NCBI GenBank assembly: GCA_017626325.1
Contig: JAGAIZ010000023.1
Location: forward strand, 1 to 43,178
Reading direction: 5' to 3'
From: Lachnospiraceae bacterium
Lineage (GTDB): Bacteria > Bacillota > Clostridia > Lachnospirales > Lachnospiraceae
Length of the DNA stretch: 43,178 nt
Made by a program: the position numbers and the translations under genes. This document shows positions 1-43,178 of the stretch, in pieces. Within the stretch, counting starts at the first letter, position 1. Each line of letters begins with the position of its first letter. The notes below the pieces were generated by a model. That model did no database searches. It saw only the letters and a program-made list of their open reading frames with translations, and was not told the DNA's origin.

Positions 1-140
1 ATAGCCAAGCTAGGATATACATCCATGCTTGACCATTATCTAATGGTTTGTGAAAACTAAGGAACCGCCGTGTACGGAACCGTACGCACGGTGGTGTGAG
101 AGGACGGCTAATCAACTAATGGTTAGCCTCCTACTCGATT
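1..140 (+). mobile_element. Group II intron, 3' end (domains V and VI), truncated by window edge
   Basis: Positions 61-97 fold as a group II intron domain V. Arm 65-72 pairs with 87-94, a two-base CG bulge lies at 85-86, and an upper stem 73-76/81-84 closes a GAAC loop. Positions 105-127 form the domain VI hairpin (GGCTAA with TTAGCC). The sequence CCTACTCGAT at 130-139 is typical of the 3' end of bacterial group II introns, so splicing would occur near 139-140. The intron-encoded reverse transcriptase/maturase would lie to the left, outside the window. The exact splice point is inferred. The element would be transcribed towards the LytTR regulator gene. Confidence 0.85.
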
Positions 141-263
141 ACAGATTTGGAGGCAGAGAATGTGTCGGTAAATTCAGGCGATATTAATGTAAAATTTCGC
201 GCCCATTTTATGGTAATTCGCACCATAAAATCAGAAAGGAACTTTCATTTGCCGATAAAATAA
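141..263 (+). pseudogene. 3' exon fragment of an intron-interrupted gene
   Basis: Directly after the inferred intron end, a frame stays open for 40 codons to a TAA at 261-263. Its start reads TDLEAENVSVNSGDINVKF, which resembles the repeating SGDI pattern of DUF4097-type beta-repeat proteins. The similarity is short, so the family is a guess. The part after residue 20 runs through an inverted repeat (206-230) and no longer looks like a conserved protein, so the exon may itself be truncated. There is no start codon with a ribosome binding site; the fragment would only be translated from the exon upstream of the intron. Confidence 0.35.
206..230. repeat. Inverted repeat, 9-bp arms
   Basis: TTTTATGGT (206-214) and ACCATAAAA (222-230) are perfect inverted repeats around a 7-base loop. 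No T-run follows, so it is not an obvious terminator. It lies between the intron/exon fragment and the LytTR response regulator and could be an operator or the remnant of an insertion-sequence end. A 9-base direct repeat TCAGAAAGG occurs at 231-239 and 291-299. Function unknown. Confidence 0.5.
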
Positions 264-310
264 GTGCGTGGTTTATGCCGCTTAAAAAGGTCAGAAAGGT
301 TTGAGTAGGA

Positions 311-1036
311 ATGAAGATTGCAGTTGTAGATGATGACAGAGCGATTTGTGAAGCGATTGCCCGATTGATAAAGAAACAAGAGCCGGAAGCAGAGGTGTGT
401 CAGTTTTCATCAGGAAAAGAGCTGTTAGAGACAAAGGAAAACTTTGCAATTTATTTTCTGGATATTGCAATGGAAGAAATGTCCGGTTTAGAGCTTGCAA
501 GGAAACTCAGACAGGAGCAGGAAAAACAGGAAATATCAAAAAGCATTCTCATTTTCATCACAGGTTATCGGGAATACATGGAGGAAGCGTTTGATGTAAA
601 TGCTTTTCATTATCTGGTAAAACCGATTGATGAGGGTAAGTTTTCCGGGGTTTTTTATCGTGCAAGGAAAGAAGCGGCTGCTTTAGAAGAACAGAGTAAC
701 AAGTACATTATAGTAAAAAGTTCCGGTGTACAGCAGAAAATATTCCTGAAAGACATTTATTACATTGAGAGCAGCAATAAAAAAGTCATTTATCACACAA
801 AAGACGGCAGGCTCGAAGCTTATGGAAAAATGGAAGAATTGGAAAATGAACTGGGAAATTCCTTCTATCGGTGTCATAGATGTTATCTTGTGAATATGGA
901 AAAAATCTCTGCGTACAGCACAGACATGATTCAGGTAACAGGCGGGGATAAGCTGATTCTGGCGGGGAGGAGATATGCTGATTTTATTAAACACTATATG
1001 AGATATGCAAAGGATGGTGGAATTGTTAATGTTTGA
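311..1036 (+). CDS. LytTR-family response regulator (AgrA-like)
   Basis: This 241-residue protein is a two-component response regulator. The N-terminal receiver domain (about 1-120) starts MKIAVVDDD, the acidic pocket, and has the phospho-acceptor Asp51 in YFLDIAMEEMSG and a conserved Lys in YLVKPID. The C-terminal LytTR DNA-binding domain (about 140-237) shows the family pattern IYYIESSNKKV and FYRCHRCYLVN. It is translated just before, and overlaps by 8 bases, an AgrC-like sensor kinase, so the two form one signalling unit. Proteins of this type bind pairs of 9-10 bp direct repeats. No clear pair was found in front of the downstream genes. The ribosome binding site is weak (AAAGG at 294-298, GTAGGA next to the ATG). 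Confidence 0.92.
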   Translation: MKIAVVDDDRAICEAIARLIKKQEPEAEVCQFSSGKELLETKENFAIYFLDIAMEEMSGLELARKLRQEQEKQEISKSILIFITGYREYMEEAFDVNAFHYLVKPIDEGKFSGVFYRARKEAAALEEQSNKYIIVKSSGVQQKIFLKDIYYIESSNKKVIYHTKDGRLEAYGKMEELENELGNSFYRCHRCYLVNMEKISAYSTDMIQVTGGDKLILAGRRYADFIKHYMRYAKDGGIVNV

Positions 1037-2474
1037 AATGACGTTGCTTTCATTTTCTATTCACCTGATCAACAGTATTTTCGGCGGTATATATACGGGA
1101 AGTTTTTTAAAGAAAAAGTACAGGAAAAAAATAACTTTAGTAATATGGATTGTCATATATCTTTTAAGCCAGATTGCCATATTTGAAATAGCAGGCAGTA
1201 AATATCAAATCAATGATATTATTGGGGTAGTTGTTAATATCTGCATTTTGTTTTTCCTGCAACTATTATTATTTAGCCAAGATCCGTCAAAACAGGTATT
1301 TGTTATTTTCAGTTTTATGGCAGGAAAAGAGATTGTGAAATATATTGTCAGTGTGGCGTGCATTGCCTTCAATGAATTATGGAATAAACTTTTGGATTTT
1401 CTGCTGAAAGAGGAAATAATAGACACTCTGGAAAAGGCTCGTATTTCGGTGAATATTTATACGATTGTGATGTCAGTGATAAATGCCTTGCTTTATACAT
1501 TGTTATTAGGAATATATTTACGGCTGATTAGCAGAAAGTTCGTGAGAAAAGATTATCAATTACAAACACATGAAAATGTTTTTCTGATATTGCCAAGCAT
1601 TGCAGCATTGTGTATTTCAATAACGATAAAAATGATGGTAGTGACTGTTGAAAATGGAATGACCGTGTTTATTTATGAAACAGTTCCGGCAACGGGGTTT
1701 TGGATTCCTGTAATCTGTTTTCTGCTGCTTTCCACGATAGTGGCTAATGTGATTTTATTTCAGAAGTTGGTACAGAACAATGACGAAACAAGAAAACGTA
1801 TGATATTGGAGAACCAAGTACAGCAGATGCAGAGGGAAATTACCGAGGTGCAGGATATTTATACGGATATGAGGGGGCTTCGGCATGACATGAGAAGCCA
1901 TTTGTCAAATATTTCATTGTATGTAAAAACTATAATCGGTATAGACAGTGAAGAATTGAAAAGCTATATCGGGAAAATGGAAGAAACGGTTAGCAGGCTG
2001 GATTTCATTTATCAGACAGGCAATCCGATTACGGATATTATCATTCATCAGAAAAGTCAGGAAGCGCAGAAAAAGAAGATTCCATTTGACGTTGATTTTA
2101 TCTTTCCGTCAAAACAGAAAATAGATGCTTATGATATAGGTGTTGTTTTGGATAACGCACTGGAGAATGCCATAGAGGCGTGCTGCAAGGTGGAGGGGGA
2201 AAAAAGTATTTATTTGCATTCTTTTGTAAAGGGCAATTTATTTTTCATAGAGATTGAAAACAGCTATTCGGAAAACGTTGTGTTTGATGAGGAAACCGGA
2301 TTGCCGGTAAGTCATAAGAAGGACGGGAAGTTACATGGACTTGGCATTTCCAATATCCAAAGATGCGCAAAGAAGTATATGGGCGATATTGATATTGCGC
2401 TTAGCGATACAGGTAAAAAAAAGAAATTTAATCTTACCATTATGATGTATGGGAAGATTTCGCACCCAAAATGA
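1029..2474 (+). CDS. GHKL sensor histidine kinase (AgrC-like)
   Basis: The 481-residue protein has a hydrophobic N-terminal half with about six membrane segments (to about residue 240), a short coiled region, the phospho-acceptor motif RHDMRSH (His286) and a GHKL ATPase domain with the N-box DNALENAIEAC and the G-box LHGLGISN. This is the architecture of AgrC-type kinases that sense peptides outside the cell. The start at 1029 is preferred because AAGGATGGTGG (1010-1020) lies 8 bases upstream. An in-frame ATG at 1005 has no such site. The gene overlaps the stop of the response regulator by 8 bases. No agrD/agrB-like peptide or processing gene is visible in the window, so the ligand is unknown. 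Confidence 0.9.
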   Translation: MFEMTLLSFSIHLINSIFGGIYTGSFLKKKYRKKITLVIWIVIYLLSQIAIFEIAGSKYQINDIIGVVVNICILFFLQLLLFSQDPSKQVFVIFSFMAGKEIVKYIVSVACIAFNELWNKLLDFLLKEEIIDTLEKARISVNIYTIVMSVINALLYTLLLGIYLRLISRKFVRKDYQLQTHENVFLILPSIAALCISITIKMMVVTVENGMTVFIYETVPATGFWIPVICFLLLSTIVANVILFQKLVQNNDETRKRMILENQVQQMQREITEVQDIYTDMRGLRHDMRSHLSNISLYVKTIIGIDSEELKSYIGKMEETVSRLDFIYQTGNPITDIIIHQKSQEAQKKKIPFDVDFIFPSKQKIDAYDIGVVLDNALENAIEACCKVEGEKSIYLHSFVKGNLFFIEIENSYSENVVFDEETGLPVSHKKDGKLHGLGISNIQRCAKKYMGDIDIALSDTGKKKKFNLTIMMYGKISHPK

Positions 2475-2569
2475 AATAGTTCGCTCCTTTTGGATGAAGT
2501 CACAACTTGAAAAATTCGATAAACAAAATAGAAAACGCAATCTATAGTAGGAAGGAAAAGGTGATACAT

Positions 2570-3628
2570 ATGTCTATGGAGATTCATAATACTTATTGCA
2601 ATTATGCAGGCAGTTACACGAATCAGACAAAGGAAAGTGATGCTCCAAAATACACTAACGTGCGGGATTATAAAAATTATTTGATGGATAAGTTTGAATG
2701 TATGAAGAGCAAGGATTATTCTGTTTCAAAGCAGACAGAGGCAGGAATGCGCCAAAAAGCAATACAGATATTGCTTGGAGCAGGAAATAATAAAGAACAG
2801 GACAGCTTAAGTATTTCTGATACTGCCCGGAGTTTTTCAAAGGAATCCATAGCTGCACTGATAGACAAAAGTGCGAATATTTCCACAAGTGAATTGGCTT
2901 ATTATTTTGCAAACTATAATAATTCAGGCGCTATTTTGGATGCAATCAATTTTGGGGAGAATGTTTCCTGCGGATATAATTCTGATTTTCAGGAGTATGG
3001 TGTGATTTCTTTTGATTATAATGGAAGCAGTCAGGTAGTGCCTGATTATGCAGTACCGAAAATCAATACAAGCACGCTGTCAGGCATTTGCGCTTTAAAT
3101 AATTCTCTGGTACTAAGCAATAAAAGCTATTATTCCTGGACAACATCAAGCGGCAGCAGATACACATGGACTGTCAATAATGGAAGAATCGGATGGGCAG
3201 CTTCGGAATCGCTGCTTGCAGAGAATACAAATCATAAAGGAACAAATTATAAGTGGGAAATGCGCAAAGCAAGTAATATCTTGTCTGATCTGGCACAGGG
3301 AAAGAGCGTGTGGGGCTATCTCTACAGCAAAGAGGAGGTACTATCAGTCTGTGAGAAAGTCGGGATTTCTCCGGGTTTCTTTTCCATAGATGCGGGAGCC
3401 GGAAAACATACTTATATACTACAGGAATCTGGTGAGGTCACAAATGTTGACGCAAAAATAAAGCAGTTAAACGATATAAACTGGATAGAAATCGGATATA
3501 AAGAAGGAGATACTTTTTCTGTCTATGGCAAAGAGTATGTCATTGACAGCAGCGGGCATATCAATGTTTCGGCAGAAGATGAATTCACATCGACGGAAAT
3601 TAAATATCCAAGCCGTTCAATACAATAG
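2570..3628 (+). CDS. Hypothetical protein with NVxDYxxYLxxK motif (related to next gene)
   Basis: The product of 352 residues has no signal peptide and no membrane segment. Near its N-terminus it carries YTNVRDYKNYLMDKFECM, which matches YNNVNDYSKYLQGKYSYM in the next gene, so the two share a domain start. The middle is rich in Asn, Ser, Tyr and Trp (for example YYSWTTSSGSRYTWTVNNGR) and looks like a beta-rich globular protein. The start at 2570 is chosen because GGAAGGAAAAGGTGA lies directly upstream; the open frame extends back to 2507 without a ribosome binding site. A second ATG at 2576 is possible. A weak promoter TTGAAA-N16-TAGAAA may lie at 2507-2534. Its position behind the AgrCA-like pair suggests regulation by it. 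DUF3879 and DUF6033 are the nearest families I can recall, without certainty. Confidence 0.7.
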   Translation: MSMEIHNTYCNYAGSYTNQTKESDAPKYTNVRDYKNYLMDKFECMKSKDYSVSKQTEAGMRQKAIQILLGAGNNKEQDSLSISDTARSFSKESIAALIDKSANISTSELAYYFANYNNSGAILDAINFGENVSCGYNSDFQEYGVISFDYNGSSQVVPDYAVPKINTSTLSGICALNNSLVLSNKSYYSWTTSSGSRYTWTVNNGRIGWAASESLLAENTNHKGTNYKWEMRKASNILSDLAQGKSVWGYLYSKEEVLSVCEKVGISPGFFSIDAGAGKHTYILQESGEVTNVDAKIKQLNDINWIEIGYKEGDTFSVYGKEYVIDSSGHINVSAEDEFTSTEIKYPSRSIQ

Positions 3629-3704
3629 AATTTAAGAGATTATTGATTATTTGGATGACAAAATTTAAAAGTTTTTTAGGCAATACAATATGGGAGGTAA
3701 GATT

Positions 3705-4475
3705 ATGGCAATCACAGATATCAATAACAACGGTTACACATCATATTATGCTACAAGTTACACGAAAACTGTTAAAAAAACAGATTGCGAAAAAGATAGT
3801 GCAGGCACAAAAGAAAGCAACGTGACAACAAGTACGGTGGAATTAAAAACATCAACCGCCGGTGTAACCAGAACAGAGCAGATTAAGACGGGCTATAATA
3901 ATGTAAACGATTACTCCAAGTATTTGCAGGGCAAATACAGCTATATGAACACAGGGACAACTTCTATGCAGGGCGTTCCGACAACGGTATCCGTTTCAAG
4001 TGCATTTTTGCAGAAGTGTATGAATGACCCGGAAAAAGCAAAATATTTGGAGGAAAATTTAGCGGCAATTCCGGATTGTGTTAAGTCGCTTGTCAATTTT
4101 ACAAAAACTATGCCAGGGAGTCCGGTTTGTACATATGCCACATATATCATTGGAGATGATGGGAACATCACTATCATGAGTGGCTGTACCAATGACCCGG
4201 ATGGAAAAATAGCAAGAGAAAATGCGGAGAGGAAAGCAAAGGAGAAAAAAGAAGCTGAAGAAAAGCTGGAAAAGAAACGGGTTGAGAAAAAAGCAGAAGA
4301 ACAAAAGGCAATTGAGCGAAGAAGGGCAGAAAAGGCAGGGAAACCCCAAAATGAGTATTCTATAACAATGCAGGGAACAGATGTAAAAAGTATGACACAG
4401 AGTATTGTAAGTAAATGGAGTTTCTCGAATACGGTTGGAGCGGCTTCGTTGTCAAGCTATGATGTTAAGGCATAA
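3705..4475 (+). CDS. DUF6033-like protein with charged coiled-coil region
   Basis: The 256-residue product has no signal peptide. Residues about 68-90 hold the motif YNNVNDYSKYLQGKYSYM shared with the preceding gene, followed by VSVSSAFLQKCMNDPEKAKYLEENL. Residues about 170-215 are a highly charged Lys/Glu helix (AERKAKEKKEAEEKLEKKRV), probably a coiled coil, and the chain ends SSLxSYDVKA-like (LSSYDVKA). This layout agrees with what I recall of DUF6033 proteins from Lachnospiraceae, whose function is unknown. The start is set by GGGAGGTAA at 3692-3700. It lies 76 bases after the preceding gene and is followed by a terminator at 4597-4630, so the two probably form one unit. Confidence 0.75.
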   Translation: MAITDINNNGYTSYYATSYTKTVKKTDCEKDSAGTKESNVTTSTVELKTSTAGVTRTEQIKTGYNNVNDYSKYLQGKYSYMNTGTTSMQGVPTTVSVSSAFLQKCMNDPEKAKYLEENLAAIPDCVKSLVNFTKTMPGSPVCTYATYIIGDDGNITIMSGCTNDPDGKIARENAERKAKEKKEAEEKLEKKRVEKKAEEQKAIERRRAEKAGKPQNEYSITMQGTDVKSMTQSIVSKWSFSNTVGAASLSSYDVKA

Positions 4476-4622
4476 ACGGGAACTGCAAAAAGTATATAAG
4501 GCAGAAATTTCCGGGTGTATGCCATCCAAAATTTCCGTTTCGGCGTCCTCCTGCAAATTTCCATATTCTTCTGTCTGCCTGATTTCGGCCAGATCGGCCC
4601 CGCATATTTCATTGCGGGGCAT
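4452..4622 (-). CDS. Possible small ORF (56 residues), uncertain
   Basis: This minus-strand frame starts MPRNEICGADLAEIRQ and is preceded by GGAGACAAAAGAGA, a plausible ribosome binding site. The N-terminal 40 residues have an acidic, protein-like composition, but the last 15 (rich in Cys, Leu, Ser) run antisense into the end of the DUF6033-like gene. It also spans the terminator hairpin at 4597-4620. It could be a fragment of an older gene or chance. No family recognised. The rest of the 4476-4786 interval holds only the terminator. Confidence 0.2.
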   Translation of the reverse strand: MPRNEICGADLAEIRQTEEYGNLQEDAETEILDGIHPEISALYTFCSSRLCLNIIA

Positions 4623-4630
4623 TCTCTTTT
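4597..4630 (+). terminator. Rho-independent terminator after the DUF6033-like gene
   Basis: GCCCCGCA (4597-4604) pairs perfectly with TGCGGGGC (4613-4620) around an 8-base loop and is followed by ATTCTCTTTT. It would end plus-strand transcription from the two motif-protein genes, 121 bases after their stop. The T-tract is interrupted, so strength is uncertain. Confidence 0.7.
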
Positions 4631-4786
4631 GTCTCCTGCTGTTTATTTCTTACCGTATACACCAACCGAGTACCGCCGCCTTTCAGCCGCTCTATATGTT
4701 TAAGCTGGAAGAGTGCCGGTTTGGCAGGAGGAATCAGTACCGATTTGCTCCCTGTATTGTTCAGGTGTCACAGAAACCTGGAAAGC

Positions 4787-5682
4787 TTACATACATTCCA
4801 TCAGAATCTGATAAATTTCCTCCCGGTCAAGTTCACGGGGGCCTGTTTTGATAATGTTGCAGGTATCCGCAACCTGCCGCAGCACGTCCGGCGTGATTTC
4901 TACCGTGGATTTCAATTGGCACATCCTGGCAGGAAGTCCGCATTCTTTGATGAAGCTTTCCAGAGCATCCATGCCAGCCTCGGCAGTATCTGCATCAAAA
5001 ACCACTTTTGCAAGCCGGGTAAATTTCTCCGGCGCGTCTTTTACGATATGGCGGTAATAGGCAGGATGGATCACCGCAAGCCCCTGCCCGTGGTTACAAT
5101 CCGTATATGCGCCCAACTGATGCTCGATCTGATGCGCCTGAAAATCAGTCAGGCGGCCGCATTTCAGAATTCCGTTCTCCGCCATGGCAGAATCCCACAT
5201 CAGATTGCTTCTGGCCTGACGATCATCTATATTTTACAGCAGACGCCGCATATTGACTACCGTGTTGCGCATGATAGCCAGCGCCACATCATCTGACACA
5301 TTATCTTCATCGGAGGAGCCAAGGTAGGTTTCCATTGCATGGCTCAGTGTATCAAAAGCGCCGGAAAGTACCTTGCAGCAGTCGATGACACTGCCGCCGC
5401 CAGAATGAAGTCTACATGATATTTGCGGGCTAATGCTGTGCCTTCCTGTACTTTGGTATAGGTGGGATTGGACATGATGCCGCAAAAATCTATCACCTTT
5501 TTGCCGGCTTGTTCAAGCAAGCCTTTTATTTCATCATAAATACCGTTCTTTTTGATAGAACCTCCGCCGAAGGCAAGTATGACTGTTTCGCCAACCCTGT
5601 CAAGCTCGGCGCCGAAAGCCTGCGCTGCGCTTCCTTCTCCAAAATAAACCTTTGTGGAATAAGAAAATGTAAATTTATCCAT
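4787..5682 (-). pseudogene. Iron-containing (NADPH-dependent butanol-type) alcohol dehydrogenase, degenerate
   Basis: The intact start MDKFTFSYSTKVYFGEG, the nucleotide-binding run VILAFGGGSIKKNG and later blocks FDTLSHAMETYLGS and HQIEHQLGAYTDCNHGQGLA identify a BDH/YqhD-type Fe-alcohol dehydrogenase, which would reduce aldehydes with NAD(P)H. Three lesions are visible. A frameshift falls at the GGGSVIDCC block near 5395-5415, where about seven bases seem missing. An internal deletion joins DCCKV directly to LSGAFDTLSH, removing roughly 75-85 residues that normally hold substrate and metal positions. An in-frame TAA follows MRRLL at 5234-5236, probably from a Lys AAA codon. The ribosome binding site GGAGG before 5682 is intact. 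No active enzyme is expected. Confidence 0.9.
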
Positions 5683-5829
5683 TGTTAAATCCTCCGGTCA
5701 ATTTCATGTTGTAACGTGTTGGTTGGAACCGTGCAGCAACAGTTACTTTTCCATTTTCCCGGTTATTACCAACGCCCAGATTTCCCGCTGTATGCCCGCG
5801 AAGCTGGTTTTCAAAGCCGTGTAAAATCC

Positions 5830-6447
5830 TTATCTCGTAAAATTGGTTAAGACCTTTTCATTGACTGGATGTATCAGTCCATTTTCTTTTCCGATGGCGA
5901 TACATTTGAGCAGCCATGCCATGTTCCTGCCGATGTTATACATCGTCATAAGCCCTTCTTTATCCTCAGTCACTTCCTCAGGCTGTGCGCCATAGACGTG
6001 ATTCCAATAAGTAGAAGACACTACCGGCATGGAACAAATTGTAAAGTATTTGTTGATCACGTCGAAAGAGGCTGTAGTTCCGGCCCGTCTTGCGGACAGG
6101 ACTGCCGCCGCAGGCTTAAACTGAAATGCCGCGCCGCCGGAATAGAAGGCCCTGTCCATAAAGGTTAACAGCCTGCCGCTCGGATGGGCGAAATAAACCG
6201 GAGAACCAAATACAAAGCCGTCTGCGGTTTTTGCCTTTTCCACAAACTCATTTACACTGTCATGGAATACACAGCATCCGGTCTCTTTGCATTTGCGGCA
6301 GGCGATGCAGTCCGGCAGCGCCTCATTCCCGATAAAAAATTGTTCCGTTTCGATTCCTTCTTCCTTCAAGGCACGTTCCACCTCGCACAGCGCGGCATTG
6401 GTACAGCCGTCCATGCGGGAGCTGCCGTTTACGAGTAACACTTTCAT
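5830..6447 (-). CDS. Flavodoxin-fold NAD(P)H-dependent oxidoreductase (iron-sulfur flavoprotein type)
   Basis: The 205-residue protein begins MKVLLVNGSSRMDGCTN, the FMN phosphate-binding loop of NADPH-dependent FMN reductases. It continues with a Cys cluster CIACRKCKETGCC (about 49-61), typical of iron-sulfur flavoproteins, and FGSPVYFAHPSGRLLTFMDR, which contacts the flavin. It probably transfers electrons between NAD(P)H and small acceptors in the cytoplasm; the substrate is unknown. The ribosome binding site AAGGAGTG lies upstream of 6447. It is divergent from a MerR regulator, and the promoter at 6528-6558 has the long spacer that such regulators activate, so induction by MerR is likely. 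Confidence 0.88.
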   Translation of the reverse strand: MKVLLVNGSSRMDGCTNAALCEVERALKEEGIETEQFFIGNEALPDCIACRKCKETGCCVFHDSVNEFVEKAKTADGFVFGSPVYFAHPSGRLLTFMDRAFYSGGAAFQFKPAAAVLSARRAGTTASFDVINKYFTICSMPVVSSTYWNHVYGAQPEEVTEDKEGLMTMYNIGRNMAWLLKCIAIGKENGLIHPVNEKVLTNFTR

Positions 6448-6527
6448 ATGCTTTCTTCACTCCTTACCCTTGTATTTTTATATGTTTTGTGCTATAGTGC
6501 GTTTGCTTGAACCGCTTGTTATAATCG

Positions 6528-6558
6528 ATTATAGTTTACGGTAGCTACTACCGGTCAA
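6528..6558 (-). promoter_or_regulatory. MerR-type promoter with 19-bp spacer and central palindrome
   Basis: On the minus strand the -35 TTGACC (6558-6553) and the -10 TATAAT (6533-6528) are separated by 19 bases rather than 17. A palindrome GGTAG-TAG-CTACC (6552-6540) fills the spacer. This is the signature of promoters bound and twisted into activity by MerR-family proteins. It drives the flavodoxin-like gene (start 6447), and the divergent gene at 6616 encodes a MerR protein. Confidence 0.85.
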
Positions 6559-6615
6559 TACTTCTTCACGAATTTCTCTATAAATTTTTTGTGAACAGCA
6601 CAGGAGGCAATTACT

Positions 6616-7014
6616 ATGTATACGATGATGCAGGTCTGCCGGGAACTGGACATGACCTATCAGACCTTAAAATATTATTGCAATGAGGGACTGGTTCCGG
6701 GCGTCAAAAGGGACGGGAATAACCGTCGGGTTTTTGATGAGAAGGATGTGAAATGGATCAGGGATCTCACTTGCCTGAAGAAATGCGGCATGAGCATTCT
6801 GGAGATGAAGGAATATCTGGAGTTGTGCCTGCAGGGAGAATCCACTATCATGCAGCGTAAAGAAATGCTGACGAAAAAGCGCGAGGCGCTGCTTGGTTCC
6901 ATCAAAGAATTAGAGGACAGCGTTGCCTATATCGACTGGAAGCAGAATTTCTATAATGAGGTGCTGTCCGGCGCACGTCCGTATGTAAGCAACCTGATTC
7001 GAACAGAAGAGTAG
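6616..7014 (+). CDS. MerR-family transcriptional regulator
   Basis: The 132-residue protein opens with a MerR winged helix-turn-helix (MMQVCRELDMTYQTLKYYCN, then GLVPGVKRDGNNRRVFDEKD) and ends with a dimerisation helix (about 80-115). This organisation is known for MerR regulators such as those answering aldehydes or redox stress. It has no Cys pair for metal binding near the C-terminus, so a metal ligand is unlikely. GGAGG at 6603-6607 sets the start. It is divergent from the flavodoxin-like gene, and the palindrome in the shared region is its likely operator. Neighbouring AraC and DUF3795 genes follow in the same direction. Confidence 0.92.
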   Translation: MYTMMQVCRELDMTYQTLKYYCNEGLVPGVKRDGNNRRVFDEKDVKWIRDLTCLKKCGMSILEMKEYLELCLQGESTIMQRKEMLTKKREALLGSIKELEDSVAYIDWKQNFYNEVLSGARPYVSNLIRTEE

Positions 7015-7027
7015 GAATTTACAGGAA

Positions 7028-7888
7028 ATGAGCAACAGAATAATATATCGGCCGTTGACGGCATCTCCTTTCAAAAGCAGCGCTTCCTATACGGAGCTGA
7101 ATGCGTGTAAAGAGCTGCGCTCTTATGTCAGATGCTATTGGGGAACAGAAAGCCCGCTTATACAGGAGGATGATGTGCCGGAGACGGTTATTCCGGACAC
7201 TTGTGTGGACATTATTTACCACATAGATTATACAGATCATACGGTGACAGGCGGTTTCTGCGGAATAAATGACCGCAGCTTTTGCGCCCACAGCGGCGGG
7301 AGTGCGGGACATAAGACAGCAACATTCGCGATTCGCTTCTATGCATGGAGCGCCTATGCCTTTGCAGAGGATTCCTTCAAAGCTACTTTGAATGGATATT
7401 TCGATGCGGATTCCAGGTTCGCGTGGCTGGATGGCATGTTTCGGCCCGCGTTACCGGAACTGCAAACGCTGCGGGAGAAAGCCGCTTTTGCAGAGCGCCT
7501 GTTACTGCAAAGATTATCCGGTGTAAAGGAGAACATAGTTGTCAATAACACGATACAGAATATTTTAATCAATAAAGGTTCACTGGATATGTCGGCTCTG
7601 GCAAAGGAGTCTTTCGTAAGTACCAGACAATTGGAACGGTTGTTTCATGAGTATGTTGGTATTACACCCAAAAAGCTGAGTAATTTGATACGTTATCAAT
7701 TCCTGTGGAGAGATATTCTGTTTGAACCGGATTTCAGCGTGTTAAATGCTGTTTATAAATACGGATATACCGACCAGTCCCATTTACTGCGTGAATTCAG
7801 GCGATATCATTCTATGGATATCCATAAGGCGCGGGCCGCTGCGTATAATGATGTCGGAAATATACAAGACGGTTTTTCGGGAATATAG
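7028..7888 (+). CDS. AraC-family transcriptional regulator with DUF6597-like sensor domain
   Basis: The 286-residue protein has an N-terminal sensor region (about 1-160) including ELRSYVRCYWG and VIPDTCVDIIYHID, which fits the DUF6597 domain found before AraC helix-turn-helix domains. The C-terminal AraC domain (about 180-270) shows MSALAKESFVSTRQLERLF and GYTDQSHLLREFRRYHSM. Such proteins usually activate nearby genes on ligand binding; the ligand is unknown. It starts 13 bases after the MerR gene and is followed 42 bases later by the DUF3795 gene, which could be its partner in one transcript. Confidence 0.88.
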   Translation: MSNRIIYRPLTASPFKSSASYTELNACKELRSYVRCYWGTESPLIQEDDVPETVIPDTCVDIIYHIDYTDHTVTGGFCGINDRSFCAHSGGSAGHKTATFAIRFYAWSAYAFAEDSFKATLNGYFDADSRFAWLDGMFRPALPELQTLREKAAFAERLLLQRLSGVKENIVVNNTIQNILINKGSLDMSALAKESFVSTRQLERLFHEYVGITPKKLSNLIRYQFLWRDILFEPDFSVLNAVYKYGYTDQSHLLREFRRYHSMDIHKARAAAYNDVGNIQDGFSGI

Positions 7889-7930
7889 TAGAATACTTCT
7901 AAATTTTGACAGGCACAGGAGGGCTGAGGA

Positions 7931-8254
7931 ATGAAGAAGGATTGTACAACCTTAATAAAAAAAAGGGATCTGATCAGCGTATGCGGTACGGACTGCGGCG
8001 CATGTTATTGTTTTGGAGAAATGTGTAATGGCTGTAACGCATGCGAAGGGAAGGTTTTTCACGCACCGGAGGGGAAAGCCTGTCCGATTTATGATTGTGT
8101 AAGAAATAACAAGCGTATGAAAACCTGCGGTGAATGCGGCCAGGTTCCGTGTAAGATATGGTATGGTACCAGAGATCCTAAGTTCTCAGAGGAGGAATTT
8201 AAAGAAAATGTGGCAATGAGAGTACAGGCTTTGCAAAGCCTGTACTGCCCGTAA
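7931..8254 (+). CDS. DUF3795 Cys-rich protein
   Basis: This 107-residue protein has a dense Cys pattern: CGTDCGACYCFGEMCNGC, CPIYDC and CGECGQVPC. This is characteristic of DUF3795, a family of small, probably metal-binding proteins of unknown role. AGGAGGGCTGAGGA precedes the ATG. It follows an AraC gene closely and may be cotranscribed. The codons for its last residues (VQALQSLYC) form a perfect 26-bp palindrome, described separately, which is unusual inside coding DNA. Confidence 0.88.
   Translation: MKKDCTTLIKKRDLISVCGTDCGACYCFGEMCNGCNACEGKVFHAPEGKACPIYDCVRNNKRMKTCGECGQVPCKIWYGTRDPKFSEEEFKENVAMRVQALQSLYCP
8221..8246. repeat. Perfect 26-bp palindrome at the end of the DUF3795 gene
   Basis: AGTACAGGCTTTG (8221-8233) is followed at once by its exact reverse complement (8234-8246), with no spacer. 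The stop codon of DUF3795 lies six bases beyond it. There is no T-run, so it is not a normal terminator. It could be a dyad operator, a processing or pausing hairpin, or the target site of a mobile element. Confidence 0.9.
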
Positions 8255-8424
8255 CAATTCTGGAAGGCAGGATTACATTGCAGGCAGCAGTGGAGGAGGC
8301 CGACTGGCAATCGCAACAGCGGAAGTCCCGGAGCGTCACAAATGAAGAGCGCAACTGAAATCAAGCAGCATGCTTTCCTGCGTTCTATAATAAGGAAAGA
8401 GCGATCGGAAGAGGAGAGACGGAT

Positions 8425-9399
8425 ATGTACGAATGGCAGAGGCAGATTCAGAGTATTGTGGACGAAATCGACCAATGCATTAAGCAGCATAATGACGAGG
8501 CACTGACGTTGCGGCGTCTTGCGCAGAGACTTGGATATTCCGAGTACTATACCACAAGAAAGTTCAGAGAGATATCCGGTATGCAGCTTAAGGAGTATTT
8601 GCGGCGCAGGAGACTGGCATTTGCCTTGAAGGAAGTGCGGGACAGTGATCGGAGCATTCTGGACATTGCGTTAAATTATGGATTTTCCTCTCATGAAGCA
8701 TTTACCAGAGCTTTCAGAATGATCTATGGCGTTACGCCGAGCCAGTACCGCAGACATCCTGTGCCGGTAGTCCTTCGTACGAAAATCAATGCTTTCGACC
8801 GCTACTTTTTAGGATTGGGAGAGGTTGGCATGATGAGATCGACAGAGGACATTAAGATTTACTTTATTACGATTCCGGCTCACAAATTCCTTCATATCAG
8901 GAATTACGAGAGCAACGGGTACTGGGATTTCTGGCAGAAGCAGAGCCTGATTCCGGGGCAGGACTGCGAGACAATCTGCGGGTTGCTGGACAGCATCAAG
9001 GGAAAGCTGGACGATAGGGGCGGCAGCGAACCTAACAGCGGCGGCGGCCAGATTATGGCATATATTAATGATCCCAGGGGCAGACTGTGCGGATGGGGCA
9101 TTCCACGGGCGGAGTGCTATGGAGTGCGTCTGGATGCGGATTATCAGGGCGACGTGCCGGAGCAGATGATTATGATGGACGTGCCGGAGGCAGAGTATCT
9201 TGTCTTTGAGCATGGACCCTTTGACTATGAGCAGGAGAACTGCAGCGTGGAGGAGAAGATGGAGAAGGCGATGGCGGAATTTGACTATGAAGCTAATGGG
9301 TACTGTCTTGATACCACTCCTGGCAGGTTGGTATATTTCTATCATGATCCGGCGCGGTTCTGGAAGTATATTCGGCCGGTCAAAAGACTGGAAGCGTAA
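8425..9399 (+). CDS. AraC-family regulator with C-terminal GyrI-like effector domain
   Basis: The 324-residue protein has its AraC DNA-binding domain at the N-terminus (about 1-110; LRRLAQRLGYSEYYTTRKF and ALNYGFSSHEAFTRAFR, followed by GVTPSQYR). A C-terminal domain (about 140-320) shows the GyrI-like small-molecule-binding pattern (ending FDYEANGYCLDTTPGRLVYF). This order is the one known from Rob/BmrR-like drug- and stress-responsive activators. GAAGAGGAGAGACGG sets the start. No obvious target gene adjoins; the next gene is convergent. The 170-base gap upstream shows no clear promoter. Confidence 0.9.
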   Translation: MYEWQRQIQSIVDEIDQCIKQHNDEALTLRRLAQRLGYSEYYTTRKFREISGMQLKEYLRRRRLAFALKEVRDSDRSILDIALNYGFSSHEAFTRAFRMIYGVTPSQYRRHPVPVVLRTKINAFDRYFLGLGEVGMMRSTEDIKIYFITIPAHKFLHIRNYESNGYWDFWQKQSLIPGQDCETICGLLDSIKGKLDDRGGSEPNSGGGQIMAYINDPRGRLCGWGIPRAECYGVRLDADYQGDVPEQMIMMDVPEAEYLVFEHGPFDYEQENCSVEEKMEKAMAEFDYEANGYCLDTTPGRLVYFYHDPARFWKYIRPVKRLEA

Positions 9400-9405
9400 T
9401 GAGAA

Positions 9406-10296
9406 TCAATCCTCCGGCTGGATTTTGGTGAAACAGAGCTTACGGTATTTCTTCGGCGTGACTCCTTTGTGCTCCTGAAATTTACGGATGAAATAACTGA
9501 TGTTGTCGAAACCCGCAGCAAGCGCGATCTGCGAAACGGGAAGCTCTGATTCCGTGAGCAGTTCGCAGGCTTTCTGAATCCGGTATTCGTTGACGAAGGC
9601 AATAGGTGTCTTGCCGATTTCCTGCTTGAAATAATGGCAGAAATAGTTCGGACTCATGTAGCAGATTTGGGAAAGCGTCTCAAGAGCCACAGGCGAGGCG
9701 TAATTTTCGTGAATATATTCTATCACTTTCTTTAACTTATTAATCGAATCCTCCTCTTTCGAGGAAGCGGTATGTTCCAGCAGATAATTTCCCTGAAATA
9801 ATAATTCTATGATGTGCAGGATATGCAGCTTGATGCTCAACAGAGCGCAGGCCGGAAGAGTATGGTAGAGCGTCATGATTTCCTGCATATGGTAGAGGAT
9901 TTTCTCTGCGCATTCCGGCAACAATACAGAACAGGAGGCAGGAAAAAGCAGCCTGCCGTTGGTAACGGGCCGGATGAAGTTATGCTGGCAGGCGTCATAC
10001 AGCGCAAAGTTCAGAAATTCGGGATTGAACACGATTGCGTGGTGCAGAGATTCCCCCACGGATTTCAGCTCGTGCAGCTCGCCGGCATTGACGAAGCCAA
10101 ACTCGCCGGGGTGCAAGGTCACAGTCCTGCCATGTATGGTCAGATTTAGAACGCCGTATTCCACATAAATCCATTCCCATTCTTCGTGCCAGTGCTGGGG
10201 AACGAAGTAGAACCCATCCCTGTCGTGCTGAGAATAGACCTGTAAAGGAAAGATTGGCGTTCCGTGGATACTTTTTTCATGGTATGGATTTGTCAT
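9406..10296 (-). CDS. AraC-family regulator with cupin sensor domain, next to oligo-1,6-glucosidase
   Basis: The 296-residue protein has an N-terminal cupin domain (about 20-120; QHWHEEWEWIYVEYG, HPGEFGFVNAGELHEL), which usually binds a sugar, and a C-terminal AraC domain (about 190-290; ALETLSQICYMSPNYFCHYF, AAGFDNISYFIRKFQ). It is divergent from the GH13 glucosidase gene with 147 bases between, so it very likely controls that gene in response to an alpha-glucoside. A GGAG site precedes the ATG. The stop lies only 6 bases from the stop of the convergent AraC gene at 9399. Confidence 0.9.
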   Translation of the reverse strand: MTNPYHEKSIHGTPIFPLQVYSQHDRDGFYFVPQHWHEEWEWIYVEYGVLNLTIHGRTVTLHPGEFGFVNAGELHELKSVGESLHHAIVFNPEFLNFALYDACQHNFIRPVTNGRLLFPASCSVLLPECAEKILYHMQEIMTLYHTLPACALLSIKLHILHIIELLFQGNYLLEHTASSKEEDSINKLKKVIEYIHENYASPVALETLSQICYMSPNYFCHYFKQEIGKTPIAFVNEYRIQKACELLTESELPVSQIALAAGFDNISYFIRKFQEHKGVTPKKYRKLCFTKIQPED

Positions 10297-10340
10297 AGGC
10301 GGCTCCTGAATCGTAAAATAGTGTTATTTTTGGGTAAGAA

Positions 10341-10374
10341 TATGCAAGCATCATAAGCTTAGTTTTACTATACT
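10341..10374 (+). promoter_or_regulatory. Candidate activator-dependent promoter of the glucosidase gene
   Basis: TATACT at 10369-10374 is a good -10 element, but no recognisable -35 lies 16-18 bases upstream. That fits a promoter needing an activator such as the divergent AraC protein. The stretch 10343-10360 (TGCAAGCATCATAAGCTT) contains imperfect dyad elements (AAGC / GCTT) that could be its operator. Confidence 0.45.
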
Positions 10375-10443
10375 AGAGAAAACAGAGAAGCACAATAGGC
10401 GATACGTAATCGAATAAATTGGAAGAACGGAGGGAAACAAATC

Positions 10444-12117
10444 ATGGAAAAGAAGTGGTGGAAGAGCAGTGTTGTGTATCAGATATACCCCAGGAGCTTC
10501 TGCGACAGCAATGGGGATGGAATCGGTGATATCAACGGAATTCGCTCAAAATTGTGGTATTTGAAGGAATTAGGAATCAATGTTATCTGGTTGAGTCCTG
10601 TTTATCAGTCGCCTAATGACGATATGGGATATGATATCAGCGACTATCAGGCAATCATGAAGGAATTCGGAACGATGGAGGATTACGATCATTTGCTGGA
10701 GGAGGCTCATACGCTGGGGATTAAGATTATGATGGATCTGGTGGTCAATCATACCTCAGACGAACATGCGTGGTTTGTAGAAAGCCGTAAGTCCAGGAAT
10801 AATCCGTACCGGGATTATTATATCTGGCGGGACGGCAAGGACGGCAAAGAGCCGAACAACTGGGGTTCCTGCTTCGGCGGCTCTGCATGGCAGTATGACG
10901 AGGCTACAGACCAGTATTACCTGCACCTGTTCTCCAAAAAGCAGCCGGATCTGAATTGGGAAAATGACGCGGTCAGAAAGAGCGTATTCGACATGATGAA
11001 CTGGTGGTGCAATAAGGGCATCGACGGTTTCAGAATGGATGTTATCAGTATGATTTCGAAGGCGCCGGGGCTGCCGGATGGTACGGTGGGCGCCAGCGGA
11101 TACGGGGATTTCGGGCCTTACTCTGTCAACGGGCCGAGGGTACATGAATTTTTGCAGGAGATGAATCGGGAAGTCCTGTCCCAATATGATCTGATTACCG
11201 TTGGGGAGTGCTCCGGCGTTACCATAGAAGAAGCGCAGAAGTATGCCGCAAGCTCCGGCGAGGAACTGAATATGGTCTTCCAGTTCGAGCATATGGACTT
11301 AGACGGCGGCGAGAGCTTCAAGTGGAACCATAGGAAGATGAAGCTGACGGAGTTAAAGGCGGTCATGAGCAAATGGCAGACTCAGCTTTACGAGAAGGCG
11401 TGGAACAGTCTGTATTGGTGTAATCATGACCAGCCGAGAATCGTATCCCGATTGGGGAACGACAGTCCCGCATGGCGGGAGAAATCCGCGAAGATGCTGG
11501 CTACCTGCCTGCATATGATGCAGGGAACACCTTACATCTATCAGGGAGAAGAGCTGGGAATGACCAATTATCCCTTCTCCTCGCTGGAAGAATTCCGGGA
11601 TATTGAGAGCATCAACGCCTATCATGAGCTGACGGAGAAAGGAATCCTTACGCCGGAGGAAATGTTCGACTATATCAGCTATAAGGGAAGAGATAACGCC
11701 CGCACGCCCATGCAGTGGGAGGATGGCGTACAGGCAGGCTTTACCACAGGGACGCCTTGGATTGCGGTGAATCCCAATTATAAGGAAATCAATGCCAGGG
11801 AACAGATAGAGCGGGCAGATTCTGTATTCCATTACTATCAGAAGCTCATTGCCCTGCGTAAGCAGCATGACATCATCGTGTATGGCGATTACGAACTGCT
11901 TCTTCCTGACAGCGAGGAGATTTATTCCTATGTGCGTACTTACGGAGAGCAGAAGCTTCTGGTTATCTGCAACTTCACTGACAGGGAAATCGCGTATGAA
12001 CTGCCGGAGGCGTTCAGGAACCGTAAGGGGGAGGTGCTCATCGGCAATGATAAGCGGCCGGAAGCTAAGGAGGCTATGGCGCTTACTCCCTATGAGGCTC
12101 TGGCGGTGCTGTATTAG
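10444..12117 (+). CDS. malL: Oligo-1,6-glucosidase (GH13, isomaltase type)
   Basis: The 557-residue cytoplasmic enzyme hydrolyses terminal alpha-1,6- (and often alpha-1,4-) glucosidic bonds in isomalto-oligosaccharides and related sugars. The start KKWWKSSVVYQIYPRSF and the blocks DLVVNHTSDEHAWF, GFRMDVISMISK, VGECSG and NHDQPR are those of the oligo-1,6-glucosidase subfamily. The catalytic residues fall at Asp199 (nucleophile), Glu255 (acid/base) and Asp329, the numbering I know for the Bacillus cereus enzyme. The residue after the nucleophile is Val, which in this family favours alpha-1,6 cleavage. GGAGGG precedes the ATG. No sugar transporter adjoins. The divergent AraC gene is its likely regulator. 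Confidence 0.94.
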   Translation: MEKKWWKSSVVYQIYPRSFCDSNGDGIGDINGIRSKLWYLKELGINVIWLSPVYQSPNDDMGYDISDYQAIMKEFGTMEDYDHLLEEAHTLGIKIMMDLVVNHTSDEHAWFVESRKSRNNPYRDYYIWRDGKDGKEPNNWGSCFGGSAWQYDEATDQYYLHLFSKKQPDLNWENDAVRKSVFDMMNWWCNKGIDGFRMDVISMISKAPGLPDGTVGASGYGDFGPYSVNGPRVHEFLQEMNREVLSQYDLITVGECSGVTIEEAQKYAASSGEELNMVFQFEHMDLDGGESFKWNHRKMKLTELKAVMSKWQTQLYEKAWNSLYWCNHDQPRIVSRLGNDSPAWREKSAKMLATCLHMMQGTPYIYQGEELGMTNYPFSSLEEFRDIESINAYHELTEKGILTPEEMFDYISYKGRDNARTPMQWEDGVQAGFTTGTPWIAVNPNYKEINAREQIERADSVFHYYQKLIALRKQHDIIVYGDYELLLPDSEEIYSYVRTYGEQKLLVICNFTDREIAYELPEAFRNRKGEVLIGNDKRPEAKEAMALTPYEALAVLY

Positions 12118-12132
12118 CGGCAGACGCACGCT

Positions 12133-13461
12133 CTAATAATGAAATTTCTTCCGCTTTCCAAGCATAAACAAGCCTGTCACAAGCGCGGCCACGACCTCTG
12201 CCGCCACGACAGAAATCCAGATACCGTCGACACCGAAGATGAGCGGAAGAATCAATACCGCCGCCACCTGAAAAAGCAGTGCCCGCAGGAAGGAGATCAG
12301 AGCGGAAGTCACTCCGTCGTTCAGCGCAGTAAAGAAGGAGGAGCCATAAATCGCGATTCCTGAGAAAAGGAACGAGAAAGAGTAAATGGAAAATGCTCTT
12401 GCGGTCAGTTCCAGAAGAGAGGAATCGTAGCCTACAAATATTCTGGAAAGAGGTGCTCCAAGCACCTCCGCCAGTCCAAACATGCAGACGGAAAACGCGC
12501 CGATAATTACAAGGCTTTTCTTCAGGAGCTTTCGTACCTCTTCATAACGCCCGGCGCCGTAGTGATAACTGACGATGGGCGCGGTTCCGGTGGAATAGCC
12601 GATAAAGGCGGCGAGAAATATCATGTTGACATACATCAGCACGCCGTAAGCGGCGACTCCGTTCTCGCCGGCATATTTCATAAGCTGGGCGTTGTAGAGC
12701 ATACTTACCAGAGAGATGGAGAGATTGCTCATCAACTCGGAGGAACCGTTGGTACAGGCTTTCAGAAGCGCTCTGCCGTCGAAGTGCGTCTTCGTCAGCC
12801 GCAGCAGGCTGGTATTTGGCTGGGCAAAATAGAACAGCGGCAGCAGGCCTCCCACGATTTGTCCAAGCGCGGTGGCCGCTGCGGCGCCCGGCAGTCCCCA
12901 GTGGAAGACTGCGACGAACAGAGCGTCCCCAATGATATTCGTTACGCCTGCCGCCACGGAGACGATCAGTCCAAGCTGAGGCTTCTCCGCCGTAATGAAG
13001 AAGCTCTGGAAGGCGTATTGCAGAATCAGGGCAGGAAGCGCCGCCAGAGTAATTCTGCCGTATAGTACGCAATTGTCAAGCATAGCGCCTTCTGCGCCCA
13101 GCAGCCTTGCCACAGGAGGCAGCAGCACAAATGCCGCTGCCATAATGATGATGCTGCTTATGATACATGTGTAGATAAACAGGGAGAAATATTCATTTGC
13201 TTTCTCCGGCTTGCCTTTTCCAAGGGTCAGCGCTACCAAAGCGCCGCCGCCGGTACCGAACATGAAACCGATTGCGCCGAGAATCATCAGAAACGGCATG
13301 ATGAAGTTGACTGCCGCAAAGGGAGTCTTGCCTACAAAGTTTGATACGAAAAATCCATCGACCACACCGTATACGGATGTGAAAATCATCATAATGATAG
13401 ATGGAAGGGAAAAGAGAAGCAGCTTCTTATAATCAAAATGGTCTGAAAGTTGAATTGTCAT
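12133..13461 (-). CDS. MATE-family multidrug/cation efflux transporter
   Basis: The 442-residue membrane protein has about twelve hydrophobic segments in two similar halves and MATE features such as FVSNFVGKTPFAAVNFIMPF, GTGGGALVALTLGKG and YSTGTAPIVSYHYGAGR. MATE proteins export drugs or metabolites using a Na+ or H+ gradient; the substrate here is unknown. It lies 36 bases downstream of a marR gene on the same strand, with GGAGG before the ATG, so both are read from the MarR-controlled promoter at 13994-14022. Its stop is 15 bases from the stop of the convergent glucosidase gene. Confidence 0.92.
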   Translation of the reverse strand: MTIQLSDHFDYKKLLLFSLPSIIMMIFTSVYGVVDGFFVSNFVGKTPFAAVNFIMPFLMILGAIGFMFGTGGGALVALTLGKGKPEKANEYFSLFIYTCIISSIIIMAAAFVLLPPVARLLGAEGAMLDNCVLYGRITLAALPALILQYAFQSFFITAEKPQLGLIVSVAAGVTNIIGDALFVAVFHWGLPGAAAATALGQIVGGLLPLFYFAQPNTSLLRLTKTHFDGRALLKACTNGSSELMSNLSISLVSMLYNAQLMKYAGENGVAAYGVLMYVNMIFLAAFIGYSTGTAPIVSYHYGAGRYEEVRKLLKKSLVIIGAFSVCMFGLAEVLGAPLSRIFVGYDSSLLELTARAFSIYSFSFLFSGIAIYGSSFFTALNDGVTSALISFLRALLFQVAAVLILPLIFGVDGIWISVVAAEVVAALVTGLFMLGKRKKFHY

Positions 13462-13497
13462 GTAAAACCTCCGTGAAAATATTCCCTGTCAGGATAG

Positions 13498-13950
13498 TTA
13501 AAAATCTGTGTGCCGGTTTAATTCTGTCTGGAGAAGCGCAAGAAGCTTCTGGTTCAGCCGCAGCATTTCTTTTCTTTCTTCTTCTTCCAATGCACCAAAG
13601 GCCCTCTGCTCCATTTCCATATAAGGAATCACGGTTCTCTGCGCAAAGGCGCGGCCTTTCTCAGTCAGAAAAATCTGTTTGTTTTTGCGGTTCTGTTCCG
13701 GGGACCGTAAGCTGATCATGCCGTCTGTTTCCAGGTTCTTAAGCGCAGTATTGATCGTCTGCTTGTGCAGGGACCACGTGCTGCATAATTCCGTCTGGGT
13801 AAGCGGTTCCGGGCTGTCGAGAATGGAATAGATAATCCAGAATACACAGTCCGTCAGGCCGCATAATTTCGCCAGGCCGCTGTAGAAAGCGTCAAACCGC
13901 TTTAAAATCTGATTGTATTGTGTCAGTTCTTCCTGTACGTTGTCTGCCAT
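13498..13950 (-). CDS. MarR-family transcriptional repressor of the MATE operon
   Basis: The 150-residue protein has a MarR winged helix (LTQTELCSTWSLHKQTINTA, then GMISLRSPEQNRKNKQIFL) between dimerisation helices. The start at 13950 (MADNVQEEL) has AGAGG seven bases upstream. A longer frame back to 14022 is excluded because it would run over the promoter and both operators. Two copies of a TCCGA-N2-TCGGA dyad sit between -35 and -10 and at the start site, so the protein probably represses itself and the MATE gene until a drug-like ligand releases it. Confidence 0.92.
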   Translation of the reverse strand: MADNVQEELTQYNQILKRFDAFYSGLAKLCGLTDCVFWIIYSILDSPEPLTQTELCSTWSLHKQTINTALKNLETDGMISLRSPEQNRKNKQIFLTEKGRAFAQRTVIPYMEMEQRAFGALEEEERKEMLRLNQKLLALLQTELNRHTDF

Positions 13951-13976
13951 CCTGCATCCTCTTTCTGCGTGTTTTA

Positions 13977-14022
13977 TCCGATTTCGGACTTTTATTTTAA
14001 TCCGAAATCGGACTATTGTCAA
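13977..14022 (-). promoter_or_regulatory. marR-MATE promoter with two MarR operators
   Basis: On the minus strand TTGACA (14022-14017), a 17-base spacer and TAAAAT (13999-13994) form a strong promoter. Two near-identical 12-bp dyads flank the -10: TCCGAAATCGGA at 14001-14012 inside the spacer and TCCGATTTCGGA at 13977-13988 over the start point, 24 bases apart centre to centre. Occupation would block RNA polymerase. Autorepression by the adjacent MarR protein is inferred. Confidence 0.88.
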
Positions 14023-14045
14023 GGAAAATATGAAAAAAAGGGGAA

Positions 14046-14082
14046 TAAAAAAACAGGAGCATATCGGATTGATATGCTCCTG
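14046..14082 (-). terminator. Rho-independent terminator of the Mrp-like operon
   Basis: CAGGAGCATATC (14054-14065) and GATATGCTCCTG (14071-14082) form a perfect 12-bp stem with a 5-base loop. On the minus strand it is followed by a run of seven T (14053-14047). It begins 7 bases after the last stop codon of the antiporter operon and insulates the marR promoter just beyond. Confidence 0.93.
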
Positions 14083-14088
14083 CGGTAT

Positions 14089-16230
14089 TTACCACAATTG
14101 GAAGATGTCTCTGATGAACAGATAAGCTACTGTGAAGATCAGACCGATACAGAACAACAGCAGTCCGAAGGAAAGGCTTCGGGTTATCATGGCGTTGTTC
14201 TCAGCCCATTCCTCATGAAACATAGCAAATTTATGATCATAGTCCACGTGCTTAGGCTGTTTTCTTCGAAATGTCATATTGCCAAGTGTCTGGAAGAAGT
14301 CCGCTATTACAGCGCACATATGGCTAAGCGGCGTACCTTCTGCAAGCTCCTGCGGCAGTTTGCTGTCTTTGTAGATGGTCTTTCGCAGGAATACGACCAC
14401 GGCGTCTACCATACTGTCCAGTATACGGCACAGGAAGCCGAATACTGCGGGCAGGATCCCGAGCAGCAGAGGACGGTAAACCATATCTTCCAGATCCAGA
14501 TATTTATACCAGCGGTTCACATAGCTTCTCACAGACGATGAGGCGGATGTTTTCTTCATCAGCCATAAGCGCACTATGACGAGATAGACGGCTGCACCGA
14601 TGACAAGAGATATCGCCGCGCCCTTCAGATTCGTGAGGGAGAAGTAAGCTATCTTGTGCCCTGTGCCTGCTGTCTGCATGAAGCCCTGTCCGATGTCAGC
14701 CAGCCCATCCATGACGATACCGGGGAAGAATCCCATAACCGGCAGGAGGGTTGCGCTTAAGACAAGTGCGAAAGCGCTGACTTTATTCATATAGCGGCCC
14801 TTTAAGGCGTCATATTTGGCCTGTGTGGCTTCGTCTGCATTCTTCTCAATAAAGATGCAGACATACAGTTTAGTCATATATGCTACGGTAAGACCGCCGC
14901 TGATCAGGAATATCCATTCAATCCCCTTCATCATGCCGGCGTCGAACATTCCGGCAGTCTGTCCTTCCCGCAGTAATTCGATGTATTCCACAATGCTTTC
15001 ATGAATCAGGGTCTTGCTGACATAACCGTTCCAGAGCGGCACACCGCCGATACCGAGTGCACCCATCAGGAAAATATAGTTGAGCAGAGGTTTCCTGCGT
15101 CCGAAGCCGCGGATTTCATTCAGATCAAGCTTGTGTATATTCATAAAGACTGCGCCTGCCGCCATAAACAGAGCCAGCTTGATCAGAGAATGGTTCACCA
15201 TGTGAAGCATACTGCCGCGCACGGCTAAGAGATTCTCTTCTCCGAGTAAGCCTGACATACCGACGCCTACCAGGATGAAACCAATCTGGGAAACCGAGGA
15301 GCAGGCAAGCGTTCTTTTCAGGTCAATAGAGAATAAGGCAAGGACAGCGCCGACGACCATCGTGCATACGCCGATCATCAGAATCAGGCTGCCCCAGGCA
15401 GTACTGCCCAGGAAAAGATACGATGTCAAAATCAAAATACCGTACATACCGGCTTTGGTCAGAATACCGGACAACAGTGCGGATGCGGGAGCCGGAGCAA
15501 CCGGATGGGCTTTCGGAAGCCAGATGTGCAGCGGGAAGGCGCCTGCCTTGGCGCCGAAGCCAAACAGCATACAGACACCGGCGATCCAGAGCTTTGCAGA
15601 GTCCGCGCCCGCAGCCTGTGACAGACCAAAGGCAGCATAAGCACCGGTCAGTTCGTGGAAGAACAAAGTGCCGGTCACGTCATACAGCAGGAAAATGCCC
15701 ATCAGCATCACCAGACCGCCGATTACCGCTACAGCCAGATAGGTTGCTGCCGCGCGCAGAGATTCTTTTTTCTCATCATGCGCTACCCACACATAAGAGG
15801 TAAAGGACATGATTTCGAAGAAAATAAAGGTGGTGTAGAAATCCGCAGAGAGGAATACCCCCTCCGTCGCGCCAAGCGTCAGGAGCAGGAACAGATAATA
15901 ACGGTTCCTGTTGCGGTAATGGGCGAAGTATTCTTTGGAGAAAAGAGTGCTCATAAACCACATGAAAGCGGCAATCATGCCGTACACAGCACGGAAACCG
16001 TCTATCGTAAAATGCAGTCCCATACCGCAGACATAGGGGATCTCCACCAGGATTCCGGATGTGCCCGCGGTCAATACCTGTATCAATAAATACAGGGACA
16101 AGGCAAAAGTAATACCTGTAATAACATCGGCGAAACGGCTTCGAACCTCTTTGTGGAACCGTCCCAGAAGATAGCAGAGGATTGCCGATACCATAGGCAG
16201 GAAAACAACTGTGCAAATAAGAGTATTCAT
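14089..16230 (-). CDS. NuoL/MbhH-like proton-translocating antiporter subunit, long form
   Basis: The last gene of the operon encodes a 713-residue membrane protein of the complex I/Mrp antiporter family. Blocks include TFIFFEIMSFTSYVWVAHD (the conserved Glu of helix 5) and HPVAPAPASALLSGILTKAG (the conserved Lys of helix 7), so an ion path looks intact. It is about 220 residues longer than its three paralogues. The C-terminal extension (about 560-713) holds two or more further membrane segments and a charged loop with MFHEEWAENN. It begins MNTLICTVVFLPM with AAGGAGGTG upstream; the frame to 16269 lacks a ribosome binding site. Its role in an Mrp-like complex is inferred from operon context. 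Confidence 0.87.
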   Translation of the reverse strand: MNTLICTVVFLPMVSAILCYLLGRFHKEVRSRFADVITGITFALSLYLLIQVLTAGTSGILVEIPYVCGMGLHFTIDGFRAVYGMIAAFMWFMSTLFSKEYFAHYRNRNRYYLFLLLTLGATEGVFLSADFYTTFIFFEIMSFTSYVWVAHDEKKESLRAAATYLAVAVIGGLVMLMGIFLLYDVTGTLFFHELTGAYAAFGLSQAAGADSAKLWIAGVCMLFGFGAKAGAFPLHIWLPKAHPVAPAPASALLSGILTKAGMYGILILTSYLFLGSTAWGSLILMIGVCTMVVGAVLALFSIDLKRTLACSSVSQIGFILVGVGMSGLLGEENLLAVRGSMLHMVNHSLIKLALFMAAGAVFMNIHKLDLNEIRGFGRRKPLLNYIFLMGALGIGGVPLWNGYVSKTLIHESIVEYIELLREGQTAGMFDAGMMKGIEWIFLISGGLTVAYMTKLYVCIFIEKNADEATQAKYDALKGRYMNKVSAFALVLSATLLPVMGFFPGIVMDGLADIGQGFMQTAGTGHKIAYFSLTNLKGAAISLVIGAAVYLVIVRLWLMKKTSASSSVRSYVNRWYKYLDLEDMVYRPLLLGILPAVFGFLCRILDSMVDAVVVFLRKTIYKDSKLPQELAEGTPLSHMCAVIADFFQTLGNMTFRRKQPKHVDYDHKFAMFHEEWAENNAMITRSLSFGLLLFCIGLIFTVAYLFIRDIFQLW

Positions 16231-16243
16231 ATCGGACACCTCC

Positions 16244-17707
16244 TTAATACAATCCCGCCGCCACATCATAGAAGAAATCTACAAGCGGCTGGGAATAAAC
16301 ACCAAACAAAATAATGAAGAAAGTAAATACAAATAACGGCGCCAGCATTTTCCAGTTAGGATCCTTTACACCCTCCAGCGTACTGTAGTCGAAATCCTTG
16401 CCGGGGAAGAAAGCGCGCACCACAATAGTCAGCATATAGATTGCGGTCAACAGCGCGGAAATCAGCAGACAGACAATTCCGAAATAAGCAACCGTATTGC
16501 CGCTTTCTACTGCGGCGGACGCAAGATTCCATTTACTGATAAAGCCCGCAAGACCGGGGACACCCATAAGAGCGAGAGCCGATACGGTGAAAACGCCGAA
16601 GACACAAGGCATTTTATAACCCATGCCGTCCAGCTCATGCACATAATTACGCTCCGTCTGATGGATGATCGCGCCGGCACAGAAGAAGGAACTGATCTTC
16701 ATGACAGCATGGATGATCAGATGGGACAAAGCGCCTACAAGTCCAAGCGGCGTCATAATCACAGCGCCGAAAAGAATATAGGACAGGTTACTGATCGTAG
16801 AGTAGGCAAGTCTCCTCTTTAAATGCGTCTCTTTTACGGCGCGGCTGCATCCGTACACAATTGTAAACATGACGATGATCATAACAGTCGTCTGCGCCCA
16901 TGTGCCGCGCAGGAAATCCGTACCGAAGCTGTAATAGGTCAGCCGGATAATCGCGAAGGCGCCGGATTTAACGACGGCGACCGCATGAAGCAGCGCGGTT
17001 ACCGGAGTGGGAGCTACGCCCGCCTGAGGCAGCCAGGAGTTAAAAGGACAGACGGCCGCTTTGACGCCGAAGCCCATAAACGCGATTACATAAATCAGCA
17101 GGAGCACGTTGGTCTTATCGCCGATCCTGGCAGGATCCAGTACGCCGCCGAGAATAAAATTATTGGTAGTACCGTATACAATGATCATAATAAGGCCAAG
17201 GAAAGCGAAGGCCGCACCGCCCAGGGAATAGTACAGGTACTTCCGGCTGGCGAGGATCGCCTCTCTGGTCAGCGTATGCATCACTAACGGCACGGTAACG
17301 AGCGTAAGCAGTTCATAGAAGAAATACATGGTTAAGAGGTTCGCCGCAAGCGCGATACCCAGCGTTACGCCGTAGGTCATCGTATAGAACAGGAAGAAGA
17401 TCTTCTCATGCTCTTCCTTAGTCATATACTCAAAGGCATACAGCGTGGCAAAAGGCCACAGCGCGGAAACAAGTCCGGCGAAAACCATACTCAGACCGTC
17501 CACCCGGAAACTGATATTCAAGTCTCCCGTAAAGTGGGCCAGTACAAAGGTACTGTCGGAATGGTGCAGCATCAGGTACCATACGAGGATACTGTTTAGG
17601 ATTACCGCGCATTCCAGAAAAATCTCCCAGTGGCTTCTCTTCTTAAAGGGAAGCAGCGGTACAAGGATTCCGGCTATAAACGGAAGTAAAATTACTAAGA
17701 TAATCAT
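16244..17707 (-). CDS. MrpD/NuoM-like antiporter subunit, paralogue 3
   Basis: The 487-residue, about 14-helix membrane protein belongs to the proton-conducting transporter family. It keeps the helix-5 Glu in MYFFYELLTLVTVPLVMHT and a helix-7 Lys in LHAVAVVKSGAFAIIRL. It differs from its neighbour by the loop PFNSWLPQAGVAPTPVTALL. The start at 17707 (MIILVILLPF) has AAGGAGAAG upstream; the frame extends to 17743, overlapping the previous gene, without a site. It is the third of four large paralogues in the operon, 13 bases ahead of the long form. It probably adds one more ion-translocating unit. Confidence 0.88.
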   Translation of the reverse strand: MIILVILLPFIAGILVPLLPFKKRSHWEIFLECAVILNSILVWYLMLHHSDSTFVLAHFTGDLNISFRVDGLSMVFAGLVSALWPFATLYAFEYMTKEEHEKIFFLFYTMTYGVTLGIALAANLLTMYFFYELLTLVTVPLVMHTLTREAILASRKYLYYSLGGAAFAFLGLIMIIVYGTTNNFILGGVLDPARIGDKTNVLLLIYVIAFMGFGVKAAVCPFNSWLPQAGVAPTPVTALLHAVAVVKSGAFAIIRLTYYSFGTDFLRGTWAQTTVMIIVMFTIVYGCSRAVKETHLKRRLAYSTISNLSYILFGAVIMTPLGLVGALSHLIIHAVMKISSFFCAGAIIHQTERNYVHELDGMGYKMPCVFGVFTVSALALMGVPGLAGFISKWNLASAAVESGNTVAYFGIVCLLISALLTAIYMLTIVVRAFFPGKDFDYSTLEGVKDPNWKMLAPLFVFTFFIILFGVYSQPLVDFFYDVAAGLY

Positions 17708-17723
17708 GTCTGCTTCTCCTTTC

Positions 17724-19196
17724 TTATAATATTGTGCTGACAATCTGCGTCAGATAATCAATAACAGGCGTCGGGAATAATCCGACTAAAACGGATAAAA
17801 CCGTCAGAATAACCAGCGGTATTGTCATCAGACGGGATGGTTCCCGCTTCTTAAAATGCTCATAGTCATAATCCGCTCCCGGGAAAAAGCCCTGAATGGT
17901 GAGCGGCAGCAGGTAGCCTGCCGTAAGCAGGGCGCTGACAAGCAGGATCACGGGACCAAGCCAGGAAAATACCGGAATGGAACTGTGTAAAGAGCCGGTT
18001 GCCAGATACCATTTGCTCACAAAGCCGCCGGTGGGCGGAATACCGATCAGTCCCAGAGAGACGATCGTGTAGCACCACATCGTAAGGGGCATTTCCTTGC
18101 CAATGCCGCGCAGCTCGTCCACCCTGGTCTTGCCGGTGGTGTAGATAATAGCGCCGGCGCAGAGGAACAGGGCCGACTTGATAAATCCGTGTGCCAGCAC
18201 ATGTAGCAGTCCGCCTGTTACAGAGCCTGCGTCCATGACGGCAAGTCCGAACAGAATATAAGAAAGCTGGCTTACGGTAGAATAGGCAAGTCTTTTCTTT
18301 AAGATCTTCTCGCGGTAAGCAAGCATTGACCCCATAAACACGGTAGTCAGAGTAAGAACAAGCCATGCGGTCTGTACCCAGGAGCCTTGCAGGAAGGAAA
18401 CGCCGAAGATGTAGTAAACCAGACGGACGATGGCAAGGATACCAGCCTTGACGATTACAGCGGACAGAACTGCGGATGCCGGGGCCGGAGCTACCGGATG
18501 GGCGGCAGGCAGCCATGCATGCATAGGAAACATGCCCGCTTTCACACCAAAGCCAAGGATCATCACGAAAGCGACGATCAGCAGAAGTCCAGCGTGTTCC
18601 GTCATGGCAGAGGACGTCAGTACGCCGCCTGCGGTAAAGGATAAGCTGTCGCTGTATTTATGGATAAAATAAATACCAAACAGGGCAGCGTAAGCGCCGC
18701 ATAAGGAATAGAATAAGTATTTCAGTCCCGCCATGATGGCTTCCCGGCTGCCGTTATGTAAGACTAACGGCATGGAGGTTAAAGTCAGCATTTCAAAGAA
18801 CAGGTAGAAGGTGATCAGATTGCCTGCAAAACACAGTGCGTTCAGCACGCCGAACACAATCAGATAATAGCCGTAGTAGCGTTTCTCCTTCGTCTCGTGT
18901 TTCATATACTCGAAGGAGAAAAATCCTGCGCAGAGGAAAATAATCATGGTCATTGCAGAGAAGATAACGCTCATTGCGTCCACTCCAAAGCAGACCGGCA
19001 GCGACTGCGTCAGATAAAATAAAGTAAAACCGGTACCGTACGCCGTAAGCAGCGTGGCAGAGACCAGCACGCCTGTCAGGACGAAGCAGATACCTGTCGT
19101 GATCAGCAGGCTTCGTCTGTCGGCAGCTTCTTTCTTTATCAGAAGACAGGTTCCGGCAAGAACCGGAAAAAATATGGATAAAAGAATCAGATACAT
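17724..19196 (-). CDS. MrpD/NuoN-like antiporter subunit, paralogue 2
   Basis: The 490-residue membrane protein has the proton-conducting transporter core: YLFFEMLTLTSMPLVLHN with the conserved Glu, and WLPAAHPVAPAPASAVLS followed by VIVKAG with the conserved Lys. Similarity to the genes on both sides shows that they arose by duplication. GGAGG precedes the ATG, and 12 bases separate it from the upstream mrpD-like gene. In Mrp complexes one MrpD is usual; a second and third copy suggest a longer antiporter arm. Confidence 0.88.
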   Translation of the reverse strand: MYLILLSIFFPVLAGTCLLIKKEAADRRSLLITTGICFVLTGVLVSATLLTAYGTGFTLFYLTQSLPVCFGVDAMSVIFSAMTMIIFLCAGFFSFEYMKHETKEKRYYGYYLIVFGVLNALCFAGNLITFYLFFEMLTLTSMPLVLHNGSREAIMAGLKYLFYSLCGAYAALFGIYFIHKYSDSLSFTAGGVLTSSAMTEHAGLLLIVAFVMILGFGVKAGMFPMHAWLPAAHPVAPAPASAVLSAVIVKAGILAIVRLVYYIFGVSFLQGSWVQTAWLVLTLTTVFMGSMLAYREKILKKRLAYSTVSQLSYILFGLAVMDAGSVTGGLLHVLAHGFIKSALFLCAGAIIYTTGKTRVDELRGIGKEMPLTMWCYTIVSLGLIGIPPTGGFVSKWYLATGSLHSSIPVFSWLGPVILLVSALLTAGYLLPLTIQGFFPGADYDYEHFKKREPSRLMTIPLVILTVLSVLVGLFPTPVIDYLTQIVSTIL

Positions 19197-19208
19197 GTCG
19201 CCGCCTCC

Positions 19209-20702
19209 TTATGCAAACATGGCAAGTCCCTGTTCAATCATGTCTACGATCGGTTGGGAGCTGATGCCTAGAATAATATTTAAAATAATGAAGAATACCA
19301 GTACAATGGCGTACAGCTTCATATCTTTAAAGGTAACGCTGGGATACGAGGTTTCTTCTACCGGCGTATAAATCCGGATGACGGTCTTCATAAAGTAGAT
19401 TGCGTTTAAGATGGTACTGATACCCAGGACGATCAATGCCGGAAGCATTTTGCCATCTACCTGTACCGCCGCCTGCGCGAACAGCAGCTTGCTGATAAAG
19501 CCGGAGAATAACGGCACGCCTACCATGGAGAGGGAACCTACCGTAAAGGTAACGCCCGCCCATTTGTTGCGGTAAGCGGATCCGGTCAGCTCGATGAATT
19601 TACGGCTGCCGCCGGAGACGTCTGTCAGGCCGATTACAGCGATAAATAACAGGGATTTGGTAGCCGCATGGGAGAGAATATGGAATACGCTGGCAACCAT
19701 ACCGTACTGGGTGCCCATACCGAAGCCCATATAAATATATCCGATCTGCGCAACCGATGAAAAGGCGATCATTCTGCGGATATCGTTCTCCTTGATGGCG
19801 CTTAAGGATCCGAAGATCATACCCATCAGACCGAAGACGAACAGCACGTCGATAATCCTTGTGTTATTGAATATATCGAAGCCGACTACACGGTAAATAA
19901 TTTTAATTAATAAGAAGATATAACCTTTGGACACCAGGCTGGAGAGCATAGCCGCGGAAGAAACCGTGGAGTAGCCATAAGCGTCGGGAAGCCAGGCGTG
20001 GAATGGAAATAAAGCGCATTTAATGCAAAGTCCGACAGTCATTAACGCGATAGCTACGATCAGGGGAATCGTGTATTCTCCCTGCGCCACGATGGCGGCG
20101 ATGGACTCCTTCATATTGCTCATTAACAGATGTCCGGTGAGGTCGTAGAGCATACATAATCCTAAGAGCAGCAGACCGGAACCAAGCAGACTCATAATCA
20201 TGTACCGGACTGCGGCTTCGATGGTTCTGCCTACCTGGCGGATCATGATAAGACCGCAGGCCGAAATGGTATTGATCTCCACAAATACATATGCCGTAAA
20301 CATATCGTTGGTGTAAACCAACGCCAGCAGAGAGCTTAACAGCAGGTTTGTAAGCACATAATACAGAAAGATTTTATTCTCTTCCACTTCCGCGATTAGT
20401 TTGTGCTGACCGCCCAGAAGAGACAGGAGCATGATGATGCAGAAAAATAACGCCATGCCTGCCTCAAGAACGCCGGCGCGGATCTCATTGCCCCAGGGAG
20501 CGGGGAATTTACCCATTACATATACGAAGGACTCTCCGGTAGAGAGCGTATAGAATAAAGTGCAGGCGCTTAATATCGTAACAGTCGTCAACAGGACAAT
20601 ATTGATCCATCTGGCAGTCCTGCCCTTCACGCCGGAGCTGATGATACCGGCAAACAGGCAGAGCATGATGGAGAAACAAGGAAAATTCCGTATGAAATCC
20701 AT
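19209..20702 (-). CDS. mrpD: MrpD/MbhH-like antiporter subunit
   Basis: The 497-residue, about 14-helix membrane protein follows mrpC exactly as MrpD or MbhH does in known operons. It has the helix-5 Glu in AYVFVEINTISACGLIMIR and the helix-7 Lys in SAAMLSSLVSKGYIFLLIK, with the loop FHAWLPDAYGYSTVSS. It would conduct H+ or Na+ across the membrane. The stop of mrpC (TAA) touches its ATG, and AAGGGGGGA lies upstream, so translation is coupled. By position this is the ancestral MrpD; the next three genes look like extra copies. Confidence 0.9.
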   Translation of the reverse strand: MDFIRNFPCFSIMLCLFAGIISSGVKGRTARWINIVLLTTVTILSACTLFYTLSTGESFVYVMGKFPAPWGNEIRAGVLEAGMALFFCIIMLLSLLGGQHKLIAEVEENKIFLYYVLTNLLLSSLLALVYTNDMFTAYVFVEINTISACGLIMIRQVGRTIEAAVRYMIMSLLGSGLLLLGLCMLYDLTGHLLMSNMKESIAAIVAQGEYTIPLIVAIALMTVGLCIKCALFPFHAWLPDAYGYSTVSSAAMLSSLVSKGYIFLLIKIIYRVVGFDIFNNTRIIDVLFVFGLMGMIFGSLSAIKENDIRRMIAFSSVAQIGYIYMGFGMGTQYGMVASVFHILSHAATKSLLFIAVIGLTDVSGGSRKFIELTGSAYRNKWAGVTFTVGSLSMVGVPLFSGFISKLLFAQAAVQVDGKMLPALIVLGISTILNAIYFMKTVIRIYTPVEETSYPSVTFKDMKLYAIVLVFFIILNIILGISSQPIVDMIEQGLAMFA

Positions 20703-21077
20703 TTACTGTCCCCCCTTTTTCAGTAAAGTAGATATTTCGTCTAAATCGAGCGTATGGTAGCGTCTGTAAAGACGGATGGTCAGAGCCAGCATCAGGGCGC
20801 TGACAGAAACGGACACAACGATACCGGTCAGCACCAGACCGCTGGGTACCGGATTGATATAGGCTTCGACGCTCGTAACGCCGTCTGCTACGATCGGAGC
20901 CACACGCCCCTTGATATAACCCTTTTCTGCCAGAAAAAGATAAATCGCAGTATCCATAATGTTAAGACCAATAATTTTCTTAATCAGATTAGACTGCAGC
21001 AGCAGATTGCCGAAACCGATGCCAAACAGGATCATGGCGACGGCTTCGCCGTAGTTCGTAAATAAATTCGCGCCCAT
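20703..21077 (-). CDS. mrpC: MrpC/NuoK-like antiporter subunit
   Basis: The 124-residue protein has three membrane helices and the NuoK/MrpC pattern IGLNIMDTAIYLFLAEKG and ADGVTSVEAYINPVPSGLVL; the phrase with PxPxGLVLTGIVV is typical. It forms part of the membrane core next to MrpD. The start at 21077 has AGAGGAGGA upstream and lies one base after the stop of the MbhE-MrpB gene. A longer frame to 21131 has no ribosome binding site. Confidence 0.92.
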   Translation of the reverse strand: MGANLFTNYGEAVAMILFGIGFGNLLLQSNLIKKIIGLNIMDTAIYLFLAEKGYIKGRVAPIVADGVTSVEAYINPVPSGLVLTGIVVSVSVSALMLALTIRLYRRYHTLDLDEISTLLKKGGQ

Positions 21078-21078
21078 T

Positions 21079-22041
21079 TTACAGTCCTCCTCTTCTGAAT
21101 AATGCGTAGAATGCGTACATCGTGCATGCAACCTCCAGACCGACGCAGAAATTAATCGGCAGGATAATGCCGCTGCTTAAAATATGTCCCGGAATACCCA
21201 GCGGGATATGGTTCTCGATACCGTTCGCGCCTGTTATATAGAAATAGCCGCCGATAAGCCCATACATACATAGCGCTGTGATCTTCGCAATTTTGTAAAC
21301 ATGCTCGTTAAAGAACTGCTGTGTTTTCTTGAAGCCGAAAGCGCATACATACAGAATCAGTCCCGCGCCCATGATAGCGCCGCCGGAGAAGCCGCCGCCC
21401 GGGGACAGATGTCCGTTTAAAATAATGTAAATGCCGAAAATAAAGATGATCGGACATAATACGAAAGCAACGCCCTGTAGGATCATGTCGTTTTTGGGCT
21501 CGAACCGTCGGTCATTCTGTACTTCCTGCTTCTTCAAAAGTTCGTCGTCGATCATCAGAAGAATCATGACGCAGCAGGTTGCAATGAACAGTACGTTGGT
21601 TTCGCCGAAGGTATCGAAGGCCCTGTAGGTCAGGATCATACCGGATACAATATTGAGCGCGCCGGTCTCCTCAAGCCCCTGCTCAATATAGCGCTCGGCT
21701 ACCGTGTTGTTAGCCGGATTCGAGGGGTCGCCGGTGGGCGGCAGATAGGAAACGGTTACCAGCAGAAGGCCTACCAGGGCAATGCAGAATATAACAGCCG
21801 ATATAATATAGATCCGGTGAAATGCCCTGAGCAGCTTATTGTGCTGCGTATCGTATACTTTGTCGCGCAGCATTTGGGTTTCGCTCATACGCTCAAGGAT
21901 GGTGGTGTCGGGAATTACTTTTTCTTTCTGAGGATGCATTTCCACCACGCCCACATAGGGATCCTTTGTGCCGGATAACCAGCGCAGGAAGCGGAAAGCA
22001 CCTGTTTTTTCATATTCTTTTTGGGGTTTTAATTTACTCAT
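21079..22041 (-). CDS. mrpB: Fused MbhE-MrpB antiporter subunit
   Basis: The 320-residue protein joins two subunits that are often separate. After a hydrophilic N-terminus of about 75 residues, the first domain (about 80-185) has NIVSGMILTYRAFDTFGE, the hallmark of MbhE and of the MrpA C-terminus. The second (about 200-315) has GHLSPGGGFSGGAIMGAGL, the hallmark of MrpB. Both are membrane proteins of the Mrp/Mbh core. The start at 22041 (MSKLKPQKE) follows AAGGAGG and overlaps the preceding gene by 8 bases; a longer frame to 22077 is less likely. The fusion and the long N-terminal tail are unusual. Confidence 0.9.
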   Translation of the reverse strand: MSKLKPQKEYEKTGAFRFLRWLSGTKDPYVGVVEMHPQKEKVIPDTTILERMSETQMLRDKVYDTQHNKLLRAFHRIYIISAVIFCIALVGLLLVTVSYLPPTGDPSNPANNTVAERYIEQGLEETGALNIVSGMILTYRAFDTFGETNVLFIATCCVMILLMIDDELLKKQEVQNDRRFEPKNDMILQGVAFVLCPIIFIFGIYIILNGHLSPGGGFSGGAIMGAGLILYVCAFGFKKTQQFFNEHVYKIAKITALCMYGLIGGYFYITGANGIENHIPLGIPGHILSSGIILPINFCVGLEVACTMYAFYALFRRGGL

Positions 22042-22312
22042 GGAGGTCTGCCTCCTTCTTTTTCTCTTCTTTTTCAATACGGATTGCCTGTATCTTCTTA
22101 AGGGTTGCGAAGAACAGGATACTTGTAACGCCTGCGCCTACGGCGGCTTCTGTGATTGCCAGATCCGGTGATTCCAGACATACCCACAGAATGGACATGA
22201 TCAGACTGTAGGACATGTAGATCAGAACCGAATTCAGAAGATTTTTAGAGAAGCTGACCGAGACTGCACAGACAACCAGAAACAATAACAGAATTAATTG
22301 AAAAGTAGTCAT
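22034..22312 (-). CDS. MbhD-like subunit (DUF4040), MrpA C-terminal segment
   Basis: The 92-residue protein with two to three membrane helices contains SPDLAITEAAVGAGVTSILF, the signature of DUF4040/MbhD, equivalent to part of the C-terminal region of MrpA. In Mrp antiporters it is fused into a large MrpA; in membrane-bound hydrogenases it is separate, as here. It ends in a charged tail. Its ATG overlaps the preceding stop by four bases (ATGA). Confidence 0.92.
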   Translation of the reverse strand: MTTFQLILLLFLVVCAVSVSFSKNLLNSVLIYMSYSLIMSILWVCLESPDLAITEAAVGAGVTSILFFATLKKIQAIRIEKEEKKKEADLHE

Positions 22313-22743
22313 GATGCTTCGCCTCCCGTCTTATCTGCGGACTGTGTATCGCTGCCAGCCGTGTCTGCCGCCCGGTGTTCGTCTGCCTGTGACAGCTCCG
22401 CTTCCAGATCTGACAGATTTTCATAAATAGTACAATGTGCATCCAGATTTTCGTTGGTGGCAACTTCCAGTCTTGAGAGTACGTGAGAAGATACCGGAGA
22501 AGAAAACCATAAGAAGCATACGATCAGCATAAGCTTCAGGGTGGTGAAGTTGAGACCCGAGAAGAACATCAGTCCGACAAGGCAGGCGCTGATGCCCAGC
22601 GTATCGCCCATGGCGGCGGCGTGCATTCTGTTTAAAACATATTTCAAATGAAAGACGCCGAAAATTTCGGTAAAAAAGATTACCAGCCCGCAAATCAGGA
22701 ATGCGCTCCCGACGATGAGCCTGAACCAGTCAACGATTCCCAT
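22309..22743 (-). CDS. mrpG: MrpG-like monovalent cation/proton antiporter subunit
   Basis: The 144-residue protein has three membrane helices in its first 100 residues with the MrpG pattern GVFHLKYVLNRMHAAAMGDTLG. It then has an unusual acidic, low-complexity tail (about 105-144, rich in Ala, Glu, Asp and Ser) that typical MrpG lacks. It overlaps mrpF by 14 bases and the next gene by four, which indicates coupled translation. Confidence 0.92.
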   Translation of the reverse strand: MGIVDWFRLIVGSAFLICGLVIFFTEIFGVFHLKYVLNRMHAAAMGDTLGISACLVGLMFFSGLNFTTLKLMLIVCFLWFSSPVSSHVLSRLEVATNENLDAHCTIYENLSDLEAELSQADEHRAADTAGSDTQSADKTGGEAS

Positions 22744-23065
22744 CAGAATTACCTCCTTCTTTTGTATTCGAATCAGGATTACGTGTTTCCTCGCGTTTCT
22801 CCGTGTAGATGCCTATGTATACCTTGGAGAGAACGACGACTGCCAGAAAACTGATCATGGCATAGATCAGGCAGACGTCTACCAGATAACCCTCGTTCAG
22901 CATAAGCGCCAGCACCGAGATCATGACCATAACCATTGTACCCATCATGTTCACCGCCATCAGTCGGTCGGCAATACGGGGACCCCTTACGGCGCGGATC
23001 AGACAGGCGAACACCATAAGCGCCAGTATAATGACTACTGTTATATAGATATAGTGAAAAATCAT
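22730..23065 (-). CDS. mrpF: MrpF-like antiporter subunit
   Basis: The 111-residue protein has three membrane helices and the MrpF signature RAVRGPRIADRLMAVNMMGT. A hydrophilic tail of about 25 residues follows. It lies one base after the stop of mrpE. It is a small membrane subunit needed for assembly or function of Mrp complexes. Confidence 0.93.
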   Translation of the reverse strand: MIFHYIYITVVIILALMVFACLIRAVRGPRIADRLMAVNMMGTMVMVMISVLALMLNEGYLVDVCLIYAMISFLAVVVLSKVYIGIYTEKREETRNPDSNTKEGGNSDGNR

Positions 23066-23066
23066 C

Positions 23067-23531
23067 TTACGCCACCCTTTCTATCCTTTCCAATAATTGT
23101 ACGAATATGGAAGAATCGATTCCTTCCGCCAGACTTTTGTCCAGACAGTGCACCGTATATTCGTCATTTTCCAGCGATACGGTAATCGTGCCCGGCGTCA
23201 GCGTGATGGAATTGGCGAGGAGCACCTTTGCAAATTTGGTATTCAGATGTGTCTTGAAATGCACTACTGCCGGTTCCAATTCATATTTAGAGGTATACAC
23301 CATCTTGAAAACCTGTCCGTTGGCTTTCAGGATTTCCACGATCAGCACAATGCAGTAATGGATGACGAGCGGTGTTTTCTTGATCAGAATCAGATCCATC
23401 TTAGGGCTGTATCCCATGAACTTGCATATAAATCCATAGATCAGGCCGGCGATCACCAGACCAAATGCCGCAATCTCCAGGGTAAACTGCCCGTTGAAGA
23501 TGATCCATATCAGAAAAAATATGATATACAT
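23067..23531 (-). CDS. mrpE: MrpE-like antiporter subunit
   Basis: The first gene of the operon encodes 154 residues with two N-terminal helices and the MrpE pattern VANSITLTPGTITV-like (LLANSITLTPGTITVSLEND). The hydrophilic C-terminal half is cytoplasmic. GGAGGGAAATAGGAC precedes the ATG, and a strong promoter lies about 60 bases upstream. The order E-F-G-D-(E+B)-C-D follows the membrane half of Mbh hydrogenase operons and differs from Bacillus mrpABCDEFG. Confidence 0.93.
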   Translation of the reverse strand: MYIIFFLIWIIFNGQFTLEIAAFGLVIAGLIYGFICKFMGYSPKMDLILIKKTPLVIHYCIVLIVEILKANGQVFKMVYTSKYELEPAVVHFKTHLNTKFAKVLLANSITLTPGTITVSLENDEYTVHCLDKSLAEGIDSSIFVQLLERIERVA

Positions 23532-23591
23532 GTCCTATTTCCCTCCGAATAGTTTCTTCTTATTTATTATACATAGTTTTCAATCTTAGCT

Positions 23592-23620
23592 ATTATGGAC
23601 CTTGGACAATCCTGTGTCAA
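23592..23620 (-). promoter_or_regulatory. Promoter of the Mrp-like operon
   Basis: On the minus strand TTGACA (23620-23615) is followed after 17 bases by CATAAT (23597-23592), giving a start near 23585 and a leader of about 55 bases before mrpE. This agrees well with a housekeeping-sigma promoter. No operator dyad is evident. The 23532-23778 gap otherwise holds only the likely promoter region of the divergent glycan cluster. Confidence 0.8.
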
Positions 23621-23778
23621 GATATATTTTTGTTTTTGTGAGGTTTTAGCGACTTCTTGGCAATGCGGGTTTACATGAGGCTTTGATTTATAGCTTGTCA
23701 AGAGTAGAAGTTTAAAGTATATTTAAAATGATTACTTATGATGCGGTTGACAGTGTGGAAGGAGAGGAGAGATATATA

Positions 23779-24502
23779 ATGGACAAGCTGTATATTATTA
23801 TCCCAGCATATAACGAAGAAGAAAATATACGCAATATTATACATGATTGGTATGATATAATAAATAGAATTGGGGGGGGGCAAACTCGTAATTATAGATG
23901 ATGGAAGCAAAGATAATACATATTCCATCATGAAAGAATGTCAGTGCGAGATGCCTGACTTCATAGCTTTGACAAAAGAAAACAGCGGACACGGCGCTAC
24001 TGTTTTGTTTGGTTATCAGTATGCGCTCTCACATCATGCAGACTATATTTTCCAGACGGATTCAGATGGACAGACGCTGCCGGAAGAGTTTGAACAATTC
24101 TGGCGTCAGCGGCACACATACGATATGATTATCGGGTACCGGAGAAACAGGGAAGACGGTTTATCAAGAAAATTTGTTACGAAAGTTCTTAAATTGACGA
24201 TTCGTATGTGTTTCGGTGTAAAGGTGTCGGATGCCAATACCCCTTTTCGTCTGATGAAGGCGGATACGCTCAGAGAAAATATTGGTCTGATTCCGAAGGA
24301 TTACAATCTGTCTAATGTTATTATTGCGGTGATTTATGAGAAAAAGAAATTGGCCGTAAAATACATTCCTATCACTTTCAGATCACGCCAGGGAGGCGCA
24401 AATTCCATTAATTTCATGAAAATAGTCACAATTGGCATTGCGGCGGTTAAAGATTTTAAAATGATTAATCAAATTATCAAGGGAGACGAGAAAAATGCAT
24501 AG
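23779..24502 (+). pseudogene. GT2 glycosyltransferase with frameshift at a G9 tract (possibly phase-variable)
   Basis: The gene starts at 23779 (AAGGAGAGGAGAG upstream) with MDKLYIIIPAYNEEENI, the N-terminus of family 2 glycosyltransferases. The frame then reaches nine consecutive G (23872-23880) and stops a few codons later. With eight G the chain would run on without interruption as IGGGKLVIIDDGSKDNT and continue to 24502, giving about 240 residues with the donor-site DSDGQ and the downstream GYRRNREDGLSRK. So the tract is one base too long for expression, or one base is a sequencing error. The product would transfer a sugar to a lipid or protein acceptor at the membrane. It overlaps the next gene by 8 bases. 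Confidence 0.85.
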
Positions 24503-26000
24503 TCCGGTTAAGAAAGAATCAATGAGGGATGCCGGACTTGTGTTATTGCTTGCTGTTCTGGCATTTTTGTTTTCTATGCAGTGTTCCGTCCATTTATGGA
24601 AGAATGGGAATGTTTCCCCGGATTCGGCTGTTTATAAGACAGTGGCCTTTTATATAGATCAGGGATATATGCCGTATAAAGACACCTTTGATCATAAAGG
24701 CCCTTTATTGTATATCTATAACTGGCTTGGAATGCAGATATCTTATTGGAGAGGAATATGGGTAATCGAATTTCTGTCGCTTCTGTGCACTTTTGGGATA
24801 CTCTATAAGACTGCAAGACTGTGCTGTGGCAGACTTTTGTCATGTTTTACGCTGCTTGCTGAGGCAGTTTTGTTGTCTGAGTACTTTGAAGGGGGAAATA
24901 TGGTGGAAGAATATGCGCTGCCTTTTATTGCCGCAGCTCTCTATATTTTTCTGGATTATTTCTTGAATCAAGTCGTATGTAGAGGCCGGTTACTTGTTTG
25001 TGGTTTGTCGTTTGGAGCAGTATGTCTGCTGAGAATCAATATGATATCCATATGGATCGTATTTTGTATCGCAGTGTTCGCAGACGCTGTTTACCATAAG
25101 AAATACAGAGAAATAAGGTATTTTATTGCATATTTTGTTGTTGGTGCCGGAATCATATGCATACCGATACTGGCCTGGCTTGTGGTGAATGGAGCGTTTG
25201 AGGATTTTATTGCGGATTATTTTCTGTTTAATTTTAGTTATTCATCCAATTCGGTAAGAGCAAATGGTCTCAACAAATGGAAGACATTCTTATTCTATCT
25301 GAATGAACCTTTCTTACTTACGGCAGTTTCCTGCACGGCGTATTTGTGTGTGGTGAGAAAGAAGCTTCTTGATTACGCATATGGTATGGGAATCCTGATT
25401 TCATTGATTCTTATCAGCGTATCGGGAAAATCTTATGGCCACTATGGTATAACGTTGGTGCCTCTTCTGGGATATCCGTTCGGGGTAATCGGGCGCATGA
25501 TAGAAAACGAGTTGAAGCGCGGATCATCATGGATTGTCGCCGGTCTGTTGATTCTCATGTCTGTGTCTGTTTTTCCTGCGTGGCTGGAGATAACCGGCTG
25601 CGCGGTAGAAAGTTATATACAGAGGGATATGCAGTTTGAAGAAACGGATATCAGAAATAAGATCATTAATGTGGTTGCGGAGAATACGACGGAAGACGAT
25701 TTTATTACAGTCTATGGAAACATGGATGTTATATATGCCAGGAGCAGAAGACTGTCTGCGTCAAAATATTCTTATCAGGATCCAATTGGGGGAATCAACA
25801 GCGCCGTATATGACGAATATTTTGCAGAACTGGAGGAAACGTCTCCGAAATTAATTATTATAACGCCATATGAGGAATACGAATTGGAGCGTATAAGAGC
25901 GTACATAGACAGGCATGGTTATCAGTTGATTGCAACGTTTGATGAGACAGTTAAAGAGAAGCAGAAGGTGTACTGGGTCTATGGCAGAGAAGATGGGTGA
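24495..26000 (+). CDS. GT-C type membrane glycosyltransferase (GT39/ArnT-like)
   Basis: The 501-residue protein has about ten membrane segments and the typical first loop SPDSAVYKTVAFYIDQGYMP followed by KDTFDHKGPLLYIY, with an Asp likely to bind the acceptor or divalent metal. This is the pattern of lipid-linked-sugar-dependent GT-C enzymes, which act on the outer face of the membrane. The C-terminal part (about 375-501) is hydrophilic. GGGAGACGAG precedes the ATG, which overlaps the GT2 gene by 8 bases. It is the only gene of the three in this cluster without a frameshift. Confidence 0.85.
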   Translation: MHSPVKKESMRDAGLVLLLAVLAFLFSMQCSVHLWKNGNVSPDSAVYKTVAFYIDQGYMPYKDTFDHKGPLLYIYNWLGMQISYWRGIWVIEFLSLLCTFGILYKTARLCCGRLLSCFTLLAEAVLLSEYFEGGNMVEEYALPFIAAALYIFLDYFLNQVVCRGRLLVCGLSFGAVCLLRINMISIWIVFCIAVFADAVYHKKYREIRYFIAYFVVGAGIICIPILAWLVVNGAFEDFIADYFLFNFSYSSNSVRANGLNKWKTFLFYLNEPFLLTAVSCTAYLCVVRKKLLDYAYGMGILISLILISVSGKSYGHYGITLVPLLGYPFGVIGRMIENELKRGSSWIVAGLLILMSVSVFPAWLEITGCAVESYIQRDMQFEETDIRNKIINVVAENTTEDDFITVYGNMDVIYARSRRLSASKYSYQDPIGGINSAVYDEYFAELEETSPKLIIITPYEEYELERIRAYIDRHGYQLIATFDETVKEKQKVYWVYGREDG

Positions 26001-26050
26001 ATCTTATGGCTTGTGCAGATGATGACAGAATCGTGGATGAAGGAGGATAT

Positions 26051-27747
26051 ATGATAAAGATAATGAAAAGTTGGAAGCAAAGAAAGGTGTTTGTAAGCTC
26101 TAATGCTTTGTGGATTATGGCAGGCGTGTTTTCTTTGTCAGTTACGACAGGATTTTTTCTTGACCATGGTATGCCCTTTGAAAGTATGTCAGGGCAGGAA
26201 TTGTTAATTTATGCAGCGTGTGTTTGTGTTCTGATACCTTTGTGTAAGTGTTTATTCACGTGGGCGTATGTGTTGATTGAAAAATGGGCGTGTAAGGAAA
26301 TTAAGTGTGAAAATAGCAGAGTGGGGGAATGCGGAACGTATATGAGAACCTTTCTCGTAATTATACTATGCTGGATTCCGGTATGGCTTGCATATTATCC
26401 TGGTTTGTGGAATTATGACCCGGGACAGGTGGTGCAGTATCTTAACGGAGACTTTTCGAAATTTCATCCGCTTATTCATACACTGTTACTGGGGTTCTGC
26501 TATTCTGTGGGATGGAAGTATTCAGACAATAATATGGGTGTTATTCTCTATGATTTTATTCAGATGTTTATTATGGCGGGGATTTTTGCATATGCATGTA
26601 CCTGGTTAAGAAGGCAGATAAGGTGCAGGACATACTATATTCTTACGGTTTTCTTTTTTGCAATTTTTCCCGTGAATTCGATTATGGCCCTCAGCACAAC
26701 CAAAGACGTTATTTTTCTGGGCTGGTGCAGTTGAACCTCGTCATGGCAGTTCAATATTATGACAATATGTCAGATAATAATACCGCAAAAAGATATGTTC
26801 TCGTATTATTAATGGGATCTGTAACACTGATGCTTTTGTTTAGAAACAATGCCATATATGCTTTCTTTTTGTTTATGATCATGGGAGTTGTATATACGCG
26901 GAGGCAGAAGGAAAGTGTCAGGATTATATTGTTTATGATATGTTGTCTTGCCGTGTATTACATCGGCGATGTCTGTCTCACTAAAGCGCTGTCAGCGGAC
27001 GACGGCATGATTCAGGAGGCGCTTAGCGTTCCGAGTCAGCAGTTCGGGAGAATATATACAGTTGCCTGTGCTAATGGAGATGAAGAAAGTAAAGAACTGA
27101 TAGAAGCGTATTATACGGAGATGACGACTGAAAGATATAATCCCCATCTGTCGGATCCGATGAAAGGACACTTGGTAAATGTCGAATCTGCGGCAAAGGT
27201 GTTGGAATATTTCCGGACGGCGGGTAAGCTTTTGGTGAAATATCCACTCGTAAGTCTGGACTCTTTCTTATATCTTACGGAGGGAGGCTGGTATATTAAT
27301 GATACATCTTGTGCAGCTATTTATGGAACAGGACTGGAAACCCGGCAGGGTTATCTGCTTACGGATGTAAAGGATCGTTTCGGAACGATAGAGTTTGGAA
27401 TTGTACACCAGAGCAGGTTTCCTTTGCTGGAGAATATTCTGGAGCATGCTTTCTCAAATAATGAATATCAAAAGATACCTATATTGTCTGTATTGTTTGC
27501 ACCTGCATTGTATTTCTGGATATTGGCGTTTTGTATGGTTGGTTTGTATTATGTACGGAATGTACGTTATCTCTATCTGACGGGCTTTTTGGGAATCTTA
27601 TATCTAACAGTATTAGCCGGACCATGCATCATAGTCAGATATATGTATCCGTTTATAGTATGCAGTCCGGTTTTGCTTGCAATGTTGGTGAAATCTGTCC
27701 GTGTCTGTTATATGAACAAGGAGTATATAGATGGTGAAGAGGTATAA
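26051..27747 (+). pseudogene. DUF6020-like polytopic membrane protein with frameshift at a T5 tract
   Basis: Two overlapping frames belong to one protein. The first (from 26051, AGGAGG upstream) runs through several membrane segments and WNYDPGQVVQYLNGDFSKFH to STTKDVIF, then stops at 26732. The second continues from SGLVQLNLVMAVQYYDN to 27747 with more membrane segments. Reading ATT TTT TCT instead of the present A-T5-C at 26711-26717, one T more, would restore one protein of about 565 residues. DUF6020 proteins are membrane proteins of unknown function often found with cell-surface glycan genes. Whether the missing T is real or a sequencing error cannot be told here. Confidence 0.8.
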
Positions 27748-27799
27748 TTTATATACCGCTTTTGCAAAGTAGGGATTCCATATGCCTTGCTCAAAAAGG

Positions 27800-27827
27800 T
27801 TGACAAAATGTGAAATAGTGGTAATAT
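27800..27827 (+). promoter_or_regulatory. Promoter of the sulfur amino acid genes
   Basis: TTGACA (27800-27805), 16 bases and TAATAT (27822-27827) predict a start near 27834 and a leader of about 125 bases. The leader shows no riboswitch I can recognise with confidence. Confidence 0.7.
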
Positions 27828-27958
27828 GAATATAATTCATATATAATTAATAGGAAAAGTAATGAATAAGCGTTTCGCAGGAAGCAGCAGGTAATTTCAC
27901 ACGCATAGATGCGGGAGAGTACAGACGCGGATATGCGGACGGCAGGGAGGACAAGGAT

Positions 27959-29104
27959 ATGAATTATGCATTGGACACCGTGTGCATACACGGACAGGGA
28001 CAGAGAGAAGGAATCGAGACTACGGGTGCGATCAGTTTCCCGATATATCAGACGGCGGCGTACGCGCATCCGGGGGTTGGACAGAGCACCGGATATGATT
28101 ATAATAGAGTACAGAACCCCACCAGAAAAGAGCTGGAGCGTATCATGACAGACCTGGAGCATGGAGTCGATACGATCGCTTTTGCCAGTGGGATGGCGGC
28201 AGTCAGCGCATTTATGGAGTTATTGAAACCGGGCGATCATGTGGTGGCGACGGACGATTTGTACGGTGGTTCTATCAGACAGTTCCGTCTCGTGAATGAG
28301 AAGAACGGCATACGGTTTACTTATGTGGATACTGCGGATCTGACGGCTGTGGAGGAAGCCATTCAGGAAAACACGAAGCTGATTTATGTGGAGACTCCCA
28401 CCAATCCCATGATGCAGATTACGGATATCCGCGCTGTCAGCGATATTGCGAAGAAGCATCATTGTCTGCTTGCCGTGGACAATACGTTTCTGACTCCTTA
28501 TTTTCAGAATCCGCTGGATTTGGGTGCGGATGTGGTACTGCACAGCGCGACGAAGTATCTGGAAGGGCACAACGATACCCTGGGCGGCTTCCTGGTGACG
28601 TCTCATAAGGAGATCGCGGAGCGGGCGCGGGAGATCGTAAAGACCACAGGAGCGGTGCTGGCGCCCTTTGACGCATGGCTGATTCTGCGCGGCATAAAGA
28701 CGCTCTCTGTGCGGATGGAGAAGCACCAGGAGAACGCGCTTGCAATCGCCGGATGGCTGCAGAAGCATCCGAAGGTGAAGGACGTGTATTATGCGGGACT
28801 TGCACAGCACCCGGGACATGAGACCGCAGCGAAACAGTGCCGGGGTTACGGCGGTATGCTGACCTTCCATGTGGACAAAGAGGAGACGGCATATCACCTG
28901 TTGGAGCATATCAGGCTGATACAGTTTGCAGAGAGCCTGGGCGGCACGGAAAGCCTGATGACTTATCCCTGCACCCAGACCCATGCCGATGTGCCGGAGG
29001 AGAAGAGACGTGCCAACGGGATCGACGGGACGACGCTGCGCATGTCCGTAGGGATCGAGAATGTGGAAGATCTGATACGGGATCTGGAGCAGGCGCTTAC
29101 GTAA
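27959..29104 (+). CDS. Cystathionine gamma-synthase/gamma-lyase family PLP enzyme
   Basis: The 381-residue enzyme belongs to the trans-sulfuration family (Cys/Met metabolism PLP enzymes). It shows YNRVQNPTRKELE, the cofactor-binding FASGMAAVSAF, YVETPTNP, and the Schiff-base Lys199 in HSATKYLEGHNDTLGG. Family members make or split cystathionine, or use H2S with an activated homoserine; sequence alone does not decide which. The ending SLGGTESLMTYP and GIENVEDLIRDLEQAL are usual for gamma-synthase/lyase types. AGGGAGGACAAGG precedes the ATG. The next gene is a beta-lyase, so the pair may convert between cysteine and homocysteine. Confidence 0.9.
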   Translation: MNYALDTVCIHGQGQREGIETTGAISFPIYQTAAYAHPGVGQSTGYDYNRVQNPTRKELERIMTDLEHGVDTIAFASGMAAVSAFMELLKPGDHVVATDDLYGGSIRQFRLVNEKNGIRFTYVDTADLTAVEEAIQENTKLIYVETPTNPMMQITDIRAVSDIAKKHHCLLAVDNTFLTPYFQNPLDLGADVVLHSATKYLEGHNDTLGGFLVTSHKEIAERAREIVKTTGAVLAPFDAWLILRGIKTLSVRMEKHQENALAIAGWLQKHPKVKDVYYAGLAQHPGHETAAKQCRGYGGMLTFHVDKEETAYHLLEHIRLIQFAESLGGTESLMTYPCTQTHADVPEEKRRANGIDGTTLRMSVGIENVEDLIRDLEQALT

Positions 29105-29156
29105 ACAAAAGCAATCCCTGCCAGGCGGCAGGCTTAGCAGGAAAAGGAGATTGATG

Positions 29157-30347
29157 ATGAAATACAACTTTGATGAGATAATAGACAGACGGAATACGGA
29201 CTGCCTGAAATATGACTTTGCATTGGAGCGGGGACTGCCGGAGGATGTGCTTCCCCTGTGGGTGGCGGATATGGATTTTCGGACGGCGCCGGGCATTATC
29301 GAGGCGGCGGTTCGGGACGCGGCTTCCGGTATCTATGGCTATACGGACAGCAAGGACGATTATTTCCGGGCGGTAGCGGACTGGTATCGGACATATTTCG
29401 ACTGGCATGTGAAGCAGGAATGGCTGGTGAAGACGCCGGGCATTGTCTTCGCCATAGCTATGGCGATTCAGGCGCTGACGAAGGAGGGCGATGCCGTGAT
29501 GATTCAGCAGCCGGTCTATTATCCGTTTCGTGCCGTTATCAGGGACAATGGCAGGAAGCTTATTAATAACGCGCTCGTGCTAAGAGACGGTCATTATGAG
29601 ATGAATCTGGAAGATTTCGAGCAAAAGATCCGGAAAGAGAAGGTGAAACTGTTCGTACTTTGCAGTCCGCATAATCCGGTAGGAAGAGTCTGGACCAGGG
29701 AAGAACTGTTAAGAGTCGGGGAGATCTGTCTGAAATACGGCGTAAAAGTAGTCAGCGACGAGATTCACAGCGATTTCGTCTATGAGGGCAGCAGACATCA
29801 TGTATTTACCACAGTGGACGCCCGATTTGAAGCGTTCAGTATTATCTGTACGGCGCCCAGCAAAACATTCAATCTGGCGGGACTGCAGGCGTCTAATATT
29901 TTCATTCCGGATGCCCGGATCAGGGAAGCATTCTTAAGGCAGATGTCTGCGGCGGGCTACAGCCAGCTTAATATGATAGGGCTTCACGCCTGCCGGGCGG
30001 CGTATGAGACGGGCAGGGAATGGCTGGAAGAGTTGAAAGTGTATCTGAAAGGCAACCTGGAGTTTGTCAGGGGATATCTGGAACAGAACCTGCCGCAGAT
30101 TCGGTTGATCGAGCCCGAGGGTACCTATTTAATCTGGCTGGACTTCCGGGCGCTGGGGCTTAGTGAGGAGCGGCTGGAGCATCTCATCGTACAGGAAGCG
30201 AAGCTGTGGCTTGACGGCGGCGCGATTTTCGGCAGGGATGGGGAAGGCTTCGAGCGTATCAATATCGCCTGTCCGCGGGCGGTGCTTGAGGAAGCATGCA
30301 GGAGGCTGGAACGGGCGGTACACAGTCTGCAGGCAGAAAACCAATGA
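29157..30347 (+). CDS. MalY/PatB-type aminotransferase (cystathionine beta-lyase)
   Basis: The 396-residue fold-type I PLP enzyme starts KYNFDEIIDRRNTDCLKYDF, the classic N-terminus of MalY/PatB proteins, with LWVADMDFRTAP, CSPHNPVGRVW, DEIHSDFVY and Lys236 in APSKTFNLAGLQ. These enzymes cleave cystathionine or cysteine to pyruvate, ammonia and a thiol, so it fits behind the trans-sulfuration enzyme. The start at 29157 puts GGAG 7 bases upstream; TTG 29151 and ATG 29154 are alternatives. The 52-base gap has a short hairpin without T-run. Confidence 0.92.
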   Translation: MKYNFDEIIDRRNTDCLKYDFALERGLPEDVLPLWVADMDFRTAPGIIEAAVRDAASGIYGYTDSKDDYFRAVADWYRTYFDWHVKQEWLVKTPGIVFAIAMAIQALTKEGDAVMIQQPVYYPFRAVIRDNGRKLINNALVLRDGHYEMNLEDFEQKIRKEKVKLFVLCSPHNPVGRVWTREELLRVGEICLKYGVKVVSDEIHSDFVYEGSRHHVFTTVDARFEAFSIICTAPSKTFNLAGLQASNIFIPDARIREAFLRQMSAAGYSQLNMIGLHACRAAYETGREWLEELKVYLKGNLEFVRGYLEQNLPQIRLIEPEGTYLIWLDFRALGLSEERLEHLIVQEAKLWLDGGAIFGRDGEGFERINIACPRAVLEEACRRLERAVHSLQAENQ

Positions 30348-30372
30348 CGGAAACGGGTGTCCATGTTATAAT
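30344..30372 (+). promoter_or_regulatory. Candidate promoter of the ketopantoate-reductase-like gene
   Basis: ATGACG, 17 bases, TATAAT (30367-30372) lie at the very end of the preceding coding region. The predicted leader of about 100 bases contains a hairpin GAGGACAG (30399-30406) / CTGTCCTC (30421-30428) followed by TGTTT, which may be a weak terminator of the upstream gene or a leader structure. Confidence 0.5.
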
Positions 30373-30479
30373 AATCTAAAGTTCGTATGCCGGAACAGGA
30401 GGACAGGGGCTGCGGCGAAGCTGTCCTCTGTTTGCGGCAGATGACGCAACGAGAAACCATAAGGAGAAAAGAGGACGCT

Positions 30480-31400
30480 ATGAAATATTTAGTAATCGGC
30501 GCGGGCGGTACAGGCGGAAGTATCGGCGCATTCATGACGGAGGCGGGCAAGGACGTGACTCTGATCGCGAGAGGGCAGCATCTTAAGAGCATGCAGGAGC
30601 ATGGCCTTAAGATGGAGACAACAGAGAAAGGAAATTATACGGTGAAGCCCGTTAAGGCCGTCGATATGGCGCATTATGCGGAGCGGCCGGATATTATTTT
30701 TGTCTGTGTAAAAGGCTATTCGCTGGAAGAGACGATTCCTTTTATACAAAGGGTTGCGAAGGAAAGCACGATCGTCATTCCGATTCTTAATATTTACGGA
30801 ACGGGCAGCAGGCTGCAGGAAAAGCTGCCGGGGCTTCTGGTGACGGACGGCTGTATCTATATCGCGGGAGAAATCAAGGAGCCGGGCACGATCTGGCTGA
30901 AAGGAAATATTTTCCGAATCGTGTTCGGTGTGCGCAGGCCCGAAGAACTGCGCCCGGAATTGTTTGAGGTCGTGCAGGATTTAAAGGACAGCGGGATTGA
31001 CGGCGTATTGTCAGATAATATCAGGCGGGACGCCTTGCAGAAATTCGCATATGTATCGCCCATGGCGGCGTGCGGGCTGTATTATCACGTGTCGGCAGGA
31101 GAAGTTCAGACTACGGGAGAGCCTCGGGATACCTTTGTAAAATTAATGAAGGAGGTAGACGCGCTTGCAGTGGCGATGGAGGTTCCGTTTCTGGTTGACA
31201 TCGTGACGACCAATCTTCAGATTCTGGACACGCTGAATCCCACGGCGAACACTTCCATGCAGCGGGATGTCTACGCGGGCAAGTCCTCCGAAATAGACGG
31301 GCTGATCTATGAAGTCGTGCGTCTGGGGAAGCAGTACAGCGTGCCGACGCCGACCTATGAGATGATTGCGAAGTGGGCGAAAGAGCAGAATCTGGTATAA
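30480..31400 (+). CDS. Ketopantoate reductase family protein (ApbA/PanE)
   Basis: The 306-residue protein starts MKYLVIGAGGTGGSIGAFM, an NADP-binding Rossmann loop, and has VCVKGYSLEETIP and the C-terminal NTSMQRDVYAGKSSEIDGL, both typical of PanE-like reductases. PanE makes pantoate for coenzyme A, but many family members reduce other 2-oxoacids. No other pantothenate gene adjoins, so the substrate is open. AAGGAGAAAAGAGG precedes 30480; an upstream extension to 30387 lacks a site. Confidence 0.88.
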   Translation: MKYLVIGAGGTGGSIGAFMTEAGKDVTLIARGQHLKSMQEHGLKMETTEKGNYTVKPVKAVDMAHYAERPDIIFVCVKGYSLEETIPFIQRVAKESTIVIPILNIYGTGSRLQEKLPGLLVTDGCIYIAGEIKEPGTIWLKGNIFRIVFGVRRPEELRPELFEVVQDLKDSGIDGVLSDNIRRDALQKFAYVSPMAACGLYYHVSAGEVQTTGEPRDTFVKLMKEVDALAVAMEVPFLVDIVTTNLQILDTLNPTANTSMQRDVYAGKSSEIDGLIYEVVRLGKQYSVPTPTYEMIAKWAKEQNLV

Positions 31401-31438
31401 TGGCCTTGTAATATTGACAGCGAAAGAGGATAAAACCA

Positions 31439-31666
31439 ATGGAGAAGAAGTTTAAAGAAAGATATTTAGCCGGGGAAATAGAATTCGAGGAAATCGACGA
31501 TTACAGTCAGGAATGGGGATTTGGCGATGAGCCGGTGACGCTTCGGGAGTATCTGGGGCTGAATGCGGAGGAAGAGGACGCCTGGGTCAGCATCGGAGAT
31601 GAGGCGCTTCGGGAACTTCTGGATCAGCAGAAGGGAAGCGGCAGCGGTGCAGGAGTGCATTTCTGA
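31439..31666 (+). CDS. Small acidic conserved-looking protein
   Basis: This 75-residue product is strongly acidic (EFEEIDDYSQEWGFGDEP, NAEEEDAWVSIGDEALRELL) with a Gly/Ser-rich end. It has no membrane segment and no Cys. GAAAGAGGAT lies before the ATG, 38 bases after the reductase gene, so they may share a transcript. No family is recognised with certainty. The composition suggests a small regulatory or binding protein. Confidence 0.7.
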   Translation: MEKKFKERYLAGEIEFEEIDDYSQEWGFGDEPVTLREYLGLNAEEEDAWVSIGDEALRELLDQQKGSGSGAGVHF

Positions 31667-31678
31667 TGATATTTCTTA

Positions 31679-31747
31679 ACCTCTTACCGGCAATTTATGA
31701 CCTCTTGCCGCAAAACGGTTTACAGAAGCCCTGTTTCTTTATATGAT
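31679..31747 (+). promoter_or_regulatory. LytTR-type direct-repeat operator and promoter
   Basis: ACCTCTTACCG (31679-31689) and ACCTCTTGCCG (31700-31710) are direct repeats with 10 of 11 bases identical and a 21-base period, two helical turns. That is the usual site geometry for LytTR DNA-binding domains. The promoter TTTACA (31719-31724), 17 bases, TATGAT (31742-31747) begins 8 bases further on, a good place for an activator to touch RNA polymerase. The gene downstream encodes a LytTR protein, so autoactivation is likely. Confidence 0.8.
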
Positions 31748-31781
31748 GCAAAGGAAAGAAATAGCTTGCAGCGGGGGAAAT

Positions 31782-32243
31782 ATGAAGATCAGGATTGAAA
31801 TTGATGAACATGCGGCGGAAGAGGAAATCGTTCTTCGCTGCAGAGAGTTGAATGAGGATGTTATCGCCATGCAGAAGCGGCTTGTGGGAGTCATAAACGA
31901 GGGCATGAAGCTGGCGGTGACGAAGGGCGATGCAGAGTATTATCTGAATCTGTCCGAAATCCTGTTCTTCGAGACGGCGGGAAACGCGGTGGCGGTGCAT
32001 ACGGTCAGTCAGATTTATACCACCACCCTGCGGCTCTATGAATTGGAGGAGCTGCTGCCCGCAGGCTTCTTACGAGTATCCAAATCCACTATCCTGAACG
32101 CGGAACGGGTCCGTTCGGTGCGCAAGAACATTACCGGCGCCAGTGAGGTGGAATTTGACGGTACCGGCAGGAAGGCGTTTGTATCGAGAAGCTATTTCAA
32201 ATTATTGCTGAACAAATTAGAGGAAAAGAGGTTGAGAAAATGA
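31782..32243 (+). CDS. LytTR-domain transcriptional regulator without receiver domain
   Basis: The 153-residue protein has an N-terminal helical part (about 1-50) and a C-terminal LytTR DNA-binding domain (about 55-150: YYLNLSEILFFETAGNAV, FLRVSKSTILNAERVRSV). It lacks a phospho-acceptor domain, so it is not controlled by a kinase. In streptococci, similar orphan LytTR proteins are held inactive by a membrane protein encoded just behind. The next gene, overlapping by ATGA, indeed encodes a membrane protein. GGGGGAAAT precedes 31782; a frame to 31743 starts inside the -10 element and is excluded. Confidence 0.9.
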   Translation: MKIRIEIDEHAAEEEIVLRCRELNEDVIAMQKRLVGVINEGMKLAVTKGDAEYYLNLSEILFFETAGNAVAVHTVSQIYTTTLRLYELEELLPAGFLRVSKSTILNAERVRSVRKNITGASEVEFDGTGRKAFVSRSYFKLLLNKLEEKRLRK

Positions 32244-32950
32244 GAAAAAAAGATATTACTCTGGCACTTATACTGATTCTGGTTGCGGTATATCTGATTG
32301 TCAGCAGGCTTCATCTGATGCCGAAGCTTCCGGTATTCACGATTCTGTTTACGGTGCTGTTTCTCTATGCGGCGTTTCGGGGATTTATGAGAAGACATTT
32401 CCTGGAAGCCATGGTGTCGTTAGGTATTGTGGGCTGTATCAATGATAATCTGCTGGGCATCGAAGAGCTTACGCCGTGGACGCTGATGGCTGCGGCTGTG
32501 TTGATCGGTATCGCGCTGGATATGATTTTCAGGGATAAAAGGAAGGATGTTTACATTGAGTCTGACCCTTATCGGAGTAATCACAATAACGGCCGTGTGG
32601 AGAACGGAGCGGACGGAGAGTTCGTTAAGGTGGAGAACAGCTTTGGTACGGTCAGTAAATATGTTAATTCCGGCTGCCTGCGTGAAGCACGGATAGACAA
32701 TAGCTTCGGCACCTGCAATGCGTTCTTCGACAACGCCATACTTGGCAGCGCCTGCGCGCAGATCAGAGTGGAGAACTCCTTTGGAACCACGAATATCTAT
32801 CTGCCCTGTACCTGGCGTGTGAATGTGTCCCAGGAGACCGCCCTCGGCGCAGTAAAGTTCAGAGGAAACGGCAGCAGCGCCCAGGACGCGCCTGTGGTGG
32901 ACTTACGGCTGGAGTGCAGCTTTGGAGAGATTCTTGTGGTTTTTGAATAA
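32240..32950 (+). CDS. LiaF-like membrane protein, probable LytTR partner
   Basis: The 236-residue protein has about four N-terminal membrane segments (about 1-110) and a cytoplasmic C-terminal domain of LiaF/DUF4097-like beta repeats. The phrase VENSFGT recurs about every 24-32 residues: VENSFGTVSKY, IDNSFGTCNAF, VENSFGTTNIY and a last CSFGE. LiaF proteins keep cell-envelope stress responses switched off. Here the partner is a LytTR regulator instead of the LiaRS kinase pair, and the start overlaps its stop by four bases. It is inferred to inhibit or tether that regulator. A strong terminator follows. Confidence 0.85.
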   Translation: MRKKDITLALILILVAVYLIVSRLHLMPKLPVFTILFTVLFLYAAFRGFMRRHFLEAMVSLGIVGCINDNLLGIEELTPWTLMAAAVLIGIALDMIFRDKRKDVYIESDPYRSNHNNGRVENGADGEFVKVENSFGTVSKYVNSGCLREARIDNSFGTCNAFFDNAILGSACAQIRVENSFGTTNIYLPCTWRVNVSQETALGAVKFRGNGSSAQDAPVVDLRLECSFGEILVVFE

Positions 32951-32965
32951 ACGGATACAGATTGC

Positions 32966-32998
32966 GGCCGGACTTTCATAAGTCCGGCCATTGCTTTT
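32966..32998 (+). terminator. Rho-independent terminator after the LiaF-like gene
   Basis: GGCCGGACTT (32966-32975) and AAGTCCGGCC (32980-32989) form a perfect 10-bp stem with a 4-base loop, followed by ATTGCTTTT. It ends the LytTR-LiaF unit and touches the 3' end of the convergent permease gene. Confidence 0.9.
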
Positions 32999-33731
32999 AG
33001 CCGGCTGCCATTTCATGCTTATGAAGATAGAATACAGACAGGCCCGCAAAAACGACGATATAAGCGGCGGAATTGACGCAGAAGGATACAAGGTCGATTT
33101 CCCGCTGTGGATTATTGGCGCGCATTCCCATGCTGTAGAGGGAATAAGGGTAGTATAAGCCGAAGCCCTTGCTTGTCATGAATAGTCCGCCGATGCCGCC
33201 CGCAAGCGCGATGCCGACAGGCAGGGCGAAGGAGCGGATCATAAGAGAGATGTAAAGCTGCACACAGCATATGGCCGTGCCGCCTGCGATACCGCAGACA
33301 AACCATTCTGAAGCGGCGGCAGGAAAGGGCGCTTGTATACCGCATAATCTGCCGCACACATAGAAAAGGGTGAAAATCCAGACGCTGCTTAAGACGGTCA
33401 TGAGCACGGCGTGGAAGAGCTTACCCAGATACAGGGTAAGGCGCGGCACGGGAGCGGTCAGGAAGCTGTGCCAGTTGTGCCGTGTGTGTTCCAGCCGCCA
33501 CAGGCAGGAGCAGTAAGTGCCGATCAGCGCCGGCATAAAGAAATAGCACAGAAACAGGGAGTGCTGCGACCAGAGAGAGAACCACTCGCTTTTCAGCAAG
33601 TCCAGGTTATTGAGATAATTAAAGGTGCCGAAGAAGGCGGATATGGCAGGCAGCGTCAGAAAGGCAATCCAGACGGGGCTGCGTTTTAGTTTCATCTGTT
33701 CTGTTCGTATGACTTTGATCAGTGTATTCAT
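32997..33731 (-). CDS. ABC permease, lantibiotic-immunity type (LanG/CprC-like)
   Basis: The 244-residue membrane protein has about six segments. It starts with a charged juxtamembrane region (IRTEQMKLKRSPVWIAFL) and has WRLEHTRHNWHSFLTAPVPR, the phrase typical of lantibiotic-protection permeases of the MutG/SpaG/CprC group. With the next two genes it would form an ABC exporter that removes antimicrobial peptides from the membrane. No lantibiotic biosynthesis gene lies nearby, so it probably protects against peptides from other bacteria or the host. Confidence 0.85.
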   Translation of the reverse strand: MNTLIKVIRTEQMKLKRSPVWIAFLTLPAISAFFGTFNYLNNLDLLKSEWFSLWSQHSLFLCYFFMPALIGTYCSCLWRLEHTRHNWHSFLTAPVPRLTLYLGKLFHAVLMTVLSSVWIFTLFYVCGRLCGIQAPFPAAASEWFVCGIAGGTAICCVQLYISLMIRSFALPVGIALAGGIGGLFMTSKGFGLYYPYSLYSMGMRANNPQREIDLVSFCVNSAAYIVVFAGLSVFYLHKHEMAAG

Positions 33732-33770
33732 CGTATAATCTCCTTTTTATAGTAGTTATGCAGGCGTTTC

Positions 33771-34532
33771 TCAAGCTTCCCTGCGTGTAAACAGCCAGCG
33801 GCCCGTAATATAGAACACCGCCGCCCACAGGAAGATGAAGCCGTGGGACAGCAGTCCGTTTTCCGAAGTTTCCATCAGATAATAGGTCATAATGCGCGTC
33901 TGAGGATTCCAGTCCGCGCCCACGAACATGGTAGCGATATATCCGCCCCATGGAAAAAGGGATCTTAAGTTCCAGTTATACAGATACATTAAGATAAGTC
34001 CCAGCATAGAGCCGCACAGGCCTGTCACAAGCGGAATCATCTGGTTAAAAAACAGCATGGAGAGCGTAAGCTGCAGCAGATACAGCGCGAAGGTGCAGGC
34101 GATGCTTAAGAACAGATAGCGCAGATAGAGTCCCATGTCAGGCCGTCCTTCATAATGAAGGGAATGTCCCAGAAGTATCAGGAAGAGAAGCTGCGCGGCG
34201 TACATCATCAGGATGAAAAGCAGACCGCACAGTACCTTGGCGTTAAATAGTGTTCCTGCGTTTCGCAGCGTCCTCAACTGCTTATAGGTATTTCCCTTGT
34301 GCTCGATATCGGCAAGGCGGGAAGCCAGCACCGCCATAATCGTAGGCATCATGATGCTGTTTAGTAAAGGCATGGAATAAAGCGTGCCCAGCCATCCCTG
34401 CAGCCGTTCGTATTCGTCGGGGCCGCGGAAAGCCCATACGCACCACAGAAACTGTACTGCCGTCATGGCGCCGAGGGTAAGCCCGGTTTTTCTTCGTTTT
34501 ATCTTATAAAATTCCATTTTCAGCGTTTTCAT
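33771..34532 (-). CDS. ABC permease, lantibiotic-immunity type (LanE/CprB-like)
   Basis: The 253-residue protein has about six membrane segments and the family start MEFYKIKRRKTGLTLGAMTA and SRLADIEHKGNTYKQLRTL, which match lantibiotic-protection permeases (MutE/EpiE). Its ATG overlaps the stop of the ATPase gene by four bases (ATGA), and the second permease follows after 38 bases. The three genes make one operon. Confidence 0.87.
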   Translation of the reverse strand: MKTLKMEFYKIKRRKTGLTLGAMTAVQFLWCVWAFRGPDEYERLQGWLGTLYSMPLLNSIMMPTIMAVLASRLADIEHKGNTYKQLRTLRNAGTLFNAKVLCGLLFILMMYAAQLLFLILLGHSLHYEGRPDMGLYLRYLFLSIACTFALYLLQLTLSMLFFNQMIPLVTGLCGSMLGLILMYLYNWNLRSLFPWGGYIATMFVGADWNPQTRIMTYYLMETSENGLLSHGFIFLWAAVFYITGRWLFTRREA

Positions 34533-35449
34533 AGACTATGCTCCTTTCCGGTCAGTGACAGGAAGATGTCTTCCAGGCTTTTCTCTCTTTTTTCTACCCG
34601 GTAGAGGGAGAGGTTCTGGGAGATTAACTGTCTGCAGAGGTGTGCCACGCAGGCATCGTCTGTCATGGGAATCAGCAGATAGTCTTCCTCCACGGCGGCT
34701 TCTATGCCGTTCTGCCTGAGAATATCCAGGGCGACGGGCAGGTGGCTTGTGCGGAGGGCGATCTGCTGTCTGGCGTGGGAATGCAGCGCTTCCAGCGTGT
34801 TCTGATACACCAGCCTGCCCCGGCTGATGATGCCTGCATGGTCAGCCATCTGGTCGATTTCGGACAGCAGATGGGAGGAAACCACCACAGTCATGCCGTA
34901 GTCGGAGGGAAGCGTGCGGATCAGTTCCCGCATTTCCTGGATCCCCGCAGGATCCAGACCGTTGGTAGGTTCGTCAAGAATCAGCAGTCTGGGAAAACCC
35001 AGCAGGGCGGCGGCAAGGCCGAGACGCTGCTTCATGCCGAGAGAATAGTGGTTGACCTGCTTATGGCGGGCTTCCTCTAAGCGGACGATATGCAGTACCT
35101 TGTCTATATCTTCTTTCGGACAATTCTTTAAGGTCTGGATGATGCAGAGGTTTTCCTCTCCGGTTAAGTGACCGTAATAGCTGGGAGACTCTATCAGGGA
35201 ACCGGTGTCCGTGAGGAGCCGGACACGGTTCTTCTCATTGACGGGGATGCCGAAGAGGGTAATGGAGCCGTTGGTAGGTCTGGCGAGTCCCAGAAGCATC
35301 TTGAGGGTGGTGGATTTTCCTGCGCCGTTGGGTCCTAAGAAGCCGTAGATGGCTCCCTCGGGTACCTGCATATTGAGGTGGCTGACGCAGATGTTTTTGC
35401 CGTATTGCTTGGTAAGGTCTGAGGTTTCAATCAGGTTTTGTGCTGCCAT
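34529..35449 (-). CDS. ABC transporter ATPase, lantibiotic-protection type (LanF/CprA-like)
   Basis: The 306-residue ATPase has Walker A GPNGAGKST, signature YSLGMKQRLGLA and Walker B LLILDEPTNGLDP, followed by SHLLSEIDQMADHAGI. The C-terminal extension (about 220-306) is common in LanF proteins. It supplies energy to the two permeases behind it. The start at 35449 (MAAQNLIETS) has AAGGAGAAAG upstream; a nine-residue extension to 35476 is less likely. It is divergent from an OmpR-type regulator that probably controls it. Confidence 0.93.
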   Translation of the reverse strand: MAAQNLIETSDLTKQYGKNICVSHLNMQVPEGAIYGFLGPNGAGKSTTLKMLLGLARPTNGSITLFGIPVNEKNRVRLLTDTGSLIESPSYYGHLTGEENLCIIQTLKNCPKEDIDKVLHIVRLEEARHKQVNHYSLGMKQRLGLAAALLGFPRLLILDEPTNGLDPAGIQEMRELIRTLPSDYGMTVVVSSHLLSEIDQMADHAGIISRGRLVYQNTLEALHSHARQQIALRTSHLPVALDILRQNGIEAAVEEDYLLIPMTDDACVAHLCRQLISQNLSLYRVEKREKSLEDIFLSLTGKEHSL

Positions 35450-35596
35450 AGCTTTCTCCTTTTTTGTCTTGTTCATTGTCAGCAGATTTCCGATTCGCGG
35501 ACAACTGCTTCCTGCGCGCAGTATTCAGTATAGGGAAAGCCGCTTACGGGCAGATGAAGACTTCCTTACATTTAGATTAAGATTCGCGGCGGGAAC

Positions 35597-35668
35597 TTTT
35601 CAGAAACGGGGAATCACTATATACTGAGGATATAGATGACAGTGTTGCACGGGTTGTAAATGACAGTG
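35597..35668 (+). promoter_or_regulatory. Divergent regulatory region between ABC exporter and two-component genes
   Basis: A candidate plus-strand promoter TTTTCA-N17-TATACT (35597-35625) leads to the response regulator gene. Downstream, ATGACAGTG occurs at 35636-35644 and 35660-35668, a direct repeat of 24-base period that could bind the regulator. TTACATTTAGATTAAG at 35567-35582 is another candidate site facing the exporter operon. The rest of 35450-35732 shows no gene. Confidence 0.4.
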
Positions 35669-35732
35669 GCGCATGCGGCTGCCTGTATTGCTGTGCGGCG
35701 GCAGAAATGATGAACGGAACGGGATTTGAAAT

Positions 35733-36428
35733 ATGACTTTATACGACTATACAATCATGCTCGTGGACGACGAGCCGGAGCTTCGCAATATGGTGAAGGG
35801 CTTCTTAAAAGAGGCTGGGTTTTACAAGGTCGTCACAGCAGCCTCCTGTCTGGAGGCGAAGGAGAAATTTATGACGGAAACGCCGGGCCTGGTGCTGCTG
35901 GATGTGATGCTTCCGGACGGAGACGGATTTGAACTGCTGAAGCAGTTAAGGCGGCAGTCGGAGGTTCCGGTGATCTTCCTGTCGGCACGGGATGAGGACG
36001 AGAACCGGCTGCATGGTCTGGGGCTTGGCGCGGACGATTATATCACAAAGCCGTTTCTGCCGCGTGAATTGATTCTGCGCGTGACGGCGGTGCTCAAGCG
36101 GGTATACAGGGTTCATGCTCTCCAGGATGAGCCGCCCCTTCTTCTGGGACAATGCAGGGTGGATTTTGGCAGCGGCGTAGTGCGCAGGGGCGATACGGAA
36201 ACTACGCTGACGGCCAAGGAGTATGCCATCATCCGTAAGCTTGCGGAGAACAGAGGACGCATCGTTACGATAGACGCGCTGTGCGACGCGGTGTGGCAGG
36301 AAGGAAATTTCGGGTACGAGAATACGCTGATTGTGCATATCCGCAGACTGCGGGAGAAGATAGAGGAGGATCCTTCCCATCCGAAGTATTTGCTGACGGT
36401 GCGGGGGCTTGGGTATAAGCTGGTGTGA
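35733..36428 (+). CDS. OmpR-family response regulator
   Basis: The 231-residue protein has a receiver domain (about 1-122) with MLVDDEPELRN, phospho-acceptor Asp57 in LVLLDVMLPDGDG and Lys in YITKPFLPREL, then a winged-helix domain (about 130-231) with LTAKEYAIIRKLAENRG and NTLIVHIRRLREKI. It is 21 bases ahead of its kinase. By position it is the counterpart of CprR and should activate the divergent exporter when antimicrobial peptides are present. No clear ribosome binding site lies directly before the ATG (GGGATTTGAAAT only). Confidence 0.93.
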   Translation: MTLYDYTIMLVDDEPELRNMVKGFLKEAGFYKVVTAASCLEAKEKFMTETPGLVLLDVMLPDGDGFELLKQLRRQSEVPVIFLSARDEDENRLHGLGLGADDYITKPFLPRELILRVTAVLKRVYRVHALQDEPPLLLGQCRVDFGSGVVRRGDTETTLTAKEYAIIRKLAENRGRIVTIDALCDAVWQEGNFGYENTLIVHIRRLREKIEEDPSHPKYLLTVRGLGYKLV

Positions 36429-36449
36429 TATCACGGGAGCCTGCGGCGC

Positions 36450-37820
36450 GTGGGAATGGATAGGAAGAAAGGCCTGCCCGCGGGGAAGCGGGTTGGAATG
36501 AGGCTCGGTATGCGAAGAAAGAATAATCAGTTAAATTGGAAAAAGGCCATGCGCTCGCTGCTGCGCGCCGTTGCGGGCATTGCCATGATTGCGTTTCTGG
36601 CAGCGGCGCTCAATTTCTTTTTCCTTGGAATCGCGCTGGTACAATACATGAAGCTGACGCCGGATTCCATTGGGAAAAGGGATATTGTGCCGGAAATGTA
36701 CGTGGCAAAGCAGGGCTACGAGTTAAGCGGCGGAATGCAGGAGACGCTTAGAGAGAACGGCAATTGGTTGATGCTCCTGAATGCGGACGGACAGGTAATA
36801 TGGGAGTTTGACAAGCCGGATGGACTGGCGGATTCCTACAGCCGCGCAGACATTGCCAGGATGGCGAAATGGTACCTGGACGGATACCCGGTGTACATGT
36901 ATCTTTGGGAGGACAATATTCTGGTGATAGGGTATCCGAGAGATACGCTTTGGAAATATAATATAGAATTCTCGCTTTCCTGGATAGATTTCATCAAGGA
37001 AGTATGGCTGTATTTTCTGGCCATTAATTTTATCTGGATTGTAGGACTGGCTTTCTTCCTGCACAGGCGTTGGACGAGGAGCAAGGAGCAGGCGCGGCTG
37101 GAATGGATCGCGGGAATTTCTCACGATATCCGTACGCCGCTTTCGCTGGTGATGGGCTACGCCGATATGCTGGAGCGGGATCCGGAATTGTCTGCGGAGG
37201 AGCGGCAGCAGGCGGCGGTGATGAAGCGTCAGAGTATCGTTATGAAGGAGCTGATTGAAGATCTGAATCTGACTTCCCAGCTTGAATACTCCATGGAAGC
37301 GCTCAGGAAAAGCGTGGTTTCCCCGGCGGCGGTGCTCAGAGAGGTGGCGGCGTCTTTTCTGAATGACATGGGAGAGGAGCGGCTGCAGATTCAGTTGGAG
37401 ATTGGCGAAGAGGCGGAGCATATCGTGCTGAAAGCAGACAGAAGGCTGCTCGTCCGGGCTTTCCGCAACCTGATCAACAACAGTCTCCAGCATGGCGGGC
37501 AGGAAGCGTGCGTACACATCCGCATTGCTATGTGGCAGAAACGGCATAGCTGCCATATCCGATTCGAGGATAACGGCGCAGGATATTCCGGGCAGGTGCT
37601 GCGCAGTCTGATGAATCCCAGGAAAAAGGACACTGACTGGCATATCCGGGGGCTTGGTATCGTACGAAAGGTAATCCGGGCGCACGGCGGCAGGATTGTA
37701 TTCGGTAATCTGCCGCAGGGCGGCGGTTTTAGTGAGATCAGGCTGAGAATATCGCGCCGGATGCCGGCGGTCAGAGATTGCGGCGGAACTGCTTCGGGGT
37801 ACAGCCGTAGGTCTGTTTGA
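36450..37820 (+). CDS. Sensor histidine kinase (CprK-like)
   Basis: The 456-residue kinase has a basic N-terminus, a membrane segment (about 38-62), an extracellular domain of about 120 residues with WLMLLNADGQVIWEF, a second membrane segment (about 187-207), the HisKA motif GISHDIRTPLSLVMGYADML (His225) and an ATPase domain with NLINNSLQHGG and RGLGIVRKVIRAHGG. The start may be GTG at 36450 or ATG at 36456. Its last 50 bases overlap, tail to tail, the AraC gene on the other strand; the final 20 residues after SRRMP have no conserved pattern. It is likely to sense the peptides exported by the divergent transporter. Confidence 0.9.
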   Translation: MGMDRKKGLPAGKRVGMRLGMRRKNNQLNWKKAMRSLLRAVAGIAMIAFLAAALNFFFLGIALVQYMKLTPDSIGKRDIVPEMYVAKQGYELSGGMQETLRENGNWLMLLNADGQVIWEFDKPDGLADSYSRADIARMAKWYLDGYPVYMYLWEDNILVIGYPRDTLWKYNIEFSLSWIDFIKEVWLYFLAINFIWIVGLAFFLHRRWTRSKEQARLEWIAGISHDIRTPLSLVMGYADMLERDPELSAEERQQAAVMKRQSIVMKELIEDLNLTSQLEYSMEALRKSVVSPAAVLREVAASFLNDMGEERLQIQLEIGEEAEHIVLKADRRLLVRAFRNLINNSLQHGGQEACVHIRIAMWQKRHSCHIRFEDNGAGYSGQVLRSLMNPRKKDTDWHIRGLGIVRKVIRAHGGRIVFGNLPQGGGFSEIRLRISRRMPAVRDCGGTASGYSRRSV

Positions 37821-38625
37821 AATTGCGCATAAAAAGCTTATAGTTGGTGACGCCGTGACGTTCTAAGAGAACGCCGATGTTTAAGTCGGTGTTTTTCAGA
37901 TCCTGGAAGACGTGGGTCAGCCGTACGCTGTTCACATAGGCGGTGAAGGTGGTTCCCATGTTGCGCTTGAAGAAACGGCAGAAATATTCCGGGTTGAGAG
38001 ATGCAAGCGCGGCGGCATCCTCCAATGGGATCAGGTCGGCGTAGTGCTCCTTCACATAGCGGATGACAGGCGCGAGCCGTTCCAGATTCTTCTGGCTCTG
38101 TACCTTGGCAGTATTGTCAATGGAGACCTGATAATGAGATACCAGCGTGTAGAGGAACTCATAGAGCAGACTGGAGAAACGCAGCGAATAACCCAGAGGC
38201 TTCCGGGCGTAAAGCTGTCCCATATCCGTAAGTATCCGGCGCAGCGCGGCGGCAGGCAGTTCAGAGCCTGGAGCGGCAGCGCAGGTTCCGGCGTCCGGGC
38301 CGGCGGTCAGATCGAAGCGCACGTGGTCGTATCCGGGGATGGCCTGTGCCAGAAACTGATAGGGAATCTGCAGAAGCTGTACCCGGGCATACTCATAAGT
38401 CCGGGTGGCGTGGATGGCGGCGGTGTTGATGACTGCGAAATCGCCTGCGGACAGGCGGCGTCTGCGCCGGTCAACGGTAACGTCCATCTCGCCCTCGTAG
38501 ATATAAATGATCTCCATGCTTCGGTGCCAGTGTTCCGGGACGAAATCATTGACGCTCTCATAGAGTTCAAATCTGACATTGATGTCGCTTTCTACATGGA
38601 CCTCTTCGTGTGTAAACTGTTCCAT
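37771..38625 (-). CDS. AraC-family regulator with cupin domain, next to GH3 beta-glucosidase
   Basis: The 284-residue protein has an N-terminal cupin (about 20-100: VPEHWHRSMEIIYIYEG, LSAGDFAVINTAAIHATR), a middle region, and a C-terminal AraC domain (about 185-284: PLEDAAALASLNPEYFCRFF, VTNYKLFMRNFKQTYGCTP). It is divergent from the GH3 gene, so it probably activates it on binding a beta-glucoside. Its translation start region is duplicated: a 14-base unit containing GGAGG and ATG occurs twice. The upstream ATG at 38639 opens a 15-codon out-of-frame reading frame that overlaps the true start. Confidence 0.9.
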   Translation of the reverse strand: MEQFTHEEVHVESDINVRFELYESVNDFVPEHWHRSMEIIYIYEGEMDVTVDRRRRRLSAGDFAVINTAAIHATRTYEYARVQLLQIPYQFLAQAIPGYDHVRFDLTAGPDAGTCAAAPGSELPAAALRRILTDMGQLYARKPLGYSLRFSSLLYEFLYTLVSHYQVSIDNTAKVQSQKNLERLAPVIRYVKEHYADLIPLEDAAALASLNPEYFCRFFKRNMGTTFTAYVNSVRLTHVFQDLKNTDLNIGVLLERHGVTNYKLFMRNFKQTYGCTPKQFRRNL

Positions 38626-38650
38626 AAATCCTCCTCCATAAATCCTCCTC
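38621..38650 (-). repeat. Duplicated Shine-Dalgarno/start unit in front of AraC gene
   Basis: On the minus strand GGAGGATTTATGGA occurs twice in direct tandem. Both copies have a ribosome binding site and an ATG. The second ATG (38625) starts the AraC protein. The first (38639) would give MEEDLWNSLHTKRSM and stop at 38592-38594, in another frame. The upstream frame could reduce or couple translation. Confidence 0.85.
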
Positions 38651-38741
38651 TGTGAATCCTGTGTGCGGGCAATTTCCGCAACACGGAGCAGGTTTCACAA
38701 TGGCCGGATACAGTATTATTTTCTAAGATCTGCGTCAAGAA

Positions 38742-38828
38742 GTCAATATTGACCTAAAAAATAGTCATTAAAAGATATAGGAATCAGACCGCCGTCATGT
38801 TACACTAAGGCCATGGGTATTATAGTAT
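38742..38828 (+). promoter_or_regulatory. Operator-like palindrome and candidate promoter of the GH3 gene
   Basis: GTCAATATTGAC (38742-38753) is a perfect 12-bp palindrome in the AraC/GH3 intergenic region. A candidate promoter TTACAC (38800-38805), 17 bases, TAGTAT (38823-38828) lies closer to the gene, starting transcription near 38835. The weak -10 agrees with activator dependence. The rest of the 38626-38854 gap shows no other feature. Confidence 0.5.
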
Positions 38829-38854
38829 AAGGACGTAACAGGAGGGCTATCAAA

Positions 38855-41149
38855 ATGACAGCAGACAAAATCAAAGAACTCGTAGCGCAGATGACGCTGG
38901 AGGAGAAGGCGTCGATGTGTTCCGGCGCGGATTTCTGGCATACGGAAGCGGTGGAGAGGCTGGGGATTCCCGCAAGCATGGTTTCTGACGGACCTCACGG
39001 ACTTCGGAAGCAGGATCAGGAAGGAGACCATCTGGGCGTTAATGAGAGTATCAAGGCGGTGTGCTTTCCGGCAGGCTGCGGTACGGCGGCTTCCTTTAAC
39101 AGGGAATTGTTGAACAGAATGGGCGAAGCGTTAGGAAACGAATGCCAGGCAGAGGGCGTCAGCGTCATCTTAGGACCCGCGGTCAACATCAAGCGTTCCC
39201 CGCTGTGCGGACGCAACTTTGAATATTATTCCGAGGACCCGCTTGTGGCAAGCGAGATGGCGGGCGCGCTGATTCACGGCGTACAGAGTAAGAACGTGGG
39301 AACGAGCATCAAGCATTTTCTGGCGAATAATCAGGAGACGAGAAGAATGTCCTCTGACTCCCGTATTGATGAAAGAACGCTTCATGAAATCTATCTGGCG
39401 GCATTCGAGGGCGCGGTAAAGAAAGAGAAGCCCTGGACGGTAATGTGCTCTTATAATAAGATCAACGGCACTTATGCGGCGGAGAATCATAAATATCTGA
39501 CTGAGACGCTGCGTGATAAATGGGGCTTCGACGGTTATGTGATGAGCGATTGGGGCGCGGTCAACAGTCGCGTGAAGGATTTGCAGGCGGGACTTGACCT
39601 GGAGATGCCTTCCTCTGAGGGAGCCAATGACAGGCTCATCAAGGGCGCTGTGGAGAGCGGCGAACTGAGCGAAGAAGTGCTGGATACTGCGGTGGAGCGT
39701 ATTCTGAATATTGTGTTCCGCTATGAGGAGAACCGTGACAGGAACGCCGTTTTTGATAAGGATCAGGATCATGAGCTTGCCCGTAAGGTGGCGGAGGAGA
39801 CGATCGTTCTTCTGAAAAACGACGGTGTTCTGCCCTTATCGGATAAGGAAGAGATTGCTTTTATCGGCAAATATGCCAAAAAGCCCCGTTATCAGGGGGG
39901 AGGAAGCTCCCATATCAACAGCCATAAGGTGACTTCCGCGCTGGACGCGGTACAGGGCATGAGCAGCATTTCTTATGCGCAGGGCTTCGATGACAAAGAG
40001 GATAAGACAGACGAAGCGCTTCTGGCTGAGGCGGTGGAGACGGCGCGGAAAGCTAAAGCGGCGGTGATCTTCGCGGGCCTTCCCGACGCGTTCGAGTCCG
40101 AGGGCTTCGACAGACAGCATATGAGGATGCCGGACTGCCAGAACGAACTGATCGAGCAGGTGGCGGCGGTACAGCCCAACACCATCGTCGTACTGCACAA
40201 CGGCTCTCCCGTAGAGATGCCCTGGGCAGATAAGGTAAAAGGTATTCTGGAAGCTTATCTGGGCGGCCAGGCCGTGGGCGGCGCCGTATGTGATATTTTG
40301 TTCGGCAGGGTGAATCCCAGCGCGAAGCTTCCGGAGACCTTCCCGCTGAAATTAGAGGATAATCCGTCTTATTTATCCTATATCGGCGAGGGCGATATGG
40401 TGGAATACCGCGAGGGCATTTTCGTGGGGTATCGTTATTATGACAAGAAGAAAATGGATGTGCTTTTCCCCTTCGGCTATGGCCTGTCTTATACGACCTT
40501 TGCCTATGACAATCTTAAGGTTGATAAGGAGTGCATGAAGGATACGGACACCATGACGGTATCGGTGGATGTGACCAACACCGGCAGTATGGCGGGCAAA
40601 GAGGTGGTTCAGCTCTATGTGGCGGATAAGGAGAGTACGGTGATCCGTCCGGTGAAGGAACTGCGCGACTTCGCCAAGGTGAAGCTGGCGCCGGGCGAGA
40701 AGAAGACTGTAACCTTTACGCTGGACAAGAGGGCTTTCGCTTATTATAGTGTGAAGATTCATGACTGGCATGTGGAGACGGGCGAGTTCGATATTATGAT
40801 CGGCCAGTCCTCCAGAGATATCGTGCTGACGAAGACGGTAACGGTGGAATCCACGGTGAAGCTGCCTTTCGTCTACACCACGGATACCACGATGGGCGAT
40901 GTGATGAAGGATCCGGAGGCGTGGAAGCTTGTGCAGGGATTCTTCAAACAGGGTATGTTTACAGAACAGAATGATAATGCGGACAGCGAAGTGGCAAGCG
41001 AGGCGATATCGGATGAAATGAATGCGGCAATGGCGTTGTATCAGCCTCTGCGGGGACCGGTCAGCTTCGGCGGCAAGGTCACTATGGCTGACGTGCAGGC
41101 GCTGGTAGACCAGCTTAATGCCTTAAACGAGTCCGAGAACAATCGCTGA
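38855..41149 (+). CDS. GH3 beta-glucosidase
   Basis: The 764-residue enzyme hydrolyses beta-linked glucosides. The N-terminal catalytic barrel has SDGPHGLRKQ, GPAVNIKRSPLCGRNFEYYS, KHFLANNQE and the nucleophile Asp232 in YVMSDWGAV. The second domain has KNDGVLPLSDK and GLPDAFESEGFDR, which reaches over the active site. A fibronectin III-like domain follows (about 570-660: VDVTNTGSMAGKEVVQLYV), and a C-terminal tail of about 90 residues is less conserved. There is no signal peptide, so it acts inside the cell on imported sugars. AACAGGAGGG precedes the ATG. The divergent AraC protein is its likely regulator. Confidence 0.94.
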   Translation: MTADKIKELVAQMTLEEKASMCSGADFWHTEAVERLGIPASMVSDGPHGLRKQDQEGDHLGVNESIKAVCFPAGCGTAASFNRELLNRMGEALGNECQAEGVSVILGPAVNIKRSPLCGRNFEYYSEDPLVASEMAGALIHGVQSKNVGTSIKHFLANNQETRRMSSDSRIDERTLHEIYLAAFEGAVKKEKPWTVMCSYNKINGTYAAENHKYLTETLRDKWGFDGYVMSDWGAVNSRVKDLQAGLDLEMPSSEGANDRLIKGAVESGELSEEVLDTAVERILNIVFRYEENRDRNAVFDKDQDHELARKVAEETIVLLKNDGVLPLSDKEEIAFIGKYAKKPRYQGGGSSHINSHKVTSALDAVQGMSSISYAQGFDDKEDKTDEALLAEAVETARKAKAAVIFAGLPDAFESEGFDRQHMRMPDCQNELIEQVAAVQPNTIVVLHNGSPVEMPWADKVKGILEAYLGGQAVGGAVCDILFGRVNPSAKLPETFPLKLEDNPSYLSYIGEGDMVEYREGIFVGYRYYDKKKMDVLFPFGYGLSYTTFAYDNLKVDKECMKDTDTMTVSVDVTNTGSMAGKEVVQLYVADKESTVIRPVKELRDFAKVKLAPGEKKTVTFTLDKRAFAYYSVKIHDWHVETGEFDIMIGQSSRDIVLTKTVTVESTVKLPFVYTTDTTMGDVMKDPEAWKLVQGFFKQGMFTEQNDNADSEVASEAISDEMNAAMALYQPLRGPVSFGGKVTMADVQALVDQLNALNESENNR

Positions 41150-41190
41150 GCCGGACAGAGAATAGAACAACAATAACAATAAAAATAAAA

Positions 41191-41231
41191 AGCACAGCGG
41201 GCAAGGGAGGAAAAGCCTGCTGTGCTCTTTT
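41191..41231. terminator. Bidirectional terminator between GH3 and pyrG
   Basis: AGCACAGCGGGC (41191-41202) pairs with GCCTGCTGTGCT (41215-41226) with one mismatch. TCTTTTT follows on the plus strand, and an A-rich run (41180-41191) gives a T-rich run on the minus strand. The hairpin therefore can end both convergent genes. Confidence 0.88.
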
Positions 41232-41238
41232 TGACTGT

Positions 41239-42843
41239 TTAATGCTTATTCTGAAGCGCCGCTTCCACAAATCCCCTGAAAAGCGGATGCGGGCGGTTCG
41301 GCCTTGATTTTAATTCCGGGTGAGCCTGCGTCGCCACGAAGAAGGGATGCTCCGGCAGCTCGCACATCTCCACGATACGTCCGTCCGGAGAAAGCCCGGA
41401 GAGCTTCATACCGTGTTCTGTCAGGATGGCGCGGTAATCATTGTTTACCTCGTAGCGGTGACGGTGGCGTTCGTGGATGGTTTCTTCGCCGTATAAGGCA
41501 TATGCCCTGCTGTTCTTATCCAGCACGCAGGGATAGGAGCCGAGCCGCAGCGTGCCGCCGATATCTTCCACGCCGTTCTGGTCAGGCATCAGCGCGATGA
41601 CCGGATGGGTGGTGGCGGGATTCAGTTCGATGCTGTGGGCATCGCTGTAGCCAGCCGCATTTCTGATAAACTCCACGATAGATAACTGCATGCCAAGGCA
41701 CAGACCCAGATAAGGCAGCTTCTGTTCTCTGGCATAGCGGATGGCATGGAGCATGCCGTCGATGCCCCGGTCGCCGAATCCGCCGGGCACCAGTACGCCG
41801 TTGACATCCTTAAGAATCTCGCTTACATTTCCTTCTGTGACAGTCTCCGAGTCCACCCATTTGATGTTGACCACGCAGCGGTTAGAGATACCGCCATGTT
41901 TCAGCGCTTCCACTACGCTGATATAAGCGTCGTGAAGCTGAGTGTATTTGCCGACTAAGGCGACGGTCACTTCGTCGGTGGGCGTCCGCAGAGATTCCAC
42001 CATGGCTTTCCAGTCGGTCAGGTTCGGCTCCGGGCAGTCCAGATTCAGACATTCGCAGGCAACCTGGGCAAGATGTTCTTTTTCCATGGCAAGGGGCGCT
42101 TCATACAGATATTCTACGTCCAGATTCTGTAATACACGGTTGCTGGGCACGTTGCAGAACAGGGCGATTTTATCCTTGATGCCCTGATCCAGAGGATGTT
42201 CGCTCCGGCACACGATAATATCCGGCCTGATACCCATGCCCTGCAGTTCCTTGACGCTTGCCTGAGTGGGCTTGGTCTTCATCTCCTGAGATGCCCGCAG
42301 ATAGGGAATCAGGGTTACATGAATCAGGATTGCGTTCTCCCGTCCTACTTCGTGCTGGAACTGCCGGATGGACTCTAAGAAAGGCTGGCTTTCGATGTCG
42401 CCCACTGTGCCGCCTACTTCAATGATGGCGATCCGCGTCTCCTCGTCTGTATAATTCCGGTAAAACCGGCTCTTGATTTCATTGGTAATATGCGGAATCA
42501 CCTGTACCGTGCCGCCGCCGTAGTCGCCCCGGCGTTCCTTCTGCAGGACGGACCAGTACACCTTGCCGGTGGTGACATTGGAATTCTTATCCAGATTCTC
42601 GTCTATGAAGCGTTCATAGTGCCCCAGGTCCAGGTCGGTCTCCGTGCCGTCCTCGGTGACGAACACTTCGCCATGCTGAATCGGATTCATGGTGCCGGGG
42701 TCGATGTTGATGTAGGGGTCAAACTTCTGCATGGTGACCCTGTAGCCCCGCGCCTTTAATAATCTTCCCAAAGATGCGGCGGTGATGCCCTTGCCAAGAC
42801 CGGACACGACGCCGCCTGTTACAAATACGTATTTTACTGCCAT
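41239..42843 (-). CDS. pyrG: CTP synthase
   Basis: The 534-residue enzyme makes CTP from UTP, ATP and glutamine. The synthase domain starts [20 protein letters not shown] (P-loop) and contains [20 protein letters not shown] and [16 protein letters not shown]. The glutaminase domain (about 290-534) has VPGGFGDRG and the nucleophile elbow LGLCLGMQ, and ends with [26 protein letters not shown] lies before the ATG at 42843; a frame extending 50 residues upstream crosses the leader terminator and is not used. Length and motifs are those of the normal enzyme. The leader hairpin suggests regulation by attenuation. Confidence 0.97.
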
Positions 42844-42936
42844 ACTCTTCTCCCATTCCTGCTGCGGTTCAGTAAACCGCGGCTCCCGCTTAGTGTGTAT
42901 ATTTAGTGTGCATATATAATGTATATATAAATAAAA

Positions 42937-42969
42937 AAAGGCACTATGAGCCTTGCCCGCAGCGCCTTT
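42937..42969 (-). terminator. Leader terminator (possible attenuator) of pyrG
   Basis: On the minus strand AAAGGCGCT (42969-42961) pairs with AGTGCCTTT (42945-42937), and the T-run continues to 42933. It lies between the pyrG promoter and its ATG, starting only about 8 bases after the predicted transcription start. In Bacillus subtilis pyrG is controlled by a terminator in the leader. The G-tract needed for that mechanism is not seen at this start. Confidence 0.8.
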
Positions 42970-42983
42970 GCTTTGATATGAAA

Positions 42984-43012
42984 AGTTTAGCACCGGTCGT
43001 TTTTGTTGTCAA
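42984..43012 (-). promoter_or_regulatory. pyrG promoter
   Basis: On the minus strand TTGACA (43012-43007), a 17-base spacer and TAAACT (42989-42984) form a strong promoter with a predicted start near 42977-42979. The leader to the ATG is about 135 bases and holds the terminator hairpin, an AT-rich stretch, and a second hairpin GCGGTT/AACCGC (about 42872-42888). Confidence 0.85.
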
Positions 43013-43160
43013 TCTTATTCTGTCAGATATAAAAATTTTATTAAGAAAAAATTGCGAATTGTTCATTCCTTTTTTATGGAATAATTAAAAGTGTTGTGCT
43101 ACAATATAGAGCGTTAAAGAATATGCAGAGTTAATAGGCGGAAGAAAGCGCAGGAAACTT

Positions 43161-43178
43161 ATGAGAGTGGGATTTGAC
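43161..43178 (+). CDS. Start of an unidentified gene, cut by window edge
   Basis: ATG at 43161 opens a frame (MRVGFD) preceded by CAGGAAACTT, a weak ribosome binding site. The preceding region has only a poor promoter candidate, TTGTTC-N17-TAATTA (43059-43087), and a TACAAT at 43099-43104. Six residues are too few for identification. Confidence 0.4.

Follow-up and report, generated by a model that had tools for sequence, protein, structure and literature searches.

Poly-G tracts are found in surface-structure genes of Campylobacter, a genus that is not known to have MutS1, and poly-G or poly-C tracts serve as promoter-spacer switches of the Neisseria genes porA and fetA. In gut commensals, most of the known phase variation works by DNA inversion. 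A survey of Campylobacter reports that 53% of the tracts are G9 and 26% are G10, 77% are in open reading frames, and 5% have C on the coding strand (PMC6321876). Slippage at a G-tract has been shown in Bifidobacterium: in the sortase-pilus switch of Bifidobacterium breve, a tract within the coding part of a surface gene either connects two of its frames or keeps them apart (PMC9187656). For the Akkermansia capsule, a report describes inversion and mentions long mononucleotide repeats at one acyltransferase gene (PMC13343947). The slipped-strand mechanism is already known; a full-text search of the open-licence literature found no paper that describes it at poly-G tracts for Lachnospiraceae.

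The locus analysed here is in a stretch of 43,178 nucleotides (the window), which is contig C3 of the draft genome G000 of a Lachnospiraceae bacterium (3.11 Mb, 88 contigs). A GT2 glycosyltransferase (GT) gene of the window is broken at a tract of nine G. The gene and its operon have the following features.

23759..23769, forward strand: SD-like sequence AAGGAGAGGAG, 9 nt 5' of the start codon (read from the sequence).
23779..23871, forward strand: 31-codon piece of the GT2 gene before the tract, beginning MDKLYIIIPAYNEEENI (translation, alignment to homologues).
23872..23880, forward strand: the G9 tract, the proposed switch (sequence, run counts, shuffles).
23899..23901, forward strand: stop codon TGA that closes the upstream frame in the nine-G state (translation).
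23873..24502, forward strand: downstream part of the GT2 gene, 209 residues, with DDGS and QTDSDGQ motifs (open reading frame, Pfam, alignments).
24495..26000, forward strand: gene for a polytopic-looking protein of 501 residues, the probable partner of the GT (open reading frame; homologues co-located with GT homologues).
25997..27747, forward strand: DUF6020-like gene, split over two overlapping open reading frames (25997-26734 and 26596-27747).

The first-pass annotation had placed a nine-G tract at 23872-23880 in a glycosyltransferase gene, and both position and length are exact. The G residues are on the coding strand of the GT2 gene, and the tract is the sole run of at least seven G or C in the window. 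A mean of 0.25 G9 tracts is expected in the window by chance, and at least one was present in 20 of 100 dinucleotide-preserving shuffles. On its own, a G9 tract in 43 kb is unremarkable; what goes beyond chance is the length profile and the placement of G runs across the G000 genome and the genus.

The frame from the ATG at 23779 (MDKLYIIIPAYNEEENI...NRIGGG) has 40 codons and ends at the stop at 23899-23901, and the rest of the GT2 gene is open in another frame, up to position 24502. The frame break falls exactly at the G9 tract, a repeat within the reading frame. The upstream piece of 31 codons has 61-77% identity to the N-termini of homologues (best 12 of 95 loci matched). The downstream piece matches the Pfam profile Glycos_transf_2 with 40.5 bits (cut-off 23.3); it lacks the start of the GT2 domain, because the match begins at profile position 30. 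The downstream half keeps 52 of 52 strongly conserved columns (those with conservation of 97% or more in a set of 68 homologues). This is the norm for the homologues themselves, which in a leave-one-out comparison miss a median of 0 and a maximum of 6 such columns, and it therefore shows only that decay has not begun. The earlier description of the two halves as otherwise preserved is borne out by the aligned N-terminus, by these columns, and by the lack of any other lesion in the GT. The three glycines encoded by the tract had been assigned to a variable loop, and this holds because the homologues differ in both length and residues at the tract position. An independent start of the downstream frame as an intact gene, which had been named as a possible objection to a switch, was rejected: the only candidate is a TTG at 23870, which has no SD-like sequence and leaves out the start of the GT2 domain.

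Combined with five homologues in one profile, the downstream piece matches the structures of ArnC (best 2.4e-14), sll0501 (1.3e-13), and DPMS (1e-7), which suggests that the GT is a polyprenyl-phosphate sugar synthase. The enzyme resembles GT2 proteins of the ArnC and dolichyl-phosphate-mannose-synthase type in these matches, but has about 240 residues, whereas those chains have 322-374. The NCBIfam models of ArnC and PgfS match the GT weakly, and every curated cut-off is missed. The following gene encodes the 501-residue protein, which has no match in Pfam or NCBIfam. The two genes travel together, because homologues of both co-occur in L043-L047 and L049, and the 501-residue protein is probably the partner of the GT. 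The DUF6020-like gene has a frameshift near 26720; its two parts match adjacent stretches of the profile, and no long run is present at the frameshift. No copies of the GT were found in the phage records or viral contigs searched, and the comparison of the gene at the DNA level with 40 relatives gave weak matches only.

We propose, with a probability of roughly 0.8, that the nine-G tract makes this surface-glycan GT2 gene a contingency locus, switched by slipped-strand mispairing at a simple-sequence repeat and captured here in the OFF state. Polymerase slippage at replication would add G residues to the tract or remove them. Tract lengths of 3n+2 would place the two GT2 halves in one frame (ON), and other lengths, such as nine, would end translation after 40 codons (OFF). 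The GT would probably load a sugar for the membrane partner encoded at 24495-26000, so that ON and OFF cells should differ in surface sugar. The tract of the window would belong to a wider repertoire of poly-G switches in the genus, part of which is within reading frames and part in the spacer from the -35 to the -10 box. The reversibility, sugar function, and phenotype of the switch we infer from sequence. The phase variation that the first-pass annotation had raised as a possibility is favoured by comparative evidence: the break at the tract, the non-decayed halves, and the G on the coding strand, and further the sister tracts of G000 in or before surface-type genes, the tracts in some of the homologues, and the length profile in the genus.

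The genome G000 contains six runs of at least nine G and two of exactly eight, the latter in genes of other kinds. The five long runs other than that of the window all have G on the coding strand and are in or before sugar-nucleotide or secreted-protein genes, three of them in promoter-like spacers.

C49:11796: in frame, near the N-terminus of a 2459-residue protein with a GH53 domain.
C43:53450 (G9): in frame, where the two FdtA domains of a sugar-nucleotide enzyme meet.
C43:52853 (G13): between TTGATA and TATTAC, before the same FdtA gene.
C49:19201 (G9; L021:14202-14210): between TTGCAA and TATAAT, 89 nt 5' of a gene for a 120-residue protein.
C59:21690 (G10; L022:8691-8700): between TTGATA and TAAAAT, about 57 nt 5' of a gene for a 1617-residue protein.

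The two C43 tracts are in L020:8854-9947. In genome G091, two FdtA matches adjoin as separate frames. The gene that follows that of the 120-residue protein encodes a product with an S8 protease domain, and the 1617-residue protein has a signal-like N-terminus. A conserved promoter tract before the orthologues of the 120-residue protein was considered, and the evidence for it is weak. Of the 21 loci entered, two were dropped as the start was not found, and a run of nine or more is present in only 4 of the remaining 19, G000 included (G9, G10, G10, and G13), with tracts gained and lost.

Other genomes of the genus contain many more tracts. Runs of nine or more number 40 in G042 (Lachnospiraceae bacterium UBA7196), 38 in G070, 29 in G083, 66 in G088, and 87 in G005. 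Loci L036 and L098 have identical DNA, which ties G042 to the name UBA7196. In random sequence, the expected number of runs of nine or more is about one third of that of runs of exactly eight. In the four genomes in which the latter were counted, the ratios of longer runs to runs of exactly eight are 40:3 (G042), 38:4 (G070), 29:1 (G083), and 6:2 (G000), with binomial probabilities below 1e-15 for each of the first three and of 0.003-0.006 for G000. Runs of nine or more thus outnumber those of exactly eight, and the tract lengths in the lineage are beyond chance. In G042, 28 of 41 runs are exactly G10.

The functions of tract genes were looked at in part for G042 and G083. For the 22 in-frame runs of G042, 19 genes were scanned, whose products match methyltransferases, MBOAT, hexapeptide and GNAT acyltransferases, WcbI, a sulfatase-like protein, FkbM, TylF, a sugar-associated ATP-grasp protein, a prepilin peptidase, and a FIVAR protein; four have no match and one has a weak match below the cut-off. 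For the 19 runs outside called frames, 11 first downstream genes were scanned. They encode two flagellins, two BspA-like LRR proteins, a histidine kinase, an ABC permease, and five proteins without a match, three of which start like secreted proteins. One of the flagellin genes (L243, G042 C9) has a G10 on the minus strand at 2567-2576, four bases 5' of its ATG and in the position of a ribosome-binding site, which is perhaps a translational spacing switch. Clusters of tracts also occur: a glycan cluster of G083 (L267-L268, C11) has eight G9-G11 tracts in about 27 kb, where part of the genes are in frame and others are interrupted at their tract, and about 12 kb of L271 (G088 C11) contain six G9 tracts.

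By frame-length thresholds, which may admit chance frames, the coding tracts of G042 are called in frame in 22 of 22 cases, three of them doubtful (L235, L242, and L251). This share exceeds what free switching would give and counts against switching. Tracts of the genus-mates, sampled away from N stretches, are in mixed states by the same kind of thresholds: 12 ON, 4 OFF, and 7 other among 23 tracts from G070, G083, G088, and G005. Tract clusters of G083, G070, and G088 gave another 19, with 7 ON, 6 OFF, and 6 other. In glycan clusters, genes broken at tracts stand beside tract genes that are in frame. In one OFF acyltransferase gene, Pfam Acyl_transf_3 is matched over positions 2-203 in one frame and over 237-323 (below the cut-off) in the other, with the break at a G11. 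At L235 (G042 C2, minus strand, 2321 and 2625), one flank occurs with a G9 ending at an N gap and again with a G11 across the gap; this is an assembly break at a tract, as length heterogeneity could cause. MutS1, recognized by its MutS_I domain, is encoded in 74 of 77 genomes, among them G000, which counts against switching and rules out loss of MutS as its cause.

Position between -35 and -10 boxes was found for sister tracts and not for the G9 of the window. Among 66 tracts scored, those near N being excluded, 11 have boxes scoring at least 10 of 12, compared with 0.53 expected from shuffled flanks (6/37, 2/6, and 3/23 by set). Across 77 genomes there are 268 occurrences of the pattern GGGGGGGGGTANNNT and 35 of its reversed version; the former is more frequent in 62 genomes and less frequent in one. 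Because a T is also found after coding tracts, these counts put the number of promoters too high. The pattern is weakened as a test for promoters alone, since its C-for-G version is also in excess (42 versus 14) and the base after the tract is T in 34 of 37 cases in G042, including coding tracts. In these tracts (L205-L266), the next two bases are TA in 22, in coding and promoter-like tracts alike. Of 30 loci with the pattern, 25 were readable, and five of these have a perfect TTGACA at 16-19 nt, two of the five being orthologous. The pattern is patchy in the family, with occurrences in 67 of 299 genomes and 66 of 298 genera. G237, from another genus of the family, has 26 matches to a G9-TANNNT pattern and 6 to the control in 1.6 Mb, far above the others sampled.

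Homologues of the GT within the genus gave 20 matches with at least 40% identity, of which 18, all but the second matches in G059 and G018, were examined with their flanks. Runs were recorded from seven G upwards in 17 loci (L036-L052) and from eight upwards in L275 and in 80 named loci. Five of the 18 have a tract of at least eight G elsewhere in or beside the GT, and a sixth has G7; in the fetched DNA of the remaining 12, no run of at least seven was found in or beside the GT, which counts against switching. G043 has two GT paralogues, both broken at a G10 in the conserved GG..NSI motif. In G012, a G9 is located between TTGACA and TAAAAT just 5' of the GT in a pair of the GT and 501-residue type. 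In G003 and G076, the GT is intact and a G11 is near the start of the next reading frame, and in G045 a G7 occupies the corresponding place. One of the 80 named loci, L113 (UBA7097), has a G9 in frame inside the GT. None of the 18 same-genus homologues or 80 named loci has a G run at the position of the window's tract. A fixed, conserved tract is rejected on this basis, and the prospect that relatives would all show eight G was not realized in any homologue examined. Since runs in and around the same gene are at different places, it seems that tracts arose there on several occasions, as they would if switching is selected for.

The main sign for plain decay is the run-free break of the DUF6020-like gene in the same operon, which a poly-G switch leaves unexplained. 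If the operon is decaying, the GT gene would be a pseudogene and its G9 a one-off frameshift in a chance run, of the kind present in 20 of the 100 window shuffles, and the six runs of G000 are far fewer than the 29-87 of five genus-mates. Nevertheless, we consider a pseudogene unlikely: the GT has no lesion besides the break and keeps its 52 conserved columns, the two G043 paralogues are likewise broken at another tract site, and the L113 homologue is in frame across its own G9.

A miscount in sequencing or assembly, with a real tract of another fixed length and a gene that is simply intact, appears less likely still. In its favour, homopolymer lengths are prone to error, the assembly is a draft in 88 contigs, some G042 tracts adjoin N gaps, and the B. 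breve study describes sequencing trouble at G-tracts (PMC9187656). However, a fixed tract in the GT, the length profile, and the promoter-like tracts would all still need explaining. The homopolymer at the frame junction is also compatible with programmed transcriptional slippage or ribosomal frameshifting, by which the full protein would be made from nine G in every cell. Such a mechanism would be useless for the other tracts, in promoter-like spacers or already in frame, and transcriptional slippage favours A/T runs; we regard it as the least probable of these explanations.

As a contingency switch, the tract and its sisters show a partial likeness to the Campylobacter poly-G phasome, in that there are many tracts per genome, lengths peak at 9-10, G is on the coding strand, and tracts are mostly in reading frames, with others intergenic (PMC6321876). 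Genes for surface structures are among the tract genes in both. The differences are that the host belongs to the Gram-positive Clostridia, promoter-like spacer tracts are prominent, MutS1 is present, and G000 has only six runs. The B. breve switch is likewise a G-tract inside the coding sequence of a surface gene in a Gram-positive gut commensal; there, however, it is in a pilus gene of a member of the Actinomycetota, with two loci in the strain studied, and a length mixture and an in vivo shift were measured (PMC9187656), whereas the proposed switch of the window is read from the sequence. The sister tracts and the G012 homologue are similar to Neisseria porA and fetA in having the tract between -35 and -10 boxes before surface or secreted protein genes, a likeness read from their sequences; unlike in porA and fetA, the tract of the window is outside a promoter spacer.

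It is probable that the genus runs a poly-G phasome on the scale of that of Campylobacter, with tens of tracts per genome in several species, which acts on surface-glycan modification, secreted proteins, and flagellins. The switch would move among the frame, the promoter spacer, and the neighbouring gene between homologous operons, and would work in Gram-positive gut anaerobes that bear mismatch repair. If slippage at poly-G tracts varies the glycans, secreted proteins, and flagellins of this large genus, the surface states of these commensals would be readable from tract lengths in ordinary metagenome reads, and so would their immune recognition and sensitivity to phages. Surface genes that look 'broken' in genomes of this kind may not be pseudogenes but switches.
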